From NCBI GenBank assembly GCA_029262515.1, contig JAJCZH010000008.1, forward strand, positions 62,001 through 126,000: DNA of 64,000 nucleotides. Reading direction: 5' to 3'. The DNA is from Deltaproteobacteria bacterium. GTDB lineage: Bacteria > Desulfobacterota > GWC2-55-46 > JADFVP01. Position numbers and translations under genes: made by a program. The stretch's first letter is position 1, and every line of letters begins with the position of its first letter. The notes below the pieces were generated by a model. That model did no database searches. It was not told where the DNA came from and worked only from the letters and a program-made list of their open reading frames with translations. Positions 1 through 64,000 of the stretch are shown piece by piece.

Positions 1-1267
1 CGTGGATCAGCTCCGAGGCCTTCTCTCCTATTATATGTACACCGAGCAGTCTCAGGTCTTCGCTGTTGAAGATGAGCTTCAGCATACCGTACTTATCGCC
101 GCTTATAAGGCTCCTTGCGACTTCATCGAAGAAGGCGGTACCGACCTCGTACGGCACGCCCTTCTCTGTCAACCCCTCCTCGGTCTCCCCGACCATGGAT
201 ATCTCCGGAATGGTATAGATGCCGAAGGGCATGAGGCCGACATTGTCGCACGTGACGCCCTCTTTCTCAAAAGCGCTACAGACGGCGCGGCGCCCCTGCT
301 CGCGCGAAGTGGCGGCAAGGGACGGAAAGCCGATAACGTCTCCAACGGCATAGACATTCGGCACAGAGGTCACAAAACTGCCGTCTACCTCAATTAAACT
401 CCTCTTGCCGAGTTTTACGCCGATAGTATCGAGGTTAAGCTCTTCCACATTGGCTGTTCTTCCCATCGTGTAGAGCAGTTTCTCCGACATGATGCTCTTG
501 CCGCTCTTGAGCCTTGTTCTGACCCTGCCGGGGCCCTCCACCGCAATATTCACCACCTCTTCGTTCAGTTTGACCGTAATATCGGTATGGCGCATCCAGT
601 ACATCAGGCTCGTCACTATCTCCTCGTCGGCAAAACCGAGCAGCCGTCCCCTCTTCTCTACAAGCGTTACCTTCACGCCTAAAGAGGCAAAAATGCAGGC
701 GTACTCGCAGCCTATTACCCCTGCGCCTATTACCGTAAGGGTCGCCGGAATTCGGTCGAGTTCCAGAATCGTATCGCTATCATAGATGTGGCCTGAGTCG
801 AATGGCACGTCGTCGGGGCGAGCAGGGCTGGTTCCGGTCGAGATGATAATAACAGAACCGGAGTACTCGTCGCGCGCCCCGTCGCTCGTAGTGACTATAA
901 GGGTATTGGCGTCTTTAAATGAGGCGGTACCGAAGATGATATCAACATTGTTACGCGAGAGCTGATCGACGATGACATCGGTCTGCTTCTTTATGACCTC
1001 GGTCTTTTTATACATCAACTTCCCGAGCCTGAGGTCTCGGCCCAAGGGAACCTGGATACCGAAGACGGAGCGCTGCCTGAGATCCGCCAGATAGAGCGCG
1101 GTCTCCCTGAGCGTCTTGGAGGGCAGCGTACCGGTATTGATGCCTGCCCCTCCGATAGTGGCAAGGCGCTCGATAATGGCGACCTTCTTGCCGAGCTTTG
1201 CGCCCTGTATAGCCGCCTTCTCTCCGCCCGGGCCCGAACCTATTACCAGAATATCATACTCTCTCAA
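1..1267 (-). CDS. sthA: Soluble pyridine nucleotide transhydrogenase, C-terminus cut off by window edge
   Basis: Translating the minus strand from a TTG at 1267 gives about 422 codons without a stop, running off the window edge; the family is about 465-470 aa. A GAGGAGG Shine-Dalgarno lies 6 bases upstream. The N-terminus has the FAD-binding GSGPGGEKAA motif, a second GAGVIGCEYA NAD(P)-binding motif mid-protein, and GRTANVEEL and YAVGDVIGFPSLAATS blocks that match SthA/UdhA, which moves hydride between NADPH and NAD in the cytoplasm. The disulfide region reads GGAGINTGTLPSK: the redox cysteine pair of lipoamide dehydrogenases is absent, and so is the single cysteine many SthA proteins keep. 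It is transcribed away from eno. Dihydrolipoamide dehydrogenase is unlikely because that enzyme needs the cysteines. Confidence 0.9.
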   Translation of the reverse strand, partial: MREYDILVIGSGPGGEKAAIQGAKLGKKVAIIERLATIGGAGINTGTLPSKTLRETALYLADLRQRSVFGIQVPLGRDLRLGKLMYKKTEVIKKQTDVIVDQLSRNNVDIIFGTASFKDANTLIVTTSDGARDEYSGSVIIISTGTSPARPDDVPFDSGHIYDSDTILELDRIPATLTVIGAGVIGCEYACIFASLGVKVTLVEKRGRLLGFADEEIVTSLMYWMRHTDITVKLNEEVVNIAVEGPGRVRTRLKSGKSIMSEKLLYTMGRTANVEELNLDTIGVKLGKRSLIEVDGSFVTSVPNVYAVGDVIGFPSLAATSREQGRRAVCSAFEKEGVTCDNVGLMPFGIYTIPEISMVGETEEGLTEKGVPYEVGTAFFDEVARSLISGDKYGMLKLIFNSEDLRLLGVHIIGEKASELIH

Positions 1268-1326
1268 AAGAACCTCCTCAGTAAAAAAGCAGAAAGCAGA
1301 ACTTAAAAAGATCATGTCCTGAACAT

Positions 1327-1354
1327 ATTATATCCATAACCGTGCGCTTTACAA
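1327..1354 (-). promoter_or_regulatory. Candidate sigma-70 promoter for sthA
   Basis: On the minus strand TTGTAA (1349-1354) and TATAAT (1327-1332) are separated by 16 bases, about 60 bases upstream of the sthA start. The -10 is a perfect match and the -35 matches 4 of 6. This is pattern evidence only. Confidence 0.4.
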
Positions 1355-1438
1355 TAAAAAGGGAGAGAGTAAAATAAGCCGGCTGTACAGAGTCGCTTGA
1401 AAGAGCATAAACGGAAACGGAAAGAGAGGGGATTTAAC

Positions 1439-1466
1439 TTGCATTTTGCCGGACCTAAAGTATAAA
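1439..1466 (+). promoter_or_regulatory. Candidate sigma-70 promoter for eno
   Basis: TTGCAT (1439-1444), a 16-base spacer and TATAAA (1461-1466) precede eno by about 80 bases. A second TATAAT at 1468-1473 overlaps but is badly spaced. The rest of the divergent sthA-eno gap shows nothing else recognisable. Confidence 0.35.
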
Positions 1467-1521
1467 GTATAATAACGACTCGACAGTATTGAAAGAGTAG
1501 ATACCGTACAGAACATATTAA

Positions 1522-2826
<1,305 letters not shown>

Positions 2827-2875
2827 TAACGGTTCAGCTTTAACTATATAAAACAACCGGTTATCCTGTTACCTG

Positions 2876-2905
2876 TTGTGATGAGAGTCCTATTCATGTT
2901 ATAAT
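2876..2905 (+). promoter_or_regulatory. Candidate sigma-70 promoter for the CNNM/CBS gene
   Basis: TTGTGA (2876-2881), an 18-base spacer and a perfect TATAAT (2900-2905) lie in the gap after eno, about 90 bases before the next start codon. Confidence 0.45.
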
Positions 2906-2993
2906 CGGGCTCAGCAGAGACGAGTTTTTTTTATTCCGTTCCACTTAGGGGCGGCTCTGCAAAAGTTAACATTAGCACGGAGGTCCCACAATT

Positions 2994-4361
2994 TTGGAAA
3001 GCCTTTTATTCGAGGCTCTTGCAATCCTTTTTCTTATTATCCTGAACGGCTTCTTTTCGAGCGCCGAAATAGCCATAATCTCGGCTAAACGGAGCGAGAT
3101 CGACAAGCTAGCGAGCAAAGGCAACCGCTCCGCAATACTCGTTGCCGAGATGAAAGAAAAACCCGAGCATTTTCTGGCCACAGTTCAAATAGGGGTAACG
3201 GTTGTCTCAACCCTCGCCTCCGTAATAGGCGGTGTGGCCGCGGCACAGCATATAAACCCCCTATTCAGCAAAATTCCATTTCAACCAATCCAGTCGGTTG
3301 CCGAGCTTCTCTCAATCGGCGCGGTCGTGGTAGTCATAGCCTACGTCTCTCTGGTTATAGGAGAACTCGTTCCGAAATCGGTCGCTCTCAGGTATGCCGA
3401 AAAGCTCGCCTGCATCTCCGCGCGTCCGATATCCCTGCTCTCGCGTGTCTCATTTATAATCATTAAAGTACTGACCACCTCAACCAAGACGGTGCTCAAG
3501 GTATTCGGGATTAAGGATGCGGCAAAAAAGTCATTCGTCTCCGAAGAGGAGTTGAAGTACTACATAAAAGAGGGCGAAGAGACCGGGGTCTTCGAGGAGA
3601 CGGAAGCCGAGCTGCTGCACGGCATCTTCGAGTTCTCGGATACGACGGTCAAAGAGGTAATGGTGGCAAAACCCGACGTATCGGCTATAGACATCAACAT
3701 GCCGCCTAAAGAGGCGCTCCGTTACATAACCGAGACCGGTTTTTCCCGCTACCCGCTCTACAGGGAGACCCCGGAGACCATTATAGGAGTGCTCTTCAAC
3801 AAGGACGTCTTCCGCGCCCTCGAACGCGGCGAAGAGGTCGTACTGTGCGACCTGATGAGAAAACCGTACTTCATACCTAACTCCATCATGATAAGCAGGC
3901 TCCTGAGGGAGCTGCAAAAGCGCAAGGTCCACATGGCTATAGTCGTGGACGAGCACGGCGACATCGACGGAGTGGTAACTATCGAGGATATTCTCGAAGA
4001 GATCGTCGGCGAGATCGAAGACGAATACGACGTCGGCAAAGAGGGGATCATAGAGAAACTCGACGACGGCACCATGGTTATAGACGCCTCGGCCTCGATA
4101 CGCGACCTTGAAGACTGCGGCATAATCATCGGCGACAAAGAGGACGAAGAGTACCATACGCTCGCCGGCTTTATGCTCGCGCAACTGCAGCGCATTCCGC
4201 GCGGCGGTGAGTTTGTCACCTATAAGGACAAGCGGTATACCGTGGTCGATATAGAAGCGAACAGAATAGTGAAGATCAAGGTAGAACCGATCTTCGGCCG
4301 CCGTGTACCGAGCAGCGAGCCGACCGAAGAGAACTCCGAAGCGCAGGCCGGACAGGCCTGA
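2994..4361 (+). CDS. HlyC/CorC (CNNM) family membrane protein with CBS pair
   Basis: This 455 aa inner-membrane protein belongs to the CNNM/CorC family, linked to Mg2+/Co2+ homeostasis. An N-terminal DUF21 domain (about 1-190) has hydrophobic segments such as EALAILFLIILNGFFSSAEIA and a later stretch around residues 100-130. A CBS domain pair follows (about 200-335, with VVDEHGDIDGVVTIEDILEE typical of the second CBS), then a CorC_HlyC domain (about 350-440). The start is TTG at 2994, preceded by GGAGG at 2981-2985. The tail is acidic. A hairpin terminator follows, so it looks monocistronic. The transported ion cannot be told from sequence. Confidence 0.9.
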   Translation: MESLLFEALAILFLIILNGFFSSAEIAIISAKRSEIDKLASKGNRSAILVAEMKEKPEHFLATVQIGVTVVSTLASVIGGVAAAQHINPLFSKIPFQPIQSVAELLSIGAVVVVIAYVSLVIGELVPKSVALRYAEKLACISARPISLLSRVSFIIIKVLTTSTKTVLKVFGIKDAAKKSFVSEEELKYYIKEGEETGVFEETEAELLHGIFEFSDTTVKEVMVAKPDVSAIDINMPPKEALRYITETGFSRYPLYRETPETIIGVLFNKDVFRALERGEEVVLCDLMRKPYFIPNSIMISRLLRELQKRKVHMAIVVDEHGDIDGVVTIEDILEEIVGEIEDEYDVGKEGIIEKLDDGTMVIDASASIRDLEDCGIIIGDKEDEEYHTLAGFMLAQLQRIPRGGEFVTYKDKRYTVVDIEANRIVKIKVEPIFGRRVPSSEPTEENSEAQAGQA

Positions 4362-4389
4362 CGCACTCTACGCGTTTATAGTTTATATC

Positions 4390-4426
4390 AAAGACTCCCG
4401 TATGGACTTACCAGATGGGAGTCTTT
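4390..4426 (+). terminator. Rho-independent terminator after the CNNM/CBS gene
   Basis: AAAGACTCCC (4390-4399) pairs perfectly with GGGAGTCTTT (4417-4426) around a 17-base loop and is followed by a T-rich stretch. Confidence 0.7.
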
Positions 4427-4717
4427 GTATTTCTATAACTTTAAACCGTTTGACAGGTATTGAGGCCTTTGTACTTATCCACCAACGCCCTTCCAGAGCA
4501 AGCACTCTGCAAAATTAAAGATACTGCTGTAGTCCGCAATTGACAGTTATGGTAAAATAGATTAATTGTTTCATTGCTCCCCTCGGTTCTTCTTCCTTTT
4601 TGTGCTAAACCCACAAGTATAGAGGGATAAAGCCATACGGAAAGAGACTACTAATTTGATACTCCTTCCCGTATTTTATGCAACAAAGACTAACTATTCA
4701 CTTAGGGGTTTTGTTAA
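4427..4717. other. Intergenic stretch before the diguanylate cyclase
   Basis: AT-rich gap of 291 bases. A TTGACA occurs near 4539, but no -10 element sits at a proper distance. An AGGGG Shine-Dalgarno lies about 12 bases before the next ATG. I see no RNA gene or ORF here. Confidence 0.4.
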
Positions 4718-5800
4718 ATGAAACTGACCGACCAGTCGCTTCTTGAGCTAATGTCTATTAACGATACCGAAATCGAACTCCGTAAGGCTCTTTTGGGCTT
4801 CGGTAAAGATGACATACAGGCCATCAAGAGTTGTAAATCCTTTATTAACGACGAGATAGAAGAGATAACAGACAACTTTTACGCCAAGCTCACCTCCTTC
4901 GATGAGATGGTTATTATTGTAGGCGATTCCGACACGCTGGCAAGACTCAGACTTACGCTCAGGAAATATATTCTTGAGCTCTTTGGAGGCTTTTATGACC
5001 TTGAGTATGTTAATAGCAGGCTCCGTATCGGGCTAGTACATAAACGTATCGGCGTTGAACCCAAGTACTACCTCTCGGCTGTGAATTTTCTAAAAGATAT
5101 CCTCTGCTCCACGATAAAAAAGAACCTCTCAGGCAAAAAGGCAGAGACCGCTGTCTGCGCCACGGAAAAACTCCTCAGTTTTGATACCGAGCTTGTGGTA
5201 GACACATATATACGAAGCCTCATAAATGAAGTAGATATGGAGAGAAAGAAGGCGGTGGAACATGCCGCCAGCCTGGAAGAGAAGGTGGCTGAGCGCACTG
5301 AGGAACTGAAAGAGATGACACAAAGGGACGAGCTTACAGGCCTGTATAACTTCAGGGCTCTTCACGACATGCTCCGCAGAGAGATCTTACGCGCAAACAG
5401 GATGGAGACCGGGTTAACTCTCGTCTATTTTGATATTGATAAGTTCAAGGGTATCAACGACACTCTGGGTCATAAGAAAGGCGATGAGATACTAATGAGC
5501 ATAGCCGACAGCATTAGGAAAACGGTAAGGGAAGATGACTTCGCCTGTCGCTACGGCGGAGACGAGTTCTGCATTATTTTAAGCAACTCCGATACTGCCA
5601 AGGCTGAAAAAACTTGTAAGCGCCTCTTTGCCGATTTCTCAAAAAAACAGAAGAAAGTTACTCTGAGTGTTGGCATAGCCCAGGCTGATCTTAAAAAACT
5701 GGACGTACCCGATACACTTATAAAAGAGGCCGACATGTTGATGTATAAGTCAAAAAAGAAAGCCGGATTCTCTATAACCGTAGGGGAGAAAAGCAAGTAA
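4718..5800 (+). CDS. Globin-coupled sensor diguanylate cyclase
   Basis: This 360 aa cytoplasmic protein has an N-terminal globin-coupled sensor domain (about 15-165), a coiled linker (about 170-200, rich in K/E with LEEKVAERTEELKEM) and a GGDEF domain (about 203-360). His108 in GLVHKRIGVEPKYYL is the likely proximal haem ligand, as in protoglobin-type sensors. The active-site GGDEF is at 280-284. An intact RxxD inhibitory site (REDD, 271-274) sits five residues before it, so the enzyme should be active and product-inhibited. Inferred role: make c-di-GMP in response to O2 or NO. The likely receivers in the window are the tPilZ and HD-GYP proteins at 34-36 kb. Confidence 0.92.
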   Translation: MKLTDQSLLELMSINDTEIELRKALLGFGKDDIQAIKSCKSFINDEIEEITDNFYAKLTSFDEMVIIVGDSDTLARLRLTLRKYILELFGGFYDLEYVNSRLRIGLVHKRIGVEPKYYLSAVNFLKDILCSTIKKNLSGKKAETAVCATEKLLSFDTELVVDTYIRSLINEVDMERKKAVEHAASLEEKVAERTEELKEMTQRDELTGLYNFRALHDMLRREILRANRMETGLTLVYFDIDKFKGINDTLGHKKGDEILMSIADSIRKTVREDDFACRYGGDEFCIILSNSDTAKAEKTCKRLFADFSKKQKKVTLSVGIAQADLKKLDVPDTLIKEADMLMYKSKKKAGFSITVGEKSK

Positions 5801-6320
5801 TAAGCGAAAATCCGCAGCGCAGACCTGACAGGCCAACACTTCAAACGCTAATCATAAATAATTATAAAGGCATAGGCAAAAGTTTGAGTCAAGTCTGCAT
5901 TGGTGTATCTATAGTTGATAACTTGTCTTTATGTAATGAGTTTATTATCATTATGAAGAGGTTATCCGAAGATCTGTCACCGAAAGAGAAAAAAGAGGTT
6001 CAAATATATTCTTTGGAGATGACCTAGAATTTCAGACTTGTGCCCCCCTCACCCCTTCTAACCTGCAAACGTCCGCTCTCTATAAGTTGTAAAACCTGCT
6101 TTCAATACCGCGCATACCTATAACCAATACCGCTCTATTATAATTGAACCGGTATTCTATAACACTAGCAGGTTGACTAAAGAGTAAAAGCGGGAGTACA
6201 ATTACTTAAGAACATAGCTCGCGTTACTACAGGACATTAGCAGTAGAGCGCCTCGCCCACCGGTCAATTGTTATTGGCTAAGAGGTCAAGTACAGGGGCA
6301 GGTAGCCTGAAAGGTACAGA
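5801..6320. other. Gene-free AT-rich intergenic region
   Basis: 520 bases without a convincing gene. The longest short ORF runs from a TTG at 5884 to 6027 (47 codons, no Shine-Dalgarno) and looks incidental. No tRNA-like fold, terminator or repeat was recognised. The end carries AAAGG as ribosome-binding site of the next gene. Confidence 0.4.
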
Positions 6321-6953
6321 ATGAATAGAAAACCGGTTATCTTCATCTTTTTTACGGTAATAGCATTACTGCTCTCTTCATGCGCATCGACCTCCCTGGT
6401 ACATGTCTGGAAGGATGAAGCCCATCTAAACAAGATCAGAAGCGTTCTTATAATCGGAGTCACAAACAAACAGTATATAAAGAGGTCATTCGAGGATGAG
6501 TTCGTCAGCCAGTTCAAGGCGAAAGGAATCAACGCCGTTGCCGCTTTCCGGGTTCTTCCATCGAATAAGAAACTGGAAAAAGAAGAAATCAGGTTAAAAG
6601 CGAAGGAATTAAATATAGACACCGTACTGGTCAGCAGGCTGGTTGAGCGGAAAACAGTAGAAACATACATTCCGCCCCGGGTAGAGATAGTTGATAGAGG
6701 GCCGTACTTCGGTCCGCATCACCACCATAACCTGCATAACTACTACAGGCGGAGTTTCGATATAGTTACCATACCCGGATATACTATTGTCGAAAAATTT
6801 ATCGTTCTGGAAACCAACCTCTATGACGCGAAGACCGAAGAAATCTTCTGGTCCGTTTTATCAGAGACATCTCTTGGGGAGCCTTCGAATAAACGTATAA
6901 CGTCTCTGGTCACGTCACTGGTAGCAAACTTAACTGAGCTCGAAATGCTGTAA
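6321..6953 (+). CDS. Predicted lipoprotein of unknown function
   Basis: The 210 aa product has a lipoprotein signal peptide: basic MNRK, a hydrophobic stretch and the lipobox LLSSC with Cys21. The mature part has an alternating beta/alpha pattern (VRSVLIIGV-like opening, then FEDEFVSQFKAKG and LNIDTVLVSRLVE), reminiscent of small lipoproteins that restate a regulated envelope component. A histidine/tyrosine-rich loop (HHHHNLHNYY) at about 130-142 might bind metal or be a flexible linker. An AAAGG lies 6 bases before the ATG. It stands alone between two gaps and ends in a strong terminator. I do not recognise a named function. Confidence 0.8.
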   Translation: MNRKPVIFIFFTVIALLLSSCASTSLVHVWKDEAHLNKIRSVLIIGVTNKQYIKRSFEDEFVSQFKAKGINAVAAFRVLPSNKKLEKEEIRLKAKELNIDTVLVSRLVERKTVETYIPPRVEIVDRGPYFGPHHHHNLHNYYRRSFDIVTIPGYTIVEKFIVLETNLYDAKTEEIFWSVLSETSLGEPSNKRITSLVTSLVANLTELEML

Positions 6954-6991
6954 TCTTAAAGGCACAGTTTTGTTTAAGCATACCGCCCGAC

Positions 6992-7057
6992 AATTATCTA
7001 ATGAATAAAAAACAAAAAAAGCCCATCGGCCATAAAAGCCGACGGGCTTAGATAATT
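6992..7057 (+). terminator. Double-stem terminator after the lipoprotein gene
   Basis: The inner hairpin pairs AAGCCC-A-TCGGC (from 7019) with GCCGA-C-GGGCTT (to 7049) with one mismatch. An outer perfect 10-base inverted repeat, AATTATCTAA (6992-7001) and TTAGATAATT (7048-7057), brackets it with an A-rich bulge between. It may serve both strands, since polX ends at 7226 pointing towards it. Confidence 0.65.
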
Positions 7058-7225
7058 CTTATCTAAAGCTTCTATTTTTTGTGCCTTCTCATGTGATTCA
7101 GGCTGATACTGTGGTGGAAGAGTAGCACGACACTTCTACTTTTTAAGATAAAACGATTTAAGAGATATAGAGTAATACACCTGAGATGCAGTCTTCTGAG
7201 TCTCCCTTTCTTCCTTCTTTTAACC

Positions 7226-9004
7226 TTAACGCCCCAGAAATTCGAGCAGTCCTTCGAGCGGCAGGCTGTTTATTACGTCAACCGGCTCTATCCAGCCCCT
7301 GCGCGCGGTATGAATGCCGTACTCTATATTGGCGAACTGGTCGGTTGCATGGGCGTCGGTTGAGATAGCGACTTTGACGCCTAACTCTTTGGCGAGCCTC
7401 AGGTGCACGTCATTGAGGTCGAGCCTCTCCGGGTACGAGTTGACCTCCATGGCGACGCCGTGCTCTTTTGCGGCCTTTAAGACTGCCTCCATATCAATGG
7501 CAAAAGGCTCTCTCATACCTATCAGCCGTCCCGTAGGATGCGCGATTATATTTACTCGCCCGGACTCTATCGCCTTGATCACCCGTGCCGTCATACCCGC
7601 TTTTTCCATATTGAAACCGGAGTGGATTGCCGCGACGACTATGTCGAGCCGCCCAAGAAGTTCATCCGGGTGGTCGAGCGAACCGTCGGAGAGAATATCG
7701 ACTTCACTGCCTTTAAGGAGCCTGAAACTCTTGCCTCTCTTTCTCAGCTTTTCATTATAACTATCTATTTCCTCTACCTGTTTCAATAGCCGTTCTGAAT
7801 CGAGCCCGTGAGCGATACCGAGGCTTCTCGAATGGTCGGTGATAGCGAGGTACTCATACCCGAGAGCCATAACCGCCTCTGCCATCTGCTCATACGTATG
7901 CGCCCCGTCGCTCGCGACCGTATGGCAATGGAGGTCGCCTCTGATATCACCCGGTCCTATGAGCTCCGGCAGCCGGCCCTCTTTTGCGGCCTCTATCTCT
8001 CCCCTGTCTTCTCTCAGTTCGGGAGCAATAAAACTGAGGCCGAGCGCCTCGTAGACATCAGCTTCAGCGGCCCCGGCCACCCGCTTGCCGCTCTTTATAT
8101 TGAAGACCCCGTACTCGCTCACCTTCAGGCCGAGTCTCTTTGCCCGCTCCCTTATTGCGACATTATGCGCCTTTGAGCCGGTAAAGTGCTGCAGCGCAGA
8201 ACCGAAGTCGTCGGACCCTAGAACCCGCAAATCTACCTGAAGGCCGTTTTCAAGCAGAACCGTGCTCCTTGTATGCCCCTTCATCACAACATCGCTAACG
8301 CCGGGGTAAGTGACAAAGGCAGCCATTATAGCCTCGGATATAGCCTCAGACTCGCTCTCAGGGCCTGAACTGATTGCGAGGATGTCGATATCGCCTATAT
8401 TCTCTCTCCACCGCCTCAGGCTTCCTGCGGCCTCTACCCGGCTTACTTCCGGCAGCGCCTGAAGGTACTGCATCAGCCTTGCCGCGTACTTTCTTCCTAT
8501 AGAGATGCGGTGGCGGCCCGCAAAAGACTTCATCGATTTTATGGCTTTTAGTATCTTCTGTTCGGTCTTCTCGCCAAAACCGGCCAGAGTCTGCAACCCG
8601 CCGACTCTGGCCGCGGCCTCAAGAGCCTCAATAGAGTCGATGCCTAGTTCCCTGTAGAGCGCGCCCGTCTTTTTCGGCCCCATACCAGAAAGACGCAGTA
8701 TATCGAGGATACCGGGCGGGGTACGGCCCAGAAGCTCCTCTACAAAGGCGCAACTGCCTGTAGTCAGCAGCTCTTCCACCTTCTCGGCTATGCCCTTGCC
8801 GATACCGGGCAGTTCTATCAGGCCCGGCACTCCGCTCTCTTCTAAAATTGTGCTGAGCTCAACCCCCAAATCCTCTATGGCGTCGGCGCCTGTCCTGTAA
8901 GAACGGATCCTGTACTTATTATCCCCCCCCACCTCCAGAATATCAGCAACAGTATGGAAGATTGCCGCTATCTGCCTGTTATCCATAAGATCCTTGTCAT
9001 CCAT
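7226..9004 (-). CDS. polX: Family X DNA polymerase/3'-5' exonuclease PolX
   Basis: The product is 592 aa from the ATG at 9004, which has GGAGGAG 6-7 bases upstream; an in-frame start ten codons earlier lacks this. The N-terminal half is a polymerase X fold with helix-hairpin-helix segments (LIELPGIGKGIAEKVEELL, LRLSGMGPKKTGALY) and a DxD metal motif in ENIGDIDILA plus LQVDLRV. The C-terminal third is a PHP domain (DLHCHTVASDGAHT, YLAITDHS, VNIIAHPTGR, STDAHATDQF) that carries the Mn-dependent exonuclease activity. The likely role is gap filling in base-excision repair. It is a single gene, convergent with the lipoprotein gene and divergent from murI. Confidence 0.95.
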   Translation of the reverse strand: MDDKDLMDNRQIAAIFHTVADILEVGGDNKYRIRSYRTGADAIEDLGVELSTILEESGVPGLIELPGIGKGIAEKVEELLTTGSCAFVEELLGRTPPGILDILRLSGMGPKKTGALYRELGIDSIEALEAAARVGGLQTLAGFGEKTEQKILKAIKSMKSFAGRHRISIGRKYAARLMQYLQALPEVSRVEAAGSLRRWRENIGDIDILAISSGPESESEAISEAIMAAFVTYPGVSDVVMKGHTRSTVLLENGLQVDLRVLGSDDFGSALQHFTGSKAHNVAIRERAKRLGLKVSEYGVFNIKSGKRVAGAAEADVYEALGLSFIAPELREDRGEIEAAKEGRLPELIGPGDIRGDLHCHTVASDGAHTYEQMAEAVMALGYEYLAITDHSRSLGIAHGLDSERLLKQVEEIDSYNEKLRKRGKSFRLLKGSEVDILSDGSLDHPDELLGRLDIVVAAIHSGFNMEKAGMTARVIKAIESGRVNIIAHPTGRLIGMREPFAIDMEAVLKAAKEHGVAMEVNSYPERLDLNDVHLRLAKELGVKVAISTDAHATDQFANIEYGIHTARRGWIEPVDVINSLPLEGLLEFLGR

Positions 9005-9143
9005 AAGAACTCCTCCAGAGCACTGCCAGAGCACCGCTACCCATCTGTTCCAACTCTATTTACCGGAGAAATACCCGGCTTAATTCAATCTTATCTATTT
9101 TTTGATTGCATGTGAAGCCGGTTTCAGTTAAAAATTGTACTTC

Positions 9144-9959
9144 ATGAAGAATAATCCTATCGGCATATTCGATTCCGGCCTCGGCGGGCTTACCGTTCTG
9201 TCCGAAATAGCCCGTATCCTGCCGGCGGAAGATACCGTCTACCTGGGTGATACCGCGCGCGTGCCGTACGGTATAAAGTCCAAAGAGACCGTAGTCCGCT
9301 ACGCCCTGGAAGACGCCGCCTTTTTAAAGAGCCATAAAGTGAAGCTTATCGTCATTGCGTGCAATACCGCAAGCGCCAATGCGCAGGACGTACTGCAAAA
9401 GGTTCTCGACCTGCCGGTAGTCGGCGTCATAGAACCTGGAGCGCGCGCAGCGGTTGAGGCGTCAAAGAGCGGCCGCATAGGCATAATCGGCACCGAGGCG
9501 ACTATACGCTCGAATGCCTATACCCGCGCCATAGTAGAATTATCTCCTGAAGCGCAGACCTTTAACATCGCCTGCCCGCTTTTCGTTCCTCTTGTAGAGG
9601 AGGGATGGAACGGGACCGATATAGCCGAAAGAGTAGCCAGGGAGTACCTCAAGGGCTTTAAAGAGGCGAACATAGATACGCTGGTACTCGGCTGCACCCA
9701 CTACCCGCTCTTAAAAGAGGTTATATCCTCGGTTATGGGCCCCGGGGTCCGCCTAATCGACTCTGCAACGGCTACGGCCCTGGAGGTCGCCTCTTTACTT
9801 AAAGAGAACGGGCAAGAGTGCAGCGAGGAAGAGGCCGGAACCCACGCCTTTTATGCAACCGACAGCCCGGAGAGCTTTACAAAGGTCGGTGCCCGTTTTC
9901 TCGGCGTTCGACTCGGCAGCACTTCTTTGGCGCATCTCGAAAGTATAGAACATGGCTAA
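9144..9959 (+). CDS. murI: Glutamate racemase
   Basis: This enzyme makes D-glutamate for peptidoglycan in the cytoplasm. From the ATG at 9144 the product is 271 aa; an upstream TTG at 9135 is possible, but neither has a clear Shine-Dalgarno. The N-terminus has the hallmark GIFDSGLGGLTVL. The two catalytic cysteines are in ACNTASANA and LGCTHYPLL. The 3' end overlaps the next gene by 8 bases, so the two are translationally coupled. Confidence 0.96.
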   Translation: MKNNPIGIFDSGLGGLTVLSEIARILPAEDTVYLGDTARVPYGIKSKETVVRYALEDAAFLKSHKVKLIVIACNTASANAQDVLQKVLDLPVVGVIEPGARAAVEASKSGRIGIIGTEATIRSNAYTRAIVELSPEAQTFNIACPLFVPLVEEGWNGTDIAERVAREYLKGFKEANIDTLVLGCTHYPLLKEVISSVMGPGVRLIDSATATALEVASLLKENGQECSEEEAGTHAFYATDSPESFTKVGARFLGVRLGSTSLAHLESIEHG

Positions 9960-10587
9960 TAAAAAGAGCTCTAAACCGACGGCAAAACCGGCAAAAAAAT
10001 GGCAAAAAAGGAAAGTTACGAAAGGTGAAAAGAAACGTAAGCTCGGCGGGTGGTGGCTCGTCGCCAACATCGCCTCTTTCGGCCTCATAATCGGTACCGC
10101 AGTAGTGATCTACTTAGGGCCTGAACCCGACCGTAGCCCGCCCCCGGCTCCTGTCGTACCGACTAAAGAGGTTACTCTGTACTTCGGCAACAGAGACGGA
10201 GAGAGCCTGCACGGAGTAAACCACACGATAAAAGAGAGTAATCTGAACAAGGAGATTGCCGAGGCAATCGAGGCGCTACTTGACGGCCCCAAAAAGGGCC
10301 AGAAACGGGCCGAACGGGCTGTGCCCGAAGGTACGCGCCTTAAAGGTGTTACGGTTAAGGGCTCCACCGCAATAGTGGACTTAAGCTCCGAGGTCGTTAA
10401 TAGGCACGGCGGAGGCACTGCCGCAGAGATCCAGACCATCTTCTCTATAGTCAACACCGTCGGCCTCGGATGGCCGGAGATACGCGACGTACAGCTCTTG
10501 ATTGAAGGCGAACGCGTAGAGACCATCGCCGGCCACATAGATATAAAACTTCCCATACAGCCTGACAGAACCCTCAATTCCAACTGA
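9952..10587 (+). CDS. Membrane-anchored GerMN domain protein
   Basis: The 211 aa product opens with a strongly basic cytoplasmic tail (many Lys/Arg in residues 1-30), then one transmembrane helix (about 32-55, WWLVANIASFGLIIGTAVVIY) and a proline-rich linker. A GerMN domain follows at about 75-205 (TLYFGNRDGESL, LNKEIAEAIEALLDGP, STAIVDLSSEVV, FSIVNTV). In spore formers GerM acts at the cell envelope. In non-sporulating Gram-negatives the domain is found in periplasmic proteins without a known role. The ATG overlaps the murI stop by 8 bases, which hints at a peptidoglycan-related job, but this is inference. Confidence 0.85.
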   Translation: MANKKSSKPTAKPAKKWQKRKVTKGEKKRKLGGWWLVANIASFGLIIGTAVVIYLGPEPDRSPPPAPVVPTKEVTLYFGNRDGESLHGVNHTIKESNLNKEIAEAIEALLDGPKKGQKRAERAVPEGTRLKGVTVKGSTAIVDLSSEVVNRHGGGTAAEIQTIFSIVNTVGLGWPEIRDVQLLIEGERVETIAGHIDIKLPIQPDRTLNSN

Positions 10588-10808
10588 CGATTGGCCACCT
10601 AACCCACTGTATTTATAGTGTTTTAGCGCCGCTCTACCTTTCTGCACTGCTTTCTGCCGAGCAACCAAAATAGACTCGCCCGCCCAAAGTGTAACCTGAA
10701 ATATCAAGTTATAACCGTGCCTGCCGATAAGTAAAATACGGGAGCGCATACACGTTCCCAATACCGCAAATAAAACAATTCCTACCCATATTGAAGTGGA
10801 GCGTATCG

Positions 10809-12473
10809 ATGAATATTGCCTGTCCTAAATGCACTTTCTCAAAGTCCGTAGACGAGTCGAAAGTACCTGTAGCCAAAAAATTTATAGCCACATGCCCTAA
10901 ATGCGCTACTCGTTTCCCTGTAAGCCGCTTTACCGACGTAAAGCAGGCCTCGAACTACGGAGCCATGCTCTTTAGCGAAGAGACCAGAGCTATATACGAC
11001 TCTACAGCCGCTGACAACAACAGGCCTGCCGGCAGGCACCTTAAAATTGTAAACAACGAGACCGATATCATACATACGGAGAGCAGAGATGAAAAAGAGG
11101 AGACGGCAGAGGCGCAAGCTCCACAAGAGGCTCTTGCAGGTTCACACGGTTCGGATGAGAACGAAAAGGACGAATGCTGCGGAAACTGCTCAGGAGAGTG
11201 CCACGATTCCGTTAATGAGACAGGCGAAGACGGTCTAAAGAGTGAGATATTGATGAATAACTCACCTGATACCGCACCGTCCGTTACTACACCGGTTGAT
11301 ACCACAGTTGGCTCGCAGACGGGTTTACCTGAGAACTCACATGACAAAACATCCAAAAAGAGGACGGATACTGCTGAAAATCCTCCGAATACACCTTTAG
11401 AGAACTCTTCTGTTGTGGATAACAGGTCAGTGCTCTTGAATGAAACTCCGGGTGTCCCGAAGAAGAGCCCCAAGGAGCAGCGTACAGACCCGGTTTCCGG
11501 TACCGAAGGCGGCAAGACAGGCAACAGCACAACCGACAGCGACAGTACCGACAATGGCCCGCGCAACCTCAGCTTTCACGGCACAGGCCGCACGCTCTTC
11601 GGTATCTACTTAGTAAATATGCTGCTTTCTATAGCCACGCTCGGCATCTACCACTTCTGGGGCAAGGCAAAGGTACGCAGGTACCTATACTCCGGAAGTT
11701 CTTTCATGAATGAGCGCTTCAAGTACACCGGTACCGGCAGGGAGCTCTTTATGGGCAAGGTTCGCGCTTCGGCCATCCTCTTTGTCCTGTTCGTCCCTCC
11801 CAACCTGCTCTCAAGTATGATCCACCCGGCGCTCATCCTGCTGGCAACACCGGTATCTATTGTCCTTCTGCCTATCGCTCTAACGCTCACCACGCGCTAC
11901 CGCATGAGCCGCTCAAACTTGCGAGGTATCCAGTTCTCTTTCAGGGGAAGTATCAACGATGCAATCAAGCTCTATATAGTCGGTATATTAAAGACGATTA
12001 TAACGCTCGGCTTTTACTACCCGACATTCTATATCGACAGGCAGTTATTCTGGAGGAGCAATACCTGGTACGGCGCCACACCGTTCGACTACAACGGAGA
12101 GACCAAGGACATAAAAAAGACCATAATAGTCGGCTCTCTGCTTACTCTTCTTACCTTCGGTCTCTACAGTTTCCGGCTTAGCGCCGAACTCGCGCGGTAC
12201 AACTGGGCGCACACAACCTACAAGGGGCTCAGCTTCAGGTTTACCGCTACCGGCACGGATATTTTCAAATACCAGATAGTCAATATGCTCTTGATCATCT
12301 TTACGCTCGGACTCGGCATGGCATGGGTGCAAAAACGCAAACTCGACTTCAACTTTAAGCATCTCAAGATCGAGGGCGACATAGACTTTAAAGAGGTCGA
12401 GCAGAGCGCGCAGCAGGCCGGGGCCACCGGAGAGAGCCTGGCAACCGGGCTCGACATGGACTTTGCCATCTAG
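10809..12473 (+). CDS. Zinc-ribbon DUF898 (YjgN-like) membrane protein
   Basis: From the ATG at 10809 (GTGGAG upstream) the product is 554 aa. It starts with an MJ0042-type zinc ribbon (CPKCTFSKSV then CPKCATRFPV). A long low-complexity, acidic, Ser/Thr-rich linker follows (about 45-235, with CCGNCSGEC). The C-terminal half is DUF898, a polytopic domain with repeated units FHGTGRTLFGIYLVNMLL, FRGSINDAIKLYIVGIL and FTATGTDIFKYQIVNMLL, each followed by FTLGLY/FYxPxW-like motifs. Its function is unknown. It overlaps the M48 protease gene by 11 bases, an arrangement that suggests the two proteins work together. Confidence 0.88.
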   Translation: MNIACPKCTFSKSVDESKVPVAKKFIATCPKCATRFPVSRFTDVKQASNYGAMLFSEETRAIYDSTAADNNRPAGRHLKIVNNETDIIHTESRDEKEETAEAQAPQEALAGSHGSDENEKDECCGNCSGECHDSVNETGEDGLKSEILMNNSPDTAPSVTTPVDTTVGSQTGLPENSHDKTSKKRTDTAENPPNTPLENSSVVDNRSVLLNETPGVPKKSPKEQRTDPVSGTEGGKTGNSTTDSDSTDNGPRNLSFHGTGRTLFGIYLVNMLLSIATLGIYHFWGKAKVRRYLYSGSSFMNERFKYTGTGRELFMGKVRASAILFVLFVPPNLLSSMIHPALILLATPVSIVLLPIALTLTTRYRMSRSNLRGIQFSFRGSINDAIKLYIVGILKTIITLGFYYPTFYIDRQLFWRSNTWYGATPFDYNGETKDIKKTIIVGSLLTLLTFGLYSFRLSAELARYNWAHTTYKGLSFRFTATGTDIFKYQIVNMLLIIFTLGLGMAWVQKRKLDFNFKHLKIEGDIDFKEVEQSAQQAGATGESLATGLDMDFAI

Positions 12474-13572
12474 TCCGCACAGAGCCTGCTGGCAGGCAAA
12501 GCAGTACGACGGAGACTCAGCCGAGGCCCACGCGGTTACTCTCAGGCTCGGCTTTGACGCGCTGGAGATAACAAGAGACGGGGTTATTGCGTCACACTGG
12601 CCGTATGAAGAGCTTAAGCAGACACAGGGCTTCTACCCCAATGAACCCCTCAGGTTAGAGCACGGCAAAGAGGCTGTAACCGTAACCGACCGCTCGATAC
12701 TCGACTCTGTCAAGACCTCAAAAATAAAGTTCGGCGGCACCAAAGGGCCGCTTAGAGGCGGAAGGCTTGCGCTCTGGCTGCCGATAATCCTCATAATCGG
12801 CCTCAGCGCTACCGCCCTCATCTACTTCAAATTAATTCCAACCGCTGCAAACTTCATAGCCGATATAATTCCCCCAACACTCGAAGAGCGGTTAGGCTCT
12901 ACCACTGAAAAGAGCTTTCTCTACGGATATGACGAGTACGACAACCAGGAGCTTACCGGCGCGGTAGAGAAGATACTGGCCCGGCTCGAGACTGCCGTTG
13001 GCGAGTCGCCCTACGACTTCAAGATAAAGATAATCGACGCGCCAATCAAAAACGCATTTGCCCTGCCCGGAGGGCGAATAATTCTCTTTCGCGGGCTAAT
13101 CGAGTCTACGGATACGCCCGAAGAGCTCGCCGGGGTTATCGCGCACGAGATGGTGCACGTCTTGAGGCGCCACAGCACCAAGGGAATGCTCCAGCAACTC
13201 TCGACCTACATGCTCTTCTCATTCATGACCGGTGACGTCAACACCGTAACTGCAACGGCGCAGAACTTAGGCAACATGCGCTACTCCAGGGAGTTTGAGA
13301 CCGAGGCCGACAGGCTCGGCACCATACTGCTTATAGAGTCTCAAATCGACCCGACAGGGCTAGGCGCCTTCTTCAAAAAGGTAGGCGAAAAGGAGGGTAT
13401 GCCGTCGCAGCTCTCCTACCTCTCGACCCACCCTATGGCCGGAAAGAGAGCAGAGGCGATAGAACAGATGACTGAACCGGGCACCGTCTACGAATCGCTC
13501 ATGCCTAATATTGTCTGGAAGGACCTCACGTGCGCCCCCTCTACCAAAGAAGATTCCGAAAAGAACGAATAA
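12463..13572 (+). CDS. M48 family membrane metalloprotease
   Basis: The 369 aa product has an N-terminal small domain of about 90 aa (DUF7092-like by context) with an Asp/Glu-rich fold, one transmembrane segment (about 100-122, LALWLPIILIIGLSATALIYF) and an M48 peptidase domain. The zinc site is HEMVHVLRRHS, with the third ligand in REFETEADRLG. STHPMAGKRAEAI is the usual C-terminal M48 block. Unlike secreted BepA/LoiP proteins it lacks a cleavable signal peptide. It overlaps the DUF898 gene by 11 bases. Inferred role: envelope quality control together with the DUF898 protein. Confidence 0.9.
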   Translation: MPSSPHRACWQAKQYDGDSAEAHAVTLRLGFDALEITRDGVIASHWPYEELKQTQGFYPNEPLRLEHGKEAVTVTDRSILDSVKTSKIKFGGTKGPLRGGRLALWLPIILIIGLSATALIYFKLIPTAANFIADIIPPTLEERLGSTTEKSFLYGYDEYDNQELTGAVEKILARLETAVGESPYDFKIKIIDAPIKNAFALPGGRIILFRGLIESTDTPEELAGVIAHEMVHVLRRHSTKGMLQQLSTYMLFSFMTGDVNTVTATAQNLGNMRYSREFETEADRLGTILLIESQIDPTGLGAFFKKVGEKEGMPSQLSYLSTHPMAGKRAEAIEQMTEPGTVYESLMPNIVWKDLTCAPSTKEDSEKNE

Positions 13573-13602
13573 GTATCGACTAATATTTCAAATACTTAAT
13601 AA

Positions 13603-13631
13603 TTGCAAATACTCCAAATCTGGTCTATCAT
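13603..13631 (+). promoter_or_regulatory. Candidate sigma-70 promoter for the M16 protease
   Basis: TTGCAA (13603-13608), a 17-base spacer and TATCAT (13626-13631) lie 45 bases before the start codon. Confidence 0.35.
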
Positions 13632-13676
13632 TTTCATAATAAAATATTAACTGATAACCTGGAGGTCTTTGTCATA

Positions 13677-16409
13677 ATGGCATCTAATAAATACTCATTG
13701 CGTCTTCTCATTTCAGTCTTTTTCATCTCAACCCTCTTCTTCTCCATACTCTGTGTACCAGGTTCGCTGGCGTCCGAGCGCAAGGTAGTAAAGGAGCGGC
13801 TTCCAAACGGAATGAACGTGATAGTGGAGGAGGTAGACTCGGCTCCGGTCGTGGCAATACAGATGTGGGTGCAGGTCGGGTCGGCGTACGAGACCGAAGC
13901 CGAAGCAGGGCTCAGCCATGTGTTTGAGCATATGCTCTTCAAGGGCACCGCAAAACGGAAGGTCGGCGAGCTTGCCAAAGAGATCGAGTCCGTAGGCGGA
14001 GACATAAACGCCTACACCAGCTTCGACAACACGGTCTACCACCTCGTCGTACCGTCACGTCACTTCATGGTCGGCCTCGACGTCATCTCGGACTCGATCC
14101 AGAACTCTATATTCGACGCCGAGGAGGTGGAAAAGGAGCTTGAGGTGGTCTTAGAAGAGCTGCGCATGAACAGAGACCGTCCGGGCAGAAACCTCTACAA
14201 ATCGATACTCGGCACCTCCTTCTCCAAACACCCGTACGGCCGGCCGGTGATCGGATACGAAGAGGTTATAAGCGGGCTGACGAGAGAAAAGATGCTGGAG
14301 TTCTTCTCCCGCTGGTACGTGCCGAACAATATGACGCTAGTTATCGCCGGCGACGTAGAGGCTATGGCCGTCTTAAAGGAGGTCAGAGCCTCGTTCAAGA
14401 ACTTTAAGAAGAAGAGAGTCAAACGCGTCAGGCGCGCCAGGGAGCCGAAACAGAGAGAGCTTCGTACCTCGGTATCGGCCCTGAAGACGGCAGAGACGCA
14501 CTTTGCTTTCGGCTTTCACATACCGGAAATTAAAAATAGTGACACATATGCGATTGACGTCCTGGAAGGCGTGCTCGGCGGCTCCGAGACCTCGCGCCTC
14601 TATAAGGAGCTGAAGACCGACTCCGGTATAGTTCACTCAATATCGGCGTACGCCATGACACTCAAAGACCCGGGGGTCTTTCTTATAACGGGAGTCGCGG
14701 AGGCCGAGAACCTGAGCGAGATTATAAGCAGGGTTCGTGAAGAGATAATAAAACTCGGCAGAACCGGACCGACGGAAGAGGAGCTGTCACGGGTTCGCCT
14801 CGGCCTCGAATCGAGTTTCATCTACTCACGCGAAAGCATGCAGGGCATCGCAAGTAAACTCGGTTACTACGAAACGACACTCGGGGACCTGAAGTTCGAG
14901 GAGAAGTACCTCGAAGGCATCAGGGGCGTAACTTCAGCCGATGTTAGAGAGGTTCTGCATAAGTACCTCGGAGTCGATGGCATGAACGTATCTGTCATCC
15001 TGCCTGAAAAGGACGGCGCCGTCTTTGGCGAACCCGACATTCGAGCTGCCATCATCATGGGCGAAGAGAACGCAAGGGTTCTCGAAGATACAATAGAGAG
15101 CATGAGCCCAGAACTGGCCGCAAAGGGTACGAAACGGATACTTCCAAACGGTATCACGCTGATAATAAAGGAGGCGCACGCCAACCCGACAGTAGCCTTC
15201 TATGCCGCAGCGCCCGGCGGACTCCGCTTTGAAACGAGCGAGAAGAACGGTATCGGCAACTTTACGGCAGCGCTTCTGAAAAAGGGAACCAGGCGGTACG
15301 ACAACAATGAGCTTGCCGAAAGGATAGAGGGTCTGGCAGGCGGGATCTCCGGCTTTTCCGGCTGGAACTCGACCGGAGTCTCCGCAAAATTCCTCGCCCG
15401 CGACTTTGACGCCGGGCTCGGACTCTTTAAAGAGGTTCTGACAGCGCCGACCTTCCCGACCGAAGAGATAGAGAAGCGCAGGAAGGACGTGCTCGCCGCG
15501 ATAAAGAGGCAAGAGGACTCGCTGCCGAAGTACACCTTCAAACTCTTTTTGAAGAACCTCTACGAGTCTCACCCGTACGGCATGCCGACCATCGGTACCG
15601 CCGAGACCGTCGAAGCATTTAAAAGAGAGGACCTTGTAGCCCACTACAAGAACTTCTTCGTGCCGGAACGCATGGTCCTTACGGTCGTAGGAGACGTTGA
15701 TACCGAGTACGTTGCCGCCAAGATCGCCGACGCCTTCAAGGACTTCAACACAGAAACTTCAGACCTGCCGGCGCCGCCGGAAGAGAAGAGAGAAAAAGAG
15801 AAGAAGAGCGTTGGCGAACAGAAAGAGAAGGCGCAGACGCATATCGTCGTCGGCTTTCTCGGCACGTCCATCGGCCACGAAGACAGTTACGCCCTGCGAA
15901 TACTCTCGGACATTCTCTCCGGACAGGGCGGCCGCCTCTTCGTTAACCTGCGCGACAGACAGAGCCTCGCCTACTCCGTGCACGCCTTTTTGAAAGAGGC
16001 CAAGGACCCCGGAGTCTTTGCCGTATATATCGGAACAGCCCCCGAGAAGAAAGATCAAGCGATGGAGGAAATCTTCAGGGAGCTGAGAGACATCTCAACC
16101 GACCCGGTGACAGAGGCTGAGCTTGCAAGAGCTAAGAACTCGATAATCGGAGGTTATGAAATAGGGCTGCAGGCAGTCTCGGAACAGGCGGGCTCCATGA
16201 CCAACTTCGAACTCTACGGTCAGGGTTACGACTTTCAGGACGAATTCACTCGCAGGGTCGACGCCGTAACCATTGAAGATGTACTGCGCGTTGCCAAGAA
16301 GTACCTGAAGCTGAAGAGCGCGATAATTGCCGTGGTCGGTCCCGGCGAAGGTAAAAACAAAGAGTCTGAAAAAGAGACACAGAGGCCGGGGCTTATAATC
16401 CTGCCGTAA
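13677..16409 (+). CDS. Secreted M16 zinc protease, tandem-domain pitrilysin type
   Basis: The 910 aa product begins with a signal peptide (basic start, hydrophobic 9-30, cleavage near VPGSLAS) and should be periplasmic. Two M16 halves are visible. The first has the inverted zinc motif HVFEH (81-85) and the downstream ELEVVLEELRMNRD glutamate region. The second half (from about 480, ILPNGITLIIKEAHANPTVAF) lacks HxxEH; GIGNFTAALLKKGT stands in its place, as expected for the non-catalytic partner half. A Lys/Glu-rich charged insert at about 695-720 interrupts the second half. GGAGG precedes the ATG. Confidence 0.93.
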   Translation: MASNKYSLRLLISVFFISTLFFSILCVPGSLASERKVVKERLPNGMNVIVEEVDSAPVVAIQMWVQVGSAYETEAEAGLSHVFEHMLFKGTAKRKVGELAKEIESVGGDINAYTSFDNTVYHLVVPSRHFMVGLDVISDSIQNSIFDAEEVEKELEVVLEELRMNRDRPGRNLYKSILGTSFSKHPYGRPVIGYEEVISGLTREKMLEFFSRWYVPNNMTLVIAGDVEAMAVLKEVRASFKNFKKKRVKRVRRAREPKQRELRTSVSALKTAETHFAFGFHIPEIKNSDTYAIDVLEGVLGGSETSRLYKELKTDSGIVHSISAYAMTLKDPGVFLITGVAEAENLSEIISRVREEIIKLGRTGPTEEELSRVRLGLESSFIYSRESMQGIASKLGYYETTLGDLKFEEKYLEGIRGVTSADVREVLHKYLGVDGMNVSVILPEKDGAVFGEPDIRAAIIMGEENARVLEDTIESMSPELAAKGTKRILPNGITLIIKEAHANPTVAFYAAAPGGLRFETSEKNGIGNFTAALLKKGTRRYDNNELAERIEGLAGGISGFSGWNSTGVSAKFLARDFDAGLGLFKEVLTAPTFPTEEIEKRRKDVLAAIKRQEDSLPKYTFKLFLKNLYESHPYGMPTIGTAETVEAFKREDLVAHYKNFFVPERMVLTVVGDVDTEYVAAKIADAFKDFNTETSDLPAPPEEKREKEKKSVGEQKEKAQTHIVVGFLGTSIGHEDSYALRILSDILSGQGGRLFVNLRDRQSLAYSVHAFLKEAKDPGVFAVYIGTAPEKKDQAMEEIFRELRDISTDPVTEAELARAKNSIIGGYEIGLQAVSEQAGSMTNFELYGQGYDFQDEFTRRVDAVTIEDVLRVAKKYLKLKSAIIAVVGPGEGKNKESEKETQRPGLIILP

Positions 16410-16465
16410 ACGGGCGGAAGAAAAATATAAGTTCTTAACATGTTTCAACTGAGGAGTAATAGAAG

Positions 16466-16993
16466 ATGATAGAGTCGATTAAATTAAAAATAACGGTAGT
16501 CGCAGTTTTTGTACTGGCTGCTTTTGTGCTTACCTCTTTGGCATTGCCGGTCTATGCGGTTTCGGCCGAGAGCGCAGACGAAAAACTCGACGAGATTGCA
16601 GATGAGTTCGGCCCCGTGCTAAGGCTAAGCGGTACGCCTGCGGCAAAAGAGATCAACGCGATTGCGAATCTCATTACCCCAAAGAGCGGTATGATGACCA
16701 TCGACCTCAAACATGCGAGCGGAGAGCTCTGCATGCTCGAACCGACGGGCAAGCGCAATATGATCCACTTCTCCCCTACCCCGGAAAAGAGCACGGAGGA
16801 CATCCTCTACTTCATCAACCCGGAGGATTTAAAGAAATCGGGACTGCGCGTAACCGATCTGCCTGCCCTGCCAAACGAACTCGGCTCCATGGTGCCGCTT
16901 AAGTGGTACTACTATGACGGTAAAGGTATTGAGCCGCACCACGGCAAAAAACTCGGCGCCGAGTTTCTGGTTATGGCCATAGACGTAAAGTAA
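16466..16993 (+). CDS. Small secreted protein of unknown function
   Basis: The 175 aa product has a cleavable signal peptide (hydrophobic 10-32, cleavage around VYAVSA). The mature domain of about 140 aa contains GTPAAKEINAIANLITP, CMLEPTGKRNMIHF and LPNELGSMVPLKWYYY. One cysteine is visible. GAGGAG precedes the ATG. It follows the M16 protease by 56 bases on the same strand and may be co-transcribed. I do not recognise the family. Confidence 0.75.
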   Translation: MIESIKLKITVVAVFVLAAFVLTSLALPVYAVSAESADEKLDEIADEFGPVLRLSGTPAAKEINAIANLITPKSGMMTIDLKHASGELCMLEPTGKRNMIHFSPTPEKSTEDILYFINPEDLKKSGLRVTDLPALPNELGSMVPLKWYYYDGKGIEPHHGKKLGAEFLVMAIDVK

Positions 16994-17025
16994 GGTTCAA
17001 AAGTAAAGAAGACTACTGCAGATTC

Positions 17026-17452
17026 GGAGGATAAAAAAAACCGCATTGAGGGAGACTATATAAAGCGGTCAGTTTAATACTTCTCCTGTTGATTGCGTTT
17101 TCGGTAACAACATGCTCGACTGTACGGGCACCCTACCAGGAGAGTTACGATTATAACCAAAACAGTAACTGTACCGACCAGAGCTACTAACAGGAGCGAA
17201 TGCTCTGGGAGGTCGTTCTGGGGTTATGCATGATATGATCGGCGCCTACCTCTGTTACAAAAACAGTGATACCGACCACGAGACCGGGCAGTATAAAGAA
17301 AAAAAAGAATGACACCATCATCATAGAAAGCGCAGAAAAGAGCACGCCACCACCATGTGGAACACGACCATGCAGAAGAAGAGAGTACTGCCCAAGAGAG
17401 TACATCCGAGGGCAGAAAGAGTAAACTTGGAATATTTGGAACACTCAAATAG
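17026..17452 (+). pseudogene. Decayed lipoprotein gene with several frame breaks
   Basis: Across three shifted frames the sequence reads like one small lipoprotein. A hydrophobic signal with lipobox-like FSVTTC (near 17090-17117) is followed by YQESYDYNQNSN, then after a stop GANALGGRSGVMHDMIGAY (ending KEKKE), then HHHHRKRRKEH, and finally RHHHVEHDHAEEES with a charged tail and LGIFGTLK before TAG at 17450. No ATG stands before the signal: an ATA-A8 run after GGAGG (17026-17030) could be a lost ATG start with a 1-base insertion. At least three frame changes and two stops are needed, so it is broken. Sequencing errors are a less likely explanation. Confidence 0.5.
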
Positions 17453-17581
17453 ACGTCTGGAGATCGGGGCCGGGCCCCGCTTAAACAGGTTCCTGAACCT
17501 CTTCTCCTTAATAAAGATCTCATTGAAAAGACACTCTTCGGTGCATCAAGTAATCAGGTATCGAGGGTCACGCGCGGGAAA

Positions 17582-18109
17582 CTATCTCGGTATCTTTACA
17601 TTAGCCTCTTTAAAGTTCCCTTCCGTTGCGGTCTTGTGGCAAGCGATACAGTTGGAGAAACTCATAATAGCCTCTCTACCATAGATTATCTTCTTTATTG
17701 CTTTATGCTTCTTATCTATATACGGCGTTTCGGTTATCCTCAGGGGAGTGGCCCCCTTAAGGCTATCGAGTATCCTTCCTGAGCGCTTGGCTCCGGTCGT
17801 TTCCGCAGCATTGGCTACAAGGTAGGCCTTTAACTCCTCCCTCACCTTGTCGCTCAAACCGAGCTCATGGCCGAAATGCCTCTGTGAACCATCGACAACC
17901 CTGGTCCAGGAGCCGGCAGGAAGCAGCCCCGGCAAGTAGAGAAAGTGGCAGGAGGCGCACTCGGCTTCATAGAGCGGATTATCGACCGGCGGCAGAAAGA
18001 CTCTTGTGAACCTGGCGTCATACCTCTTCTCCAGCACCTGAGAAACAATAACCGATCCGATTATGATCAGTATTATGGCTGTGGTTATAACTACTCTCTT
18101 ATCCTTCAT
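17582..18109 (-). CDS. Membrane-anchored dihaem cytochrome c
   Basis: The 175 aa product has an N-terminal membrane anchor (about 7-25, VVITTAIILIIIGSVIVSQ) and two c-type haem attachment motifs: CASCH at about residue 51 and CIACH near residue 154. This layout (two CxxCH, FLYLPGLLPAGSWTRVV between) matches the DHC dihaem family, which faces the periplasm and passes electrons to or from a membrane cytochrome b-like partner. It is the last gene of a three-gene minus-strand cluster, behind a small four-helix membrane protein and a spermidine-synthase-like protein. Donor and acceptor are unknown. Confidence 0.85.
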   Translation of the reverse strand: MKDKRVVITTAIILIIIGSVIVSQVLEKRYDARFTRVFLPPVDNPLYEAECASCHFLYLPGLLPAGSWTRVVDGSQRHFGHELGLSDKVREELKAYLVANAAETTGAKRSGRILDSLKGATPLRITETPYIDKKHKAIKKIIYGREAIMSFSNCIACHKTATEGNFKEANVKIPR

Positions 18110-18174
18110 TTCATTTTCAGTAAATTACGTATTTCTAAAAGATCCAACCAGCCGGAGACGTACTTCGCAAAACA

Positions 18175-18651
18175 CTAATCCAGAATATAAAGATTTATGA
18201 TACCACCTATATGGGTAAATAACCACAGGAGCGCAACCACCCTGCCGTATAACCTGTGGCGGGCATTGAGGTTCGCTACAAGACCGGTCCTTTGCAGCCT
18301 GTCGTCCGTCTTGCGGGTTAAGAGCAGAAGAGTAGCGCCGAAGAGCGCGACAAGCGCAAGGGTTCCGTGAAGCGCAAACCATGGGACAAAAGAGTGCGGG
18401 ACGCTCACGGGAACGCTTCTGAAGTAGTAACCCGATAGATAGAGCAGCACAAAGAGCCACCCGCCTAAGACCATTAGATACATCATAGACTTATGGCAGC
18501 GCTCAAACCTCTCTTTATCCTTCCAGATAAGAAGAACGGAGATGATGAGCAGAAAGCACGCAGCCACTCCCCAGACGTGGCCGACTACCGAGAAAATAAC
18601 TTCATAACTGTACAGAGCGAACCTCGTTATTATACCTAAGAGCGGTCCCAC
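18175..18651 (-). CDS. Four-helix membrane protein, DUF420/cytochrome-b561-like
   Basis: The 158 aa product has four hydrophobic segments (about 10-38, 52-76, 88-110, 132-155) with histidines near membrane faces (VVGHVWG, ERCHKSM, ALHGTLA, FTHIGG) and NARHRLYGRVV before the last helix. Such spaced histidines could bind haem b, which fits the neighbouring dihaem cytochrome c, but the family assignment is only by look. Start is GTG at 18651. It overlaps the 3' end of the spermidine-synthase-like gene by 16 bases. Confidence 0.7.
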   Translation of the reverse strand: MGPLLGIITRFALYSYEVIFSVVGHVWGVAACFLLIISVLLIWKDKERFERCHKSMMYLMVLGGWLFVLLYLSGYYFRSVPVSVPHSFVPWFALHGTLALVALFGATLLLLTRKTDDRLQRTGLVANLNARHRLYGRVVALLWLFTHIGGIINLYILD

Positions 18652-21080
18652 TCTTTGCTACCAGCACTCCTGAATGCGAGAAGCACCAGGGTTGCAAAGA
18701 TATAGGCAACAAGGCCGGCACCTATGGTAGCCGTAAAACCCCATGTAATAGAAAGACAGACACTCAAGACCGAAGCCACAACGCTAGCCGCGCCATTAAC
18801 TGCCCAGAACCACGGTGTATGCCCTTTGAAAGCAGCATTACCTATAGACATGCCGAACGGGAAGGGAAGGCCCATAAAGAAACCGAGCGGCAAGAGAAAG
18901 AGCAGCGCTACACAGATTCTTCCGAAGATTCCGACGGTCTCGAAGCCGGCAAGTATCGAGGGCTGCAAGAAAGCCACAAAGGCCATCATAGCTATCAGAA
19001 CCAGCATCAGAACCAGTATGGTGCTCGACTTTATCCTTCCGCCTTTCGTCCATCTGTTGCTAACCATAGCGCCTACACCGCTCGCAAGCAGCATAGAGAA
19101 GATAACGACCGTGATGGAGTAAATCGGGTGGCCGAGAAAGATGATCAACCTCTGTAACATGCCGATCTCCACCAGTATGTAACCGAGGCCGATAGAGGAG
19201 AAGAAGAGCAGGCCGAGCGCACCGCCTCCGGCAGGCATCGGTACCTTTTTACGCATCACGATAAGCGGGGCGATTATAAAGAGAGTGCTCAGGACAACGC
19301 TTACTATCATGAGCGTAAAGAGCATGGAGATACCCTTCAAGTTGAACTGCTGCTCCATATGCCCGAGGTTCTTCCAGTTGAAGAGGTCCTTAACCCTCAA
19401 CATGTAGAAGAAGAACGGACGGTCATCGGTCGATGGGCTCAGGTCCACGGCGGTTGAGGCATAAAAGTCCTCATCACCGGCGTTACTTATAACCTTATCG
19501 AAGAGCGGGTTGCGGTAACCGTTCGGGTCCGGGTCATACTCGATTATAAAACGGAGCTCTTTTGCAGCCTCCCTGATGCGTAAGATATCGGCCTCTGTAA
19601 AGGGGTTCTTTGCAACGAGAATAGTGCCTGAAGGCATGTGCCCTTCGTAAATCTCGCTCCTTACGACCGCGATGTGCCGCTCCGGTTTCTCTATGCCTTC
19701 GTTCTGTAGGCTTACGGCAGCAAGGCTCGCAAGGCGCATCAACTGCGCCGGATAGTCCGGGCTATACCACCTGTTGAAGGAGAGCATGCCGCGCGGGGTC
19801 AGGTGATCCAGGAAGATCTTCCACCCCTCCAGCGTATAGAGTGAGTTCTCTGCAAGCGAAAAGGCACCGGCAGTGGTGGCGGACCAGGTTGCGATACATG
19901 AGGCCTGGATAATATCGAACTTGTCGTCCATGCGCGTTATCGCGCTTCGCGCTTCGTCGTTAATGATTGTGACGCCGGGCAGGTCGTAAAGGTTGCCGGT
20001 AAAGTCGGCAAAACGGGTGCTCAGCATTTCGAGCGTACGGTTATTTATCTCGGCGCCCACGACGCGCTTCTGATTGAATACCTTGGCGGCGAGCAGGTCT
20101 CTGCCTCCTCCGACACCAATAACAAAGACACTCGCATCGTCGCGAAGGTGGTGAGCAAACGCCGTGACGTCGTACTTTAAGTGCTCTACGGACTTCGGGT
20201 TACCGTCGTAGAGGGTCATCACGGTCTCCGAGACACCGTCGATATCTATCATCCTCTCGCCTATCACCTTATCTCTCTTGTACGCCTTACTCAGCCCCCA
20301 GCTGTACGGAGTGGCCGTAAGTTTAAAAGGGTAGACCGCTATACGTGAAAACGCGTTCCATGTCTCAACCTCTGGTACATTATAACTCGACTTGACCCAC
20401 TCAACCCTGACAGGCTGAAAGATAGCATTAACGAACATAACTCCCGTAAGGATAAAGAATGCTGCGGTAGCGGCGGTACGAAGACATTTGAACCGGTCGG
20501 GCTGGCAAGTACTCTCCTGCGCCGTACCGCCGGAAGTACGCGGAACAAAGAGCAAAGCGCCGAAAGCCGCAACCGCTCCGACAAAGAAGATAGCGCTCGG
20601 CGCGTCCATGGCATTGAGAAGCGGAAAGACTAAAAAGGCCCCGACCGCCGCGCCTATCAGGTCGGCCGCGTAGAACAGGCCGATCTTTTCAGGAAAACGG
20701 GTAAGGCAGAGGCAGATAACGACACCTGCAAAGGCGAACGGAGCGGAAATAACAAGATAGATGAAACCGGTTGCAAAGACACCTACACCGGTTAAACGCG
20801 GACTGAACGGGATAGCGAGAAATAACATCAGGGCTACATCAACGGAGACTGCAAAGAGGATAGTAAAGAGCGTGAGCCGCTCCGTCAATTTCTCTTCCGG
20901 AAAGAGGCTCTTGCCGAGGTAGACGGTAAGAGCCCCGACCGTGATGCCGAACATAGCCACCGAGATTGCAAAGAATGCGAAGTAATACCAGGTCGCAACG
21001 CTAAAGATTCGAGTCAAGAGTATTTCGAGCATCAATGCGGCAAGGCTCGTAAAAAAGAGTCCGGCATATGTGTTTCTCAC
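18636..21080 (-). CDS. Polytopic membrane protein with spermidine-synthase-like domain
   Basis: The 814 aa product has an N-terminal set of about six or seven transmembrane segments, then a soluble domain (about 220-560) with the SAM-binding motif VFVIGVGGGRDLLAAKVF, the acidic post-motif GAEINNRTLEML and FDIIQASCIATWS. A second transmembrane set of about seven segments follows from 580. This is the fused SpeE-like architecture in which a Rossmann aminopropyltransferase/methyltransferase fold is embedded in a membrane protein. Such proteins often have no proven polyamine activity. Start is GTG at 21080 with GAGG upstream. It heads the cytochrome cluster. Confidence 0.85.
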   Translation of the reverse strand: MRNTYAGLFFTSLAALMLEILLTRIFSVATWYYFAFFAISVAMFGITVGALTVYLGKSLFPEEKLTERLTLFTILFAVSVDVALMLFLAIPFSPRLTGVGVFATGFIYLVISAPFAFAGVVICLCLTRFPEKIGLFYAADLIGAAVGAFLVFPLLNAMDAPSAIFFVGAVAAFGALLFVPRTSGGTAQESTCQPDRFKCLRTAATAAFFILTGVMFVNAIFQPVRVEWVKSSYNVPEVETWNAFSRIAVYPFKLTATPYSWGLSKAYKRDKVIGERMIDIDGVSETVMTLYDGNPKSVEHLKYDVTAFAHHLRDDASVFVIGVGGGRDLLAAKVFNQKRVVGAEINNRTLEMLSTRFADFTGNLYDLPGVTIINDEARSAITRMDDKFDIIQASCIATWSATTAGAFSLAENSLYTLEGWKIFLDHLTPRGMLSFNRWYSPDYPAQLMRLASLAAVSLQNEGIEKPERHIAVVRSEIYEGHMPSGTILVAKNPFTEADILRIREAAKELRFIIEYDPDPNGYRNPLFDKVISNAGDEDFYASTAVDLSPSTDDRPFFFYMLRVKDLFNWKNLGHMEQQFNLKGISMLFTLMIVSVVLSTLFIIAPLIVMRKKVPMPAGGGALGLLFFSSIGLGYILVEIGMLQRLIIFLGHPIYSITVVIFSMLLASGVGAMVSNRWTKGGRIKSSTILVLMLVLIAMMAFVAFLQPSILAGFETVGIFGRICVALLFLLPLGFFMGLPFPFGMSIGNAAFKGHTPWFWAVNGAASVVASVLSVCLSITWGFTATIGAGLVAYIFATLVLLAFRSAGSKEWDRS

Positions 21081-21231
21081 AAAAACCTCACAGTAAAGGG
21101 TTCAAAAAAAACAGAATTTAAAAATATCTCCGGGATATAAGCAACGCTCAACAGGTAATGTGCAAGCTCCTGTGGAGCCTCTTCATTAGTCCGTATAACA
21201 TACGACCCTGCTAATAGCCAAAACTATTCTC

Positions 21232-24219
21232 TTATTTTTGTTCATTAAACCTGCCGACAAAATGAACACGTACAAGCATAAACCCGCAAACGAGAAGAGA
21301 TAAGGAACATAGCATAAGGCCCGCTTTAAAACTCGCAGGCAAGTACTTAAAGAGTACGGTCGATTCCCCGCTCTCTACCATCACGCCGCGTACAAGACCG
21401 TTGACCCGTAGCAGTTCGGCACTCTTTCCATTAACCTTAACCTTCCATCCGGGGTAGAAGGTATCGCTGAGCACCAGCAGGCCCGGTCTCCCGGTAGCAA
21501 GCTCTAGCTCAACGCTGTTTGCCTTGTAACTTGTAATAGTAACTCTTCTCTCTACGGCTGCTTCGAGCCCTTCGGCGCCCTCTCTTTTATCAACCCATTC
21601 AGGCAGCGCCTGAGCCGTTGTCTCTATTACGGCCCTCTCTCTCGTATTGAATCCTTCGGAATTAACACGGAACTGCGCCTCTTTACCAGAGCCGGCTCTC
21701 TCTACATCATAAACAATGTACGCCCTGTCGAGCGCATACGGGTTCTCAAAGACCTGAACCTCGGCACCGTATACCAGTGGAAAGAGCGGGGCTCCCTCGG
21801 ATGTTCTGAAACGCCCCAGGCCATTTTCCGCCGTTACCGTGTCACCGGAAGAGGAGCCGGACGGAGAAGGCAGTATAAAATACTTTACTCCGAGCATAGA
21901 GTAGCCCTTCAGCCTGTAGAAAATATCCGACTCAACAGGTGTATAGACAGACTCAAAAAACCGGCCGGCTCCGCTCTGCGCTTTACGCTCAACACTCCTC
22001 TCGGGCCTTCCGGTAAACCACAATGCCGAATTCGGACCCTCTTCGTAAATATCGGCATAGAGGTACTCACTCTTAAAATCATGGTACGGTGAAGCTGCCA
22101 GAGAGTTTACGTAATGGACGTCTTGCAACTTTAAGGCGCTGGCAAAGTTAGGAAATAGCGCGCCGTATGTGCCTGCGACACGAAAGTCCCCCGGAGCCTC
22201 ATTGAGGAACCGGACGTAAGGGGCGGCAACAAACGGGTCCTGCCTTTCTGGCAACCCCTGGGTGGAGGTTGAGTCGAGGTAAAGAAATAACCCGGCAAAA
22301 CATAATACGGCTACTCCTCCTGCCTTCGGTCTCCTTAAAAAAAAGAGCATGACGGCAACAAGACCTATGGCCGTTGGCAGCCATTTAAGAGAGAGCGAGT
22401 CCGCACCCCAGCCGCGAGGTATTGCCCACCAGAGCTCAAGAGCCGTTAAAGCGATAATACCTGCGGTAACCGAGTAACGGACAGTACTCTTTGTACTGAT
22501 TGTACCGAGCCCGAGTAAAAGAAGAACAGAACAGAGCACTAGAGACCCGAATAAGGTCGAGTACAGTATCGACGGAACAACAAACGGCCTCATGCCAGTA
22601 CTGAAGAGCCCCTCTGAGTTTGCCACAAGTCCGAAAGCAGGCAGAAGAACCAGTAAAGCATACGAAAGAAGAAAAAAAGCGCCAAAAGCGATAAGGAGCG
22701 TAACAGGGTTTGCGCCGCCCGTACTTGCACATCGTACGCCCTTCGCGCCGTGCCCGTCCGTAACCTTTGTCACGTGCCCTGCTTTAATACCCCTGATTGC
22801 CTCAAAAGCGAAAGCGGCTGCCATTGAGACGGAGAAGATCAAGACGGGTCCGGCCCACCTGAGCGACCAGACACGGTCGAAGAGCGGAAGCTTACCTATC
22901 CAGAGAAAGGGCGGTATACCGATATTCTTTAAAAGAAGCACAGTAGCCACGGCAGCGAAGAAGAGAATAGGTCCCCTGAACCGAACAGAACGCAGAACGA
23001 GCGCATAGAGCGTGCCAAGGCCGGCCAACATAAGAGAGACCGTACCTGTGTAACCACCCAGCGTATCCCAGACACCGTTAATAGGCAGGAATCTAAAGTA
23101 CCCGCTTTTGTACTCTACAAGCTGGCTGGCGCCGACTACCATGTCGGGGTCTGTGGGGAAGAGAGTGGCAGCCGGCGTCAGGTAGGCGAGCAGACTCCTT
23201 AAGTTGACGAGGCTCTGCGTGCCTATCGCCCCGCCTGCCGGGTGTATATGGTGGCTCGAATAGACCAGCTCTATAAAGAGGGCAAGAAGCGGAGCGGCCA
23301 ATCCGAGACCGAGGGTGTAAGCGAGGCCGAACTTGGCCAATGAGGGCAGGAGCTCTGCCATCTGCCGAAACCTCAAGACTCGAAATAAGAACCAGAGAAA
23401 AGCGATAGCCGAGGCGTAGAGCGCCACCTCAGGCTGCCCCGCAAGCAGCATCAACCCCACGGCTACCGCCCCTGCAACCGTATCCCGGCCTAAAACCGAA
23501 GCCCACCCGCCTTTACTCCTGTCTCCCGCTGCCATCAGCTCCACCGCGTACATCAACACAGGCAGCATCATTGCGGTATTGGCAAACTGTTCGAGGTTTA
23601 TAAACCAGGCAAAACAACCCGAGAGCATATAAAAGAGACCACCCAGAAAGGAGGAACCGACTGAGAGCCGGGCGGTATAGAGAAATAGGTAGGTGAAGAA
23701 GCCCGCGATAACGAGCCTGCCGAGCATAAAGTAGTCCCATGTAGAGACGGGGCTGATATCTTCGAGTATCTGATAAGGGAAGAAGACGCGCGTGGAGTAC
23801 TGGGCGGCGAGCGGGGTGCCGGACGCCTGATACGGGTTCCAGAGCGGCAACTGGCCGCTTAAGTATAATTGCCCGACCAGCCTGTTAACCGGCGCTTCGT
23901 AATAGGCCGAGGTGCCTATGTCGACATTGAAAGTATTGGCAGGAGTGCGCCTCTGTTGCGCGTAGACCCCGTCCGGAGTAGTGCCATGGGGTTGAAATAA
24001 CGGGGCGACAAGGCTCTTGCCTCCGAAGAAGACGGGTGCGTAGAGTACGGCGACAGTAGCTATATAGAGGGCGAGAACGAGCAGATGTCTCCGGCCGCCG
24101 GAGACTTTGCCGCCAAACAGGTCGCCCGAAACTTCACCTGAAGTTCCGCCAGAACTTCCAGTAGGCAGCCCGAGAGGTTTTCCGTTTCCGTCCTGCATAG
24201 AGTCACGTGCGTCAGGCAA
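21232..24219 (-). CDS. YfhO family membrane protein
   Basis: The 995 aa product has at least twelve hydrophobic segments, starting about residue 45 (LLVLALYIATVAVLYAPVFF), and the first-loop motif GTSAYYEAPVNRLVGQLYLSGQLPLWNPY typical of the YfhO family. A periplasmic-type C-terminal domain ends in LLVLSDTFYPGWKVKVNGK, followed by a final helix. YfhO proteins are GT-C-like and thought to move sugars onto cell-wall or envelope lipids. Start is taken as TTG at 24219, overlapping the upstream small gene by 8 bases; ATG at 24198 is an alternative and neither has a strong Shine-Dalgarno. Confidence 0.88.
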   Translation of the reverse strand: MPDARDSMQDGNGKPLGLPTGSSGGTSGEVSGDLFGGKVSGGRRHLLVLALYIATVAVLYAPVFFGGKSLVAPLFQPHGTTPDGVYAQQRRTPANTFNVDIGTSAYYEAPVNRLVGQLYLSGQLPLWNPYQASGTPLAAQYSTRVFFPYQILEDISPVSTWDYFMLGRLVIAGFFTYLFLYTARLSVGSSFLGGLFYMLSGCFAWFINLEQFANTAMMLPVLMYAVELMAAGDRSKGGWASVLGRDTVAGAVAVGLMLLAGQPEVALYASAIAFLWFLFRVLRFRQMAELLPSLAKFGLAYTLGLGLAAPLLALFIELVYSSHHIHPAGGAIGTQSLVNLRSLLAYLTPAATLFPTDPDMVVGASQLVEYKSGYFRFLPINGVWDTLGGYTGTVSLMLAGLGTLYALVLRSVRFRGPILFFAAVATVLLLKNIGIPPFLWIGKLPLFDRVWSLRWAGPVLIFSVSMAAAFAFEAIRGIKAGHVTKVTDGHGAKGVRCASTGGANPVTLLIAFGAFFLLSYALLVLLPAFGLVANSEGLFSTGMRPFVVPSILYSTLFGSLVLCSVLLLLGLGTISTKSTVRYSVTAGIIALTALELWWAIPRGWGADSLSLKWLPTAIGLVAVMLFFLRRPKAGGVAVLCFAGLFLYLDSTSTQGLPERQDPFVAAPYVRFLNEAPGDFRVAGTYGALFPNFASALKLQDVHYVNSLAASPYHDFKSEYLYADIYEEGPNSALWFTGRPERSVERKAQSGAGRFFESVYTPVESDIFYRLKGYSMLGVKYFILPSPSGSSSGDTVTAENGLGRFRTSEGAPLFPLVYGAEVQVFENPYALDRAYIVYDVERAGSGKEAQFRVNSEGFNTRERAVIETTAQALPEWVDKREGAEGLEAAVERRVTITSYKANSVELELATGRPGLLVLSDTFYPGWKVKVNGKSAELLRVNGLVRGVMVESGESTVLFKYLPASFKAGLMLCSLSLLVCGFMLVRVHFVGRFNEQK

Positions 24220-24406
24220 TTCTACCGAGTTTGGTTAAAAAATCTCCAACAGCCACCCTCAGCACCGCGCTAAGATCCCATGCCTGATTGAGGCTCTCTT
24301 TGTACTCTGCGGCGAGTTCCTCAAGCATCACAACTTGGTCCGCCTCAAGGGTTACGTTCAGGTCTACAAATTCCTCTTCGTGATCGTGTTCGTCATGCCC
24401 TGTCAT
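24212..24406 (-). CDS. Small acidic protein, ribbon-helix-helix-like
   Basis: The 64 aa product starts with a His/Asp/Glu-rich tail (HDEHDHEEEF), then VDLNVTLEADQVVMLEELAAEYK, a strand-then-helix pattern like ribbon-helix-helix proteins, then a second helix (LSAVLRVAVGDFLTKLG). GAGGTG precedes the ATG. It overlaps the YfhO gene start by 8 bases, so it probably belongs to the same transcript. The function is unknown; DNA binding is only a guess. Confidence 0.6.
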   Translation of the reverse strand: MTGHDEHDHEEEFVDLNVTLEADQVVMLEELAAEYKESLNQAWDLSAVLRVAVGDFLTKLGRIA

Positions 24407-24476
24407 ATCTGCACCTCGCTCTCTTTAGTTCTTTTATACGATAAACGGCCAGTACAACTCTTTACCTGCGGGCCTG

Positions 24477-25163
24477 TTAACACTGCTGCTGCTCTTTCTT
24501 CTTTTTTGCCTCTTCGATTAAACGCGCCTTAAAGTCCCTGTGGGCCACCATAATGTCGCGCACCTCGTGGGCGTCGTCCGTTAAGTAGATAAGGTCGAGC
24601 TCGCTCTTGGAGATGGTCTTGTACTTTAACATTGTAGTCTTCATATAATCTACCAGCGGACACCAGAAGTCGGTACCGAAAAGGATAAGCGGAAACGGGT
24701 GTATCTTGTGCGTCTGAATAAGCGTGAGCGCCTCGAAGAACTCGTCCATCGTGCCGAAACCACCCGGCATACAGACATAACCCATGGCGTACTTGACGAA
24801 CATGACCTTTCTGGCGAAGAAGTACCTGAAGTTGAGTATCTTGTTCTGAAACCTGTTCGGCTTCTGCTCCATGGGCAAAGAGATATTGAGCCCCACGGAA
24901 GTACCCTTGTGCCTCTTTCCGCCCTTGTTGGCGGCCTCCATTATTCCGGGCCCGCCCCCTGTAATAATGGCAAAACCCTCCTTCGCAAGCAGATCCGCGA
25001 CCTCGACCGTCTTTATATAAAACTTGTCGGTCTTCTTTATGCGGGCCGAGCCGAAGATAGAGACGGCAGGGTCTATATGGGAGAGTTCGTCAAAACCCTC
25101 AATGAATTCGCTAAGAATCCTGAATAACCGCCACGTCTCTTTGCCTTTAAGATCTTCAACCAT
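24477..25163 (-). CDS. LOG family protein (lysine-decarboxylase-like fold)
   Basis: The product is 228 aa from the ATG at 25163, which has AGGGG 8 bases upstream; GTG at 25172 is an alternative. It has the Rossmann-like LOG signature GGGPGIMEAANKGG and the PGGFGTMDEFFEALT motif, plus SIFGSARIK near the N-terminus. Proteins with this pair of motifs hydrolyse nucleoside 5'-monophosphates to a base and ribose 5-phosphate (cytokinin-activating in plants). In bacteria the physiological substrate is often uncertain. It is separated from the YfhO pair by a 70-base gap. Confidence 0.9.
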   Translation of the reverse strand: MVEDLKGKETWRLFRILSEFIEGFDELSHIDPAVSIFGSARIKKTDKFYIKTVEVADLLAKEGFAIITGGGPGIMEAANKGGKRHKGTSVGLNISLPMEQKPNRFQNKILNFRYFFARKVMFVKYAMGYVCMPGGFGTMDEFFEALTLIQTHKIHPFPLILFGTDFWCPLVDYMKTTMLKYKTISKSELDLIYLTDDAHEVRDIMVAHRDFKARLIEEAKKKKEQQQC

Positions 25164-25210
25164 ACCGGTCACCCCTTTGTGCGTTGGTGGTAGAGTAAAA
25201 AAAGAGAAGA

Positions 25211-25451
25211 TGTCATGCTGAACTTGATTCAGGTCGCGCCGCGCGACAGCGAATATTAGGTGAACGAAACCTGCCTGGTTCTTTATTCACAAGTACAGAC
25301 TGCTTAATCACATAGGTTGGGTTACGCTTCACCAACCCAGCATCTTTCTATTTAACAGCTTGTCATGCTGAGCTTGATTCAGCATCTTTGATTCATCATC
25401 TTAAAGACATATACAAATAAAACCAGACCCTGAATCGAGTTCAGGGTGACA
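25211..25451. repeat. Cluster of short intergenic repeats
   Basis: Two direct copies of TGTCATGCTGARCTTGATTC followed by AG (25211-25232 and 25361-25382) and one diverged inverted copy (25427-25451) lie between the LOG gene and the guaA remnant. A separate hairpin, GGTTGG/CCAACC (25315-25337), sits between them. No ORF is present. These look like dispersed non-autonomous elements, not gene-linked signals. Confidence 0.6.
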
Positions 25452-25454
25452 AAT

Positions 25455-25475
25455 GGTGGGCAGTGCCCACCCTAC
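25455..25475 (+). repeat. REP palindrome, copy 1
   Basis: A 21-base unit with an 8-bp self-complementary core (GGTGGGCA/TGCCCACC) and CTAC tail. It is identical to the copy at 26330-26350 and the perfect inverse of 25746-25766. Confidence 0.75.
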
Positions 25476-25514
25476 ACGGCTGTGGTATACCTAAAATAAA
25501 CGGGGCGTTCGCCC

Positions 25515-25745
25515 CTATTCCCACTCTATGGTGGCCGGAGGTTTGGAGCTTATGTCGTAAACGACTCTATTTACTCCCCTCACCTCATTTATAATTCTGG
25601 TGGAAATCGATTCCAAGAGATCGTACGGCAGGCGCACCCAGTCTGCGGTCATACCGTCGACGGACTCGACCGCGCGCACCGCGACCGTGTTTTCATAGGT
25701 ACGCTCGTCGCCCATCACGCCTACGGTCTTAACGGGCAGCAGTAC
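25515..25745 (-). pseudogene. guaA: Second guaA 3' end, no start, cut by a REP element
   Basis: Reading leftwards from 25745, 76 codons ([17 protein letters not shown]... to ATIEWE) and a TAG match the last 76 residues of the intact guaA exactly. About 29 of the 231 bases differ, nearly all at third positions. The match continues past the stop into a hairpin with GGGGCG/CGCCCC followed by TTTATT. The fragment begins exactly at the REP palindrome at 25746 and has no start codon or 5' part nearby. It lies between two inverted REPs, downstream of the full gene and in the same orientation. Confidence 0.9.
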
Positions 25746-26350
25746 GTAGGGTGGGCACTGCCCACCATTATGTATTTACTCACCTCCATCTACTTCGTGG
25801 AATTCACACCCGTCACTACCCCATCCTTCCGGGTAGACACCTTCTTTGCAAAATTTATTGAAGGACGAAAACTCCCAATCCTTCGGACTATTTACCAAAT
25901 CGTGTTTCACCGGATTATAATGGATGTAATCGCAATGAGCCGCGTAATCATCTTTGTCTCGGATACGATGTTCCCAAAAACGGCGCTGCCATACCGTACC
26001 CTCCCTGTGGCGCAAACGTGATACAGACGGTTTTGTAACTTCCATAAAATCCTTCATACGCTTTGTATACCCAGCTTTTATCAACCCCCAACGTATCGAG
26101 TAATTGGAATCTCCGTCAGGAAGTTCCCATATACAATGCAAATGATCTGGCAATAAGACCCATGCCTTTATTTCAAACGGATGCGACACCTTTATTTCTG
26201 TAATAACCTCCCTTAGAACCCTCCTCGACTCCGTAAGGCATAGTATTGGTTGCCTTGCATAAGCAACAACCGTAAAAAAGTACGTGCTTCCTTCTCTTAC
26301 TCTCACATAGTTTGGCATCTATTTTACGCGGTGGGCAGTGCCCACCCTAC
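25746..26350 (-). mobile_element. RAYT element bounded by inverted REP palindromes
   Basis: The left end (25746-25766) and right end (26330-26350) are perfect 21-base inverted copies of one palindromic unit, with the RAYT gene between. This is the REP-RAYT layout. No target duplication is evident next to the ends. The left end abuts the guaA remnant directly. The third REP at 25455 makes a larger composite unit that includes the guaA tail. Confidence 0.8.
25776..26318 (-). CDS. REP-associated tyrosine transposase (RAYT/TnpA-REP)
   Basis: The 180 aa product is a Y1 (HUH) single-strand DNA transposase of the IS200-like group. It starts PNYVRVREGSTYFFTVV, has the HUH metal motif in LLPDHLHCIWELP, WQRRFWEHRIRDKDDY in the central helix and the RAYT hallmark YIHYNPVKHDLVNSPKDW near the C-terminus. 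It looks full length. Such proteins bind and move REP palindromes, and matching palindromes sit on both sides. The reading frame is intact, so it may be active. Confidence 0.92.
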   Translation of the reverse strand: MPNYVRVREGSTYFFTVVAYARQPILCLTESRRVLREVITEIKVSHPFEIKAWVLLPDHLHCIWELPDGDSNYSIRWGLIKAGYTKRMKDFMEVTKPSVSRLRHREGTVWQRRFWEHRIRDKDDYAAHCDYIHYNPVKHDLVNSPKDWEFSSFNKFCKEGVYPEGWGSDGCEFHEVDGGE

Positions 26351-26362
26351 AAAAAATGCTTT

Positions 26363-26435
26363 CATTGCGAGCGACAGCGAAGCAATCATTTCGTGTTCAT
26401 TATAGATTGCTTCGTCACTTACGCTCCTCGCAAAG
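26363..26435. repeat. Inverted-repeat MITE-like element
   Basis: The left arm ATTGCGAGCGACAGCGAAGC (from 26364) and a right arm (26404-26435), whose complement reads TTGCGAGGAGCGTAAGTGAC then GAAGCAATCT, form a long imperfect hairpin around a short loop. The sequence style (TTGCGAGnnGCnnnGnGACGAAGCAAT) is a common dispersed bacterial intergenic repeat. Confidence 0.65.
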
Positions 26436-26442
26436 ACAGATG

Positions 26443-26560
26443 ACCTGCAATAAACGGGGCGACCGCCCTGCCTCTTTAAATGGAGCCGTCAACTACATAC
26501 TAAATCCATCAAGCTCAGTAATTCGACTCAACCCCAATGGTACCTGCAATAAACGGGGCG
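26443..26560. repeat. Two copies of the guaA tail/terminator motif
   Basis: ACCTGCAATAAACGGGGCG occurs identically at 26443-26461 and 26542-26560, the second being the guaA terminator. A close variant ends the truncated guaA copy near 25490-25507. The first copy has no guaA coding next to it, so it may be what is left of a third tail. Confidence 0.7.
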
Positions 26561-26568
26561 TCCGCCCC
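26551..26568 (-). terminator. Rho-independent terminator of guaA
   Basis: On the minus strand GGGGCG and CGCCCC (26555-26568) form a compact GC hairpin whose first base belongs to the TAG stop. GTTTATT follows. The same structure follows the truncated guaA copy at about 25496-25515. Confidence 0.6.
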
Positions 26569-28115
26569 TATTCCCACTCTATGGTGGCCGGAGGTTTGGA
26601 GCTTATGTCATAGACGACTCGGTTTACCCCCCTCACCTCGTTTATTATCCGGGTCGAAATCGATTCGAGCAGGTCGTACGGCAGGCGCACCCAGTCGGCG
26701 GTCATGCCATCGACGGACTCTACCGCGCGAACCGCTACGGTGTTTTCATAAGTGCGCTCGTCGCCCATAACTCCTACGGTCTTAACCGGCAAGAGCACCG
26801 CGAATGTCTGCCATATCTTCTTGTAGAGGCCTGCGGCCTTTACCTCTTCCAAGACAATGGCGTCGGCCTCGCGAAGTATGGAGCAACGCTCTTCGGTGAC
26901 TTCTCCGATTATCCGGATAGCGAGTCCCGGGCCGGGAAAGGGCTGGCGCGAGACGAGTTCGTCGCTCATGCCCATTGCGCGCCCGAGAAGCCGAACCTCG
27001 TCCTTAAAGAGTTCCCGTAAAGGCTCGACTAACTTGAGCTTCATAATGTCCAAGAGGCCGCCGACATTATGGTGGCTTTTAATGGTGGCCGAAGGGCCCT
27101 TGAAGCTGACCGACTCAATTACGTCGGGGTAGAGCGTACCTTGAGCGAGGAACTTTACGCCTTTGAGCTTTTTGGCCTCGGCCTCGAAGACATGAATAAA
27201 CTCGTTGCCTATGATCTTGCGCTTTCTCTCCGGGTCGGTCACGCCATTCAGTTTTTTCATGAAGCGGGCTCTGGCGTCTATGCAGTGAAGGTCCATATTG
27301 AAGTTGTTGCGCAGCATCTTCTCAACCGCCCCGGCCTCGTCCTTTCTGAGCACCCCGTTATCAACGAAGATACAGGTGAGCTGCCGCCCGATAGCCTTGT
27401 GGACGAGTAACGCAGCAACAGAAGAGTCCACCCCGCCTGAGATACCGCAAACGACATGAGAAGTACCGACTTGAGAGCGGATAGTCTCTATAGAGCTCTC
27501 GATAAAGGACTCCATGGTCCAGTTCGGCTTCAGTTTTGCTATTTTGAATAAAAAATTGGAAATGATTTTGGTGCCCGCCGGGGTATGAACTACCTCGGGG
27601 TGGAACTGTACGCCGTAAATATTCAATTTGGCATTACGCATGGCGCAATGTTTCGAGTTTGAGCTGTGAGCAATGGAGGTAAAACCTTTGGGAAGAGATT
27701 CGAGCCTGTCTCCGTGGCTCATCCAGACCTTGATCGACTTCGACTTTATACCGCTAAAGAGATCGCCCTTTGAGTCTATTATAAGCTTTGCCCCGCCGTA
27801 CTCTCTCTTGGTCGAACGCTCGACTATTCCGCCGAGTACTTTCGTGGTCAACTGCATGCCGTAACAGATTCCGAGTACCGGCACGCCGAGGTTGAAGAGG
27901 CTTTTGGTGATCTTGGGTGCGCCCTTGTCGAAAACGGATGACGGGCCGCCGGAGAGGATAAAGGCGCTCGCTTTGAAGCGGCGTATAAAATCGATACCGA
28001 CATTGTACGGGTGGATCTCGCAGTAGACCTTCGCCTCTCTAACGCGACGGGCTATAAGCTGGGTGTACTGGGAACCGAAGTCGAGTATTAAAACCTTCTG
28101 TGCGTGTATATCCAT
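26568..28115 (-). CDS. guaA: GMP synthase (glutamine-hydrolysing)
   Basis: This cytoplasmic enzyme converts XMP, ATP and glutamine to GMP. The product is 515 aa, normal length. The N-terminal class I amidotransferase has nucleophile Cys84 in [13 protein letters not shown] and the His172/Glu174 pair in QFHPEV. The ATP pyrophosphatase domain has SGGVDSS at 226-232. The C-terminal dimerisation domain ends PPATIEWE. It lies 119 bases downstream of guaB on the same strand, so the two GMP-pathway genes are probably one unit. Its last 76 codons are duplicated 0.8 kb downstream. Confidence 0.97.
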
Positions 28116-28234
28116 CTTAAATTATCGAGTCCAATCTTCTTAATTCGTCGGTTTTTTTCTTCTATCCGTCTCTAAAGTTCTTTTAAATTCTTTAAAAATC
28201 GTCAAAATTCTCCGGGAATCGTGCCGAAAAAAGC

Positions 28235-29695
28235 CTAGAAATCGAGCTTATAATTCGGCGGCTCCTTGGTTATAGTAACGTCATGCACATGACTCTCTCT
28301 AAGTCCAGAGGCGCTAATTCTCAAGAAACGAGCCTTCTTATGGAGCTCGGTTATGGTCTTGGAACCGCAGTACCCCATGCCGGCTTTCAGCCCTCCGATC
28401 ATCTGGTATATGGTGGATGCGAGCGGGCCCTTGTGCGGCACGCGCCCCTCTATACCCTCAGGCACAAGCTTAAGGTCACTCTCAACATCATCCTGAAAAT
28501 ACCTGTCTTTACTGCCTCTTTTCATCGCCTCAATAGAACCCATACCGCGATAGAGTTTGAATGTCCGGCCCTGCAACAGAACGGTCTCACCGGGACTTTC
28601 ATCGGTTCCGGCAAAGAGCCCTCCTATCATTACGGAGTCGGCGCCTGCGGCTATCGCCTTGGTAACGTCTCCTGAGAACTTGATACCGCCGTCCGATATA
28701 ACGGGAACCCCTTTTCTCCGAGCAACCTTAACGACGTCCGATACGGCAGTAATCTGCGGCACGCCTATTCCGGTAACTATGCGCGTGGTGCAGATAGAAC
28801 CCGGCCCGACACCAACCTTTATTCCGTCCACCCCTGCCTTGATCAAGGCCTCGGCAGCCTCTGCCGTAGCGACGTTACCGGCCACAAGCTGGCACGTAAA
28901 GTTCTTCTTGGTCGACTTTACGGCATCTATAACGCCTTTGGAATGGCCGTGCGCGGTATCCAAGAAGATACAGTCGGCTCCGGCTTCCAGGAGTGCAGAG
29001 GTGCGCTCCTCCCTGTCGAAAGAGACGCCTACAGCGGCCCCGACCCTCAGGCGGCCATGTACGTCTTTACAGGAGTTCGGGTGCTTCTCCCTCTTTTCGA
29101 TGTCAGTTACGGTTATCAGCCCCTTCAACCGTCCCTTGCTATCGACTATCGGCAGCTTCTCTATCCTGAACTCATGCAGAATCGCATGCGCCTTCTCTAT
29201 CGAGGTTCTGGTGCGCGCGGTCACTACGTCCTGCGTCATCACCTCGGAGATCAGGCGGTCTGGATCTAACTCGAACCTCAAGTCCCTGTTGGTCAGTATG
29301 CCTACCAATACGCCGTTCTTAACTATCGGAAATCCGGAGATATTCTCTCTCTGCATTATATCGAGCGCATCACCTATCTTCTGCTCCGGACTTAACGTAA
29401 GCGGGTTTTTGATTATAACGGACTCGTACTTCTTTACCCTGTCGACCATTGCGGCCTGATCAGCTACGCTCAGGTTTTTATGTATAACACCCATGCCGCC
29501 GGCCTGAGCCATAGCTATTCCCATGCGCGCCTCGGTAACCGTATCCATGGCAGCGCTGAGAAATGGTACATTGAGCCTTATTTCAGCCGTTAATAACGTT
29601 GAAACGTCTACATCGCGCGGCAGAATCTTTGAGTAAGCAGGTTCGAGCAATACATCATCGAATGTCAAAGCCTGGCGTGATTTCAGATTTTCCAT
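28235..29695 (-). CDS. guaB: Inosine-5'-monophosphate dehydrogenase
   Basis: This enzyme oxidises IMP to XMP with NAD, the step before guaA. The product is 486 aa. The TIM-barrel start is [12 protein letters not shown] regulatory CBS pair occupies about 95-210 ([39 protein letters not shown]). The catalytic Cys302 lies in [12 protein letters not shown]. The substrate-binding loops [10 protein letters not shown] and [10 protein letters not shown] are present. The ATG at 29695 is preceded by AGGAGTG. It is the first gene of the guaB-guaA pair. Confidence 0.97.
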
Positions 29696-29766
29696 ACTAT
29701 TTCACTCCTGTCTTCTTTATCAATTCACGGCCAGATGTTGATGGCCAAACAACTTACATACGGTAC

Positions 29767-30732
29767 TTAAGCGAGTAGCAGTCCCTCCAGCAGGCCTGCA
29801 TCGCTGACTACCAGCTCTTTAAAACCGAAAGCACGCATCGCCAGAAGGATTATAGCGATTCCTGTAACAATCAGGTCTTCCCTGCCTTTTTCTATTGACG
29901 GGATCTTTTCACGCTCTTTGAGCGTAAGGCGTTTAAGCCTGTCAAATATAACCTCGATTCCTTCTTCGGTCAACGTGTAGTTGTTGATCCTGTCCGGGTC
30001 GTACTCATCCATTTTCATCTCGATTGCCGCAAGCGTCGTAACTGTACCCGCCGTTCCGACAAAGATCGCATCCTTTGAGTAGTACTTCTCAAGATCGATA
30101 CCGTCGGCCTTCATCTGCGCCTTTAAGACCCCTATGACCCCCTCAATCTCTTCGGTCATATTGACCAGTTCTTCCTGTTTGGGCGGGTCCGAGAGCAGAT
30201 ACTGCTCGCTAAGATGAACCACACCGAGTTCCAGGCTCCAGGCCCCTTTAATCTCAGGCCCCGTTATTGAACCGGAAGAAGCGATAAACTCCGTGGAGCC
30301 TCCGCCTATGTCGATCGTTAGAATAGGCCTTCTAGCCAACAGGCTCTCTAAAGAGAGTACGGAGGTAACACCCAGCATACTGAGCGAGGCCTCTTGCTCA
30401 CCGGTTATTATCTCTATCTCAAGCCCGGTCCGCTCCTTTACCCTCCTGACAATACTCTCTGCATTACAGGCCCTCCTCATCACGCTCGTAGCAGAGACTG
30501 TCGCGTTCTCTGTTTCGAGACCTTCTGAGATTATTACCTCCGCAAAGCGCGAGAGCGCCTTCATGCTCCTCTCTGCCGCCTCTTCGGATATCCCTACCTT
30601 TTCAGTATAACCGCCGCCAAGGCGCGTTATAGCCCTTTTACAGAGTAACGGTTCTATCTTGCCGTCTACGCCGACCTCGGCGATCAGAAGCCTGAGAGTA
30701 TTGGTGCCTATATCTATGGAGGCGCGTTTCAT
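29767..30732 (-). CDS. Ppx/GppA family phosphatase
   Basis: The 321 aa product is an actin-fold phosphatase. The phosphate-1 loop is IDIGTNTLRLLIAEV at the N-terminus and the second is ILTIDIGGGSTEFI. Members hydrolyse polyphosphate or pppGpp. At this length it has only the two ASKHA lobes, without the C-terminal HD extension of E. coli Ppx/GppA. VGTAGTVTTLAAIEM is a further family block. It starts 7 bases after the exbD stop, so exbB-exbD-ppx form one unit. Polyphosphate versus pppGpp cannot be decided. Confidence 0.92.
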   Translation of the reverse strand: MKRASIDIGTNTLRLLIAEVGVDGKIEPLLCKRAITRLGGGYTEKVGISEEAAERSMKALSRFAEVIISEGLETENATVSATSVMRRACNAESIVRRVKERTGLEIEIITGEQEASLSMLGVTSVLSLESLLARRPILTIDIGGGSTEFIASSGSITGPEIKGAWSLELGVVHLSEQYLLSDPPKQEELVNMTEEIEGVIGVLKAQMKADGIDLEKYYSKDAIFVGTAGTVTTLAAIEMKMDEYDPDRINNYTLTEEGIEVIFDRLKRLTLKEREKIPSIEKGREDLIVTGIAIILLAMRAFGFKELVVSDAGLLEGLLLA

Positions 30733-30738
30733 GGAGTT

Positions 30739-31164
30739 TTAGCGCCTGCCCTCTGATTCACCGGATTCAGTGGCAATAGAGAGCTTGGTGGCCCCGGCCT
30801 CCTTGGCAATATCCAAGACATTTACAACAACCTCGTGTCTCGTCTCGCCGTCCGCCTTTAAAAGCACTGTCTTGTCCGTACTCTTTGTTAGCTCTTGGGT
30901 AAGGCTCGACTTAAGCTCATCTATGGTTACTATAACACCGTTAAGCTCTATCCGCCCCGCTTTATCAACCATGATAGTAGTAGACAGGCCTGCTTCCGCA
31001 GTACCAGTAGAGGCTGTCGGCAGCTTTATCTTGAAGGACTCATTCATTATGAGCGGGGTCGTGACCATAAATATGACGAGCAGCACGAGCATAACGTCGG
31101 TCAACGGGGTAATGTTAATCTCGGAGATTATACGCCCCTCGGTGCTTTTAAGATTCCAGGCCAT
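30739..31164 (-). CDS. exbD: ExbD/TolR family proton-channel subunit
   Basis: The product is 141 aa from the ATG at 31164. The N-terminal cytoplasmic tail is followed by the signature INITPLTDVMLVLLVIFMVTTPL, with the functional Asp in the single membrane helix. A periplasmic domain of about 85 aa follows. It works with ExbB to couple the proton-motive force to an outer-membrane or envelope partner. No TonB is adjacent, so TolQR-like use is also possible. Its first codons and leader are duplicated just upstream. Confidence 0.92.
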   Translation of the reverse strand: MAWNLKSTEGRIISEINITPLTDVMLVLLVIFMVTTPLIMNESFKIKLPTASTGTAEAGLSTTIMVDKAGRIELNGVIVTIDELKSSLTQELTKSTDKTVLLKADGETRHEVVVNVLDIAKEAGATKLSIATESGESEGRR

Positions 31165-31249
31165 TACCAAATACCTTTACAAGTGAATACGTTACTGTTG
31201 TTTGAGTTAAGATCGCCCACCGCAGGTGTGCTTTTAGGTTCCAGACCAT
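31148..31249 (-). pseudogene. Relic duplicate of the exbD start, possible leader ORF
   Basis: A short ORF from ATG at 31249 encodes MVWNLKAHLRW and stops at 31148, beyond the real exbD ATG (31164). The segment 31229-31262 repeats 31143-31176 (exbD ribosome site, start and codons MAWNLK) with a 1-base deletion and several substitutions. This looks like a partial tandem duplication. The ORF ends 14 bases inside exbD in another frame, an arrangement that would permit translational coupling. Confidence 0.55.
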
Positions 31250-31322
31250 TATTGAATACCTGTGCATAACTATAAAATCATAAAGCTTGTAATTAAAACG
31301 GGCGAACACTCTAAGTAAAGAG

Positions 31323-31964
31323 CTACTGCCCTGCGCCCCCATTATCAGACCCGAGTATCGGGACCACGAACTCGGAGGCGCGAGCCTCCAGTTCGAGAGC
31401 ATTTCTCGCCGCAATGCGTACAAAGTAGTTGTATGCGATAACAGCCGGTACGGCAACAAATAAGCCTGCGGCGGTTGCGACCAGCGCCTCTGCAATACCG
31501 TCTGCAACCGCGGCCGGCCCTGCGGTCCCGATTCCGGACATATCGCCGAAGGCGTGTATGATTCCGACCACAGTACCGAAGAGGCCTATAAACGGAGCAG
31601 TGGAGCCGATGGTGCCGATGATACCGACGAACCTCTCAAGCGCGGCCAGTTCGGCCCTACCGGCAAGTTCCATAGAGCGGAGCACCTCATCTCTTCCGGC
31701 GCCCCTTACGTTGTACCCGGAGAGGTAGACGCGGGAGAGCGCAGAAGGCTCTGCCTCGCACAGAGCAGCGCCGCTCGCCACGCCGCTATCGTTAACGCTG
31801 CTCTTCAGACGAACGCAGAAGAGAGCGAGGGTTGACTTGAAGTTACGGTAGGTCCAGAAACGCTCCAGCATGACCGCAATAGAGATGAGCGAGAAGAGGG
31901 CGAGTACCAGAACCGGGATGCCGCCCTTTAGCAACATATCGAAATAACTAAGTCCTTCAAACAT
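31323..31964 (-). CDS. exbB: ExbB/TolQ/MotA family proton-channel protein
   Basis: The 213 aa inner-membrane product has three transmembrane segments: about 15-35 (GGIPVLVLALFSLISIAVML), 112-140 and 155-180. The family core is IIGTIGSTAPFIGLFGTVVGIIHAFGDM followed by VADGIAEALVATAAGLFVAVPAVIAYNYF. It forms the pentameric channel around ExbD. It is the first gene of exbB-exbD-ppx, 158 bases before exbD, with the relic duplication in between. Confidence 0.94.
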   Translation of the reverse strand: MFEGLSYFDMLLKGGIPVLVLALFSLISIAVMLERFWTYRNFKSTLALFCVRLKSSVNDSGVASGAALCEAEPSALSRVYLSGYNVRGAGRDEVLRSMELAGRAELAALERFVGIIGTIGSTAPFIGLFGTVVGIIHAFGDMSGIGTAGPAAVADGIAEALVATAAGLFVAVPAVIAYNYFVRIAARNALELEARASEFVVPILGSDNGGAGQ

Positions 31965-32020
31965 TTATAAGAGATACCTCATTATATGAATAGATAATAA
32001 AAAACAGGATCGCAGGCCTG

Positions 32021-32530
32021 CTAACCGCCTCTGTACTCGCTGACATAACCGATATAATTGGCCGCCGATTGAAGTATTCCGGCCTTCTCATCATCGGTCA
32101 ACTCCCTCTTAACCTTGCCGGGCACCCCGACCACGAGGCTTCCCGGAGGCACCTCCATGCCTTCGGTAACAAGCGCGCCGGCCCCGATCATGGAATATGC
32201 ACCGACCGTAGCGCCGTCGAGCACAATGGCGCCCATTCCAATTAAACACCTGTTGTGTATGGTGCAGCCGTGAAGCGTAACATTATGGCCTACGGTTACG
32301 TTGTCGCCTATAACAAGCGGATGGGTATCGTGCGTGACATGCAGCGTAGAGCTGTCCTGGATATTGGTTCTTGCGCCTATCCTGATATAGTGCACGTCTC
32401 CTCTAACCACGGCGTTGAACCATATAGAGGAGTCTTCACCTATCTCCACGTCGCCTATAACAGCGGCGCTGTCGACGCAGAAGACAGTCTCATGTAGTTT
32501 TGGGTATATTGACTTGAATGGCAGGATCAT
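32021..32530 (-). CDS. Gamma carbonic anhydrase-like hexapeptide protein
   Basis: The 169 aa product is a left-handed beta-helix protein of the gamma-CA/YrdA/PaaY group. Hexapeptide repeats run from AAVIGDVEIGEDSSIW to VGVPGKV. Conserved Arg43/Asp45 in VVRGDVHYI and possible zinc ligands His64 or His67, His82 and His87 (LHVTHDTH, VGHNVTLHGC) are present, so it could be a metalloenzyme. Not all family members have carbonic anhydrase activity. It is a single gene between tilS and exbB. Confidence 0.92.
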   Translation of the reverse strand: MILPFKSIYPKLHETVFCVDSAAVIGDVEIGEDSSIWFNAVVRGDVHYIRIGARTNIQDSSTLHVTHDTHPLVIGDNVTVGHNVTLHGCTIHNRCLIGMGAIVLDGATVGAYSMIGAGALVTEGMEVPPGSLVVGVPGKVKRELTDDEKAGILQSAANYIGYVSEYRGG

Positions 32531-32652
32531 CTACTCTAGGGCTCCTACGGCAGAAGTTATATTGAAAACCGTGCTCTATAGAATAGCAGAATTTATCAGA
32601 TTTCCGAATAAATCACAAGAGATTGATAGGCAAAACAGTCCGCATCTGAAGA

Positions 32653-34134
32653 TTATTTCAGATACTCCAGTTTGAGAACTCTTCGCGTACTCTGCGTTAC
32701 AGCAAAGAGTGACGACCTTCTAAGACCTACGGCCCATATGATATCGCCTTTCACGGTCACAAGAGGCAAAGAGGCTCTTGAAGCCCTCGGTACTTTTGCG
32801 TCTATAAAAAGCTCTTTAAGCTTTCTATGCCCGCTCATGCCGAAGAGGCTCATTCTGTCTCCGGCAACAAAGGTACGGGCACTGAGCCCTTCTAAAGAGG
32901 TCTCTATGTCATCAAAATCGAAATAAGCTGTCAACTCACCGGCTTTATACTCAAGGGGTAGAGCGGTTAGAGTCGTTGCAACTGTTGCGACTATAGATGC
33001 GCCGGAAGAGCTTTCGGAATCGGCGCCGGAAGAGTCCGAAGGACCTGGCAACATGGTACGGCCCGGCACCTGTAGTTCCATGTCGTAGGCTAGCGGCTTT
33101 TTCGGGACCGTATCGACAAACCTGATAACTTCGTAATCCCGGGCTATACGGACTCCGCCCGGAAGATTGAGCGAACCCGAAGGGTTCGGCGACTCAACGA
33201 GCGAACACATGGCGTCTACATGGACAGCGTAAAAACCGGCGCGCGCCCCAAAGAACTCGGTCGCCTTTAGGAGCAGACGGGAAAGGATCGCAGGGTGTGC
33301 TTCCAGAAGTACCAGTCGGTCCAAGACTATCTCGTGCGCTCCTGAGTCCTGCACTGCTCTGTCGAACAGTTCTGTAGCCGACATAGCTAGGTACTCTTCG
33401 TCGCGTCGAAAGTTTAGGGCCGACCGGGCCAGGCTCTCTAGCAGGTTCGGGTTGTACCGCTCTTTCAAGAGCCCGATCAGGTTATGCCTGATATCGTTTC
33501 TTAAGTACTTGTCGCTTCTGTTTGTAGAATCAACAACAAATTCTAGATTGACACTCTCGGCAAAGGCCTCTATCTCCTCCCTGCTCGATTCGAGCAGGGG
33601 TCTGACGTAAGGCAACCTGACAGGAGGTATACCCGCAAGGCCGCCAACGCCTGCCCCGGATATAAAACGCATGAGCATGGTCTCGCTTACGTCCGAGAGC
33701 GTATGAGCTGTCGCAATAGACTCTGCTCCGGTATTATTAGCGACAGACTCAAAAAAACCGTACCGGGCCTCTCGCGCCGAGGCCTGGGTGGAGCCGCCTT
33801 TTGATGCCAGAAAGTCCGGCTCTAGCCTTGCGGACTCGAACCTGAGACCGAGGCTCGAAGCGAGCGAAGCAGTGAAATCAAGATCGCGTTCAGACTCGGC
33901 GCCGCGAAGGTTATGGTTGAGATGACAGACTACAAGAGTAAGGTCGAGTTCTTTGGAGAGTTCATCCAGAATAGCGAGCAACGCAACGGAGTCAACACCG
34001 CCTGAGACGGCAACGAGAACAACGCTGCCGCGCGTAAACATCTTGTGCAGCGCCACAGACCGACGTACGCGCCTGTATAGAACGGTATCTTTAACGGAAT
34101 TGCTCTCTTTTAACATAGAGCAATTATAATTCAT
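32653..34134 (-). CDS. tilS: tRNA(Ile)-lysidine synthase
   Basis: This enzyme modifies C34 of tRNA-Ile (CAU) to lysidine so that it reads AUA. The 493 aa product has the PP-loop SGGVDS (44-49) after VVLVAV, HLNHNLRGAESERD, SIATAHTLSDVSETMLMRF and RNDIRHNLI, all TilS marks. The C-terminal domain ends with SRASLPLVTVKGDIIWAVGLRRS. A Ser/Gly-rich insert lies near 370-385. Two ATG starts (34134 and 34116) are possible; neither has a clear Shine-Dalgarno. A TATAAT overlapping the first ATG would favour the second. Confidence 0.93.
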   Translation of the reverse strand: MNYNCSMLKESNSVKDTVLYRRVRRSVALHKMFTRGSVVLVAVSGGVDSVALLAILDELSKELDLTLVVCHLNHNLRGAESERDLDFTASLASSLGLRFESARLEPDFLASKGGSTQASAREARYGFFESVANNTGAESIATAHTLSDVSETMLMRFISGAGVGGLAGIPPVRLPYVRPLLESSREEIEAFAESVNLEFVVDSTNRSDKYLRNDIRHNLIGLLKERYNPNLLESLARSALNFRRDEEYLAMSATELFDRAVQDSGAHEIVLDRLVLLEAHPAILSRLLLKATEFFGARAGFYAVHVDAMCSLVESPNPSGSLNLPGGVRIARDYEVIRFVDTVPKKPLAYDMELQVPGRTMLPGPSDSSGADSESSSGASIVATVATTLTALPLEYKAGELTAYFDFDDIETSLEGLSARTFVAGDRMSLFGMSGHRKLKELFIDAKVPRASRASLPLVTVKGDIIWAVGLRRSSLFAVTQSTRRVLKLEYLK

Positions 34135-34250
34135 TATAGAGACGAGTGACAGAATTTATTTAGGATAAATAAAAATCAAGAGAGACTGAATGAGAGAGCA
34201 AAGAACGATATAAGGGATGAAGAGTGGATGCGCAGTAAGTTACTCTGGTA

Positions 34251-34823
34251 TTACTCTCCGGAGCCGACCCCGGAGGCGCGTTCGCTCCTCAGTTGCTTTC
34301 GCTGGGTGGCAAAGATGTACTTGATAATAACCTCGCGGGTGGCCTCGTCCAGGTCTACAAACTTGACTGCGACTTCGTACTGACCGTTATCCAGCGGTGT
34401 GGCGCGTACCACCTGACACTTGAGATCTACCTTGCCCGCAAGGTTCGGAAGCACGCTCTGTACCCTTAGCAACGCGCCCTCGGCAAAACTCTCATTGGAG
34501 GTAAACCTGAGACCCCCGCCGCTTATATTAACGTCAGTCGCTTCGGGCAAGGCGAAACCGTCTTTATCGCTCATATGTTTCAAGAGCATATTGAGCTTCT
34601 GATCTATATCGAAAAGGAGTTTGTAGAGGTGCGGTGACTCTTGTGAGCCGACATCGGGACCGTCGAAGATGCTCTCGGCGCTCGATTCAAAGTTCCCATT
34701 CGTTTCGTCGATTGGAGAATAGAAGATCGAGATGCGGTCGTCGCACCGTGCATGTTCACGCTGGGCTCCGCTCCGTTCTTGCTTTTCCCGGTCTTCTCTT
34801 TCGTTCTCTGTAGAACGCCCCAT
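34251..34823 (-). CDS. tPilZ-type c-di-GMP receptor protein
   Basis: The 190 aa product has an RxxxR motif (RCDDR, 26-30) and an NxSxxG motif (NISGGG, 99-104), the two c-di-GMP contact elements of PilZ. They are separated by about 70 residues including a helix (LYKLLFDIDQKLNMLLKHM), as in the tetrameric tPilZ subgroup. The beta-barrel follows (LKCQVVRATPLDNGQYEVAVKFVDL). The polar charged tail and head are probably disordered. It follows the HD-GYP response regulator by 14 bases on the same strand, so signal removal and sensing are encoded together. Confidence 0.88.
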   Translation of the reverse strand: MGRSTENEREDREKQERSGAQREHARCDDRISIFYSPIDETNGNFESSAESIFDGPDVGSQESPHLYKLLFDIDQKLNMLLKHMSDKDGFALPEATDVNISGGGLRFTSNESFAEGALLRVQSVLPNLAGKVDLKCQVVRATPLDNGQYEVAVKFVDLDEATREVIIKYIFATQRKQLRSERASGVGSGE

Positions 34824-34837
34824 ACCTAAATAGCCTC

Positions 34838-36421
34838 TTAAGGGTTGCTCTCATGTATACAGCTTTCAATAAATGCCTCAACAACATCCGGGTCGAACTG
34901 GGTTCCGCTACAGCCGACTATCTCTTCGACAGCCACTTCGGCGCTCAACGCCTCCCTGTACGGCCTCGATGACGTCATGGCGTCATACGTATCCGCAACA
35001 CTGAAAATCCTTGCTGCTATCGGTATCTGTTCTCGCGCCAGGCCGTTCGGATACCCCTTGCCGTCCCATCTCTCGTGATGGTACAGAATTACCGACTTTT
35101 CGGAATCGAGCAGGTTGAGAGGCCTCAGTATCTCTTCTCCCCTCACAACGTGCGACTTCATCATAACACACTCTGTAGGCGTAAAAGAACCCCTCTTCAG
35201 AAGCACGTCGTCGCGCACCCCGATCTTGCCTACGTCATGAAGCGGCCCTGCGAAACTTATAGAATCGAGCACCTCCTGGGTGCTGTCATAAGAGCGCGCT
35301 ATCTCAAGGGCATACTGAGTCACCCTGTTTGAATGGTCCTTCGTATAGGTGTCTCTGGCGTCGAGGGCGTTTATCAGCGAGTTGATAGCGCCTATTACGT
35401 TGGAGAAAATATTCTCGGTAAGCGTAATGTTCTCAAGTTTCAACGAGGCCTTTGCCAGAAGGTTAAGCAGAAGCCCTAGCGACTCGTTAGAGATACCGGC
35501 GGAAGAGTCTTTACCGGTAAGGCCGAGCAGCATTACGACCTCTCTGTTAATGAGCAGCGGCGCAAGCGTTAGCAGCACTCTCTTGTTGATGGCCACGCAA
35601 CCGGTTATTAGCGGTTCGAGCTCTTCGGTGCTCTCGATATGAAGCGTAGAGTAACACTTGTTCTTGATGACGCTCTTAAAAGGCTCGATATCGATTCCGT
35701 ACCTGGTACCTAAAAGCACCTTTTCGTCAGAGAAGCCTGAAACGGCGCGAACGACAAGTTCGTCCTTCTCAACCTCCACAACCATAATGAAGGCCTGCTC
35801 CGCATCGGTTATGATCTGACCGAGATGCATGGTCTTGCGAAAGACATCATCTTTTTCGGTTGCGTCATCTACGGACTCGCTGATGGTATGCATAATAGAA
35901 AGCTCTTTGACCTTGTCTTCGAGCCTTCTTCTCGCCGTTTCATGATAAGTATCCGGCGCCTCTAAAACGGTAAACTCGTCACCGGTGGCAATGGCCGTTA
36001 ACTTTCTTTCATCGCTGCCCGAACTCTCTTTTTCACTCAAAACCTTACTGAGAGAAGATTCGAGCTCATTGATACTGAATGGCTTGGTTAGAAAATCGTT
36101 TGCGCCGTACTTCAACGCCTCTACGGTTACATCTATAGATGGGTAACCGGTTATCATTATTACCGGTATCCGGGGCGAAGCCTCCCTTGCACCTTTTAGG
36201 AAATCGATGCCCGAGAGTCCCGGCATATTAATGTCGGTTACGAGCACATCATACCGGTCGGCACTGAGACGCAACTCTTCAATAGCCGACTCGGCGTTAT
36301 CAAATGTTATTACTACCCAGCCTCTTGCTGAAAGTATCGTTGAAACGGCATCGCTGACAATATCATCATCATCGACGAGCATCACCCTTAAAGGCTCTGT
36401 CTGTACTGAAGCTGCCTCCAA
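34838..36421 (-). CDS. Response regulator with GAF-like and HD-GYP c-di-GMP phosphodiesterase domains
   Basis: The 527 aa product has a REC domain (about 12-125, DDDDIVSDAV, phosphoacceptor Asp in DVLVTDINMPG, MITGYPS, LTKPFSI), a middle GAF-like sensor segment (about 170-330) and an HD-GYP domain (about 345-520). The key residues are in LHDVGKIGVRDDVLL and HHERWDGKGYPNGLA, so a c-di-GMP phosphodiesterase is expected. Start is TTG at 36421 with GGGAG 7 bases upstream. It lies between a REC protein and the tPilZ gene, consistent with a motility-linked c-di-GMP module. Confidence 0.93.
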   Translation of the reverse strand: MEAASVQTEPLRVMLVDDDDIVSDAVSTILSARGWVVITFDNAESAIEELRLSADRYDVLVTDINMPGLSGIDFLKGAREASPRIPVIMITGYPSIDVTVEALKYGANDFLTKPFSINELESSLSKVLSEKESSGSDERKLTAIATGDEFTVLEAPDTYHETARRRLEDKVKELSIMHTISESVDDATEKDDVFRKTMHLGQIITDAEQAFIMVVEVEKDELVVRAVSGFSDEKVLLGTRYGIDIEPFKSVIKNKCYSTLHIESTEELEPLITGCVAINKRVLLTLAPLLINREVVMLLGLTGKDSSAGISNESLGLLLNLLAKASLKLENITLTENIFSNVIGAINSLINALDARDTYTKDHSNRVTQYALEIARSYDSTQEVLDSISFAGPLHDVGKIGVRDDVLLKRGSFTPTECVMMKSHVVRGEEILRPLNLLDSEKSVILYHHERWDGKGYPNGLAREQIPIAARIFSVADTYDAMTSSRPYREALSAEVAVEEIVGCSGTQFDPDVVEAFIESCIHESNP

Positions 36422-36469
36422 AGAAGTTCTCCCTCTATTCTATTATAAGTGGCATAACTAAGACTGTTT

Positions 36470-37138
36470 TCAAGCTTTCGCCTGAGACTTGATTTTAAGA
36501 AGCCTGTCGGCCTCTTTGAGGTACTCTTTCTGGCGATGAACGCCTTGAGCACCCTTGCCGGCCGCACCATCGATACCGATTGAACCGGTATCCTCGGCAG
36601 TTCCGGACTTTTCTATAGCCGAAGCAGCAGGTTTAGCCTGTGGGGAAGCATTTGGAGAACCGGTAGAAGCAGAAACATCACCGCCCACCTTATCCTTTAG
36701 CATGGCGATTTCACTATACGCATCTCTAAGCTCGTCGAGCAAAGCCTTGTTCTGAAAAGTCAACCTGAGCCGCTCGCAAGCGTTCTTGATAACGATCATT
36801 AGCTCATCGAGCCTGAAAGGTTTCGCTATGTAGTCGTAAGCACCGGCCTCAATAGCCTTTACTGCCGTCTCGATAGTTGCATAACCGGTTATGATGATAA
36901 CGAGAATATCCTTATCGAGCTCCTTGACCTTCTTAAGAAGCGTAAGACCGTCCATGCCCGGCATCATGAGGTCGCAGACCACAAGGTCATACTTCTCCAT
37001 GCGGAGCTTCAAGAGCGCCTCCTGGCCGTCCTTGGCAACGTCAGCAACATAGTCCCAGTTCCTAACAGCCTCAATAAGAAGCTCCCTCAGGTCTACGTCG
37101 TCATCGACTATAAGAATTTTAAATTTCTCTGCTGCCAT
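36470..37138 (-). CDS. Single REC-domain response regulator with variable tail
   Basis: From the ATG at 37138 the product is 222 aa. REC covers about 6-125: DDDVDLRELL acidic pocket, phosphoacceptor in YDLVVCDLMMPGMDG, IITGYATIETAV and the switch lysine in AYDYIAKPFRLDEL. The C-terminal 90 residues are a helix plus a Ser/Ala/Gly-rich low-complexity region and a basic end, without a DNA-binding fold. It resembles the receiver part of NtrC-type regulators. It is upstream of and on the same strand as the HD-GYP regulator. Confidence 0.88.
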   Translation of the reverse strand: MAAEKFKILIVDDDVDLRELLIEAVRNWDYVADVAKDGQEALLKLRMEKYDLVVCDLMMPGMDGLTLLKKVKELDKDILVIIITGYATIETAVKAIEAGAYDYIAKPFRLDELMIVIKNACERLRLTFQNKALLDELRDAYSEIAMLKDKVGGDVSASTGSPNASPQAKPAASAIEKSGTAEDTGSIGIDGAAGKGAQGVHRQKEYLKEADRLLKIKSQAKA

Positions 37139-37159
37139 CAATACCTGCCTTATTTTGCC

Positions 37160-37396
37160 TCAACCGCCAGAGCCGCGCTTTCTTCTTTTTGCGGCAGCTT
37201 CCAGAACAGTATCGTCACTTGCTATTCTAGAGATTATCCGCCCCATTACAAGCTTCTTCCTGCCTTCACTTGATAGAGCTGCAACCCCTCCTACCTCAAC
37301 CTTGCTTTTATCCGCAACTCCTGCCTGTTTATCTCCGTTTTTACTCGGTTTGCAGGGTTTTAATGCCTTCACATCTCCCTTACGCTTCGATCTCAC
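37160..37396 (-). CDS. Small basic protein of unknown function
   Basis: The 78 aa product is rich in Lys/Arg (KRKGDVKALKPCKPSKNGDK at the start, RRKRGSGG at the end) with one predicted helix (SEGRKKLVMGRIISRIASDD). The GTG start at 37396 is preceded by GGAAGG with 7 bases spacing, which supports a real gene. It precedes the REC regulator by 21 bases on the same strand. Position and size recall anti-sigma FlgM, but the FlgM motifs are not visible, so I leave it unnamed. Confidence 0.55.
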   Translation of the reverse strand: MRSKRKGDVKALKPCKPSKNGDKQAGVADKSKVEVGGVAALSSEGRKKLVMGRIISRIASDDTVLEAAAKRRKRGSGG

Positions 37397-37689
37397 CTAC
37401 TGTCCTTCCAATTAAGTTACCCTTAAGTCATCCCGGACATACATGATCTCCGACGTGTAGTACAATACTACTTTTTACTTCGGTAGTTCACGCCATACCT
37501 TTAGTCTTTTTTTTTACTTTTTGTTGTTATGGTAATAGAAGGGGGCGGCATGGCTAACGCGATACTTAACACTGTAAAATTGGTATGTTACAGATAAACA
37601 AATGACGCAATACGTACAAGGTGTTATAGCTTTATGGTTAACTATTATGAATCAAATGCGGTTTCTGCAAAGGAATGAAAAGTAACGAC

Positions 37690-38016
37690 CTACCTGGACT
37701 CGGAGTACGCCCTCATTGCGGCGCTACCTTTCTGGATACTGCTCACCTTCTGCTTGTGCTCCTCAATAGTGGTCTCGATATTGAGGTTAAGATCTTTGTT
37801 CTGCAAGAGAACCTTATCTACCAACTGTCTCACCATCGGCTCTTCTACATATTTGTCTAAAGATAACGCAGAGAGTTCGTTAAAGATAACAGCTCTGTCC
37901 TTCTGGCACTCCAGCATCTCTACCAGCCTGTTTTCTTCAAAGTACTTGAACTGTTTCTTTGATAATTCAAAGACCTCTGCTAAGAGCAACCTCACCTTCT
38001 CAAGGTCAGACACCAT
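37690..38016 (-). CDS. fliT: FliT-like flagellar protein (putative export chaperone)
   Basis: The 108 aa all-helical product contains EKVRLLLAEVFELSKKQFKYF, LVEMLECQKDRAVIF and LLQNKDLNLNIETTIEEHKQK, with coiled-coil character. It is called FliT from its place directly after fliS (11-base overlap) and fliD, and from size and helix content; the sequence itself is not diagnostic. FliT proteins escort the cap protein FliD to the export apparatus. Confidence 0.65.
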   Translation of the reverse strand: MVSDLEKVRLLLAEVFELSKKQFKYFEENRLVEMLECQKDRAVIFNELSALSLDKYVEEPMVRQLVDKVLLQNKDLNLNIETTIEEHKQKVSSIQKGSAAMRAYSESR

Positions 38017-38428
38017 AACTTATGCTCCGCCTCTGCTCCAGGACGTTTACTACAGGAGTTTCGACCTTGTTATCCGAGATCGCCTCCCAGCCCTGCTTCA
38101 GCTCACTAATAACCCTGCTGAATACGTCGATCGGTTTGCTGTCGTTATTCATATTTGCATTGTTGAGCTGCTCAATACCGTACTGGTACAGATGAAAAAG
38201 GTTGTCCGCAATCTCTCCGCCCCTCTCCATATCGAGGCAGCCGCACAACTCGGTCACAATAGCTAAAGACCTGTTTATGTTGTAATTTCTCGACTCCACA
38301 TTGCCTTCCTCAATCGCCTTCTGCGCAATCGTATTGAACTTAATGATACCGTCGTACAGCATTACAACCAGTCTAACTCTGTCGGCAGTCAACACCTGGA
38401 CATTCTGATATTTCTGCACGTTATTCAT
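38006..38428 (-). CDS. fliS: Flagellar export chaperone FliS
   Basis: The 140 aa product is a four-helix FliS. YQNVQVLTADRVRLVVMLYDGIIKF is the typical helix 1, with AIEEGNVESRNYNINRSLAIVTELCGCLDMERGG and LFHLYQYGIEQLNNANM later. It binds the C-terminus of flagellin and prevents its assembly in the cytoplasm; in several bacteria it competes in the FliW-CsrA switch. ATG 38428 has AGGGGG upstream. fliD ends 6 bases upstream. Confidence 0.94.
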   Translation of the reverse strand: MNNVQKYQNVQVLTADRVRLVVMLYDGIIKFNTIAQKAIEEGNVESRNYNINRSLAIVTELCGCLDMERGGEIADNLFHLYQYGIEQLNNANMNNDSKPIDVFSRVISELKQGWEAISDNKVETPVVNVLEQRRSISYGV

Positions 38429-38434
38429 GTCTGG

Positions 38435-39775
38435 CTATCCCCCTATGAGAGCTGTAAGAAAATTGCTCTGTTGTTTCATGCCGGCAAGAAGCAGCTCCAG
38501 AGCCGTAAACTCAGCCCTAATGCGCGACTCATAAGCCGCAAGCTGCAACTCCTTATTCCTTATGGTAGTGTCAATAGTATCTATACTGGATGCGATACCT
38601 TCCTGCTTCTTCGTCACCCTGCCGTCTGAAAAGTCGGTAATCTCGTCTGCGATATCCTGAATCAGTCCCGCAAACCCCTTATACGCAGTACTGTCCTCAA
38701 CAAACAGGTCTCTCAGGTTGGCAAAATCGGTAGACAATGCATTGTCAAAAATAGTTGAATCGATTGAAAATTTTCCGTTGATATCAATGCTGACCCCGGC
38801 ATGAACCAGCCTGTTCATGGAAGAACTGAGGCCGGTAACCTCCTGCATCATGACACGCTTGATATCTTCACTGATGCTCCTCGAAATCGGCTCGCCAAAG
38901 AGCGGCTCAGCGATCTTGGTGTCGCTGTTGAACCTGTTGTTGTCACTTATGTAACCAGCTACCTCATTATAGGCGTCGAGTATTGCCTGCACCTTGGCGC
39001 GAACAGAACCCGCATCTCTCGCTATCGTTACATTAACGGTCTTCGCGGCATCGGCGGAAAGAAGATTGAGCGTTACTCCGTCGATAACGTCCGTTACGGT
39101 ATTCGACTGAGAGGTGATGGAGAGCGTGTCTACGGTAAAGGCCGCATCCTGCGAGGCCTGAAGCGTAGAGATAGTCAGGTCCGTATCGTTGGTAACTACG
39201 GTCACGTCACTCGCAGTTCCGGTGGAATCACTCTTCAAGGTTAACCTGTACGGATTGGTCGGGTCTCCATCGTTAAGAATCGATGCCGTAACACCGGCAT
39301 CGAGCGAGTTGATGGCATCCCTCAGATCTTCGAGAGTGGTTGTAGCAGTAACGTTTACGGTCTGATTCGCTCCCGTACCGACTTTAAAAACAAAGGTACC
39401 GGTTACCGACGAAATAGTAGAGGTGGAAGTTGCAACGCCTGTGGCTATGAGCTTATGCGACTTGGCCAGGGCGCTTACGACAAGATCATAAGTTCCGGCG
39501 CCCGCAGTTGAAGCGGAATTGGCTATAAGTACTGTCTCGTCTGTTGAGGAAGTGGTGTAGACATTGAAGTCATTGCTCTCGTTCAGTGCTTCAGCGGCAT
39601 CTCTCAAGGTCTTCACATGGGTACCGAGAGTATCGTATGTGGAACTCAGTTCATCTAACTTACCTCTATCGTTGTCGAGAGAATTAATCGGCTGACGCTG
39701 AAGGCTTACAAGCTGCTCGATCAGCTGCCCGTAATCTATTCCGCTCATTAATCCCGTTGTTGCCGCTATAGCCAT
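38435..39775 (-). CDS. fliD: Flagellar hook-associated protein 2 (filament cap)
   Basis: The 446 aa product has the N-terminal start TTGLMSGIDYGQLIEQLVSLQRQPI, shared by FliD proteins, a Ser/Thr-rich central domain (AGTYDLVVSALAKSHKLIA and flagellin_IN-like FVFKVG segments), and the C-terminal GISIDI-like coiled end (GVSIDINGKFSIDS, TIRNKELQLAAYESRIRAEFTALELLLAGMKQQ). It caps the filament and aids flagellin assembly. It lies in the order flaG-fliD-fliS-fliT. Confidence 0.95.
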   Translation of the reverse strand: MAIAATTGLMSGIDYGQLIEQLVSLQRQPINSLDNDRGKLDELSSTYDTLGTHVKTLRDAAEALNESNDFNVYTTSSTDETVLIANSASTAGAGTYDLVVSALAKSHKLIATGVATSTSTISSVTGTFVFKVGTGANQTVNVTATTTLEDLRDAINSLDAGVTASILNDGDPTNPYRLTLKSDSTGTASDVTVVTNDTDLTISTLQASQDAAFTVDTLSITSQSNTVTDVIDGVTLNLLSADAAKTVNVTIARDAGSVRAKVQAILDAYNEVAGYISDNNRFNSDTKIAEPLFGEPISRSISEDIKRVMMQEVTGLSSSMNRLVHAGVSIDINGKFSIDSTIFDNALSTDFANLRDLFVEDSTAYKGFAGLIQDIADEITDFSDGRVTKKQEGIASSIDTIDTTIRNKELQLAAYESRIRAEFTALELLLAGMKQQSNFLTALIGG

Positions 39776-39848
39776 AATAAACCTCTATTCTCCCAAAACA
39801 GGCACTCTTTGTAAACTCTTAGAATCTATAACTCATTGCCAGCTTGCA

Positions 39849-40247
39849 TCAGGTCCTGACATCATGCAACACACCTACCTGTTGGTGAATCTTTTCGATC
39901 TTATCCCTGATAGCAATAATCTCCTCTGAAGGAATCTGCCTTATAACCTCGTTAGTCTCAGGATCAAGCACCTTCACAACCACATCATGTTCCACGGCAT
40001 CTACCTCAAACTTTAAGTCTGTAGCGAGGCTTTTAAGGTGCAGCTCTATCTCGGACGCAGCTTTCACTACCTCCTCTTTTGTCACGGGTTCCGTGCTCTT
40101 GGTCTCTTTCGGCTCTTGAGAAGTTACACTCTGCCTGTCTTCGTCCTTAACTGCCTGTGCAGGTAGGGCTTTTGCAACTTCGGTTACAGCTTCTTCCGGA
40201 GGCTCGCTGGCTACAACATTATAGGTGATTGAAGTATCAATTATCAT
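39849..40247 (-). CDS. flaG: FlaG family protein
   Basis: The 132 aa product has a disordered, Lys/Glu/Thr-rich N-terminal half and the FlaG core ELHLKSLATDLKFEVDAVEHDVVVKVLDPETNEVIRQIPSEEIIAIRDKI at about 72-122. FlaG affects filament length in several bacteria. AAGGAGGGG lies before the start. It sits 69 bases after flagellin and 73 bases before fliD on the same strand, so it is part of the flagellin-cap transcript. Confidence 0.9.
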   Translation of the reverse strand: MIIDTSITYNVVASEPPEEAVTEVAKALPAQAVKDEDRQSVTSQEPKETKSTEPVTKEEVVKAASEIELHLKSLATDLKFEVDAVEHDVVVKVLDPETNEVIRQIPSEEIIAIRDKIEKIHQQVGVLHDVRT

Positions 40248-40264
40248 AACCCCTCCTTAGGTGC

Positions 40265-40287
40265 GGCGGGGACCGTATGTCCCCGCC
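40265..40287 (-). terminator. Strong hairpin after the flagellin gene
   Basis: A perfect 9-bp stem (GGCGGGGAC/GTCCCCGCC) with a 5-base loop lies just after the flagellin stop. On the minus strand no T-run follows, so it may protect the abundant flagellin mRNA or partly terminate, not end the transcript outright. Confidence 0.5.
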
Positions 40288-40316
40288 ATAAAGCACCCTT
40301 GGAATACACGTACTTA

Positions 40317-41159
40317 CTACCTGAGCAACGTCAACGCATTGTTCGGCAGCGTATTAGCCTGGGCAAGTACCGAGGTACCGGCCTGAACCATTATCTGGTT
40401 TCTTGTATAGATAGCGGTCTCAAAAGCGAAGTCCGCGTCTCTGATACGAGATTCAGCAGCCTGGAAGTTAGTGAACGTAACCTGCAGGTTGGTAAGCGTT
40501 GTTGAGAGCCTACTGGAACTCGCACCGAAAACAGATCTTGCATCGTTGACGGTTTTAAGAGCGGAACTGATAGTATCGATCGCTCCGAGTGCTCCGGTTA
40601 CCGAAGAGAGAGCCCCTGCGGAGAGGCTGAGACCGATGGAGCCGGTCGCGCCTGCAGAGGTAAGCGCTATCATCGAAACAGACAACTGGTCATTTGAAGA
40701 GTTCTTAAACCCGATAAACATGGTAAGCGAACTTACGGAACCGTTCAGGAGCTTGTTTCCACCGAACTCAGTGGTCTGGGCAACCCTCTCGATCTCACTG
40801 ACGAGTTTGTCGTACTCATCTGAGTAGTAACTTCTTGTGTTGGAATCCAGAGTACCCTGTGCGGCGCTGGCGGCCAGTTCACCCATTCTTGTAAGAATCA
40901 TGGTGACCTGCTCGGCGGCCTTATCACTTATTTCAAGGGCGCTGATACCGTCATTTGCGTTACGCATGGATGCCTGGATCATTCTGGACTGGGATCTTAA
41001 CTGATCAGCTCTGGCCAGACCTGCTGCATCGTCAACGGCATTGTTGACTCTGAGGCCGGATGAAAGTCTCTGTACACTGACCTTCAACTGTGAGTTGGAT
41101 GTGGCGATGTTACGCTGAGCTACTAGAGATGCGATATTAGTGTTGATAACTAATGGCAT
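40317..41159 (-). CDS. fliC: Flagellin
   Basis: The 280 aa product is a minimal flagellin with only the D0/D1 core and a short central part. The N-terminal region is VINTNIASLVAQRNI, LSSGLRVNNAVDDAAGLA and IQASMRNANDGISALEISD. The C-terminal region is the typical RIRDADFAFETAIYTRN, ending MVQAGTSVLAQANTLPNNALTLLR. The middle (about 150-200) is Ser/Thr-rich, the place where flagellins are O-glycosylated. AAGGAGGG precedes ATG 41159. The 5' leader carries a predicted CsrA hairpin and a sigma-28-like promoter. The glycosylation genes lie just upstream. Confidence 0.97.
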   Translation of the reverse strand: MPLVINTNIASLVAQRNIATSNSQLKVSVQRLSSGLRVNNAVDDAAGLARADQLRSQSRMIQASMRNANDGISALEISDKAAEQVTMILTRMGELAASAAQGTLDSNTRSYYSDEYDKLVSEIERVAQTTEFGGNKLLNGSVSSLTMFIGFKNSSNDQLSVSMIALTSAGATGSIGLSLSAGALSSVTGALGAIDTISSALKTVNDARSVFGASSSRLSTTLTNLQVTFTNFQAAESRIRDADFAFETAIYTRNQIMVQAGTSVLAQANTLPNNALTLLR

Positions 41160-41186
41160 GTATATACCCTCCTTAGTCTGTTCTTT

Positions 41187-41200
41187 CGGCGTCCTTGCCG
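41187..41200 (-). promoter_or_regulatory. Candidate CsrA-binding hairpin in the flagellin leader
   Basis: On the mRNA, CGGC and GCCG pair around the hexaloop AAGGAC, so a GGA is exposed in a loop as CsrA prefers. A second GGA lies in the Shine-Dalgarno AAGGAGGG (41167-41174), 13 bases downstream. Paired sites with one on the ribosome site are the known layout for CsrA repression of flagellin in Bacillus. csrA and fliW are in this window. Confidence 0.5.
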
Positions 41201-41300
41201 GTTATTCAGTTTTACAAATCTACAACTTTGCCGGTTTCCTGTTCAGCCTAAATTAAAATTATCCTCCTTTCGGCCAGATTACAGTCCACCATTACTACTC

Positions 41301-41327
41301 TCTTCGGATAATTCTAGTATAACTTAA
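41301..41327 (-). promoter_or_regulatory. Candidate sigma-28 (FliA) promoter for flagellin
   Basis: On the minus strand TTAAGTTA (41320-41327), an 11-base spacer and TCCGAAGA (41301-41308) match TAAAGTTT-N11-GCCGATAA at 6 of 8 and 5 of 8 positions with exact spacing, about 140 bases upstream of the flagellin ATG. This would leave a long leader for CsrA control. Confidence 0.4.
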
Positions 41328-41334
41328 GAAAAAA

Positions 41335-41937
41335 TCAAGAACTTTTATCAAAAAATAAACTTTTTAATATTTCCTCAACTAATGGCTTCAACTCATATTC
41401 GAGCACATCGGCTAAAAGCACGTTATCTGTTGAGTCCCTGGCCTCCTTTACAGTCTCAAGGCAGTCGAGGATAGACTTGTAGTAAGCTGAAGGATCTTGC
41501 CGGAAGATCGAGATATCAAACTTCTTTCCCCCGCTGAAGAGTTCGTGCATAGTCTTTACGATCTCGGTCATACCGTCAACTATAACAACCACGGAGACAT
41601 CAACGGAAGCGCCGCCGAGCCTGACACCGTCTACGCATTTATCTATATTTTCGAGTACCACCCTTAGATAGTTCTCTAAAACATCGACACCCTCAAGGAC
41701 AATTCTCTCAACAGTCGCAGAGGTCAGCTTAAGTTCGTTAAACTCTAAAATAAGCCTCTTAGAGACAGGATCGTCCCGCCAGGAGTCAAACTCATCTCCA
41801 TCTAGGCTCAATGCGCATATAAAACGCCTGTGCTCCCTAAGCTGCTCTTCGAGTACAAAGACGAGCTTTTCTACCGTCGTATCATGTTCCGTATCCTCAA
41901 ACTCTACTTTCGAGTCATCGAGATAGATATCGGTCAT
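41335..41937 (-). CDS. Acidic protein of unknown function in the flagellar cluster
   Basis: The 200 aa, strongly acidic, mostly helical product has no signal peptide or membrane segment. Segments include VEKLVFVLEEQLREHRRF, VERIVLEGVDVLENYLRVVLENI and DVLEYELKPLVEEILKSLFF. I do not recognise the family. It sits between the Maf-type transferase and flagellin, 47 bases after the former and on the same strand. This position suggests a cytoplasmic role in flagellin handling or glycosylation. Confidence 0.75.
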   Translation of the reverse strand: MTDIYLDDSKVEFEDTEHDTTVEKLVFVLEEQLREHRRFICALSLDGDEFDSWRDDPVSKRLILEFNELKLTSATVERIVLEGVDVLENYLRVVLENIDKCVDGVRLGGASVDVSVVVIVDGMTEIVKTMHELFSGGKKFDISIFRQDPSAYYKSILDCLETVKEARDSTDNVLLADVLEYELKPLVEEILKSLFFDKSS

Positions 41938-41984
41938 TAGGTTACCTGCTCTCCAATTAAAAACAAAACCGTTACTTTATCAAA

Positions 41985-43937
41985 TTACCGCACCGGTTCG
42001 CTCTGTTGCAAAGACTTAGGCTCCACCACCCTCGACTCCACCATATTTATCGCAGAGTCGAAGAGAGGCAACAGCTTTTTCGTCATCTCCCCAACCTCTG
42101 TATAGGTCTTTTCTATAGTCTCTACGTCAACCTTGAATTGCTCTTCCTGGCTCTCCGACACCTCTTCACGGAGCTGCTCTTTCAACTGATGCGTATAGGC
42201 CGTTAGCGCCTCCCATAGAAAGGGCGTCTTGCGGGTCATGTCAAAGAGGCTCTTTTCCAGCGCCTCTATCTTCTTTACGTTTTTGACAAGCTCCGGCGTA
42301 AGCCCCAGAAGCTTAAACGAAGCGCGTATTTTCTCAACCTCTTTAAATATCTTTACAGCCTGTTTCCTAATATATACCAAACCATCGCGCATCTGTACAA
42401 GAGATTTCCCAAGAGCCTTGAAATCGACCGGTATCCTGGCACTTACAGCAGACTCTATAACCGTGTCGATATATATATCTTCATGAACATGCCTCTTGAT
42501 CGCCTCTTCAAGGCTTATATGCTCCATACCGTCGATATAAGCCCCCCCCTCTGTGGCATTTATCACCTTCTGCGACATATCTTCTTTTTTCATGTAATGC
42601 ATATAGGTCTCGAACCACTGGTGAAATGTTACCCAGTCGAACTTGCTGGCCACCGGTGAGCCGTTCAAACCCTTTAGCCAGAGAATGGTATAATCCACTC
42701 TACCGGTACGTCCGTCGGCATAATCCCAGTCGATCCGGCCCGTCCCGTTTTTACTATCTATGGTAAGTTGCTGCCCCTCGTAAACGCCTCCCGATACATG
42801 CGTCTCCCCGTCTCCGAAGGCGAGGTCCTGACCCACAAAGATAACCGGATCACAACCGAACATAATACCCATATCGAGGGCGGATGTCGTAACCGAGCCG
42901 CCTATAGAGGCGAAGTAGCGGCAGCCCCACATCTGGGCCTGCTCAGTACTAAGGTTACTGAACGCATTGAAGAAAGTGAACTTGCTCTTCATCTTCCTTT
43001 CAAAGAGCTTGGGGCTCGCCACCTCGGCCAAGATAAGATGTACTTCTTTATCGGTGTCGGAATTTGTAAAGTACTCCGGCATATCTATTCTCTCGCCGCC
43101 TATGACGAAGTCCGGCACAACACCGAGGCGGAGAAGTGGTTTATACGCGGTAATAGCCGCAATTATTACGGCCTTTCCCTTGATCTCTTTTAACAGGTGT
43201 CCATTTTTATTTAGCGACGGGCCGGCTCCGACTACAACCATCGGTTTGCCTTTAAACCTTCCCCTCAGCACGTCTATAGAAGGAGTCTCGGGAAAATAGT
43301 TGAAGTTTTCGAGATAATTCTCTATCCACGGGAGCCTCGAGTCAATATTAGTCTTTATCGCCACCTGTGTAGTGGTATAGGCGTTCTGCACCTTGTTGGT
43401 GAAATCTGAAAACTCTTTCTGAAAAGTCGTCCTGTAAGGGCCCGGCTGATAACTCAACAGGCTGTCCATACCGTCCACATAGTCGCGTATGCAGTGCGTT
43501 GCGCTTAGGGTATCGTTAAAGAGGAAGACCGAGCCGCCGGACAACTCTTCACTTAGATCCACGGCGCTGAGCACCGAGTGGAGTATATCCATCTTAGGCT
43601 CGAAGACGATCAGTTTTTCGTGCCCCTTCTCAATAAAAAGCTTTATATGATAACCGCATCCGAGGCCGAAAAGAACAACCCAGTCCGGCTTTTTCACCAG
43701 AATATCATCCACCTGTCCGGTAGCTTCCTTGAGCGGGTCGTAACTGCTATGAAAGAACCGGCCGTCGTACTTGAAGGTATACAGCCCGTTTCGGGCACGC
43801 AGAAGCTCTACGTCCGCACCTTCGTACTCCCTCAGGTCACCGGCTAACTCGGCACTCTTCTTCTCTAAAGCTGAGATGTTCCTTTCCAGGATTCCTGAAG
43901 CGCATCCGGCCTGGCCCATATTCTCACTGTCACTCAT
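41985..43937 (-). CDS. Motility-associated factor (Maf/DUF115) glycosyltransferase-like protein
   Basis: From ATG 43937 (GTG 43943 is possible) the product is 650 aa. It has the DUF115 / 6-hydroxymethylpterin-pyrophosphokinase-MptE-like core: KGKPMVVVGAGPSLNKNGHLL, VIIAAITAYKPLLRLGVVPDFVIGGER and GSVTTSALDMGIMFGCDPVIFVGQDLAFGDGETH. Maf proteins attach nonulosonic acids to flagellin Ser/Thr residues in Campylobacter, Aeromonas and relatives. The pse-type genes upstream and flagellin downstream support that role here. It is presumably cytoplasmic. Confidence 0.9.
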   Translation of the reverse strand: MSDSENMGQAGCASGILERNISALEKKSAELAGDLREYEGADVELLRARNGLYTFKYDGRFFHSSYDPLKEATGQVDDILVKKPDWVVLFGLGCGYHIKLFIEKGHEKLIVFEPKMDILHSVLSAVDLSEELSGGSVFLFNDTLSATHCIRDYVDGMDSLLSYQPGPYRTTFQKEFSDFTNKVQNAYTTTQVAIKTNIDSRLPWIENYLENFNYFPETPSIDVLRGRFKGKPMVVVGAGPSLNKNGHLLKEIKGKAVIIAAITAYKPLLRLGVVPDFVIGGERIDMPEYFTNSDTDKEVHLILAEVASPKLFERKMKSKFTFFNAFSNLSTEQAQMWGCRYFASIGGSVTTSALDMGIMFGCDPVIFVGQDLAFGDGETHVSGGVYEGQQLTIDSKNGTGRIDWDYADGRTGRVDYTILWLKGLNGSPVASKFDWVTFHQWFETYMHYMKKEDMSQKVINATEGGAYIDGMEHISLEEAIKRHVHEDIYIDTVIESAVSARIPVDFKALGKSLVQMRDGLVYIRKQAVKIFKEVEKIRASFKLLGLTPELVKNVKKIEALEKSLFDMTRKTPFLWEALTAYTHQLKEQLREEVSESQEEQFKVDVETIEKTYTEVGEMTKKLLPLFDSAINMVESRVVEPKSLQQSEPVR

Positions 43938-43960
43938 AAACACTTAACCTTATTGATTTT

Positions 43961-45997
43961 TTAAGTTCTCTTAGCCGAAATTGTAAAGACAGCCTCATTG
44001 TAACCACGCCAGACCCACCACGCCGTATCGTCAAGCTCTCCTATGCTATGATAGATTCTGAGAAAGAAGGAGTCGTCGACATCGGTATAACTTACCATGG
44101 GCACCGAATAGAGGCGCGATTTATCAGCCTCGATCCTGACGCTCTTTTCACTGTCTCCGATTGTCACTACCCCGTCTGTCGCCCCGAGGCAGGCCGAGGC
44201 CGACACGCCTGGGCACGGCGGCTGGTCGTGGGTGACGTTATGTCCCTCGAGAAAGAAGCGTTCTGCCATATCGCCGCCGTTTACTGACTCGCACCAGAGG
44301 CTCGAACGCTCAAAACCGGACGGCAGGGCAGTAAAGATACCGAGCCTTAAAGAGCTTGCCACCAGCCCGTTTACCTTGAGCCTGTATGAGAGCCTCACCT
44401 TCGGCTCATACTTAGAAATTGTGTACGTCTTCCAGAGCGTACACATTTGGAGCGTAACCTTAACGCTTATGGTCACTGAAGAGCTATTCTCTTCAACTTC
44501 CGGGTTTATGGCAAGAAGATCTGTGCTCTTGAGGGCATCTTTCGTAAGGTGGATCAGGTGACCGCTAAAGAAATCGGCCCCAAGAGACATATCGTTATAG
44601 TAACCGTGATCAAGGGTTCCTATAAGCGGCTTTTGCGACACAGCCGGAAAAATCAGCCCCTTGATGGCGAGCCCTTTGTTGGTCAAAAACTCAGCTACGA
44701 CCGTTTCCGTCGAAACCTTTAATAAGTTCCCGGTTGAAGTAATCTCAGCCTTCTCATCACCACCCAACCCATCCTCTCTCCCACTCACCAACATCCCGGC
44801 GCCTAGGTCGAGGCCAAGGGCCGCGCCGCTTGCTGCTCCGACAACCGAGTGCCGGGGAAGTTGCGCCGAGCCTGCCATAACAGCTTCAGTCTCAACCTTA
44901 AGCCATCCCAGCAACCTATGAAAGTTAAAGAACTTTTCGTCAATAGTATTTGTTCTAAAATCACTGGCCCAGAGTTCTACGAGCGTCTCTTTCATTCGAA
45001 TAAGGAGGTCGTCTTCAACGAGGTTACCGGCCGCTATAATAGACCTGATAGAGTCGTAAAGCTTATAACACTCCGTATTGATATGCGTACTGTCGCGCCC
45101 GGCCACGGCCCAGCGTACGGGGTTATATTTGCCCTGCTTTTTAGTAACAACTGGCATCTCTACCGATTCGAGTTGCAGGCTCTTAAAAGCAGAAGCGTGC
45201 CCCGAAAAGCTCTCGACAAGCTCTTCAGGCACAAGGAGTTCAGCTCTATGATCGGTTGCCAATCGGCTTAAAAGCTGGCTTATTCGCTCATACTCGCCGT
45301 CCGCATCAGTATCGTGCCCAGGCCTGTAATCGAAGACCTCGGCATCATTACAGTAGATTATAAAAGCGCGATCCGAGCCTTGCTCATACTCTCCGAAGAG
45401 GTACTCAAGGTACTTTTCAACGGCGAGTTCGGAATGGATGGTACGTTGAAATTTCTGGAATGCTATGGAATTCGACCAGAGTACGTTTATCTCAGAGTTA
45501 AAACCTGCTGCCTTCTGGGGAAAGTGACTGTACTCTTCCGGGTACCGGTTGTGCTGAAAGCAGTTGTTCCAATCCATTATAACCGTCTTGTAACCGGCCT
45601 CAGTATAGAGATCGACCAACCCTTTCGAGTAAGTCTGCTCATTTATAAGGGCGGTCTTTGGTCTTCTACCTAAAAGCTCTTCATATAGTCTGCCCCCTGC
45701 CTCGAGGTTCCACCTGTTTACATCTACCGGAATAAGCGGAAAGATCGCCTGTGAAAAGCCGGAACCGATGAACTCGCACTTGCCAGCCAGCCACAGCTCT
45801 TTTAACTCAGCCACGAAAGACGGATCGAGCCTGTTGACCTCTTTCAGCGTGCATGCGCTCATCTCTATGCCGATCGGCACCCTGCGAGCGATAGCGAGCA
45901 GAGGGCGGTAGCACCTCTCTATTATCCTCGGATAATGTGCCGACGGAATCATGGAAAAAGCGAGATTGCAATGAAATATGGCGTATAATTTAAGCAC
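43961..45997 (-). CDS. Glycoside hydrolase family 57-like protein
   Basis: From GTG 45997 (CCGGAG 7 bases upstream) the product is 678 aa. The N-terminal half resembles the GH57/38 catalytic barrel: KLYAIFHCNLAFSMIP, VPIGIEMSACTLKEV, GSGFSQAIFPLIPVDVNRWNLEAG, KTALINEQTYSKGLVDLYTEAGYKTVIMDWNN and AFIIYCNDAEVFDYRPG. Canonical GH57 enzymes use a Glu nucleophile and an Asp; the candidate Glu is in LINEQTYS. The C-terminal half is beta-rich, like sugar-binding domains. No signal peptide is seen, so it acts inside the cell. Its placement beside the Maf gene is unusual. Confidence 0.75.
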   Translation of the reverse strand: MLKLYAIFHCNLAFSMIPSAHYPRIIERCYRPLLAIARRVPIGIEMSACTLKEVNRLDPSFVAELKELWLAGKCEFIGSGFSQAIFPLIPVDVNRWNLEAGGRLYEELLGRRPKTALINEQTYSKGLVDLYTEAGYKTVIMDWNNCFQHNRYPEEYSHFPQKAAGFNSEINVLWSNSIAFQKFQRTIHSELAVEKYLEYLFGEYEQGSDRAFIIYCNDAEVFDYRPGHDTDADGEYERISQLLSRLATDHRAELLVPEELVESFSGHASAFKSLQLESVEMPVVTKKQGKYNPVRWAVAGRDSTHINTECYKLYDSIRSIIAAGNLVEDDLLIRMKETLVELWASDFRTNTIDEKFFNFHRLLGWLKVETEAVMAGSAQLPRHSVVGAASGAALGLDLGAGMLVSGREDGLGGDEKAEITSTGNLLKVSTETVVAEFLTNKGLAIKGLIFPAVSQKPLIGTLDHGYYNDMSLGADFFSGHLIHLTKDALKSTDLLAINPEVEENSSSVTISVKVTLQMCTLWKTYTISKYEPKVRLSYRLKVNGLVASSLRLGIFTALPSGFERSSLWCESVNGGDMAERFFLEGHNVTHDQPPCPGVSASACLGATDGVVTIGDSEKSVRIEADKSRLYSVPMVSYTDVDDSFFLRIYHSIGELDDTAWWVWRGYNEAVFTISAKRT

Positions 45998-46197
45998 TTT
46001 CACACTCCGGCAGCCGACTCGTACGCCGTTTTCTTCGATTTATATCTTTTTATCACTTGTCACTAACCGGGTACTGCCAATAGTTAGCCATTTTTCTCAA
46101 GGTCAAGACGAGACAAAGGTAAAGAGCTGAGCATATATGAGTTTATGTGAGCATTTTACCTGAGCGCCAACAAAGAGATTGAGGCATAGAGCATCTT

Positions 46198-47070
46198 TTA
46201 TGGATATATAACAGCTGTTTTCTTGGCCCATACTACTATCGTATCACCAATTCCCGCGCTCTTTACAACGGAGTCAAAGACCGGTTTCAGCGAGTTACCG
46301 CTCTCAGTAACTCCGGCTCCGAACCTCACGAGGCCGGAGACGGAAAAACCGCTCTCTTCGAGCAGCCTTACAAGCCCCTCTTCTGTAAAGAGAAACGTAT
46401 GGTACGGCGGCTGGTACTGTATCCACTCAGCGCCCCACGCATCAGAGACTGTACCGATGCAAGGGGTCTGTATAATAAGGTCACCCGTTTCAGCCAGAAG
46501 CCTGTTAACCTCTCTCAGGCTCTTCTTTGGGTCAGGAAGGTGCTCTATCGTGTCCCATAAGGTTACCAGGCCGTACGGGCCGGTCAGTTCTTCGAGCTTG
46601 CTATTGGAGCAATTGAAACCCTCTTTGCGAGCCGCCTCCACCATTGTGAGCGAAACATCTATGCCTTCACCTTCTACTGAGTGTCTCTCGTCCATATACC
46701 TCAGAAAGATGCCGTCGGCGCAACCGACGTCGAGCATAGAGACCGAGGCAGGCGGAGTAAACGAAAGATCTTTAAAATCAAGATCTTTCTCTCTAAAATA
46801 AGCCTCTTTGTACTCCGGCGAGAAATGATCCGACATCTTTACGCCGTCGCACTCAAGAGCAAGAAAATCCTCGTACATTCCTTCGAGCAGGGCCTCATCA
46901 GGAAGCGGGTCCAGAGAGGCTACACCGCAGCCTGTGCAGAGCACGTAGAGATAACCGAGCTTCTCCACCAGCGGCTCTTGCTGCCCCGACCCGCAGACAG
47001 GGCAGCGCCAGGCCGTGCCTATTGAACCGGACGCGCTCTTAGAAACGGTCTTTACAGCCTCTTTACTCAT
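46198..47070 (-). CDS. SAM-dependent methyltransferase with zinc ribbon
   Basis: The 290 aa product has an N-terminal zinc ribbon (CPVCGSGQ then CTGCGVASLDPLP), the usual start of sugar-cluster methyltransferases, then a class I methyltransferase fold: motif I SVSMLDVGCADGIFLRYM, motif LVTLWDTIEHLPDPKKSLREVNRLL and LIIQTPCIGT. Substrate unknown; in nonulosonate and O-antigen clusters such enzymes methylate sugar hydroxyls. It is the downstream end of the modification operon, 26 bases after the radical SAM gene. Confidence 0.88.
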   Translation of the reverse strand: MSKEAVKTVSKSASGSIGTAWRCPVCGSGQQEPLVEKLGYLYVLCTGCGVASLDPLPDEALLEGMYEDFLALECDGVKMSDHFSPEYKEAYFREKDLDFKDLSFTPPASVSMLDVGCADGIFLRYMDERHSVEGEGIDVSLTMVEAARKEGFNCSNSKLEELTGPYGLVTLWDTIEHLPDPKKSLREVNRLLAETGDLIIQTPCIGTVSDAWGAEWIQYQPPYHTFLFTEEGLVRLLEESGFSVSGLVRFGAGVTESGNSLKPVFDSVVKSAGIGDTIVVWAKKTAVIYP

Positions 47071-47096
47071 AACAGCGCCATTACCTCTGAAAGAGT

Positions 47097-48602
47097 CTAC
47101 GGATAGACCTCTTTCATCTTGAAGAAGTCGTACTTGATAAACATCTTCAATGTCTCAAAGAGAACCTTGAAGAAGATATAACTCTTTCTCTGCCGCACCC
47201 CGGAGACATATCTCAAGATATGGGCCGGGTCGGACTTTATAAGGTGGTGCGTCCGGTCGGCCTCAAGGATAACGTCTATATCTCTGGGGGTAAAGTCAAA
47301 CGTGCTAATATTGCTCTTTACGACCTCAACCGTGTTGTAAGAGAAGTCGGCGGAAAGGAAACCCTGCTCGACACAGGTTTTATATAACTCGGAGCCCGGC
47401 ACGGGAGTAGCAAAGTAGATTTCGCGAGAGTCGAAAAGTCCTGAATAATTAGCCATATAGAGAGTTCTTCGTATATCCTTCTTCGTCTCTCCGGGAAAAC
47501 CGATAACAAAAGAACCCGTAATATGTATGCCCTTTACCCTCATATACTTTATCAGCTCTATGGCGCGCTTGAGTTTGAGCGGCTTCTTGACAACCTTCGT
47601 AAGTACCTCCTGCACGCCCGACTCTATTGCCACGCCCATGCTCTTGCAGCCCATGGCATGGAACTTGTCTATCAGCTCTTCATCCATGCACCAGAGCGCA
47701 AAAACAAGAAAATGTATCTTTAAATCGACCTTCTGCTCCATATACCGGTCACAAAACTTCTTAGCCCTCTTCTTATCCTGGGTGAAGTTGTCGTCTATGA
47801 CCATGAGCTGATCTATGCCGTACTTCTCCTTGAGCCAATCTATCTCCTCAAAGACTTTATCGAGCGATCTTGAACGGAATTTGTACCCCATAGTCCTGTT
47901 AGATGCGCAGAAGACGCACGTACCGCCGCAACCGCGGCTTGTCAAGACCGTGGGCATCGCCTTGGCATCCCCCCACGTTACCGTATGCGGTTTATATAGC
48001 TTGGAATACTTCTCAAACGGAAAGAGATGCCATGCCGGAAATGGCAGGGCATCGAGGTCGTGTATGTAAGGGTTGTCGCGATTGATAGTTACGGCTCCGG
48101 AATCTCTCCATATCAGGCCCGGCACATCCTCCAGGCCGGTGCCGGCCTCAAGGGCCTCCAGAAGCGATGTCAAGGCATACTCTCCCTCACCTCGTATAAG
48201 GTAGTCGATCTCCGGCTCTTCCATGACCTCTTCAGCCATCGACGTAACGTGGTTTCCTCCGACGACCACCGGTATAGATTGGTCTATGCTCTTTATAAGC
48301 CGTGCCGTCTCTACCATATTAGAGGCCATGACCGCAAAATTGCAACTTATGCCGATACAGTCCGGGGCAAAGTCAACTATGCGTCCCCTTATCTCCTCCA
48401 TCGGTACGCCGCCCTCTACATAACCGTCCACATACTTCGCCTCAAAATCGAGGCTCTCGGTCTGACAGTCGTATATGGCAACTTCATACCCCTTCTCTTC
48501 GAGCACGGCGGCGATGTACATTATACCCATCGGCGGGTAGATAATCCGTTGACCGGATGTAGCCACGTTCATATTCGGTTGTATCAATAGAACCTTCTTC
48601 AT
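47097..48602 (-). CDS. B12-binding-type radical SAM protein
   Basis: The 501 aa product has an N-terminal Rossmann domain of the cobalamin-binding kind (LLIQPNMNVATSGQRIIYPPMGIMYIA, PVVVGGNHVTSMAEE, YLIRGEGEYAL). A canonical DxHxxG cobalamin motif is not evident. The radical SAM core has Cys225, Cys229 and Cys232 in RGCGGTCVFC, binding the 4Fe-4S cluster, and ITGSFVIGFPGETKKDI in the barrel. This type installs or rearranges carbon groups. Its substrate here is unknown, but its place in the sugar cluster suggests the glycan or its precursor. It lies 4 bases after the ATP-grasp gene. Confidence 0.88.
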   Translation of the reverse strand: MKKVLLIQPNMNVATSGQRIIYPPMGIMYIAAVLEEKGYEVAIYDCQTESLDFEAKYVDGYVEGGVPMEEIRGRIVDFAPDCIGISCNFAVMASNMVETARLIKSIDQSIPVVVGGNHVTSMAEEVMEEPEIDYLIRGEGEYALTSLLEALEAGTGLEDVPGLIWRDSGAVTINRDNPYIHDLDALPFPAWHLFPFEKYSKLYKPHTVTWGDAKAMPTVLTSRGCGGTCVFCASNRTMGYKFRSRSLDKVFEEIDWLKEKYGIDQLMVIDDNFTQDKKRAKKFCDRYMEQKVDLKIHFLVFALWCMDEELIDKFHAMGCKSMGVAIESGVQEVLTKVVKKPLKLKRAIELIKYMRVKGIHITGSFVIGFPGETKKDIRRTLYMANYSGLFDSREIYFATPVPGSELYKTCVEQGFLSADFSYNTVEVVKSNISTFDFTPRDIDVILEADRTHHLIKSDPAHILRYVSGVRQRKSYIFFKVLFETLKMFIKYDFFKMKEVYP

Positions 48603-48605
48603 AAC

Positions 48606-49847
48606 CTAAACCTCCATGTGTAGGTTTTCTTCTATTGTGATTTTTACTCTGTCAAGTATGGAAGAGGCAGAGCTTCTGGCCTTTTCTCTATCTGCCCCAG
48701 TTGTTATAACCATTCCAGAACGGCACGGGTGGCTCTTTACAGCGCTCACCACGTCCCCGGGTTTCAAATAAACCTTCAACATTGCTAAGGCATCCTCATC
48801 GTAGATCGAGTCGTTTATACTCACGTCAGTAACCGTACCCGGCCTCGGAAAGAGAAACCTCTGACAGACGTTTGAGGAGCGGACAGGAGTGTATTGCTCG
48901 AGCCCGAAGACCTCGCCGAGTGATAAACGAATAGCCGCCTCGACTATATTTACACCGGTGCTTAGTGGAATGGTATGCGAAGCGAAATAACCGCCGCTCA
49001 GCCTTATGGCCGCCTCCACAACCACCGGCCCGTTCTCCGTTACTATTATATCGCCCTTTACCGTGCCTCTCTTAACCCCGAAGGCCGAAGCCACGTCGAT
49101 CATCAGAGAATCTATCGACTCCAACTCGTCCGTGCCAAGTTCTGCAGGCAGGTCTCCTCCATCTTCTATAACAAAAGGCGCGAAACGGTCGAGGTACTGG
49201 TAGTTCCGATCCGAAAGCCCCGGCGTAACGATTCCTTCCGGCGTAACAATACTCTCGGTGCTTACCTGCCTTCCCTCTACCCACTCTTCAACCATCACCC
49301 TCGAAGTCGGTGAATGGAAGAGCGCCTCTTTAAATCCCCACTCAGGATCAACCCCCGGCAAAAGCCTGATAACGCCTCGCGCTCCTCTGCTATCTACCGG
49401 TTTTATCACATACTTTTTTTCTTTTCTGCTCTGGTAACCCTCAACCTCCTCTGCGTCATTAACAAGTGCGAACCACGGGACCGGAATAGCGCACTCCTGA
49501 AAACGCTCTTTCATTGCAAGTTTATCTGACGCTAAAAAAGCGCTCTCTTTCGAAGGTCCTTCGAGGCCGAGAGTTGCGGCCACTGCTGCGACGGTTACCG
49601 GAACATCTGCCGCAGCAGCGAGCACACCGTCGATCCTCTGCTTTGTATTTGACTCAAGAGCAAGGGCCGCGGTAAGCTCGGCATCGTAGGTGCTCGCCAC
49701 TATAACCTCATCGGCCAGGCCGAAACCCGGAGCCTCAGGGTTGCCATCGGAGACAAGCACGCGCAACCCCATAGAACGAGCCTGAGCTATAATCGGCACG
49801 GCCTCTATACCGCCGGATATAAGAAGAATACTTCTTTTGTCGTTCAC
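48606..49847 (-). CDS. ATP-grasp ligase
   Basis: The 413 aa product has a Rossmann-like pre-grasp domain (ILLISGGIEAVPIIAQARSMGLRVLVSDGNPEAPG), a biotin-carboxylase-like ATP-grasp core (KYVIKPVDSRGARGVIRL, VMVEEWVEGRQVSTESIV, Mg/ATP residues in VVEAAIRLSGGYFASHTIP) and a small C-terminal domain. Such ligases join a carboxyl group to an amine or thiol via acyl phosphate. In this cluster it could load an amino-acid or hydroxyacid group on the sugar; that is inference. Short spacings to the genes on both sides fit one operon. Confidence 0.85.
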   Translation of the reverse strand: MNDKRSILLISGGIEAVPIIAQARSMGLRVLVSDGNPEAPGFGLADEVIVASTYDAELTAALALESNTKQRIDGVLAAAADVPVTVAAVAATLGLEGPSKESAFLASDKLAMKERFQECAIPVPWFALVNDAEEVEGYQSRKEKKYVIKPVDSRGARGVIRLLPGVDPEWGFKEALFHSPTSRVMVEEWVEGRQVSTESIVTPEGIVTPGLSDRNYQYLDRFAPFVIEDGGDLPAELGTDELESIDSLMIDVASAFGVKRGTVKGDIIVTENGPVVVEAAIRLSGGYFASHTIPLSTGVNIVEAAIRLSLGEVFGLEQYTPVRSSNVCQRFLFPRPGTVTDVSINDSIYDEDALAMLKVYLKPGDVVSAVKSHPCRSGMVITTGADREKARSSASSILDRVKITIEENLHMEV

Positions 49848-49871
49848 TATGCCCTTTTTGCATGAGTCTGT

Positions 49872-50909
49872 TTACGGACAGACCACCACTTTTACCGCTC
49901 CTGATGTCGCTTTGTTCATTGCCGCCTCATAGGCCTCTGAAATATGGTCGAGGCTGAAGCTTGCGGTCACAAGGCCTTCAACATTAATTTCACCTTTTTC
50001 GAATAACGCCAAGGCAGAAAGGAAATCGTCCCGTTTATACCTCTGAGTTCCCTTCACGGTGATCTCGCGTTCCGTGAGGTTTTTCAGATTCATCTCCGGT
50101 GTTGAGTAATGAACGCCGGAGAGCATAATAGTACCTCCGGGAAGAAGCAGCTCCACGGCCTGAGTAATAGAGGATGAGGCATAACCTCCAACCGTCTCAA
50201 ATACTATATCGGACTTTACCCCGTTGTGAGACTCCAAGACCTTTCTGGCCAGCTGATCGTCTTCAGGGTCAAAGACCGAAGACGCGCCGAGCGAAAGGGC
50301 CAACTGCCTTTGAAAAGCATGCTTACCTACAGCCGACACGCTGCCGGCGCCGAGCGCAGTAGCGGCGCTGACCACCAGCAGACCGAAAGTTCCGCAACCC
50401 ATAACGACCAGGTTCCTGCCCTCTATGCCGCCGGCAAGCTCAAAGGCGTGCAGCACATCTGCCAGCGGTTCCAACAGCACCGCATCCTCGAAAGCGACAG
50501 ACTCAGGTAACTTAAAAATATTGGTCTCGGGAACGAAGAGATACTCTGCAAAACCGCCCGGCAGGTTAAAACTTATAAAGAGACAGTCAGAACAGATATT
50601 CTCCCGTCCGGACAAACACTCTGCGCACTCTCCACACGGCAGTAAAGGAGAGACAGTAACCCTGTCACCGGCTTTGTAATCCTCAACGCCGAGGCCTACC
50701 TCAGCGACTGTGCCGCTGATCTCATGACCGGGCCAGAACATCGGTATCGGAGGGTCTCTGTGGTAGATATTGAGGTCGCTGCCGCAGATGCCGCATGCCG
50801 CCACCTTCACGAGCACAGAACCCGGTTCTAACGCCGCAATATTAACATTTTTAACCTCAAAGGTTCCCGGTGCACCGAGAACCGCGGCCCTGAACTCATA
50901 CCCCTGCAT
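49872..50909 (-). CDS. Zinc-dependent alcohol dehydrogenase family protein
   Basis: The 345 aa product is a medium-chain dehydrogenase. The catalytic zinc region is CGICGSDLNIYHRD and PGHEISGTV. The structural-zinc loop is CGECAECLSGRENIC. The coenzyme fold is NLVVMGCGTFGLLVVSAATALGA. It overlaps the aldolase-like gene by 14 bases, so it is co-translated. Substrate unknown; L-threonine- or sorbitol-dehydrogenase-like enzymes share this architecture. Confidence 0.9.
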   Translation of the reverse strand: MQGYEFRAAVLGAPGTFEVKNVNIAALEPGSVLVKVAACGICGSDLNIYHRDPPIPMFWPGHEISGTVAEVGLGVEDYKAGDRVTVSPLLPCGECAECLSGRENICSDCLFISFNLPGGFAEYLFVPETNIFKLPESVAFEDAVLLEPLADVLHAFELAGGIEGRNLVVMGCGTFGLLVVSAATALGAGSVSAVGKHAFQRQLALSLGASSVFDPEDDQLARKVLESHNGVKSDIVFETVGGYASSSITQAVELLLPGGTIMLSGVHYSTPEMNLKNLTEREITVKGTQRYKRDDFLSALALFEKGEINVEGLVTASFSLDHISEAYEAAMNKATSGAVKVVVCP

Positions 50910-51585
50910 CTAAACTCCCTTCGATAAAGGCAACATCCTTGCCCGGAACCTTCTCCCAGTCGTTCAGGAAGCGGTCGAGGTCGGTGTCGGTCATCGTATT
51001 CAAAAGCATCTTCTCCAGAACCGCAAAGGGCATCGTAATAATATGGGCCCCTGCCTTGCAGACGTCTATCGCCTGGTGCGGGTCGCGAATAGATGCGGCG
51101 ATTATCTCTGTAGTAAACTTATACTTCTCAAAAATAGTCATCAGGTCACGGGTCATACCGAGCCCGTCGTACCCCCTGTCCTCAAGCCTTCCTATAAAGG
51201 GACTGACATACGTAGCCCCCGCAGAGGCGGCGAGTACGGCCTGAGATGTAGAGAAGATAAGGGTCAGGTTCGTCTCTATTCCCTCCTCCTTCAAGACATT
51301 AAGCGCGGCAAGACCCTCGGGGTTGGTCGGCAGTTTCACAACTACATTATGAGATAACTTCGATAAGACACGGGCCTGGGCTATCATACCCTCGGCGTCC
51401 CTTGCAACCACCTCAAGGCTGACCGGAAATGGGCTTACGAGTTCGCATAACTCTGTTGCAATACTCTTAAAATCGATATTGGTCTTCGCTATGATAGACG
51501 GATTCGTGGTCAGGCCTGAGAGAAGTCCCCACTTCTTGGCCGTCTTTATCTCATCAATATTGGCCGTGTCCAAAAAAATCTTCAT
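50896..51585 (-). CDS. Transaldolase / fructose-6-phosphate aldolase family protein
   Basis: The 229 aa product has the short FSA/TalC form: MKIFLDTANIDEIKTAKKWGL, GLTTNPSIIAKTN, and the Schiff-base lysine Lys84 in NVVVKLPTNPEG. The end differs from housekeeping transaldolase (ITMPFAVLEKMLLNTMTDTDLDRF). It makes or breaks C-C bonds with dihydroxyacetone or hydroxyketones. It lies between two alcohol dehydrogenases in the sugar cluster and may feed a special acyl or polyol substituent. The housekeeping role in pentose-phosphate metabolism cannot be excluded. Confidence 0.88.
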   Translation of the reverse strand: MKIFLDTANIDEIKTAKKWGLLSGLTTNPSIIAKTNIDFKSIATELCELVSPFPVSLEVVARDAEGMIAQARVLSKLSHNVVVKLPTNPEGLAALNVLKEEGIETNLTLIFSTSQAVLAASAGATYVSPFIGRLEDRGYDGLGMTRDLMTIFEKYKFTTEIIAASIRDPHQAIDVCKAGAHIITMPFAVLEKMLLNTMTDTDLDRFLNDWEKVPGKDVAFIEGSLDAGV

Positions 51586-51651
51586 TTACCGCCTCCTTTT
51601 CGCTCCGGTCTGCTCCGGATCAAACGGCTGGTGCCGCCTTAGAATCGAACC

Positions 51652-52746
51652 TTACCCGAAAGTTAAATGGTACTTACCGCCATATATCTTCAGTGCCTCA
51701 ATAGCCGAGTTAATCTCATTGAAATGGAATGTGCCGTTAACAAAACCGTCTAGGTTCAATTCACCGGTTTTGTACAGATTGATGACCCTCGTAATATCCT
51801 TACCGGGATGAGAAGAGCCGTATAGCGAGCCTATCAGTTTCTTCTCTACATGAAACTCTATGGGAGGCAGCGTTACGGTCGAAAGCGGGTGGGGCGTGCC
51901 GACAAGCACAACGGTACCACCTCGCCTTATTGCCGCTATAGAATCCGTAATAGTCTTCTCCGTTGCCACCGTATCGAAGACGTAATCGACTCCCAACCCC
52001 TCTGTCAGTCCGCGTGCATGCTCAGGCGTAAATTCGTCAAAAAAATCGGTGACGCCGTTATTCTCTGCAAGCTCCCACTTCTCCGTGTCGGGCTCACAGA
52101 GTACAATGCGTCCGGCCCTGGCGATCCTGAGCGCCTGCACCAGACTCATGCCGACAGAACCGGCGCCGACTACCAGACAGGTAGAACCTTCGGCAGGTCT
52201 CGCCGTATTCAAGACCGCCCCTACTCCGGTCACTACGGAACAGCCGATAATAGCCGCAACCTCATCCGGAATAGACTCATCGATCTTGACGCAACCGGTC
52301 TCATATACAACGGTATATTCACTGAAAGACGAAACGCCGTTAAAGTGATAGACATCCCTGTCGCCGTCTCTAAAACGGGTCGTCCAGTCCGGCAGCAGCC
52401 CCTTGCCTCTCGGCCACGCAACAGTATGGCAGAGCTGTGGTTCGCCTTTCTTGCAGAAGAGGCATTCGCCACAGTACGCAGCCCAACTCAGGATTACGCG
52501 ATCGCCGCTCTTTACCGAGGTAACTCCAGGGCCCGTCTCAACCACAGTGCCGACACCTTCATGGCCAAGCACAAGAGGCATATCGTAACGCGTATGCCCC
52601 TCGATCGCGTTAAGGTCGCTCCTGCAGAGTCCAGCTCCATTGAGACGTACAAGCACCTCTTTCTCTTTAGGCTCGCAAACGCCTATCTCTTTTATGATAA
52701 GCGGCGTATCTTTCGCCTCCAACAGGCAGGCACGGCTCTTTCTCAT
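51652..52746 (-). CDS. Zinc-dependent alcohol dehydrogenase, second copy in the cluster
   Basis: The 364 aa product is another medium-chain dehydrogenase: GLCRSDLNAIEGH, LVLGHEGVGTVVETG, structural zinc loop CGECLFCKKGEPQLC, coenzyme fold CLVVGAGSVGMSLVQALRIARAG. The style (PLVLGHEGVGTV, FFDEFTPEHA) is like class III/arylalcohol dehydrogenases. It shows only family-level likeness to the dehydrogenase at 49.9 kb, so the two probably act on different substrates. 66 bases separate it from the aldolase-like gene. Confidence 0.9.
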   Translation of the reverse strand: MRKSRACLLEAKDTPLIIKEIGVCEPKEKEVLVRLNGAGLCRSDLNAIEGHTRYDMPLVLGHEGVGTVVETGPGVTSVKSGDRVILSWAAYCGECLFCKKGEPQLCHTVAWPRGKGLLPDWTTRFRDGDRDVYHFNGVSSFSEYTVVYETGCVKIDESIPDEVAAIIGCSVVTGVGAVLNTARPAEGSTCLVVGAGSVGMSLVQALRIARAGRIVLCEPDTEKWELAENNGVTDFFDEFTPEHARGLTEGLGVDYVFDTVATEKTITDSIAAIRRGGTVVLVGTPHPLSTVTLPPIEFHVEKKLIGSLYGSSHPGKDITRVINLYKTGELNLDGFVNGTFHFNEINSAIEALKIYGGKYHLTFG

Positions 52747-52770
52747 TTCAACTCACCTAAATAAAAAGAT

Positions 52771-54033
52771 CTAAACTTGCGTAACTGCAACATTATAGAA
52801 GAAGGCCGAGAAGACCGGGTCCCTCTGCTCAGTTACGCAAAAATCATCTACACTCCAAAGTGTACTTCTGTTGAGCAGTTCAAAGACCTCATGTGCATTA
52901 TTCTGTTTGCGGGCAATATGGAGCTCACGAGCCAGTTCTCTGCCGCGATGATACGTAAGGTAACTCTTTCTAAGCACCTTAAAACCGAGCCGCTCCAGCA
53001 TAGGCAACAAAGCCCACTCTCCAAGCGGCTGGATATGCCACGGCCATAATGCGGAACCGAGAAGCTCGTCCGGCTCCTCACCCCATCGCTCAGGCGGGCA
53101 GACCGCATAAGGGAAGAGCTCTTCCTCAGGTGTTGTAATTACCAAGACGCCTCCATCTTTGAGGTGCGGCCTGATCTTGGAGAGCAGCTCTTCCGGCTCT
53201 TCAACATGCTCTAGCACCTCCATAAGAAAGATCGTATCAAAAATTTCAGTCAAAGCAAGCTCGGTAACATCAGCGCAAAGAGCCCTTAAGTTCGTAGCCT
53301 TCTGCATCCAGAGTTTCTCTATAGTCTGAACCGCCTCAGGAGATTTATCTACATAAACAACTTCGCGCGCCACTTTCGAGATCAGATAAGTACCATAACC
53401 GAGTCCGCCTCCGATATCGAGCACCCTGCACCCGGTCGCGTACTCAAGGGCGAGCGCGTAGTTACAAAAGAGTTCTACATCATGTGCAAAGCCTTCAACG
53501 AGGCCGAACGACGGTCTCTCCCCGGAGACCTCGATACTGCCCTCGACGGATGCAAGGCGCGTAGCTACCTCGGCTCTCGTATCCTCGACTTCAGTTGCCC
53601 TCTCTTTCCAGGGCACGCTATACTCTAATCGATCATAAACCTCTTCGAGGCTGAACCCTACTACGGGAACCTCTTTGCTGCCATAAAGAGAGGCGTTAAC
53701 GGCCTTAACCGTACCAGCAAGGGTCGCCCCAAAGAGAAAGGCATTACCCTTAAAGGTATTGAACGGAAACCAGGCAGTAGCGTACGGCTCTTTTAAACAG
53801 GTGCGAATAAATTCCTCTGTAGAGCTTTTACTCACCCTGCCATAGTACTCTTCATCGAGCAGGTGCAGGGTGTTAAAGGAATACTCCTCAACAAGAGAAG
53901 CGAAACCTGGCAACTGCTTCTTGAGTATAAGAAGGTCCGCTCCGTTATCGAGCCTTCCTTCTTCAAAGAGATAGTCGCAAAGAAGTTTTGCCACGGGGTA
54001 AGACTCCGGCAACAGTATAAGGTTGCTAGCCAT
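52771..54033 (-). CDS. Class I SAM methyltransferase with extra N-terminal domain
   Basis: The 420 aa product has an N-terminal domain of about 180 aa that I do not recognise (MASNLILLPESYPVAKLLCDY, EEYYGRVSKSSTEEFIR) and a C-terminal methyltransferase: motif I GCRVLDIGGGLGYGTYLIS, FDTIFLMEVLEHVEEPEELLSKI, GGVLVITTPEEELF. Substrate unknown. It lies between the dehydrogenase and another methyltransferase gene, with 12 to 24 base gaps. Confidence 0.85.
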   Translation of the reverse strand: MASNLILLPESYPVAKLLCDYLFEEGRLDNGADLLILKKQLPGFASLVEEYSFNTLHLLDEEYYGRVSKSSTEEFIRTCLKEPYATAWFPFNTFKGNAFLFGATLAGTVKAVNASLYGSKEVPVVGFSLEEVYDRLEYSVPWKERATEVEDTRAEVATRLASVEGSIEVSGERPSFGLVEGFAHDVELFCNYALALEYATGCRVLDIGGGLGYGTYLISKVAREVVYVDKSPEAVQTIEKLWMQKATNLRALCADVTELALTEIFDTIFLMEVLEHVEEPEELLSKIRPHLKDGGVLVITTPEEELFPYAVCPPERWGEEPDELLGSALWPWHIQPLGEWALLPMLERLGFKVLRKSYLTYHRGRELARELHIARKQNNAHEVFELLNRSTLWSVDDFCVTEQRDPVFSAFFYNVAVTQV

Positions 54034-54045
54034 ATCTCTTACCCA

Positions 54046-54951
54046 TCAGGTAGCCTTCCTGCCATAAATAATCATCTCTCTGCCTATGCCATGCGCAGCC
54101 ATCAGACCGCACAACTCCTGTTTAAAGCTCTTTAACTCCGGCGCTTCAAGCATGATCTCTAGCTGCTTTCTTTTGGTATGGCAGTCCCGTCCGAGCTTGT
54201 CGTTGCCGACGTAGTTTTCTCCCATAAGCAGAAAGAAATCAATCGGGAACATAGCGCTCTGCTCTACAACCTCGAAACCGGCCTTTCGCATCAAAGCGGC
54301 AAGAGACCCGAAAGAGAAGTAATTGATATGGTGCGGCGGGGCGAGCCAGTATGCAGAGTAGCCGAGCTTTTCAACCAGCACCTTCTGCACTGGGCTGTAG
54401 TCGTTCGGAACAACGCAACAGATGATGCCGCCGTCATTCAAAAGAGAGTACGCCTGAGAAAGTACACTGAGAGGGTCGCGAGTATGTTCAAGAACTTCGG
54501 AGAGGTGAACCGCGTCGAAGCTCCTATCCTCTTTAGTAAAAGAAGCCCGGAGTGAGGAATCGAGAAATGCGTTAATAACCTCTATGCCAAGCTTTTCGGC
54601 ATGGTCGGCCGCCTGCACGGAAGGCTCTATACCTGTAACCTGCCACCCCCTGTCGACACCCCGTTTCAGGAAATAACCGGGTCCGCAACCAACGTCGAGC
54701 AGACTCCGGCTCAGTGCCGGCAACCGGGACTCGAAGTAATCGTACCTGGAGTCGAAAACAGTAGTCCACCACTCGATATCTTTTATAACGTTATCGATAA
54801 ACTCCGGTTTCTCTTCGCTGTAGTACTCACCCGAGTAGATCTCGTCGAGCTGCTCTGGCGTCGGTAACGGATCTATATGAACAAAACCGCACTCGTCACA
54901 ATCGATTATTGAATACTGCCCGGCTCTATCTAAAACAGACCCTCTATGCAT
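54046..54951 (-). CDS. Class I SAM methyltransferase
   Basis: From ATG 54951 (GGAG 6 bases upstream, overlapping the PseG-like stop by 8 bases) the product is 301 aa. Only the second knuckle of the usual zinc ribbon is present (CDECGFVHIDPLP), then the fold: LLDVGCGPGYFLKRGVDRGWQVTGIEPS, FDAVHLSEVLEHTRDPLSVLSQ, GGIICCVVPNDYSPVQ and PPHHINYFSFGSL. Substrate unknown. The shortened ribbon may no longer bind zinc. Confidence 0.87.
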   Translation of the reverse strand: MHRGSVLDRAGQYSIIDCDECGFVHIDPLPTPEQLDEIYSGEYYSEEKPEFIDNVIKDIEWWTTVFDSRYDYFESRLPALSRSLLDVGCGPGYFLKRGVDRGWQVTGIEPSVQAADHAEKLGIEVINAFLDSSLRASFTKEDRSFDAVHLSEVLEHTRDPLSVLSQAYSLLNDGGIICCVVPNDYSPVQKVLVEKLGYSAYWLAPPHHINYFSFGSLAALMRKAGFEVVEQSAMFPIDFFLLMGENYVGNDKLGRDCHTKRKQLEIMLEAPELKSFKQELCGLMAAHGIGREMIIYGRKAT

Positions 54952-56053
54952 GGCCAACTCCGTTATCAGATCCACGTGTCCCGTTCAACATAACCGGAGC
55001 GTTTAGGCTATAAAAAAGCTCACAGAGTATTCCGGCCACCCTGTGCGCTCCATCACCGTCTATAAGAACCTTCGCCCTGTCGCCCATCCGGGCCAACTCA
55101 TCTCTCTCTTGCGCAAAGTATTCTACAATCGACTGAACCGCCTCAATACTGAGCTCTTCAAAAAAACCGAGACTCCGGCAGATGCCGGTTGATTCAAGCA
55201 CTGCCATCTCTTTCACATCTTTCAAGTAGTTGCCGACAAGTATCGACGGAACACCTATAGAGGCCAGTTCGTAAACGGTTATGCCGAGTGCCGTAAAGGC
55301 GATATCAGCGCCGGCGGCTAACGGCGCAAGATTGTCTATACCGGAATGAAAGGTAAAATACGGAGGCGGGGCTGAAATAATCTTGCGCATACTCTCGGAC
55401 GGTTTTGCGGCAGGCCCGATTACAACATCGACCTCTATACCATATAGACCGGCAAGCGCCTCTGTCAGCAACTCGCTCAGCCCGTTAGGATCAGCCCCGC
55501 CCATTGTAACAAGGACCTTCAGTGGCCCATCTTTTTGCTCCCTCTTTTTCCTGCTTTGAGTACGCCTGAGCTCTACAAAGTTCTCACCCACTATTACGTA
55601 ATCGCTTCCCCCGTAAACCTTATCAGCGCCACCTGCCGGAAACTCGCCGCCCGACTCTTTCAAATCGGAACCCATGAAAATGGCGGACGGAATAATCACG
55701 GAGTCGGAGAACCTGTTTGCGCTACTGTTATCCAAAACCACAACTCTCTTTCCCGAAGCCTGCATTTTACCAACAGTGCCGGCCAGATCCCTCTTAGTAT
55801 CTATAACGATTACCGTACCCAGTTCTTTAGCTGAACAGTTACTATCAAAATCTCCCGTAACATAAGGCAGCCCTGCCCTCTCCAAGAGAGCCTTGACGGA
55901 ACTGTCGTTATTGACCCTGAACTCAACCGGAACCCCTGACTTCAGTAAAGCGCGCGCAACTGTTATTGAGCGTGATATGTGCCCCATACCTACTTTACAA
56001 CCGCCTTCGGTTATAAAAGACACGCCGTTAAAAGGAGTCTCTGATCTATTCAC
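54944..56053 (-). CDS. pseG: PseG-like UDP-sugar hydrolase / GT-B protein
   Basis: The 369 aa product has the PseG signature FITEGGCKVGMGHISRSITVARALL at the N-terminus, where the GH motif contributes to catalysis, a GT-B fold with VLVTMGGADPNGLSELLTEAL, YFTFHSGIDNLAPLAAGADIAFTALGITVYELASIGVPSILVGN. PseG removes UDP from the trideoxy-altrose intermediate of pseudaminic acid. At 369 aa it is longer than Campylobacter PseG (about 275). It overlaps the Gfo/Idh gene by 4 bases. Confidence 0.8.
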   Translation of the reverse strand: MNRSETPFNGVSFITEGGCKVGMGHISRSITVARALLKSGVPVEFRVNNDSSVKALLERAGLPYVTGDFDSNCSAKELGTVIVIDTKRDLAGTVGKMQASGKRVVVLDNSSANRFSDSVIIPSAIFMGSDLKESGGEFPAGGADKVYGGSDYVIVGENFVELRRTQSRKKREQKDGPLKVLVTMGGADPNGLSELLTEALAGLYGIEVDVVIGPAAKPSESMRKIISAPPPYFTFHSGIDNLAPLAAGADIAFTALGITVYELASIGVPSILVGNYLKDVKEMAVLESTGICRSLGFFEELSIEAVQSIVEYFAQERDELARMGDRAKVLIDGDGAHRVAGILCELFYSLNAPVMLNGTRGSDNGVGHA

Positions 56054-57069
56054 AGCAGGCTGCCGTCCCGTTTAATATTTAATGCCAGCTCAAGTGTTTT
56101 AATCGCGTCCGCAATGCCTGTATTCGGTAACGCCCCGCTCTCGATACAGCTAAGGAAGTGTCGCATCTCGGACACGTACATACTGTTAATTTCAAAATCT
56201 ATCTCTTCGTTTTTCCACTTCGATTCCGTTGCGAGATATATCTCTATAAGACCTTCAATAAAATCGCACCGTACGGTACTCGTTTCACCGACTACAACCA
56301 TACGGTGCTGAGAGGCGCGCTGCAGAAAGTCGGTCTGCCATGTAACGTATTGTCCGTTTTCGAGCTGCATAATGGCAGAGGCCATGTCCTCGACATCGAG
56401 GTCGAGCGAACCTATTCTGTCCACATAAGAGCGGAACTTCTTAACATCTCCGAAGAGCCACCTGACGTTATCGAGTCCGTGGATGCTCGTAAGTATAACC
56501 CCGCCGCCAAGCTCGCTTCTTGCCGCATACTCTTTTCTATAATCGGCTCTGGGGTGCCAGTCCGGCAGGTAATGACCGCCGTAGTAATTCGTGTGTAAGA
56601 GCCTGCCTAAACTGCCGGAATCGAGCAGGCTTTTAAGACGCAGAAAAACCGGGTGAAAGCGGTAACACATACCGACCATTGCGACGATACCCTTGTCTGT
56701 CACAAGCTCTAAGAGTTCTTTGGTGCCGGCAATCGTATTGGAGAGCGGTTTTTCTATAAAGAGATGCACGCCTTTGTCCGCAAGGCGCCTGCTCATCTCA
56801 AGATGCAGACTCGACGGCGTGGCTATTATCGCCGCACCGGCTCCGGCTTCAACGGCCTCATCGAAATCAAGAAAAAGCTCCGGCTTCTCAAGCCTCGCAC
56901 CTTCAAGATCACCGGCCGCACTATCAAGAGCAACTATATCAAGGTCACAAAAGATAAAGTGACGTACTCCGATCCCGGCCAGGTTCTTTATATGTCTTCT
57001 TCCGATAGAACCGCAACCGACAACGAGCACTTTTGTACCAAGTACATTTCTTCCAAGTGGCTTTTCCAA
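56050..57069 (-). CDS. Gfo/Idh/MocA family oxidoreductase
   Basis: The 339 aa product has an N-terminal NAD(P)-binding fold (KVLVVGCGSIGRRHIKNLAGIGVRHFIFCD), the family EKPLS motif in LFIEKPLSNTIAG and a C-terminal dimerisation domain (LGGGVILTSIHGLDNVRWLFGDV). Such enzymes oxidise or reduce sugar positions. It starts 3 bases before the end of the aminotransferase-like upstream spacing (57073) and overlaps PseG by 4 bases. The substrate is likely an intermediate of the cluster glycan. Confidence 0.9.
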   Translation of the reverse strand: MEKPLGRNVLGTKVLVVGCGSIGRRHIKNLAGIGVRHFIFCDLDIVALDSAAGDLEGARLEKPELFLDFDEAVEAGAGAAIIATPSSLHLEMSRRLADKGVHLFIEKPLSNTIAGTKELLELVTDKGIVAMVGMCYRFHPVFLRLKSLLDSGSLGRLLHTNYYGGHYLPDWHPRADYRKEYAARSELGGGVILTSIHGLDNVRWLFGDVKKFRSYVDRIGSLDLDVEDMASAIMQLENGQYVTWQTDFLQRASQHRMVVVGETSTVRCDFIEGLIEIYLATESKWKNEEIDFEINSMYVSEMRHFLSCIESGALPNTGIADAIKTLELALNIKRDGSLL

Positions 57070-57072
57070 TAC

Positions 57073-58374
57073 TCAATCCCTCTTTCTAAAGACCACGCCG
57101 ACGGGCTCGCCTTCGAGAAAGCTCTTTGGCTCGCCGCTTCTTATCGCCTGGGCAAGAACCCCTATAGCCTCCCCGGAGACCTCTATAGTCCTATCGATAT
57201 CGGATTCCGTATGTGAATAAGAGATAAAGACCGGGCCGCCGAAGAGCACGCCCCGCTTTACGGTCTCGGCCATGAAGATCGACTTTAAAAGCAGGTCTTC
57301 GGCTCCGTTCTCGTTAAGTACGGCTATTCCTGCGCGAGGCCCGTTGCCGGATATCCTTAAGTCAACGCACGCTGCCTCTGCCGCCTTCCTGATACCGGCA
57401 TGCAACCTTTCACCGGTCTTCCAGAGATACTCAACTACGGGCCTTTCGATCAACTCGGTTAATGTCGCCTTTGTAGCGGCGAGACCGAGAGTATCACCGG
57501 AAAAGGTCATGGAGAAGAAGACCTCGTTCAATTCGCCCATAACCTCTTTTGATCCCGCAAGTGCCGAGATTGGAAAACCGTTGCCCATGCCCTTGCCGAG
57601 GCACGTAAGGTCAGGGGTGACATCGAAGAGTTTCTGCGCTCCGCCGATAGAGTACCTGAAGCCGGTGACGATTTCATCGAGTATAAAGATTGCGCCGTTC
57701 GCATGAGCTACGTCACACACCTCCTGAAGAAAGTTCTTTCCCGTTTTCGGATTTAGAACAGGATCGACTCCGGGCACCTCCATTATGACCGCACCGATCT
57801 TTCCCTGCTGCTCGGCAAAAATAGCCTCAAGGCTCTCTATATTATTGTATTCAAACGGATGCATAAAAGAGGCGAAGAGTTTGGGGATACCCTTGTTGCG
57901 CGGGGTCGTCACGGCGTACCAGTCTTGAGAGCCGTGATAACCGCAGTATGCGATAGAGTCCCTGCCCGTGTACGCTCTTGCAACCTTGATAGCCGCGCTC
58001 GTAACGTCCGCGCCGTTCTTTCCGTAACGGACCATCTCGGCAGACGGCACAAGCTCCGTTATCAGCTCGGCCACCTCGACCTCAAGCGGGTGCATGAGCG
58101 TAAAGGTAGTACCCGTGCGAACCTGCTCTATAACCGCTTCCGAGACCGAAGGATAGTCGTACCCGAGCAGGATAGGTCCGAGAGCCATCGGGTAGTCTAT
58201 GTACTCGTTACCGTCTACGTCCCAGACATGCGAGCCCTTGCCGCGCAAGAGGAACTTCGGAGTCACGCCCTGAACAAACTGATCGGGGCCCTTGCTCAGG
58301 GTCTGGGTACCGGCAGGAATAAGCTCTTTAGCCCTTGCCCATAACTGCTCGGATACAGGAAATTTTTTATTCAT
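57073..58374 (-). CDS. Class III PLP aminotransferase, glutamate-1-semialdehyde-aminomutase-like
   Basis: The 433 aa product has the fold-type I class III pattern: ELIPAGTQTLSKGPDQF, VRYGKNGADVTSAAIKVARAYTGRD, FILDEIVTGFRYS and the PLP lysine in LTCLGKGMGNGFPISAL. It looks like GSA aminomutase but sits in a sugar cluster beside SpsF- and NeuB-like genes, a known companion arrangement, so a sugar or semialdehyde amine transfer is more likely than tetrapyrrole synthesis. 4 bases separate it from the Gfo/Idh gene. Confidence 0.9.
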   Translation of the reverse strand: MNKKFPVSEQLWARAKELIPAGTQTLSKGPDQFVQGVTPKFLLRGKGSHVWDVDGNEYIDYPMALGPILLGYDYPSVSEAVIEQVRTGTTFTLMHPLEVEVAELITELVPSAEMVRYGKNGADVTSAAIKVARAYTGRDSIAYCGYHGSQDWYAVTTPRNKGIPKLFASFMHPFEYNNIESLEAIFAEQQGKIGAVIMEVPGVDPVLNPKTGKNFLQEVCDVAHANGAIFILDEIVTGFRYSIGGAQKLFDVTPDLTCLGKGMGNGFPISALAGSKEVMGELNEVFFSMTFSGDTLGLAATKATLTELIERPVVEYLWKTGERLHAGIRKAAEAACVDLRISGNGPRAGIAVLNENGAEDLLLKSIFMAETVKRGVLFGGPVFISYSHTESDIDRTIEVSGEAIGVLAQAIRSGEPKSFLEGEPVGVVFRKRD

Positions 58375-58413
58375 GGATCTCTCTCTGATTTTGGCTATTT
58401 TTAATAATATTGG

Positions 58414-59223
58414 CTATTTCTCGGGCTCATTCTCTATATTATAATCTTCACTCAAAGACTTGGCATAACCCTCATTTCTAACCGTGCCGGAATTGATAGA
58501 CTCAAGCTCGGGCTTATCCGCCAGAAAAGCAATAATGTCGTCCATATAAAAAAGCTCGTTCTTATCTGAAAAAGCGACAAAAGCCTCAAAAACTTTCGTT
58601 ACAAAGAGAAAATCCCTCTCGTCATCGACAGTCCAGCGCATCTGCGCGCTTGCCCCCTCAACCGTTACGGTAGAGAGGTCGAACCTGTCGGGATGCTTCC
58701 ATATATACGGCGTTACGTGTTCATGCTCCGAAGCCAATTTAGCCTCTTTGTGAGCCTTCTTTAGCGCACTGATCGTGAATGCCTCGCAATCGAGCCCGTC
58801 GGGGAATTCACCTCCGAGGCTCGCATACTCGTGCGCCCCGGTTTCCAGCCGCTCTATCACGCTATCTACTATTCTCGGGTCTATCAACGGACAGTCCGCC
58901 GTAATGCGAACAACCGTTTTGGCGCCAGCCTCAACTGCCGCATTGTAGTACCTGTCCAGCACGTCTTCTAAGCTGCCCCTATAGACTCCCACACCATTGG
59001 TGTTTGCCCACTGCTCTATTATATCGTCACTTGGATCTGTGCTGGTTGCTATCACTATTCGGTCGATCCTGTCCGCACCTCCGAGCCGCTCGACCACATG
59101 GGCCAGAACCGGTCTGCCGTTGATCTCCATCATAACCTTGCCCGGCAGGCGAGTCGAACTCATCCGGGCCTGCACAATAGCAACTACCGGGTGCCACTCA
59201 GCAGCAGGTTCCGGCCCGCTCAT
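58414..59223 (-). CDS. SpsF-like cytidylyltransferase
   Basis: The 269 aa product is a nucleotidyltransferase of the CMP-NeuAc synthetase superfamily, SpsF type: VVAIVQARMSSTRLPGKVM, DRIVIATSTDPSDDIIEQW, VRITADCPLIDPRIVDSVI and GLDCEAFTISALKKA. It should activate the nonulosonic acid with CMP (the PseF step). It overlaps the NeuB-like gene by 4 bases, so synthase and activating enzyme are translationally coupled. Confidence 0.9.
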   Translation of the reverse strand: MSGPEPAAEWHPVVAIVQARMSSTRLPGKVMMEINGRPVLAHVVERLGGADRIDRIVIATSTDPSDDIIEQWANTNGVGVYRGSLEDVLDRYYNAAVEAGAKTVVRITADCPLIDPRIVDSVIERLETGAHEYASLGGEFPDGLDCEAFTISALKKAHKEAKLASEHEHVTPYIWKHPDRFDLSTVTVEGASAQMRWTVDDERDFLFVTKVFEAFVAFSDKNELFYMDDIIAFLADKPELESINSGTVRNEGYAKSLSEDYNIENEPEK

Positions 59224-60260
59224 ACGGACTCCGAGGTTACTGGCCTGTCCTTTAAAATATCGACCTTCGCGACACGGCCTGTTACGTTATCCAGCTCCTT
59301 CGGTTCGAGACCGTAACAGTGACGAACTACCTTCAACATCCCTGCGGTTAAGACCGTGCCTTTCTTAATATCGGTAACGGCGTAGATTGCGCGGCGCGCG
59401 CCGACCCTCTCGGGGATTTCGCCCTTTGACGGTTCTTTCACTCCGCTGCCTAACGCAACCCCAAGGTTCCTGATGTCGGAAACCATTGAAGCGAACTCAA
59501 CTACCTCCATGGCATACGGATGATCCGGCCCCTCGGAACTTTTATCTATCGTTATATGCTTTTCTATTATCGTTGCACCGAGAGTTACGGAGGCGATTGG
59601 CAGCATGGAGCCTGGAGTATGGTCTGAGAGTCCTACGGGGCAGGAGAACTTGTCGCGCAGAGCCGTTATCGAACGGATATTGCACTCGTCGTACTCAGGC
59701 GGGTAGAGAACAACGCAGTGCAGAAGCCCGACCGTGTCATTACCCTCGGCAGAGATGATCTCGACTGCGCGCTCAACCTCGCTCATATACGACGCCCCTG
59801 TCGAAAGGATTACCGGTTTTCCGAAAGCCGCTATCCGGCGCAAAAGCGGCTCATTGGTTATCTCACCCGAAGCTATCTTGAAGGCGCCTATGCCTATCTC
59901 GTTCAACAGGTCCGCCCTGCCGGAATCGAACGGGGCCGAAAGAAAGTCTATACCTTCCTTCTCGGCAAACTCTTTAAGCTCAATATGCCACTCAACAGGC
60001 ACTGTTAACCGTTCTACTACCGGGTACGCCGGGTGCGGCACCCAGTCCTGGGCATTCTCCATTGGTCTGAGCGGATTCAACAGCCCCTCTGCGGTAAAGG
60101 ACTGGAACTTAACGGCGTCCGCGCCGGTGCTGCGCGCTGCGCTTATAAGCTCTTTAGCCTTATCAAGGCTTCCGTCGTGGTTTGAACCGGCCTCGGCAAT
60201 CACATATACGGGCTGCCCGGCGCCTATACTCCGCCCGTTTATCTCAAACTTCTCTTTCAT
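59220..60260 (-). CDS. NeuB/PseI family nonulosonic acid synthase
   Basis: The 346 aa product is a sialic-acid-synthase family TIM barrel: VYVIAEAGSNHDGSLDKAKELISAA, ADAVKFQSFTAEGL, VGLSDHTPGSMLPIASVTLGATIIEKHITID, plus a C-terminal SAF antifreeze-like domain (from about 285, ARRAIYAVTDIKKGTVLT). It condenses a 6-carbon sugar with phosphoenolpyruvate. With PseB/C/G in the window, pseudaminic- or legionaminic-type acid is more likely than Neu5Ac. It ends in ATGA overlap with the SpsF-like gene. Confidence 0.93.
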   Translation of the reverse strand: MKEKFEINGRSIGAGQPVYVIAEAGSNHDGSLDKAKELISAARSTGADAVKFQSFTAEGLLNPLRPMENAQDWVPHPAYPVVERLTVPVEWHIELKEFAEKEGIDFLSAPFDSGRADLLNEIGIGAFKIASGEITNEPLLRRIAAFGKPVILSTGASYMSEVERAVEIISAEGNDTVGLLHCVVLYPPEYDECNIRSITALRDKFSCPVGLSDHTPGSMLPIASVTLGATIIEKHITIDKSSEGPDHPYAMEVVEFASMVSDIRNLGVALGSGVKEPSKGEIPERVGARRAIYAVTDIKKGTVLTAGMLKVVRHCYGLEPKELDNVTGRVAKVDILKDRPVTSESV

Positions 60261-60506
60261 TCACTCTTTCCCGTTTCTATCGGTCCGGGTCACGGCCGAT
60301 TCCGTTTCAGAAACACCGCTATCCGATGCCGATCCCTGTTCGCTTATTATATCTATAATCTGCTTTGCCGCCTTTGTATCACTCAACAACTCCAGCTCTC
60401 CATTGCACTCCGGACACTGAAGCAGTTCGCAGTTCTTGTAGCGGTGGTACATAGCCCACCCCCTGAACTGCTTTGAACACCCTTTACAGACCCAGCGTGG
60501 CATCAT
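60261..60506 (-). CDS. Small zinc-ribbon protein
   Basis: The 81 aa product has two CxxC knuckles (CKGCSKQF at about residue 8 and CPECNGEL at about 32), which could bind one zinc, followed by a Ser/Glu-rich tail. The fold resembles zinc ribbons that head methyltransferases in this cluster, but here it stands alone. It ends one base before the NeuB-like gene, so it is co-translated with it. Function unknown. Confidence 0.7.
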   Translation of the reverse strand: MMPRWVCKGCSKQFRGWAMYHRYKNCELLQCPECNGELELLSDTKAAKQIIDIISEQGSASDSGVSETESAVTRTDRNGKE

Positions 60507-60564
60507 AACGGCCTCCTGATTATATTAAGCTCAAAAACTTGAATCCGCATGATACTCCCGCATG

Positions 60565-61716
60565 TTACAAAAGAGAAGACAGAACCGCCTCCACAACTCC
60601 GTCAACCTCCGCGTCCGTAAGCGTAGGATAGATCGGCAGGCTGACCTCGCGAGAGTAAAAGGCCTCTGCGTTTGGAAAGTCGCCAACAGAGTAACCGAAC
60701 TTTTCGCGATAAAACTTGTGCAGATGTACGGGTATGTAATGAACCTGCGGCAAAATAGAGCGCGCCTCCATGCGTCCAAACCACTCAGTCCTTGAGATAC
60801 CTAAGGCCTCGAAATCGATCTCAAGCGGGTAGAGGTGGTACGCGCTCTTATACCCGTCTACCGTTGGAGGAATCTTCAGGAGCGGATTGGCGCTAAAAGC
60901 ACGGTCGTAAACGGATGCGATCTCGAGACGCCGTATTATGAACGATTCCAATCTCTTTAGCTGGCTGACTCCGAGTGCGCTCTGCAAGTCGGTGAGCCTG
61001 TAGTTGTAACCGAGTAACTCGACCTCGTAAAACCACCGGCGCTCTTCTCCTGCAGCCTTTGACATGCCGTGGTTTCTAAAACTCTTGAGCCTTTTGTAAA
61101 GTTCGGGGTCGTTCGTGGTCACGGCGCCGCCCTCGCCGGTCGTAATAGACTTAACCGGATGGAAGCTGAAGACCGCCATGTCGGAGAACTCGCATGCTCC
61201 GACCTTAACACCCTTACCGTCCATGCCGTTCAGCTCGGCTCCAAGCGCATGGCAGGCATCCTCAATAACTCTCAGGCCGCGACTCTTCGCAATTGACCGT
61301 ATGGCGCGCATGTCAGCCGGAAGCCCGGCAAAATGGACCGGCAGAACAGCCTTGATCTCAGGTCTTTCGTCGAGCGCCTTCTCTAAAGCAACAGGGTCGA
61401 TATTATGCGTTACGGGGTCTATATCGGCAAAATAAGGGGTCGCACCGACGAAGAGGGCGCAATTAGCGGTGGCTACGAAGGTCATCGGAGAGGTCAATAC
61501 GGCATCAGAAGGGCCGAGCCCGGCGGCAAGAACAGCAAGGTGTAACGCTGCCGTTCCGGTGGAACAACAGACTGCGAACTCGGCTCCGGTATAGTCGCAA
61601 AGGGCCTCTTCAAACCGCTCGACCACCGGACCCTGCGTAATCATAGATGAGCGCAGAACAGAAAGAACCGCCTCTATGTCATACTCATCAACTGTTTGCC
61701 GGCCGTATGATATCAC
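60565..61716 (-). CDS. pseC: UDP-4-amino-4,6-dideoxy-N-acetyl-altrosamine transaminase, PseC-like
   Basis: The 383 aa product is a DegT/DnrJ/EryC1-family PLP aminotransferase: ISYGRQTVDEYDIEAVLSVLRSSMITQGP, CCSTGTAALHLAVLAAGL, IEDACHALGAELNG and the PLP lysine Lys189 in FSFHPVKSITTGEGG. It adds an amino group to the PseB product. The GTG start at 61716 overlaps pseB by 29 bases. The tight pairing with PseB supports the specific assignment over a generic sugar aminotransferase. Confidence 0.92.
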   Translation of the reverse strand: MISYGRQTVDEYDIEAVLSVLRSSMITQGPVVERFEEALCDYTGAEFAVCCSTGTAALHLAVLAAGLGPSDAVLTSPMTFVATANCALFVGATPYFADIDPVTHNIDPVALEKALDERPEIKAVLPVHFAGLPADMRAIRSIAKSRGLRVIEDACHALGAELNGMDGKGVKVGACEFSDMAVFSFHPVKSITTGEGGAVTTNDPELYKRLKSFRNHGMSKAAGEERRWFYEVELLGYNYRLTDLQSALGVSQLKRLESFIIRRLEIASVYDRAFSANPLLKIPPTVDGYKSAYHLYPLEIDFEALGISRTEWFGRMEARSILPQVHYIPVHLHKFYREKFGYSVGDFPNAEAFYSREVSLPIYPTLTDAEVDGVVEAVLSSLL

Positions 61717-62701
61717 TCTTTTCTTCCTCCAGGAACTCGTCTATCATAACCCTTATCTCATCTATACCGAGCACGTCTGGATTGGTATTACTGGCATAAG
61801 AGAAGTGGTCGGCAACAGGTACCCCGCCGGCCTTTCTCTCATCGTCCCACCACCTGAACATAGGCTGAATGACGAAGTAGTCGTCAAACTCTAGAGTCTC
61901 CCTGCCGTTCTCTTTCGAGATAAGTATCTCGTGCAGCTTTTCGCCCGGTCTTATTCCGACCACGTCGATTCTAGCCTCAGGCGCTATGGCCTTGGCAACA
62001 TCGAGTATGCTAGCGCTCGGGATCTTAGGCACGAATATCTCGCCCCCCTTCATGCACTTGAGGCTTCTGAGCACGAAGTCTGCGCCCTTGTCTATAGTTA
62101 TCCAGAACCTGGTCATATCCGTGTCGGTTATCGGCAGGACACCCGTGACTCGAAGCTTATTGAAGAGTGGAATAACAGAACCACGGCTGCCGACCACATT
62201 TCCGTAACGAACTACCGAGAAACGCGTAGGCTGACTACCTGCATAAGAGTTACCGGCTATGAAAAGCTTATCTGAACAGAGCTTGGTCGCGCCGTAGAGG
62301 TTTATCGGGTTTGCGGCCTTGTCGGTAGACAGAGCAATCACCTTCTCTACGCCGCAATCGACCGCCACATCGACCACATTCTGCGCGCCGAGCACATTGG
62401 TCTTGATAAATTCGTAAGGGTTGTACTCTGCCGCAGGCACCTGCTTAAGGGCTGCCGCGTGAATAACGTAATCTACTCCGTTAAACGCCCTGTAAAGCCT
62501 TTCTTTATCCCTGACGTTACCGATAAAGAAACGAAGAGAGTCATCCTTGAACTTAACAGCCATCTCATGCTGCTTAAGTTCATCCCTGCTCAATATGATT
62601 ATCTTTTTAGGAGAGTGCTCCGCAAGCAACTTTTTTACCAGCTTATTGCCGAGCGAGCCTGTCCCGCCGGTGATAAGTATACTCTTTCCTGTAAAGTCCA
62701 T
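61688..62701 (-). CDS. pseB: UDP-N-acetylglucosamine 4,6-dehydratase (inverting), PseB-like
   Basis: From ATG 62701 (GGAG 6 bases upstream) the product is 337 aa; an ORF extending to 62836 has no ribosome site. SDR fold: SILITGGTGSLGNKLVKKLL, then IIILSRDELKQHEM, DYVIHAAALKQVPAAEYNPYEF and the YGATK catalytic pair. It takes UDP-GlcNAc to the 4-keto-6-deoxy sugar, first step to pseudaminic acid. It is the first gene after a sigma-54-like promoter. Confidence 0.93.
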   Translation of the reverse strand: MDFTGKSILITGGTGSLGNKLVKKLLAEHSPKKIIILSRDELKQHEMAVKFKDDSLRFFIGNVRDKERLYRAFNGVDYVIHAAALKQVPAAEYNPYEFIKTNVLGAQNVVDVAVDCGVEKVIALSTDKAANPINLYGATKLCSDKLFIAGNSYAGSQPTRFSVVRYGNVVGSRGSVIPLFNKLRVTGVLPITDTDMTRFWITIDKGADFVLRSLKCMKGGEIFVPKIPSASILDVAKAIAPEARIDVVGIRPGEKLHEILISKENGRETLEFDDYFVIQPMFRWWDDERKAGGVPVADHFSYASNTNPDVLGIDEIRVMIDEFLEEEKSDIIRPANS

Positions 62702-62841
62702 AAGAGACTCCTGCATACAGTCGAAAACAGCTATACACTTCGCCTTAATCTTCTGTCCCGATCCATTCGATACCACAGTGAACCGGCATGAGATACATAT
62801 TGATAGCGTATCATATATAGGGACAGATACTGACATATTAT

Positions 62842-62857
62842 TGCAACAATTATGCCA
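62842..62857 (-). promoter_or_regulatory. Candidate sigma-54 promoter ahead of pseB
   Basis: On the minus strand TGGCATAATTGTTGCA matches TGGCAC-N6-TTGCW, with the -24 GG and -12 GC invariant elements correctly spaced and only one mismatch in TGGCAC. It lies about 140 bases upstream of the pseB start, pointing into the glycosylation operon. Confidence 0.65.
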
Positions 62858-62991
62858 GCATTACTGAATATCTAACTATCCTATTTTTAAGGCTTTTTCT
62901 GCTTTTATACTGTCTACGGAAGGAGTATGCGCTTCAACTAGTCATTCTTTTGACTAACTGGTGGAATATTTGACTGGGTTCGTCAGGATTG

Positions 62992-63456
62992 CTACTTTGC
63001 TGAAATGACGTGATTTACCCTGTACTCTTCATTATCGATAATAGACTGCATGGCATTCATGCTCTCGCTGTTAAAGAGTATCGGGCCCTTCAGGTTGAGA
63101 CTCACCTGCTGCTTACCGTCAGGGCCGACAGAGACGCAGACCATGACCAGGACAACGAGGTTAGCCCGGTTTTCGATATCGAGAACCTTCAGGTCCGACT
63201 TTCTGAAGTTTACGTCATACTGTTTAAGGTACTGCGTGGGGTCTGTAAGCAAGAAGGCGGTATCGGGGTTCTCTACCGACTGAAGCCACTTGAAGACCCC
63301 CTCTTCGTCATGGTTAATCAGAATAAACCTCTTTAAACCCTCGAAACCGGGTATAGAGTGAACAAAGCATATTACCCTGTCCTGCGTTACGGTTACCGGA
63401 CCGAAACGGGATGTTTCAATCGTCAAATCTGTAGGTGCCTGCTGAGTTGAGTTCAT
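62992..63456 (-). CDS. fliW: Flagellar assembly factor FliW
   Basis: The 154 aa product is a FliW beta-barrel: [61 protein letters not shown] and the typical end. FliW binds CsrA and flagellin in turn, so released CsrA represses flagellin mRNA when flagellin accumulates. It overlaps the csrA stop by 4 bases, giving flgL-csrA-fliW order. Confidence 0.95.
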
Positions 63457-63689
63457 TTACTCTTCTTTATTAGGTCGCCGAGCGTGGCTGTTATATCGGC
63501 CTGCGAGACTCCGGCCGCCTTGATATTCTCTTCCTGTATCTTCAGGTATATCTCTTCTCTATGAACGGAGAGGCTCTGGGGGGCCTCTATACCGAGCTTG
63601 ATCTGGTTCTCCCTGACATCTATGATGACGATCTTGATATCGTCGCCGATTCTGATCGCTTCACCGGACTTCCGTGTCAAAACTAACAT
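63453..63689 (-). CDS. csrA: Carbon storage regulator CsrA
   Basis: The 78 aa product is Csr[21 protein letters not shown], the key RNA-contact Arg44 in [11 protein letters not shown], and a C-terminal tail longer than the E. coli protein (61 aa), as is usual outside Gammaproteobacteria. CsrA binds GGA in RNA hairpins and usually blocks translation. Its own Shine-Dalgarno is the loop of a hairpin, see 63691-63706. Confidence 0.97.
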
Positions 63690-63690
63690 A

Positions 63691-63706
63691 TTGCCCTCCT
63701 TGGCAA
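63691..63706 (-). promoter_or_regulatory. Candidate CsrA autoregulatory hairpin over the csrA ribosome site
   Basis: On the mRNA TTGCC and GGCAA pair in a perfect 5-bp stem around the hexaloop AAGGAG, which is both the Shine-Dalgarno and an exposed GGA. The structure ends two bases before the csrA ATG. Confidence 0.6.
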
Positions 63707-63757
63707 ACTGAAAAGAGTATCTTTAAAGCCAGTAGCGTGAGACTGAATAGGGTCCCT

Positions 63758-64000
63758 TTATATATAGTTAAAAATATTGACGTTGAAGATTTTACTCGCA
63801 GAAGTCAGAGCTGCTTCGAGCGCCACCTGACCGAGCTGAAGCTCCGAGATCACCTCTGCCATATCGGCATCTTCGAGACCGGAAATCGCGATCTTTGTCC
63901 TGTGGGCCAGCTTATCGAGGGTACTGTCGATCTGCTGTATTCTCGTAACCTTACCGCCTATATCGGAGACGCTGTTAGAAATCTGGGTAAACGAGGCATC
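63758..64000 (-). CDS. flgL: Flagellar hook-associated protein 3 (FlgL), C-terminal 80 residues
   Basis: A partial frame that enters from the right edge and stops at TAA (63758-63760). It has the FlgL C-terminal helix pattern: QISNSVSDIGGKVTRIQQI, DKLAHRTKIAISGLEDADMAEVISELQLGQVALEAALTSASKI. It joins hook and filament. It is followed after 68 bases by csrA, the usual flgK-flgL-csrA-fliW layout. Confidence 0.92.
   Translation of the reverse strand, partial: DASFTQISNSVSDIGGKVTRIQQIDSTLDKLAHRTKIAISGLEDADMAEVISELQLGQVALEAALTSASKIFNVNIFNYI

Follow-up and report, generated by a model that had tools for sequence, protein, structure and literature searches.

A putative two-site CsrA-binding element in the flagellin leader of an uncultured deltaproteobacterial lineage

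The ribosome site of the flagellin gene in the window (the whole 64,000-nucleotide stretch of DNA analyzed here) is preceded by a hairpin with an AAGGAC loop, raising the question of whether the flagellin message is controlled by CsrA, whose gene lies in the same window. An earlier note had placed an AAGGA hexaloop hairpin and a ribosome-site GGA in this leader, and both sequence and coordinates are right. The note described the hairpin as the second of its kind, and the other one is TTGCC-AAGGAG-GGCAA (63706-63691), over the csrA ribosome site. Pfam matches confirm that flagellin, FliS, FliW and CsrA are all encoded in the window.

Anatomy of the flagellin leader

The leader and its gene comprise the following features:

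41301..41326, minus strand: predicted sigma-28-like promoter, TAAG-N15-CCGAAGA, read from the sequence
about 41293-41297, minus strand: predicted transcription start, placed from the sigma-28-like promoter
41245..41275, minus strand: element I, GGCC-GAAAGGAGG...-GGCU, an untranslated Shine-Dalgarno-like box near the leader 5' end, possibly a weak hairpin (box counts, enclosing stem)
41187..41200, minus strand: SL1, hexaloop hairpin, predicted high-affinity CsrA site (fold, covariation, match to the covariance model R1)
41166..41177, minus strand: SL2, ACU-AAGGAG-GGU, the Shine-Dalgarno as a predicted second hexaloop-type CsrA site (hardly varies in the order; stem covaries across the wider phylum)
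40317..41159, minus strand: flagellin gene (Pfam Flagellin_N and Flagellin_C)

On the minus strand, the leader reads 5'-TAAG-N15-CCGAAGA ... GGCCGAAAGGAGGATAATTTTAATTTAGGCT ... CGGCAAGGACGCCG-AAAGAACAGACT-AAGGAGGG-TATATAC-ATG and is about 135 nt long. SL1 (CGGC-AAGGAC-GCCG, 41200-41187) stands upstream of the flagellin ATG (41159) and is joined by the 12-nt linker AAAGAACAGACT to AAGGAGGG at 41174-41167. The earlier note had allowed that the leader might not be transcribed, but a predicted sigma-28-type promoter lies upstream of all of it and is kept in relatives, so transcription is very probable.

Folded alone, SL1 has an energy of -6.7 kcal/mol and an ensemble frequency of 0.98, and its C-AAGGAC-G places a CANGGANG hexaloop on a paired stem, as expected of a high-affinity site. 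CANGGANG is the consensus quoted for high-affinity CsrA/RsmE sites (PMC4894983). The loops of both SL1 and SL2 match it, as does the phylum consensus, with the U-G closure of SL2 in the host's order being an exception. SL2 in the window is energetically marginal (ACU-AAGGAG-GGU, -0.1 kcal/mol), and the ribosome-site GGA is weakly structured. The two GGA motifs are 22 nt apart in the window, 19-24 nt in the order and mostly 20-26 nt in the phylum. For sites bridged by a CsrA dimer, the workable distance is 10-63 nt and the best is above 18 nt (PMC7652899), so the spacing in the window suits a bridging dimer.

The window has four ANGGAN hexaloops (stem of at least 4 pairs, 2 G-C) on its coding strand and two on the other; flagellin, csrA and flaG are each immediately preceded by one of the four. 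Bulk properties of the leader are ordinary: its GGA count (6 in 144 nt) is reached by 34% of shuffles and the full leader is no more stable than shuffles (z -0.43), and both GGA density and global fold stability were dropped as evidence. No Rfam 15 family reached its gathering score in the window, and none matched the leader even with E allowed up to 5.

Conservation and covariation of the two hairpins

A flagellin search matched in 35 of 48 genomes of the host's order, and 33 of these 35 leaders carry an ANGGAN hexaloop on a stem of at least 4 bp, as compared to 0.29 expected from shuffles. They share GGC-ANGGAN-GCC, followed 8-14 nt later by CTA(A/C)GGAGGGT, with a TAAAGTT...CCGATAA promoter upstream at the same position as the predicted promoter in the window; tandem flagellin copies without their own promoter (L033, L027) still have both sites. 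A strict DNA pattern matched 10 of 395 phylum genomes, all from the host's order, and found 36 stretches among 84,980 species genomes, mostly in Deltaproteobacteria MAGs. Seven non-deltaproteobacterial loci matching the pattern have no flagellin, look like chance, and were discarded. Separately, a Halothermothrix MAG (Firmicutes by name; L064, 6720-6770, minus strand) has SL1 plus the AAGGAGGG layout (GGCAAGGAUGCC...CUAAGGAGGG) before flagellin, which suggests great age or convergence.

Conservation of this kind could also be found in a functionless hairpin, as a product of the shared ancestry of flagellin upstream regions and a constrained Shine-Dalgarno. Within the order the leaders are close relatives, and SL2 varies too little there to show covariation; RNAalifold on the aligned order leaders recovered only SL1. 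This account is contradicted by covariation in a phylum sample from beyond the order (79 genomes, 86 flagellin leaders), in which most leaders have the two-part layout with different letters. SL1 stems around ANGGAN include GGGC/GCCC, GGTC/GACC, GGCT/AGCC and GGAAC/GTTCC, among others, and variants at the Shine-Dalgarno loop include AATC-AAGGAG-GATT, TTTC-AAGGAG-GAAA and TTAC-AAGGAG-GTAA, among others. When SL1 was picked by position alone, with no pairing criterion, pairs 1-5 were Watson-Crick far above shuffles. For SL1, there were 62 double-change cells versus 20.7 in shuffles, with a covariation score of 0.60 versus 0.15 (A1); for SL2, the corresponding values were 57 versus 24.3 and 0.54 versus 0.17 (A2). 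In neither case did any of 500 shuffles reach the observed values, and sliding the partner by one column collapsed the signal for both hairpins. The shuffles leave relatedness in, the slid control retains it, and more than 30 families were sampled. A1 was derived from 55 candidates by removing three larger-loop leaders (GCGCC...GGCGC type) and two near-duplicates and adding the window SL1, and unfiltered statistics on the 55 candidates agree with its result. Leaders in A3 were selected for SL1 pairing; this biases its SL1 counts, which were not used alone as covariation evidence. Across leaders, linkers and flanks diverge, whereas stem letters change jointly on both sides. Comparative folding of relatives' leaders, which the earlier note had proposed as a check, thus found the hairpin kept with compensatory changes, and the possibility of non-conservation falls away. 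A functionless hairpin is extremely improbable, and these comparisons are evidence of selection on the two-hexaloop leader.

The host genome is 2.5 Mb in size, 98% complete, and has one csrA; searched in full with a covariance model of the full module (R1), it gave a single strong match, the flagellin leader at 42.5 bits. The two matches ranking next fall within or next to unrelated coding sequence, the better one (21 bits) in an mreC-like coding region; these were rejected, and the others are unremarkable. Among flagellate genomes, SL1 was found in 49 of 66 with CsrA versus 1 of 13 without it (Fisher p 1e-5, not corrected for relatedness), the latter being a small sample from 9 families in which some genomes may miss CsrA only through incomplete assembly. 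At least one genome in 31 of 35 CsrA-positive families has SL1, and about a quarter of CsrA-positive phylum genomes have no SL1 recognizable by the rule used. Of 47 order genomes, 31 have both CsrA and FliW, and neither was found in the others; the phylum sample has CsrA in 98 genomes, FliW in 97 and both in 95. Three genomes (G102, G126 and G257) have CsrA with FliW not detected, and CsrA control may differ there.

These distributions bear on the possibility that CsrA binds the leader chiefly so that an abundant flagellin mRNA can titrate CsrA, as opposed to serving flagellin homeostasis. Up to three GGA elements in a single abundant leader would suit such a role, and the C. jejuni flaA leader does titrate CsrA (PMC4894983). 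However, the single strong module in the host genome and the near-constant pairing of CsrA with FliW argue for a dedicated flagellin loop, making titration unlikely as the main purpose, although the two readings are mutually compatible. The same two observations support a view of flagellin control as the core job of CsrA outside Gammaproteobacteria.

The csrA-fliW locus and the proposed homeostatic loop

Three features make up the regulatory locus:

63453..63689, minus strand: csrA, 78 aa with a C-terminal extension and L4, R44, I51 and N55 (Pfam CsrA; matches PDB 5dmb chain D)
62992..63456, minus strand: fliW, with a 4-nt overlap with csrA (ATGA) (Pfam FliW; matches FliW of PDB 5dmb)
63691..63706, minus strand: csrA ribosome-site hexaloop TTGCC-AAGGAG-GGCAA, predicted autorepression site (-6.0 kcal/mol; order conservation)

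Every one of the 30 order csrA leaders has a GCC-ANGGAG-GGC-type hairpin adjoining the ATG, with the ribosome site as its loop; of 37 csrA leaders from the wider phylum, about 11 have such a hexaloop. The ATGA overlap of csrA and fliW is present in 25 of 30 order loci, and L4, R44, I51 and N55 are kept in 30 of 30 order CsrA proteins, whose lengths are mostly 75-78 aa. FliW binding depends on N55 in C. jejuni, B. subtilis and Geobacter (PMC7829508, PMC13407953). Positions 51 and 55 of C. jejuni CsrA contribute to FliW binding, and position 51 may be V or I (PMC7829508). The genome has a second Flagellin_N match, immediately upstream of csrA and beyond the window (302 codons, 65 bits), which is taken as FlgL.

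The csrA ribosome site also helps in weighing whether SL1 and SL2 serve the translation or stability of a strongly expressed mRNA, for instance as a standby site or 5' stabilizer, with CsrA uninvolved. Such elements would be at home on the abundant flagellin mRNA, where element I already resembles an untranslated Shine-Dalgarno or stabilizer box, and the leader module precedes only one gene in the host genome. Yet the loop is the CsrA consensus on stems whose sequences vary freely, SL1 tracks CsrA and FliW and is missing in CsrA-less flagellates with one exception in 13, and the csrA ribosome site bears the same loop. We therefore regard this explanation as very unlikely.

The flagellin leader is instead very probably a two-site CsrA-binding repressor element within CsrA-FliW-flagellin homeostasis, as judged from sequence, and from the known systems we infer the following course of events. 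One pocket of a CsrA dimer would bind SL1 (CANGGANG) and the other the Shine-Dalgarno GGA in SL2, 22 nt downstream, which would block ribosome binding. FliW, probably translationally coupled to CsrA through the overlap of their genes, would bind the C-terminal region of CsrA and release the mRNA. Unexported flagellin would in turn bind FliW and free CsrA, such that flagellin would be translated mainly during export. Through the hexaloop over its own ribosome site, CsrA may also curb its own synthesis and that of the coupled FliW. Given the csrA-fliW overlap, autorepression would also set the FliW dose, in keeping with the near 1:1 stoichiometry measured in Bacillus (PMC6529632).

In proposed function and in layout, this system corresponds to those at B. 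subtilis hag and C. jejuni flaA. In B. subtilis, CsrA blocks the flagellin Shine-Dalgarno, FliW antagonizes CsrA, and flagellin antagonizes FliW (PMC6529632), and the N55 that its CsrA needs for FliW is also kept here; this is a different phylum, and the likeness is one of function and layout as opposed to direct comparison of leader sequences. The C. jejuni flaA leader (PMC4894983) is likewise Gram-negative, has two ANGGA hexaloops about 21 nt apart with the second over the ribosome site, has pairing backed by compensatory changes, and is transcribed by sigma-28, which is predicted here. FliW antagonizes CsrA in C. jejuni, and would do so here. The C. jejuni leader is 45 nt long, whereas the one described here is about 135 nt and has the extra 5' GAAAGGAGG element; here also, csrA and fliW overlap, the csrA ribosome site is itself a hexaloop, and the CsrA sites are predicted. 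In Geobacter sulfurreducens, a former deltaproteobacterium, a CsrA with a C-terminal extension and N55 binds FliW, according to passages of a study concerning biofilm that do not describe the flagellin leader (PMC13407953). The earlier note had proposed that the full homeostatic loop operates in a Gram-negative-like genome. The CsrA residues and the FliW overlap support the loop, but C. jejuni is an existing Gram-negative example (PMC4894983), and that part is not new. A limited literature search found no description of such a flagellin leader in deltaproteobacteria. Added here are a wider taxonomic reach, support from covariation, element I, and a csrA ribosome-site hexaloop that is invariant in the order and accompanied by the csrA-fliW overlap. 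The proposed CsrA-FliW-flagellin checkpoint would thus be extended beyond a few model species to include an uncultured lineage of deltaproteobacteria and the phylum to which it belongs, and a covariance model of the leader could become an RNA family, there being none in Rfam.

Element I and neighboring sites

Element I is the least explained part of the leader. A box of the GAAAGGAGG(T/G) type follows the -10 element at a distance of about 40 nt, and the GAAAGGAGG box is found in 21 of 35 order leaders and in 33 of 73 CsrA-positive phylum leaders, as compared to about 2 expected. An enclosing stem is present in 16 of 21 versus 8.3 in the control, an enrichment of only twofold. In the order, the box is often enclosed by GGCC/GGCC, which is swapped for GGTC/GACC in L041 and for GCCC/GGGC in L035. 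No start codon is enriched behind the box at translation spacing, and a leader-peptide ORF was rejected on this ground. Element I may serve as a third site for CsrA, dock a ribosome, or stabilize the 5' end in the manner of the STAB-SD of cry3A mRNA, which is likewise a Shine-Dalgarno-like 5' box that starts no ORF (PMC4113751); STAB-SD is known in Gram-positives. More tentatively, and with less than even likelihood, the flagellin leader of the phylum could be a three-part device in which the two-hexaloop CsrA switch is joined by a conserved, untranslated, anti-Shine-Dalgarno-matching GAAAGGAGG box; by holding either a ribosomal subunit or a further dimer of CsrA, this box would stabilize or pre-load the message, with CsrA in this lineage being a dedicated flagellin regulator, not a global one, that is lost along with flagella.

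Flagellin is followed by flaG, fliD and fliS, in that order, and two features were recorded among them:

40249..40262, minus strand: flaG ribosome site ACCU-AAGGAG-GGGU, possible further CsrA-type hexaloop (R1 14.1 bits; similar within the genus only)
38006..38428, minus strand: fliS, flagellin chaperone (Pfam FliS)

CsrA sites at fliD and fliS were rejected, as comparison of relatives by eye revealed no conserved ribosome-site hexaloop. A GC-rich terminator-like hairpin (GCGGGGAC...GUCCCCGC; 40265-40292, minus strand) lies between flagellin and flaG, and most order relatives have an analogous hairpin there. Flagellin is adjoined by a Maf/MptE-like gene (41985-43943); between the two is a 200-aa ORF (41335-41937, minus strand) whose sole Pfam match is marginal, to a short HSP70 stretch. 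Farther along, sugar dehydratase, aminotransferase, cytidylyltransferase, synthase and related ORFs occur in a run (54046-62836, minus strand) that resembles a pathway of the pseudaminic-acid type, which would glycosylate flagellin.
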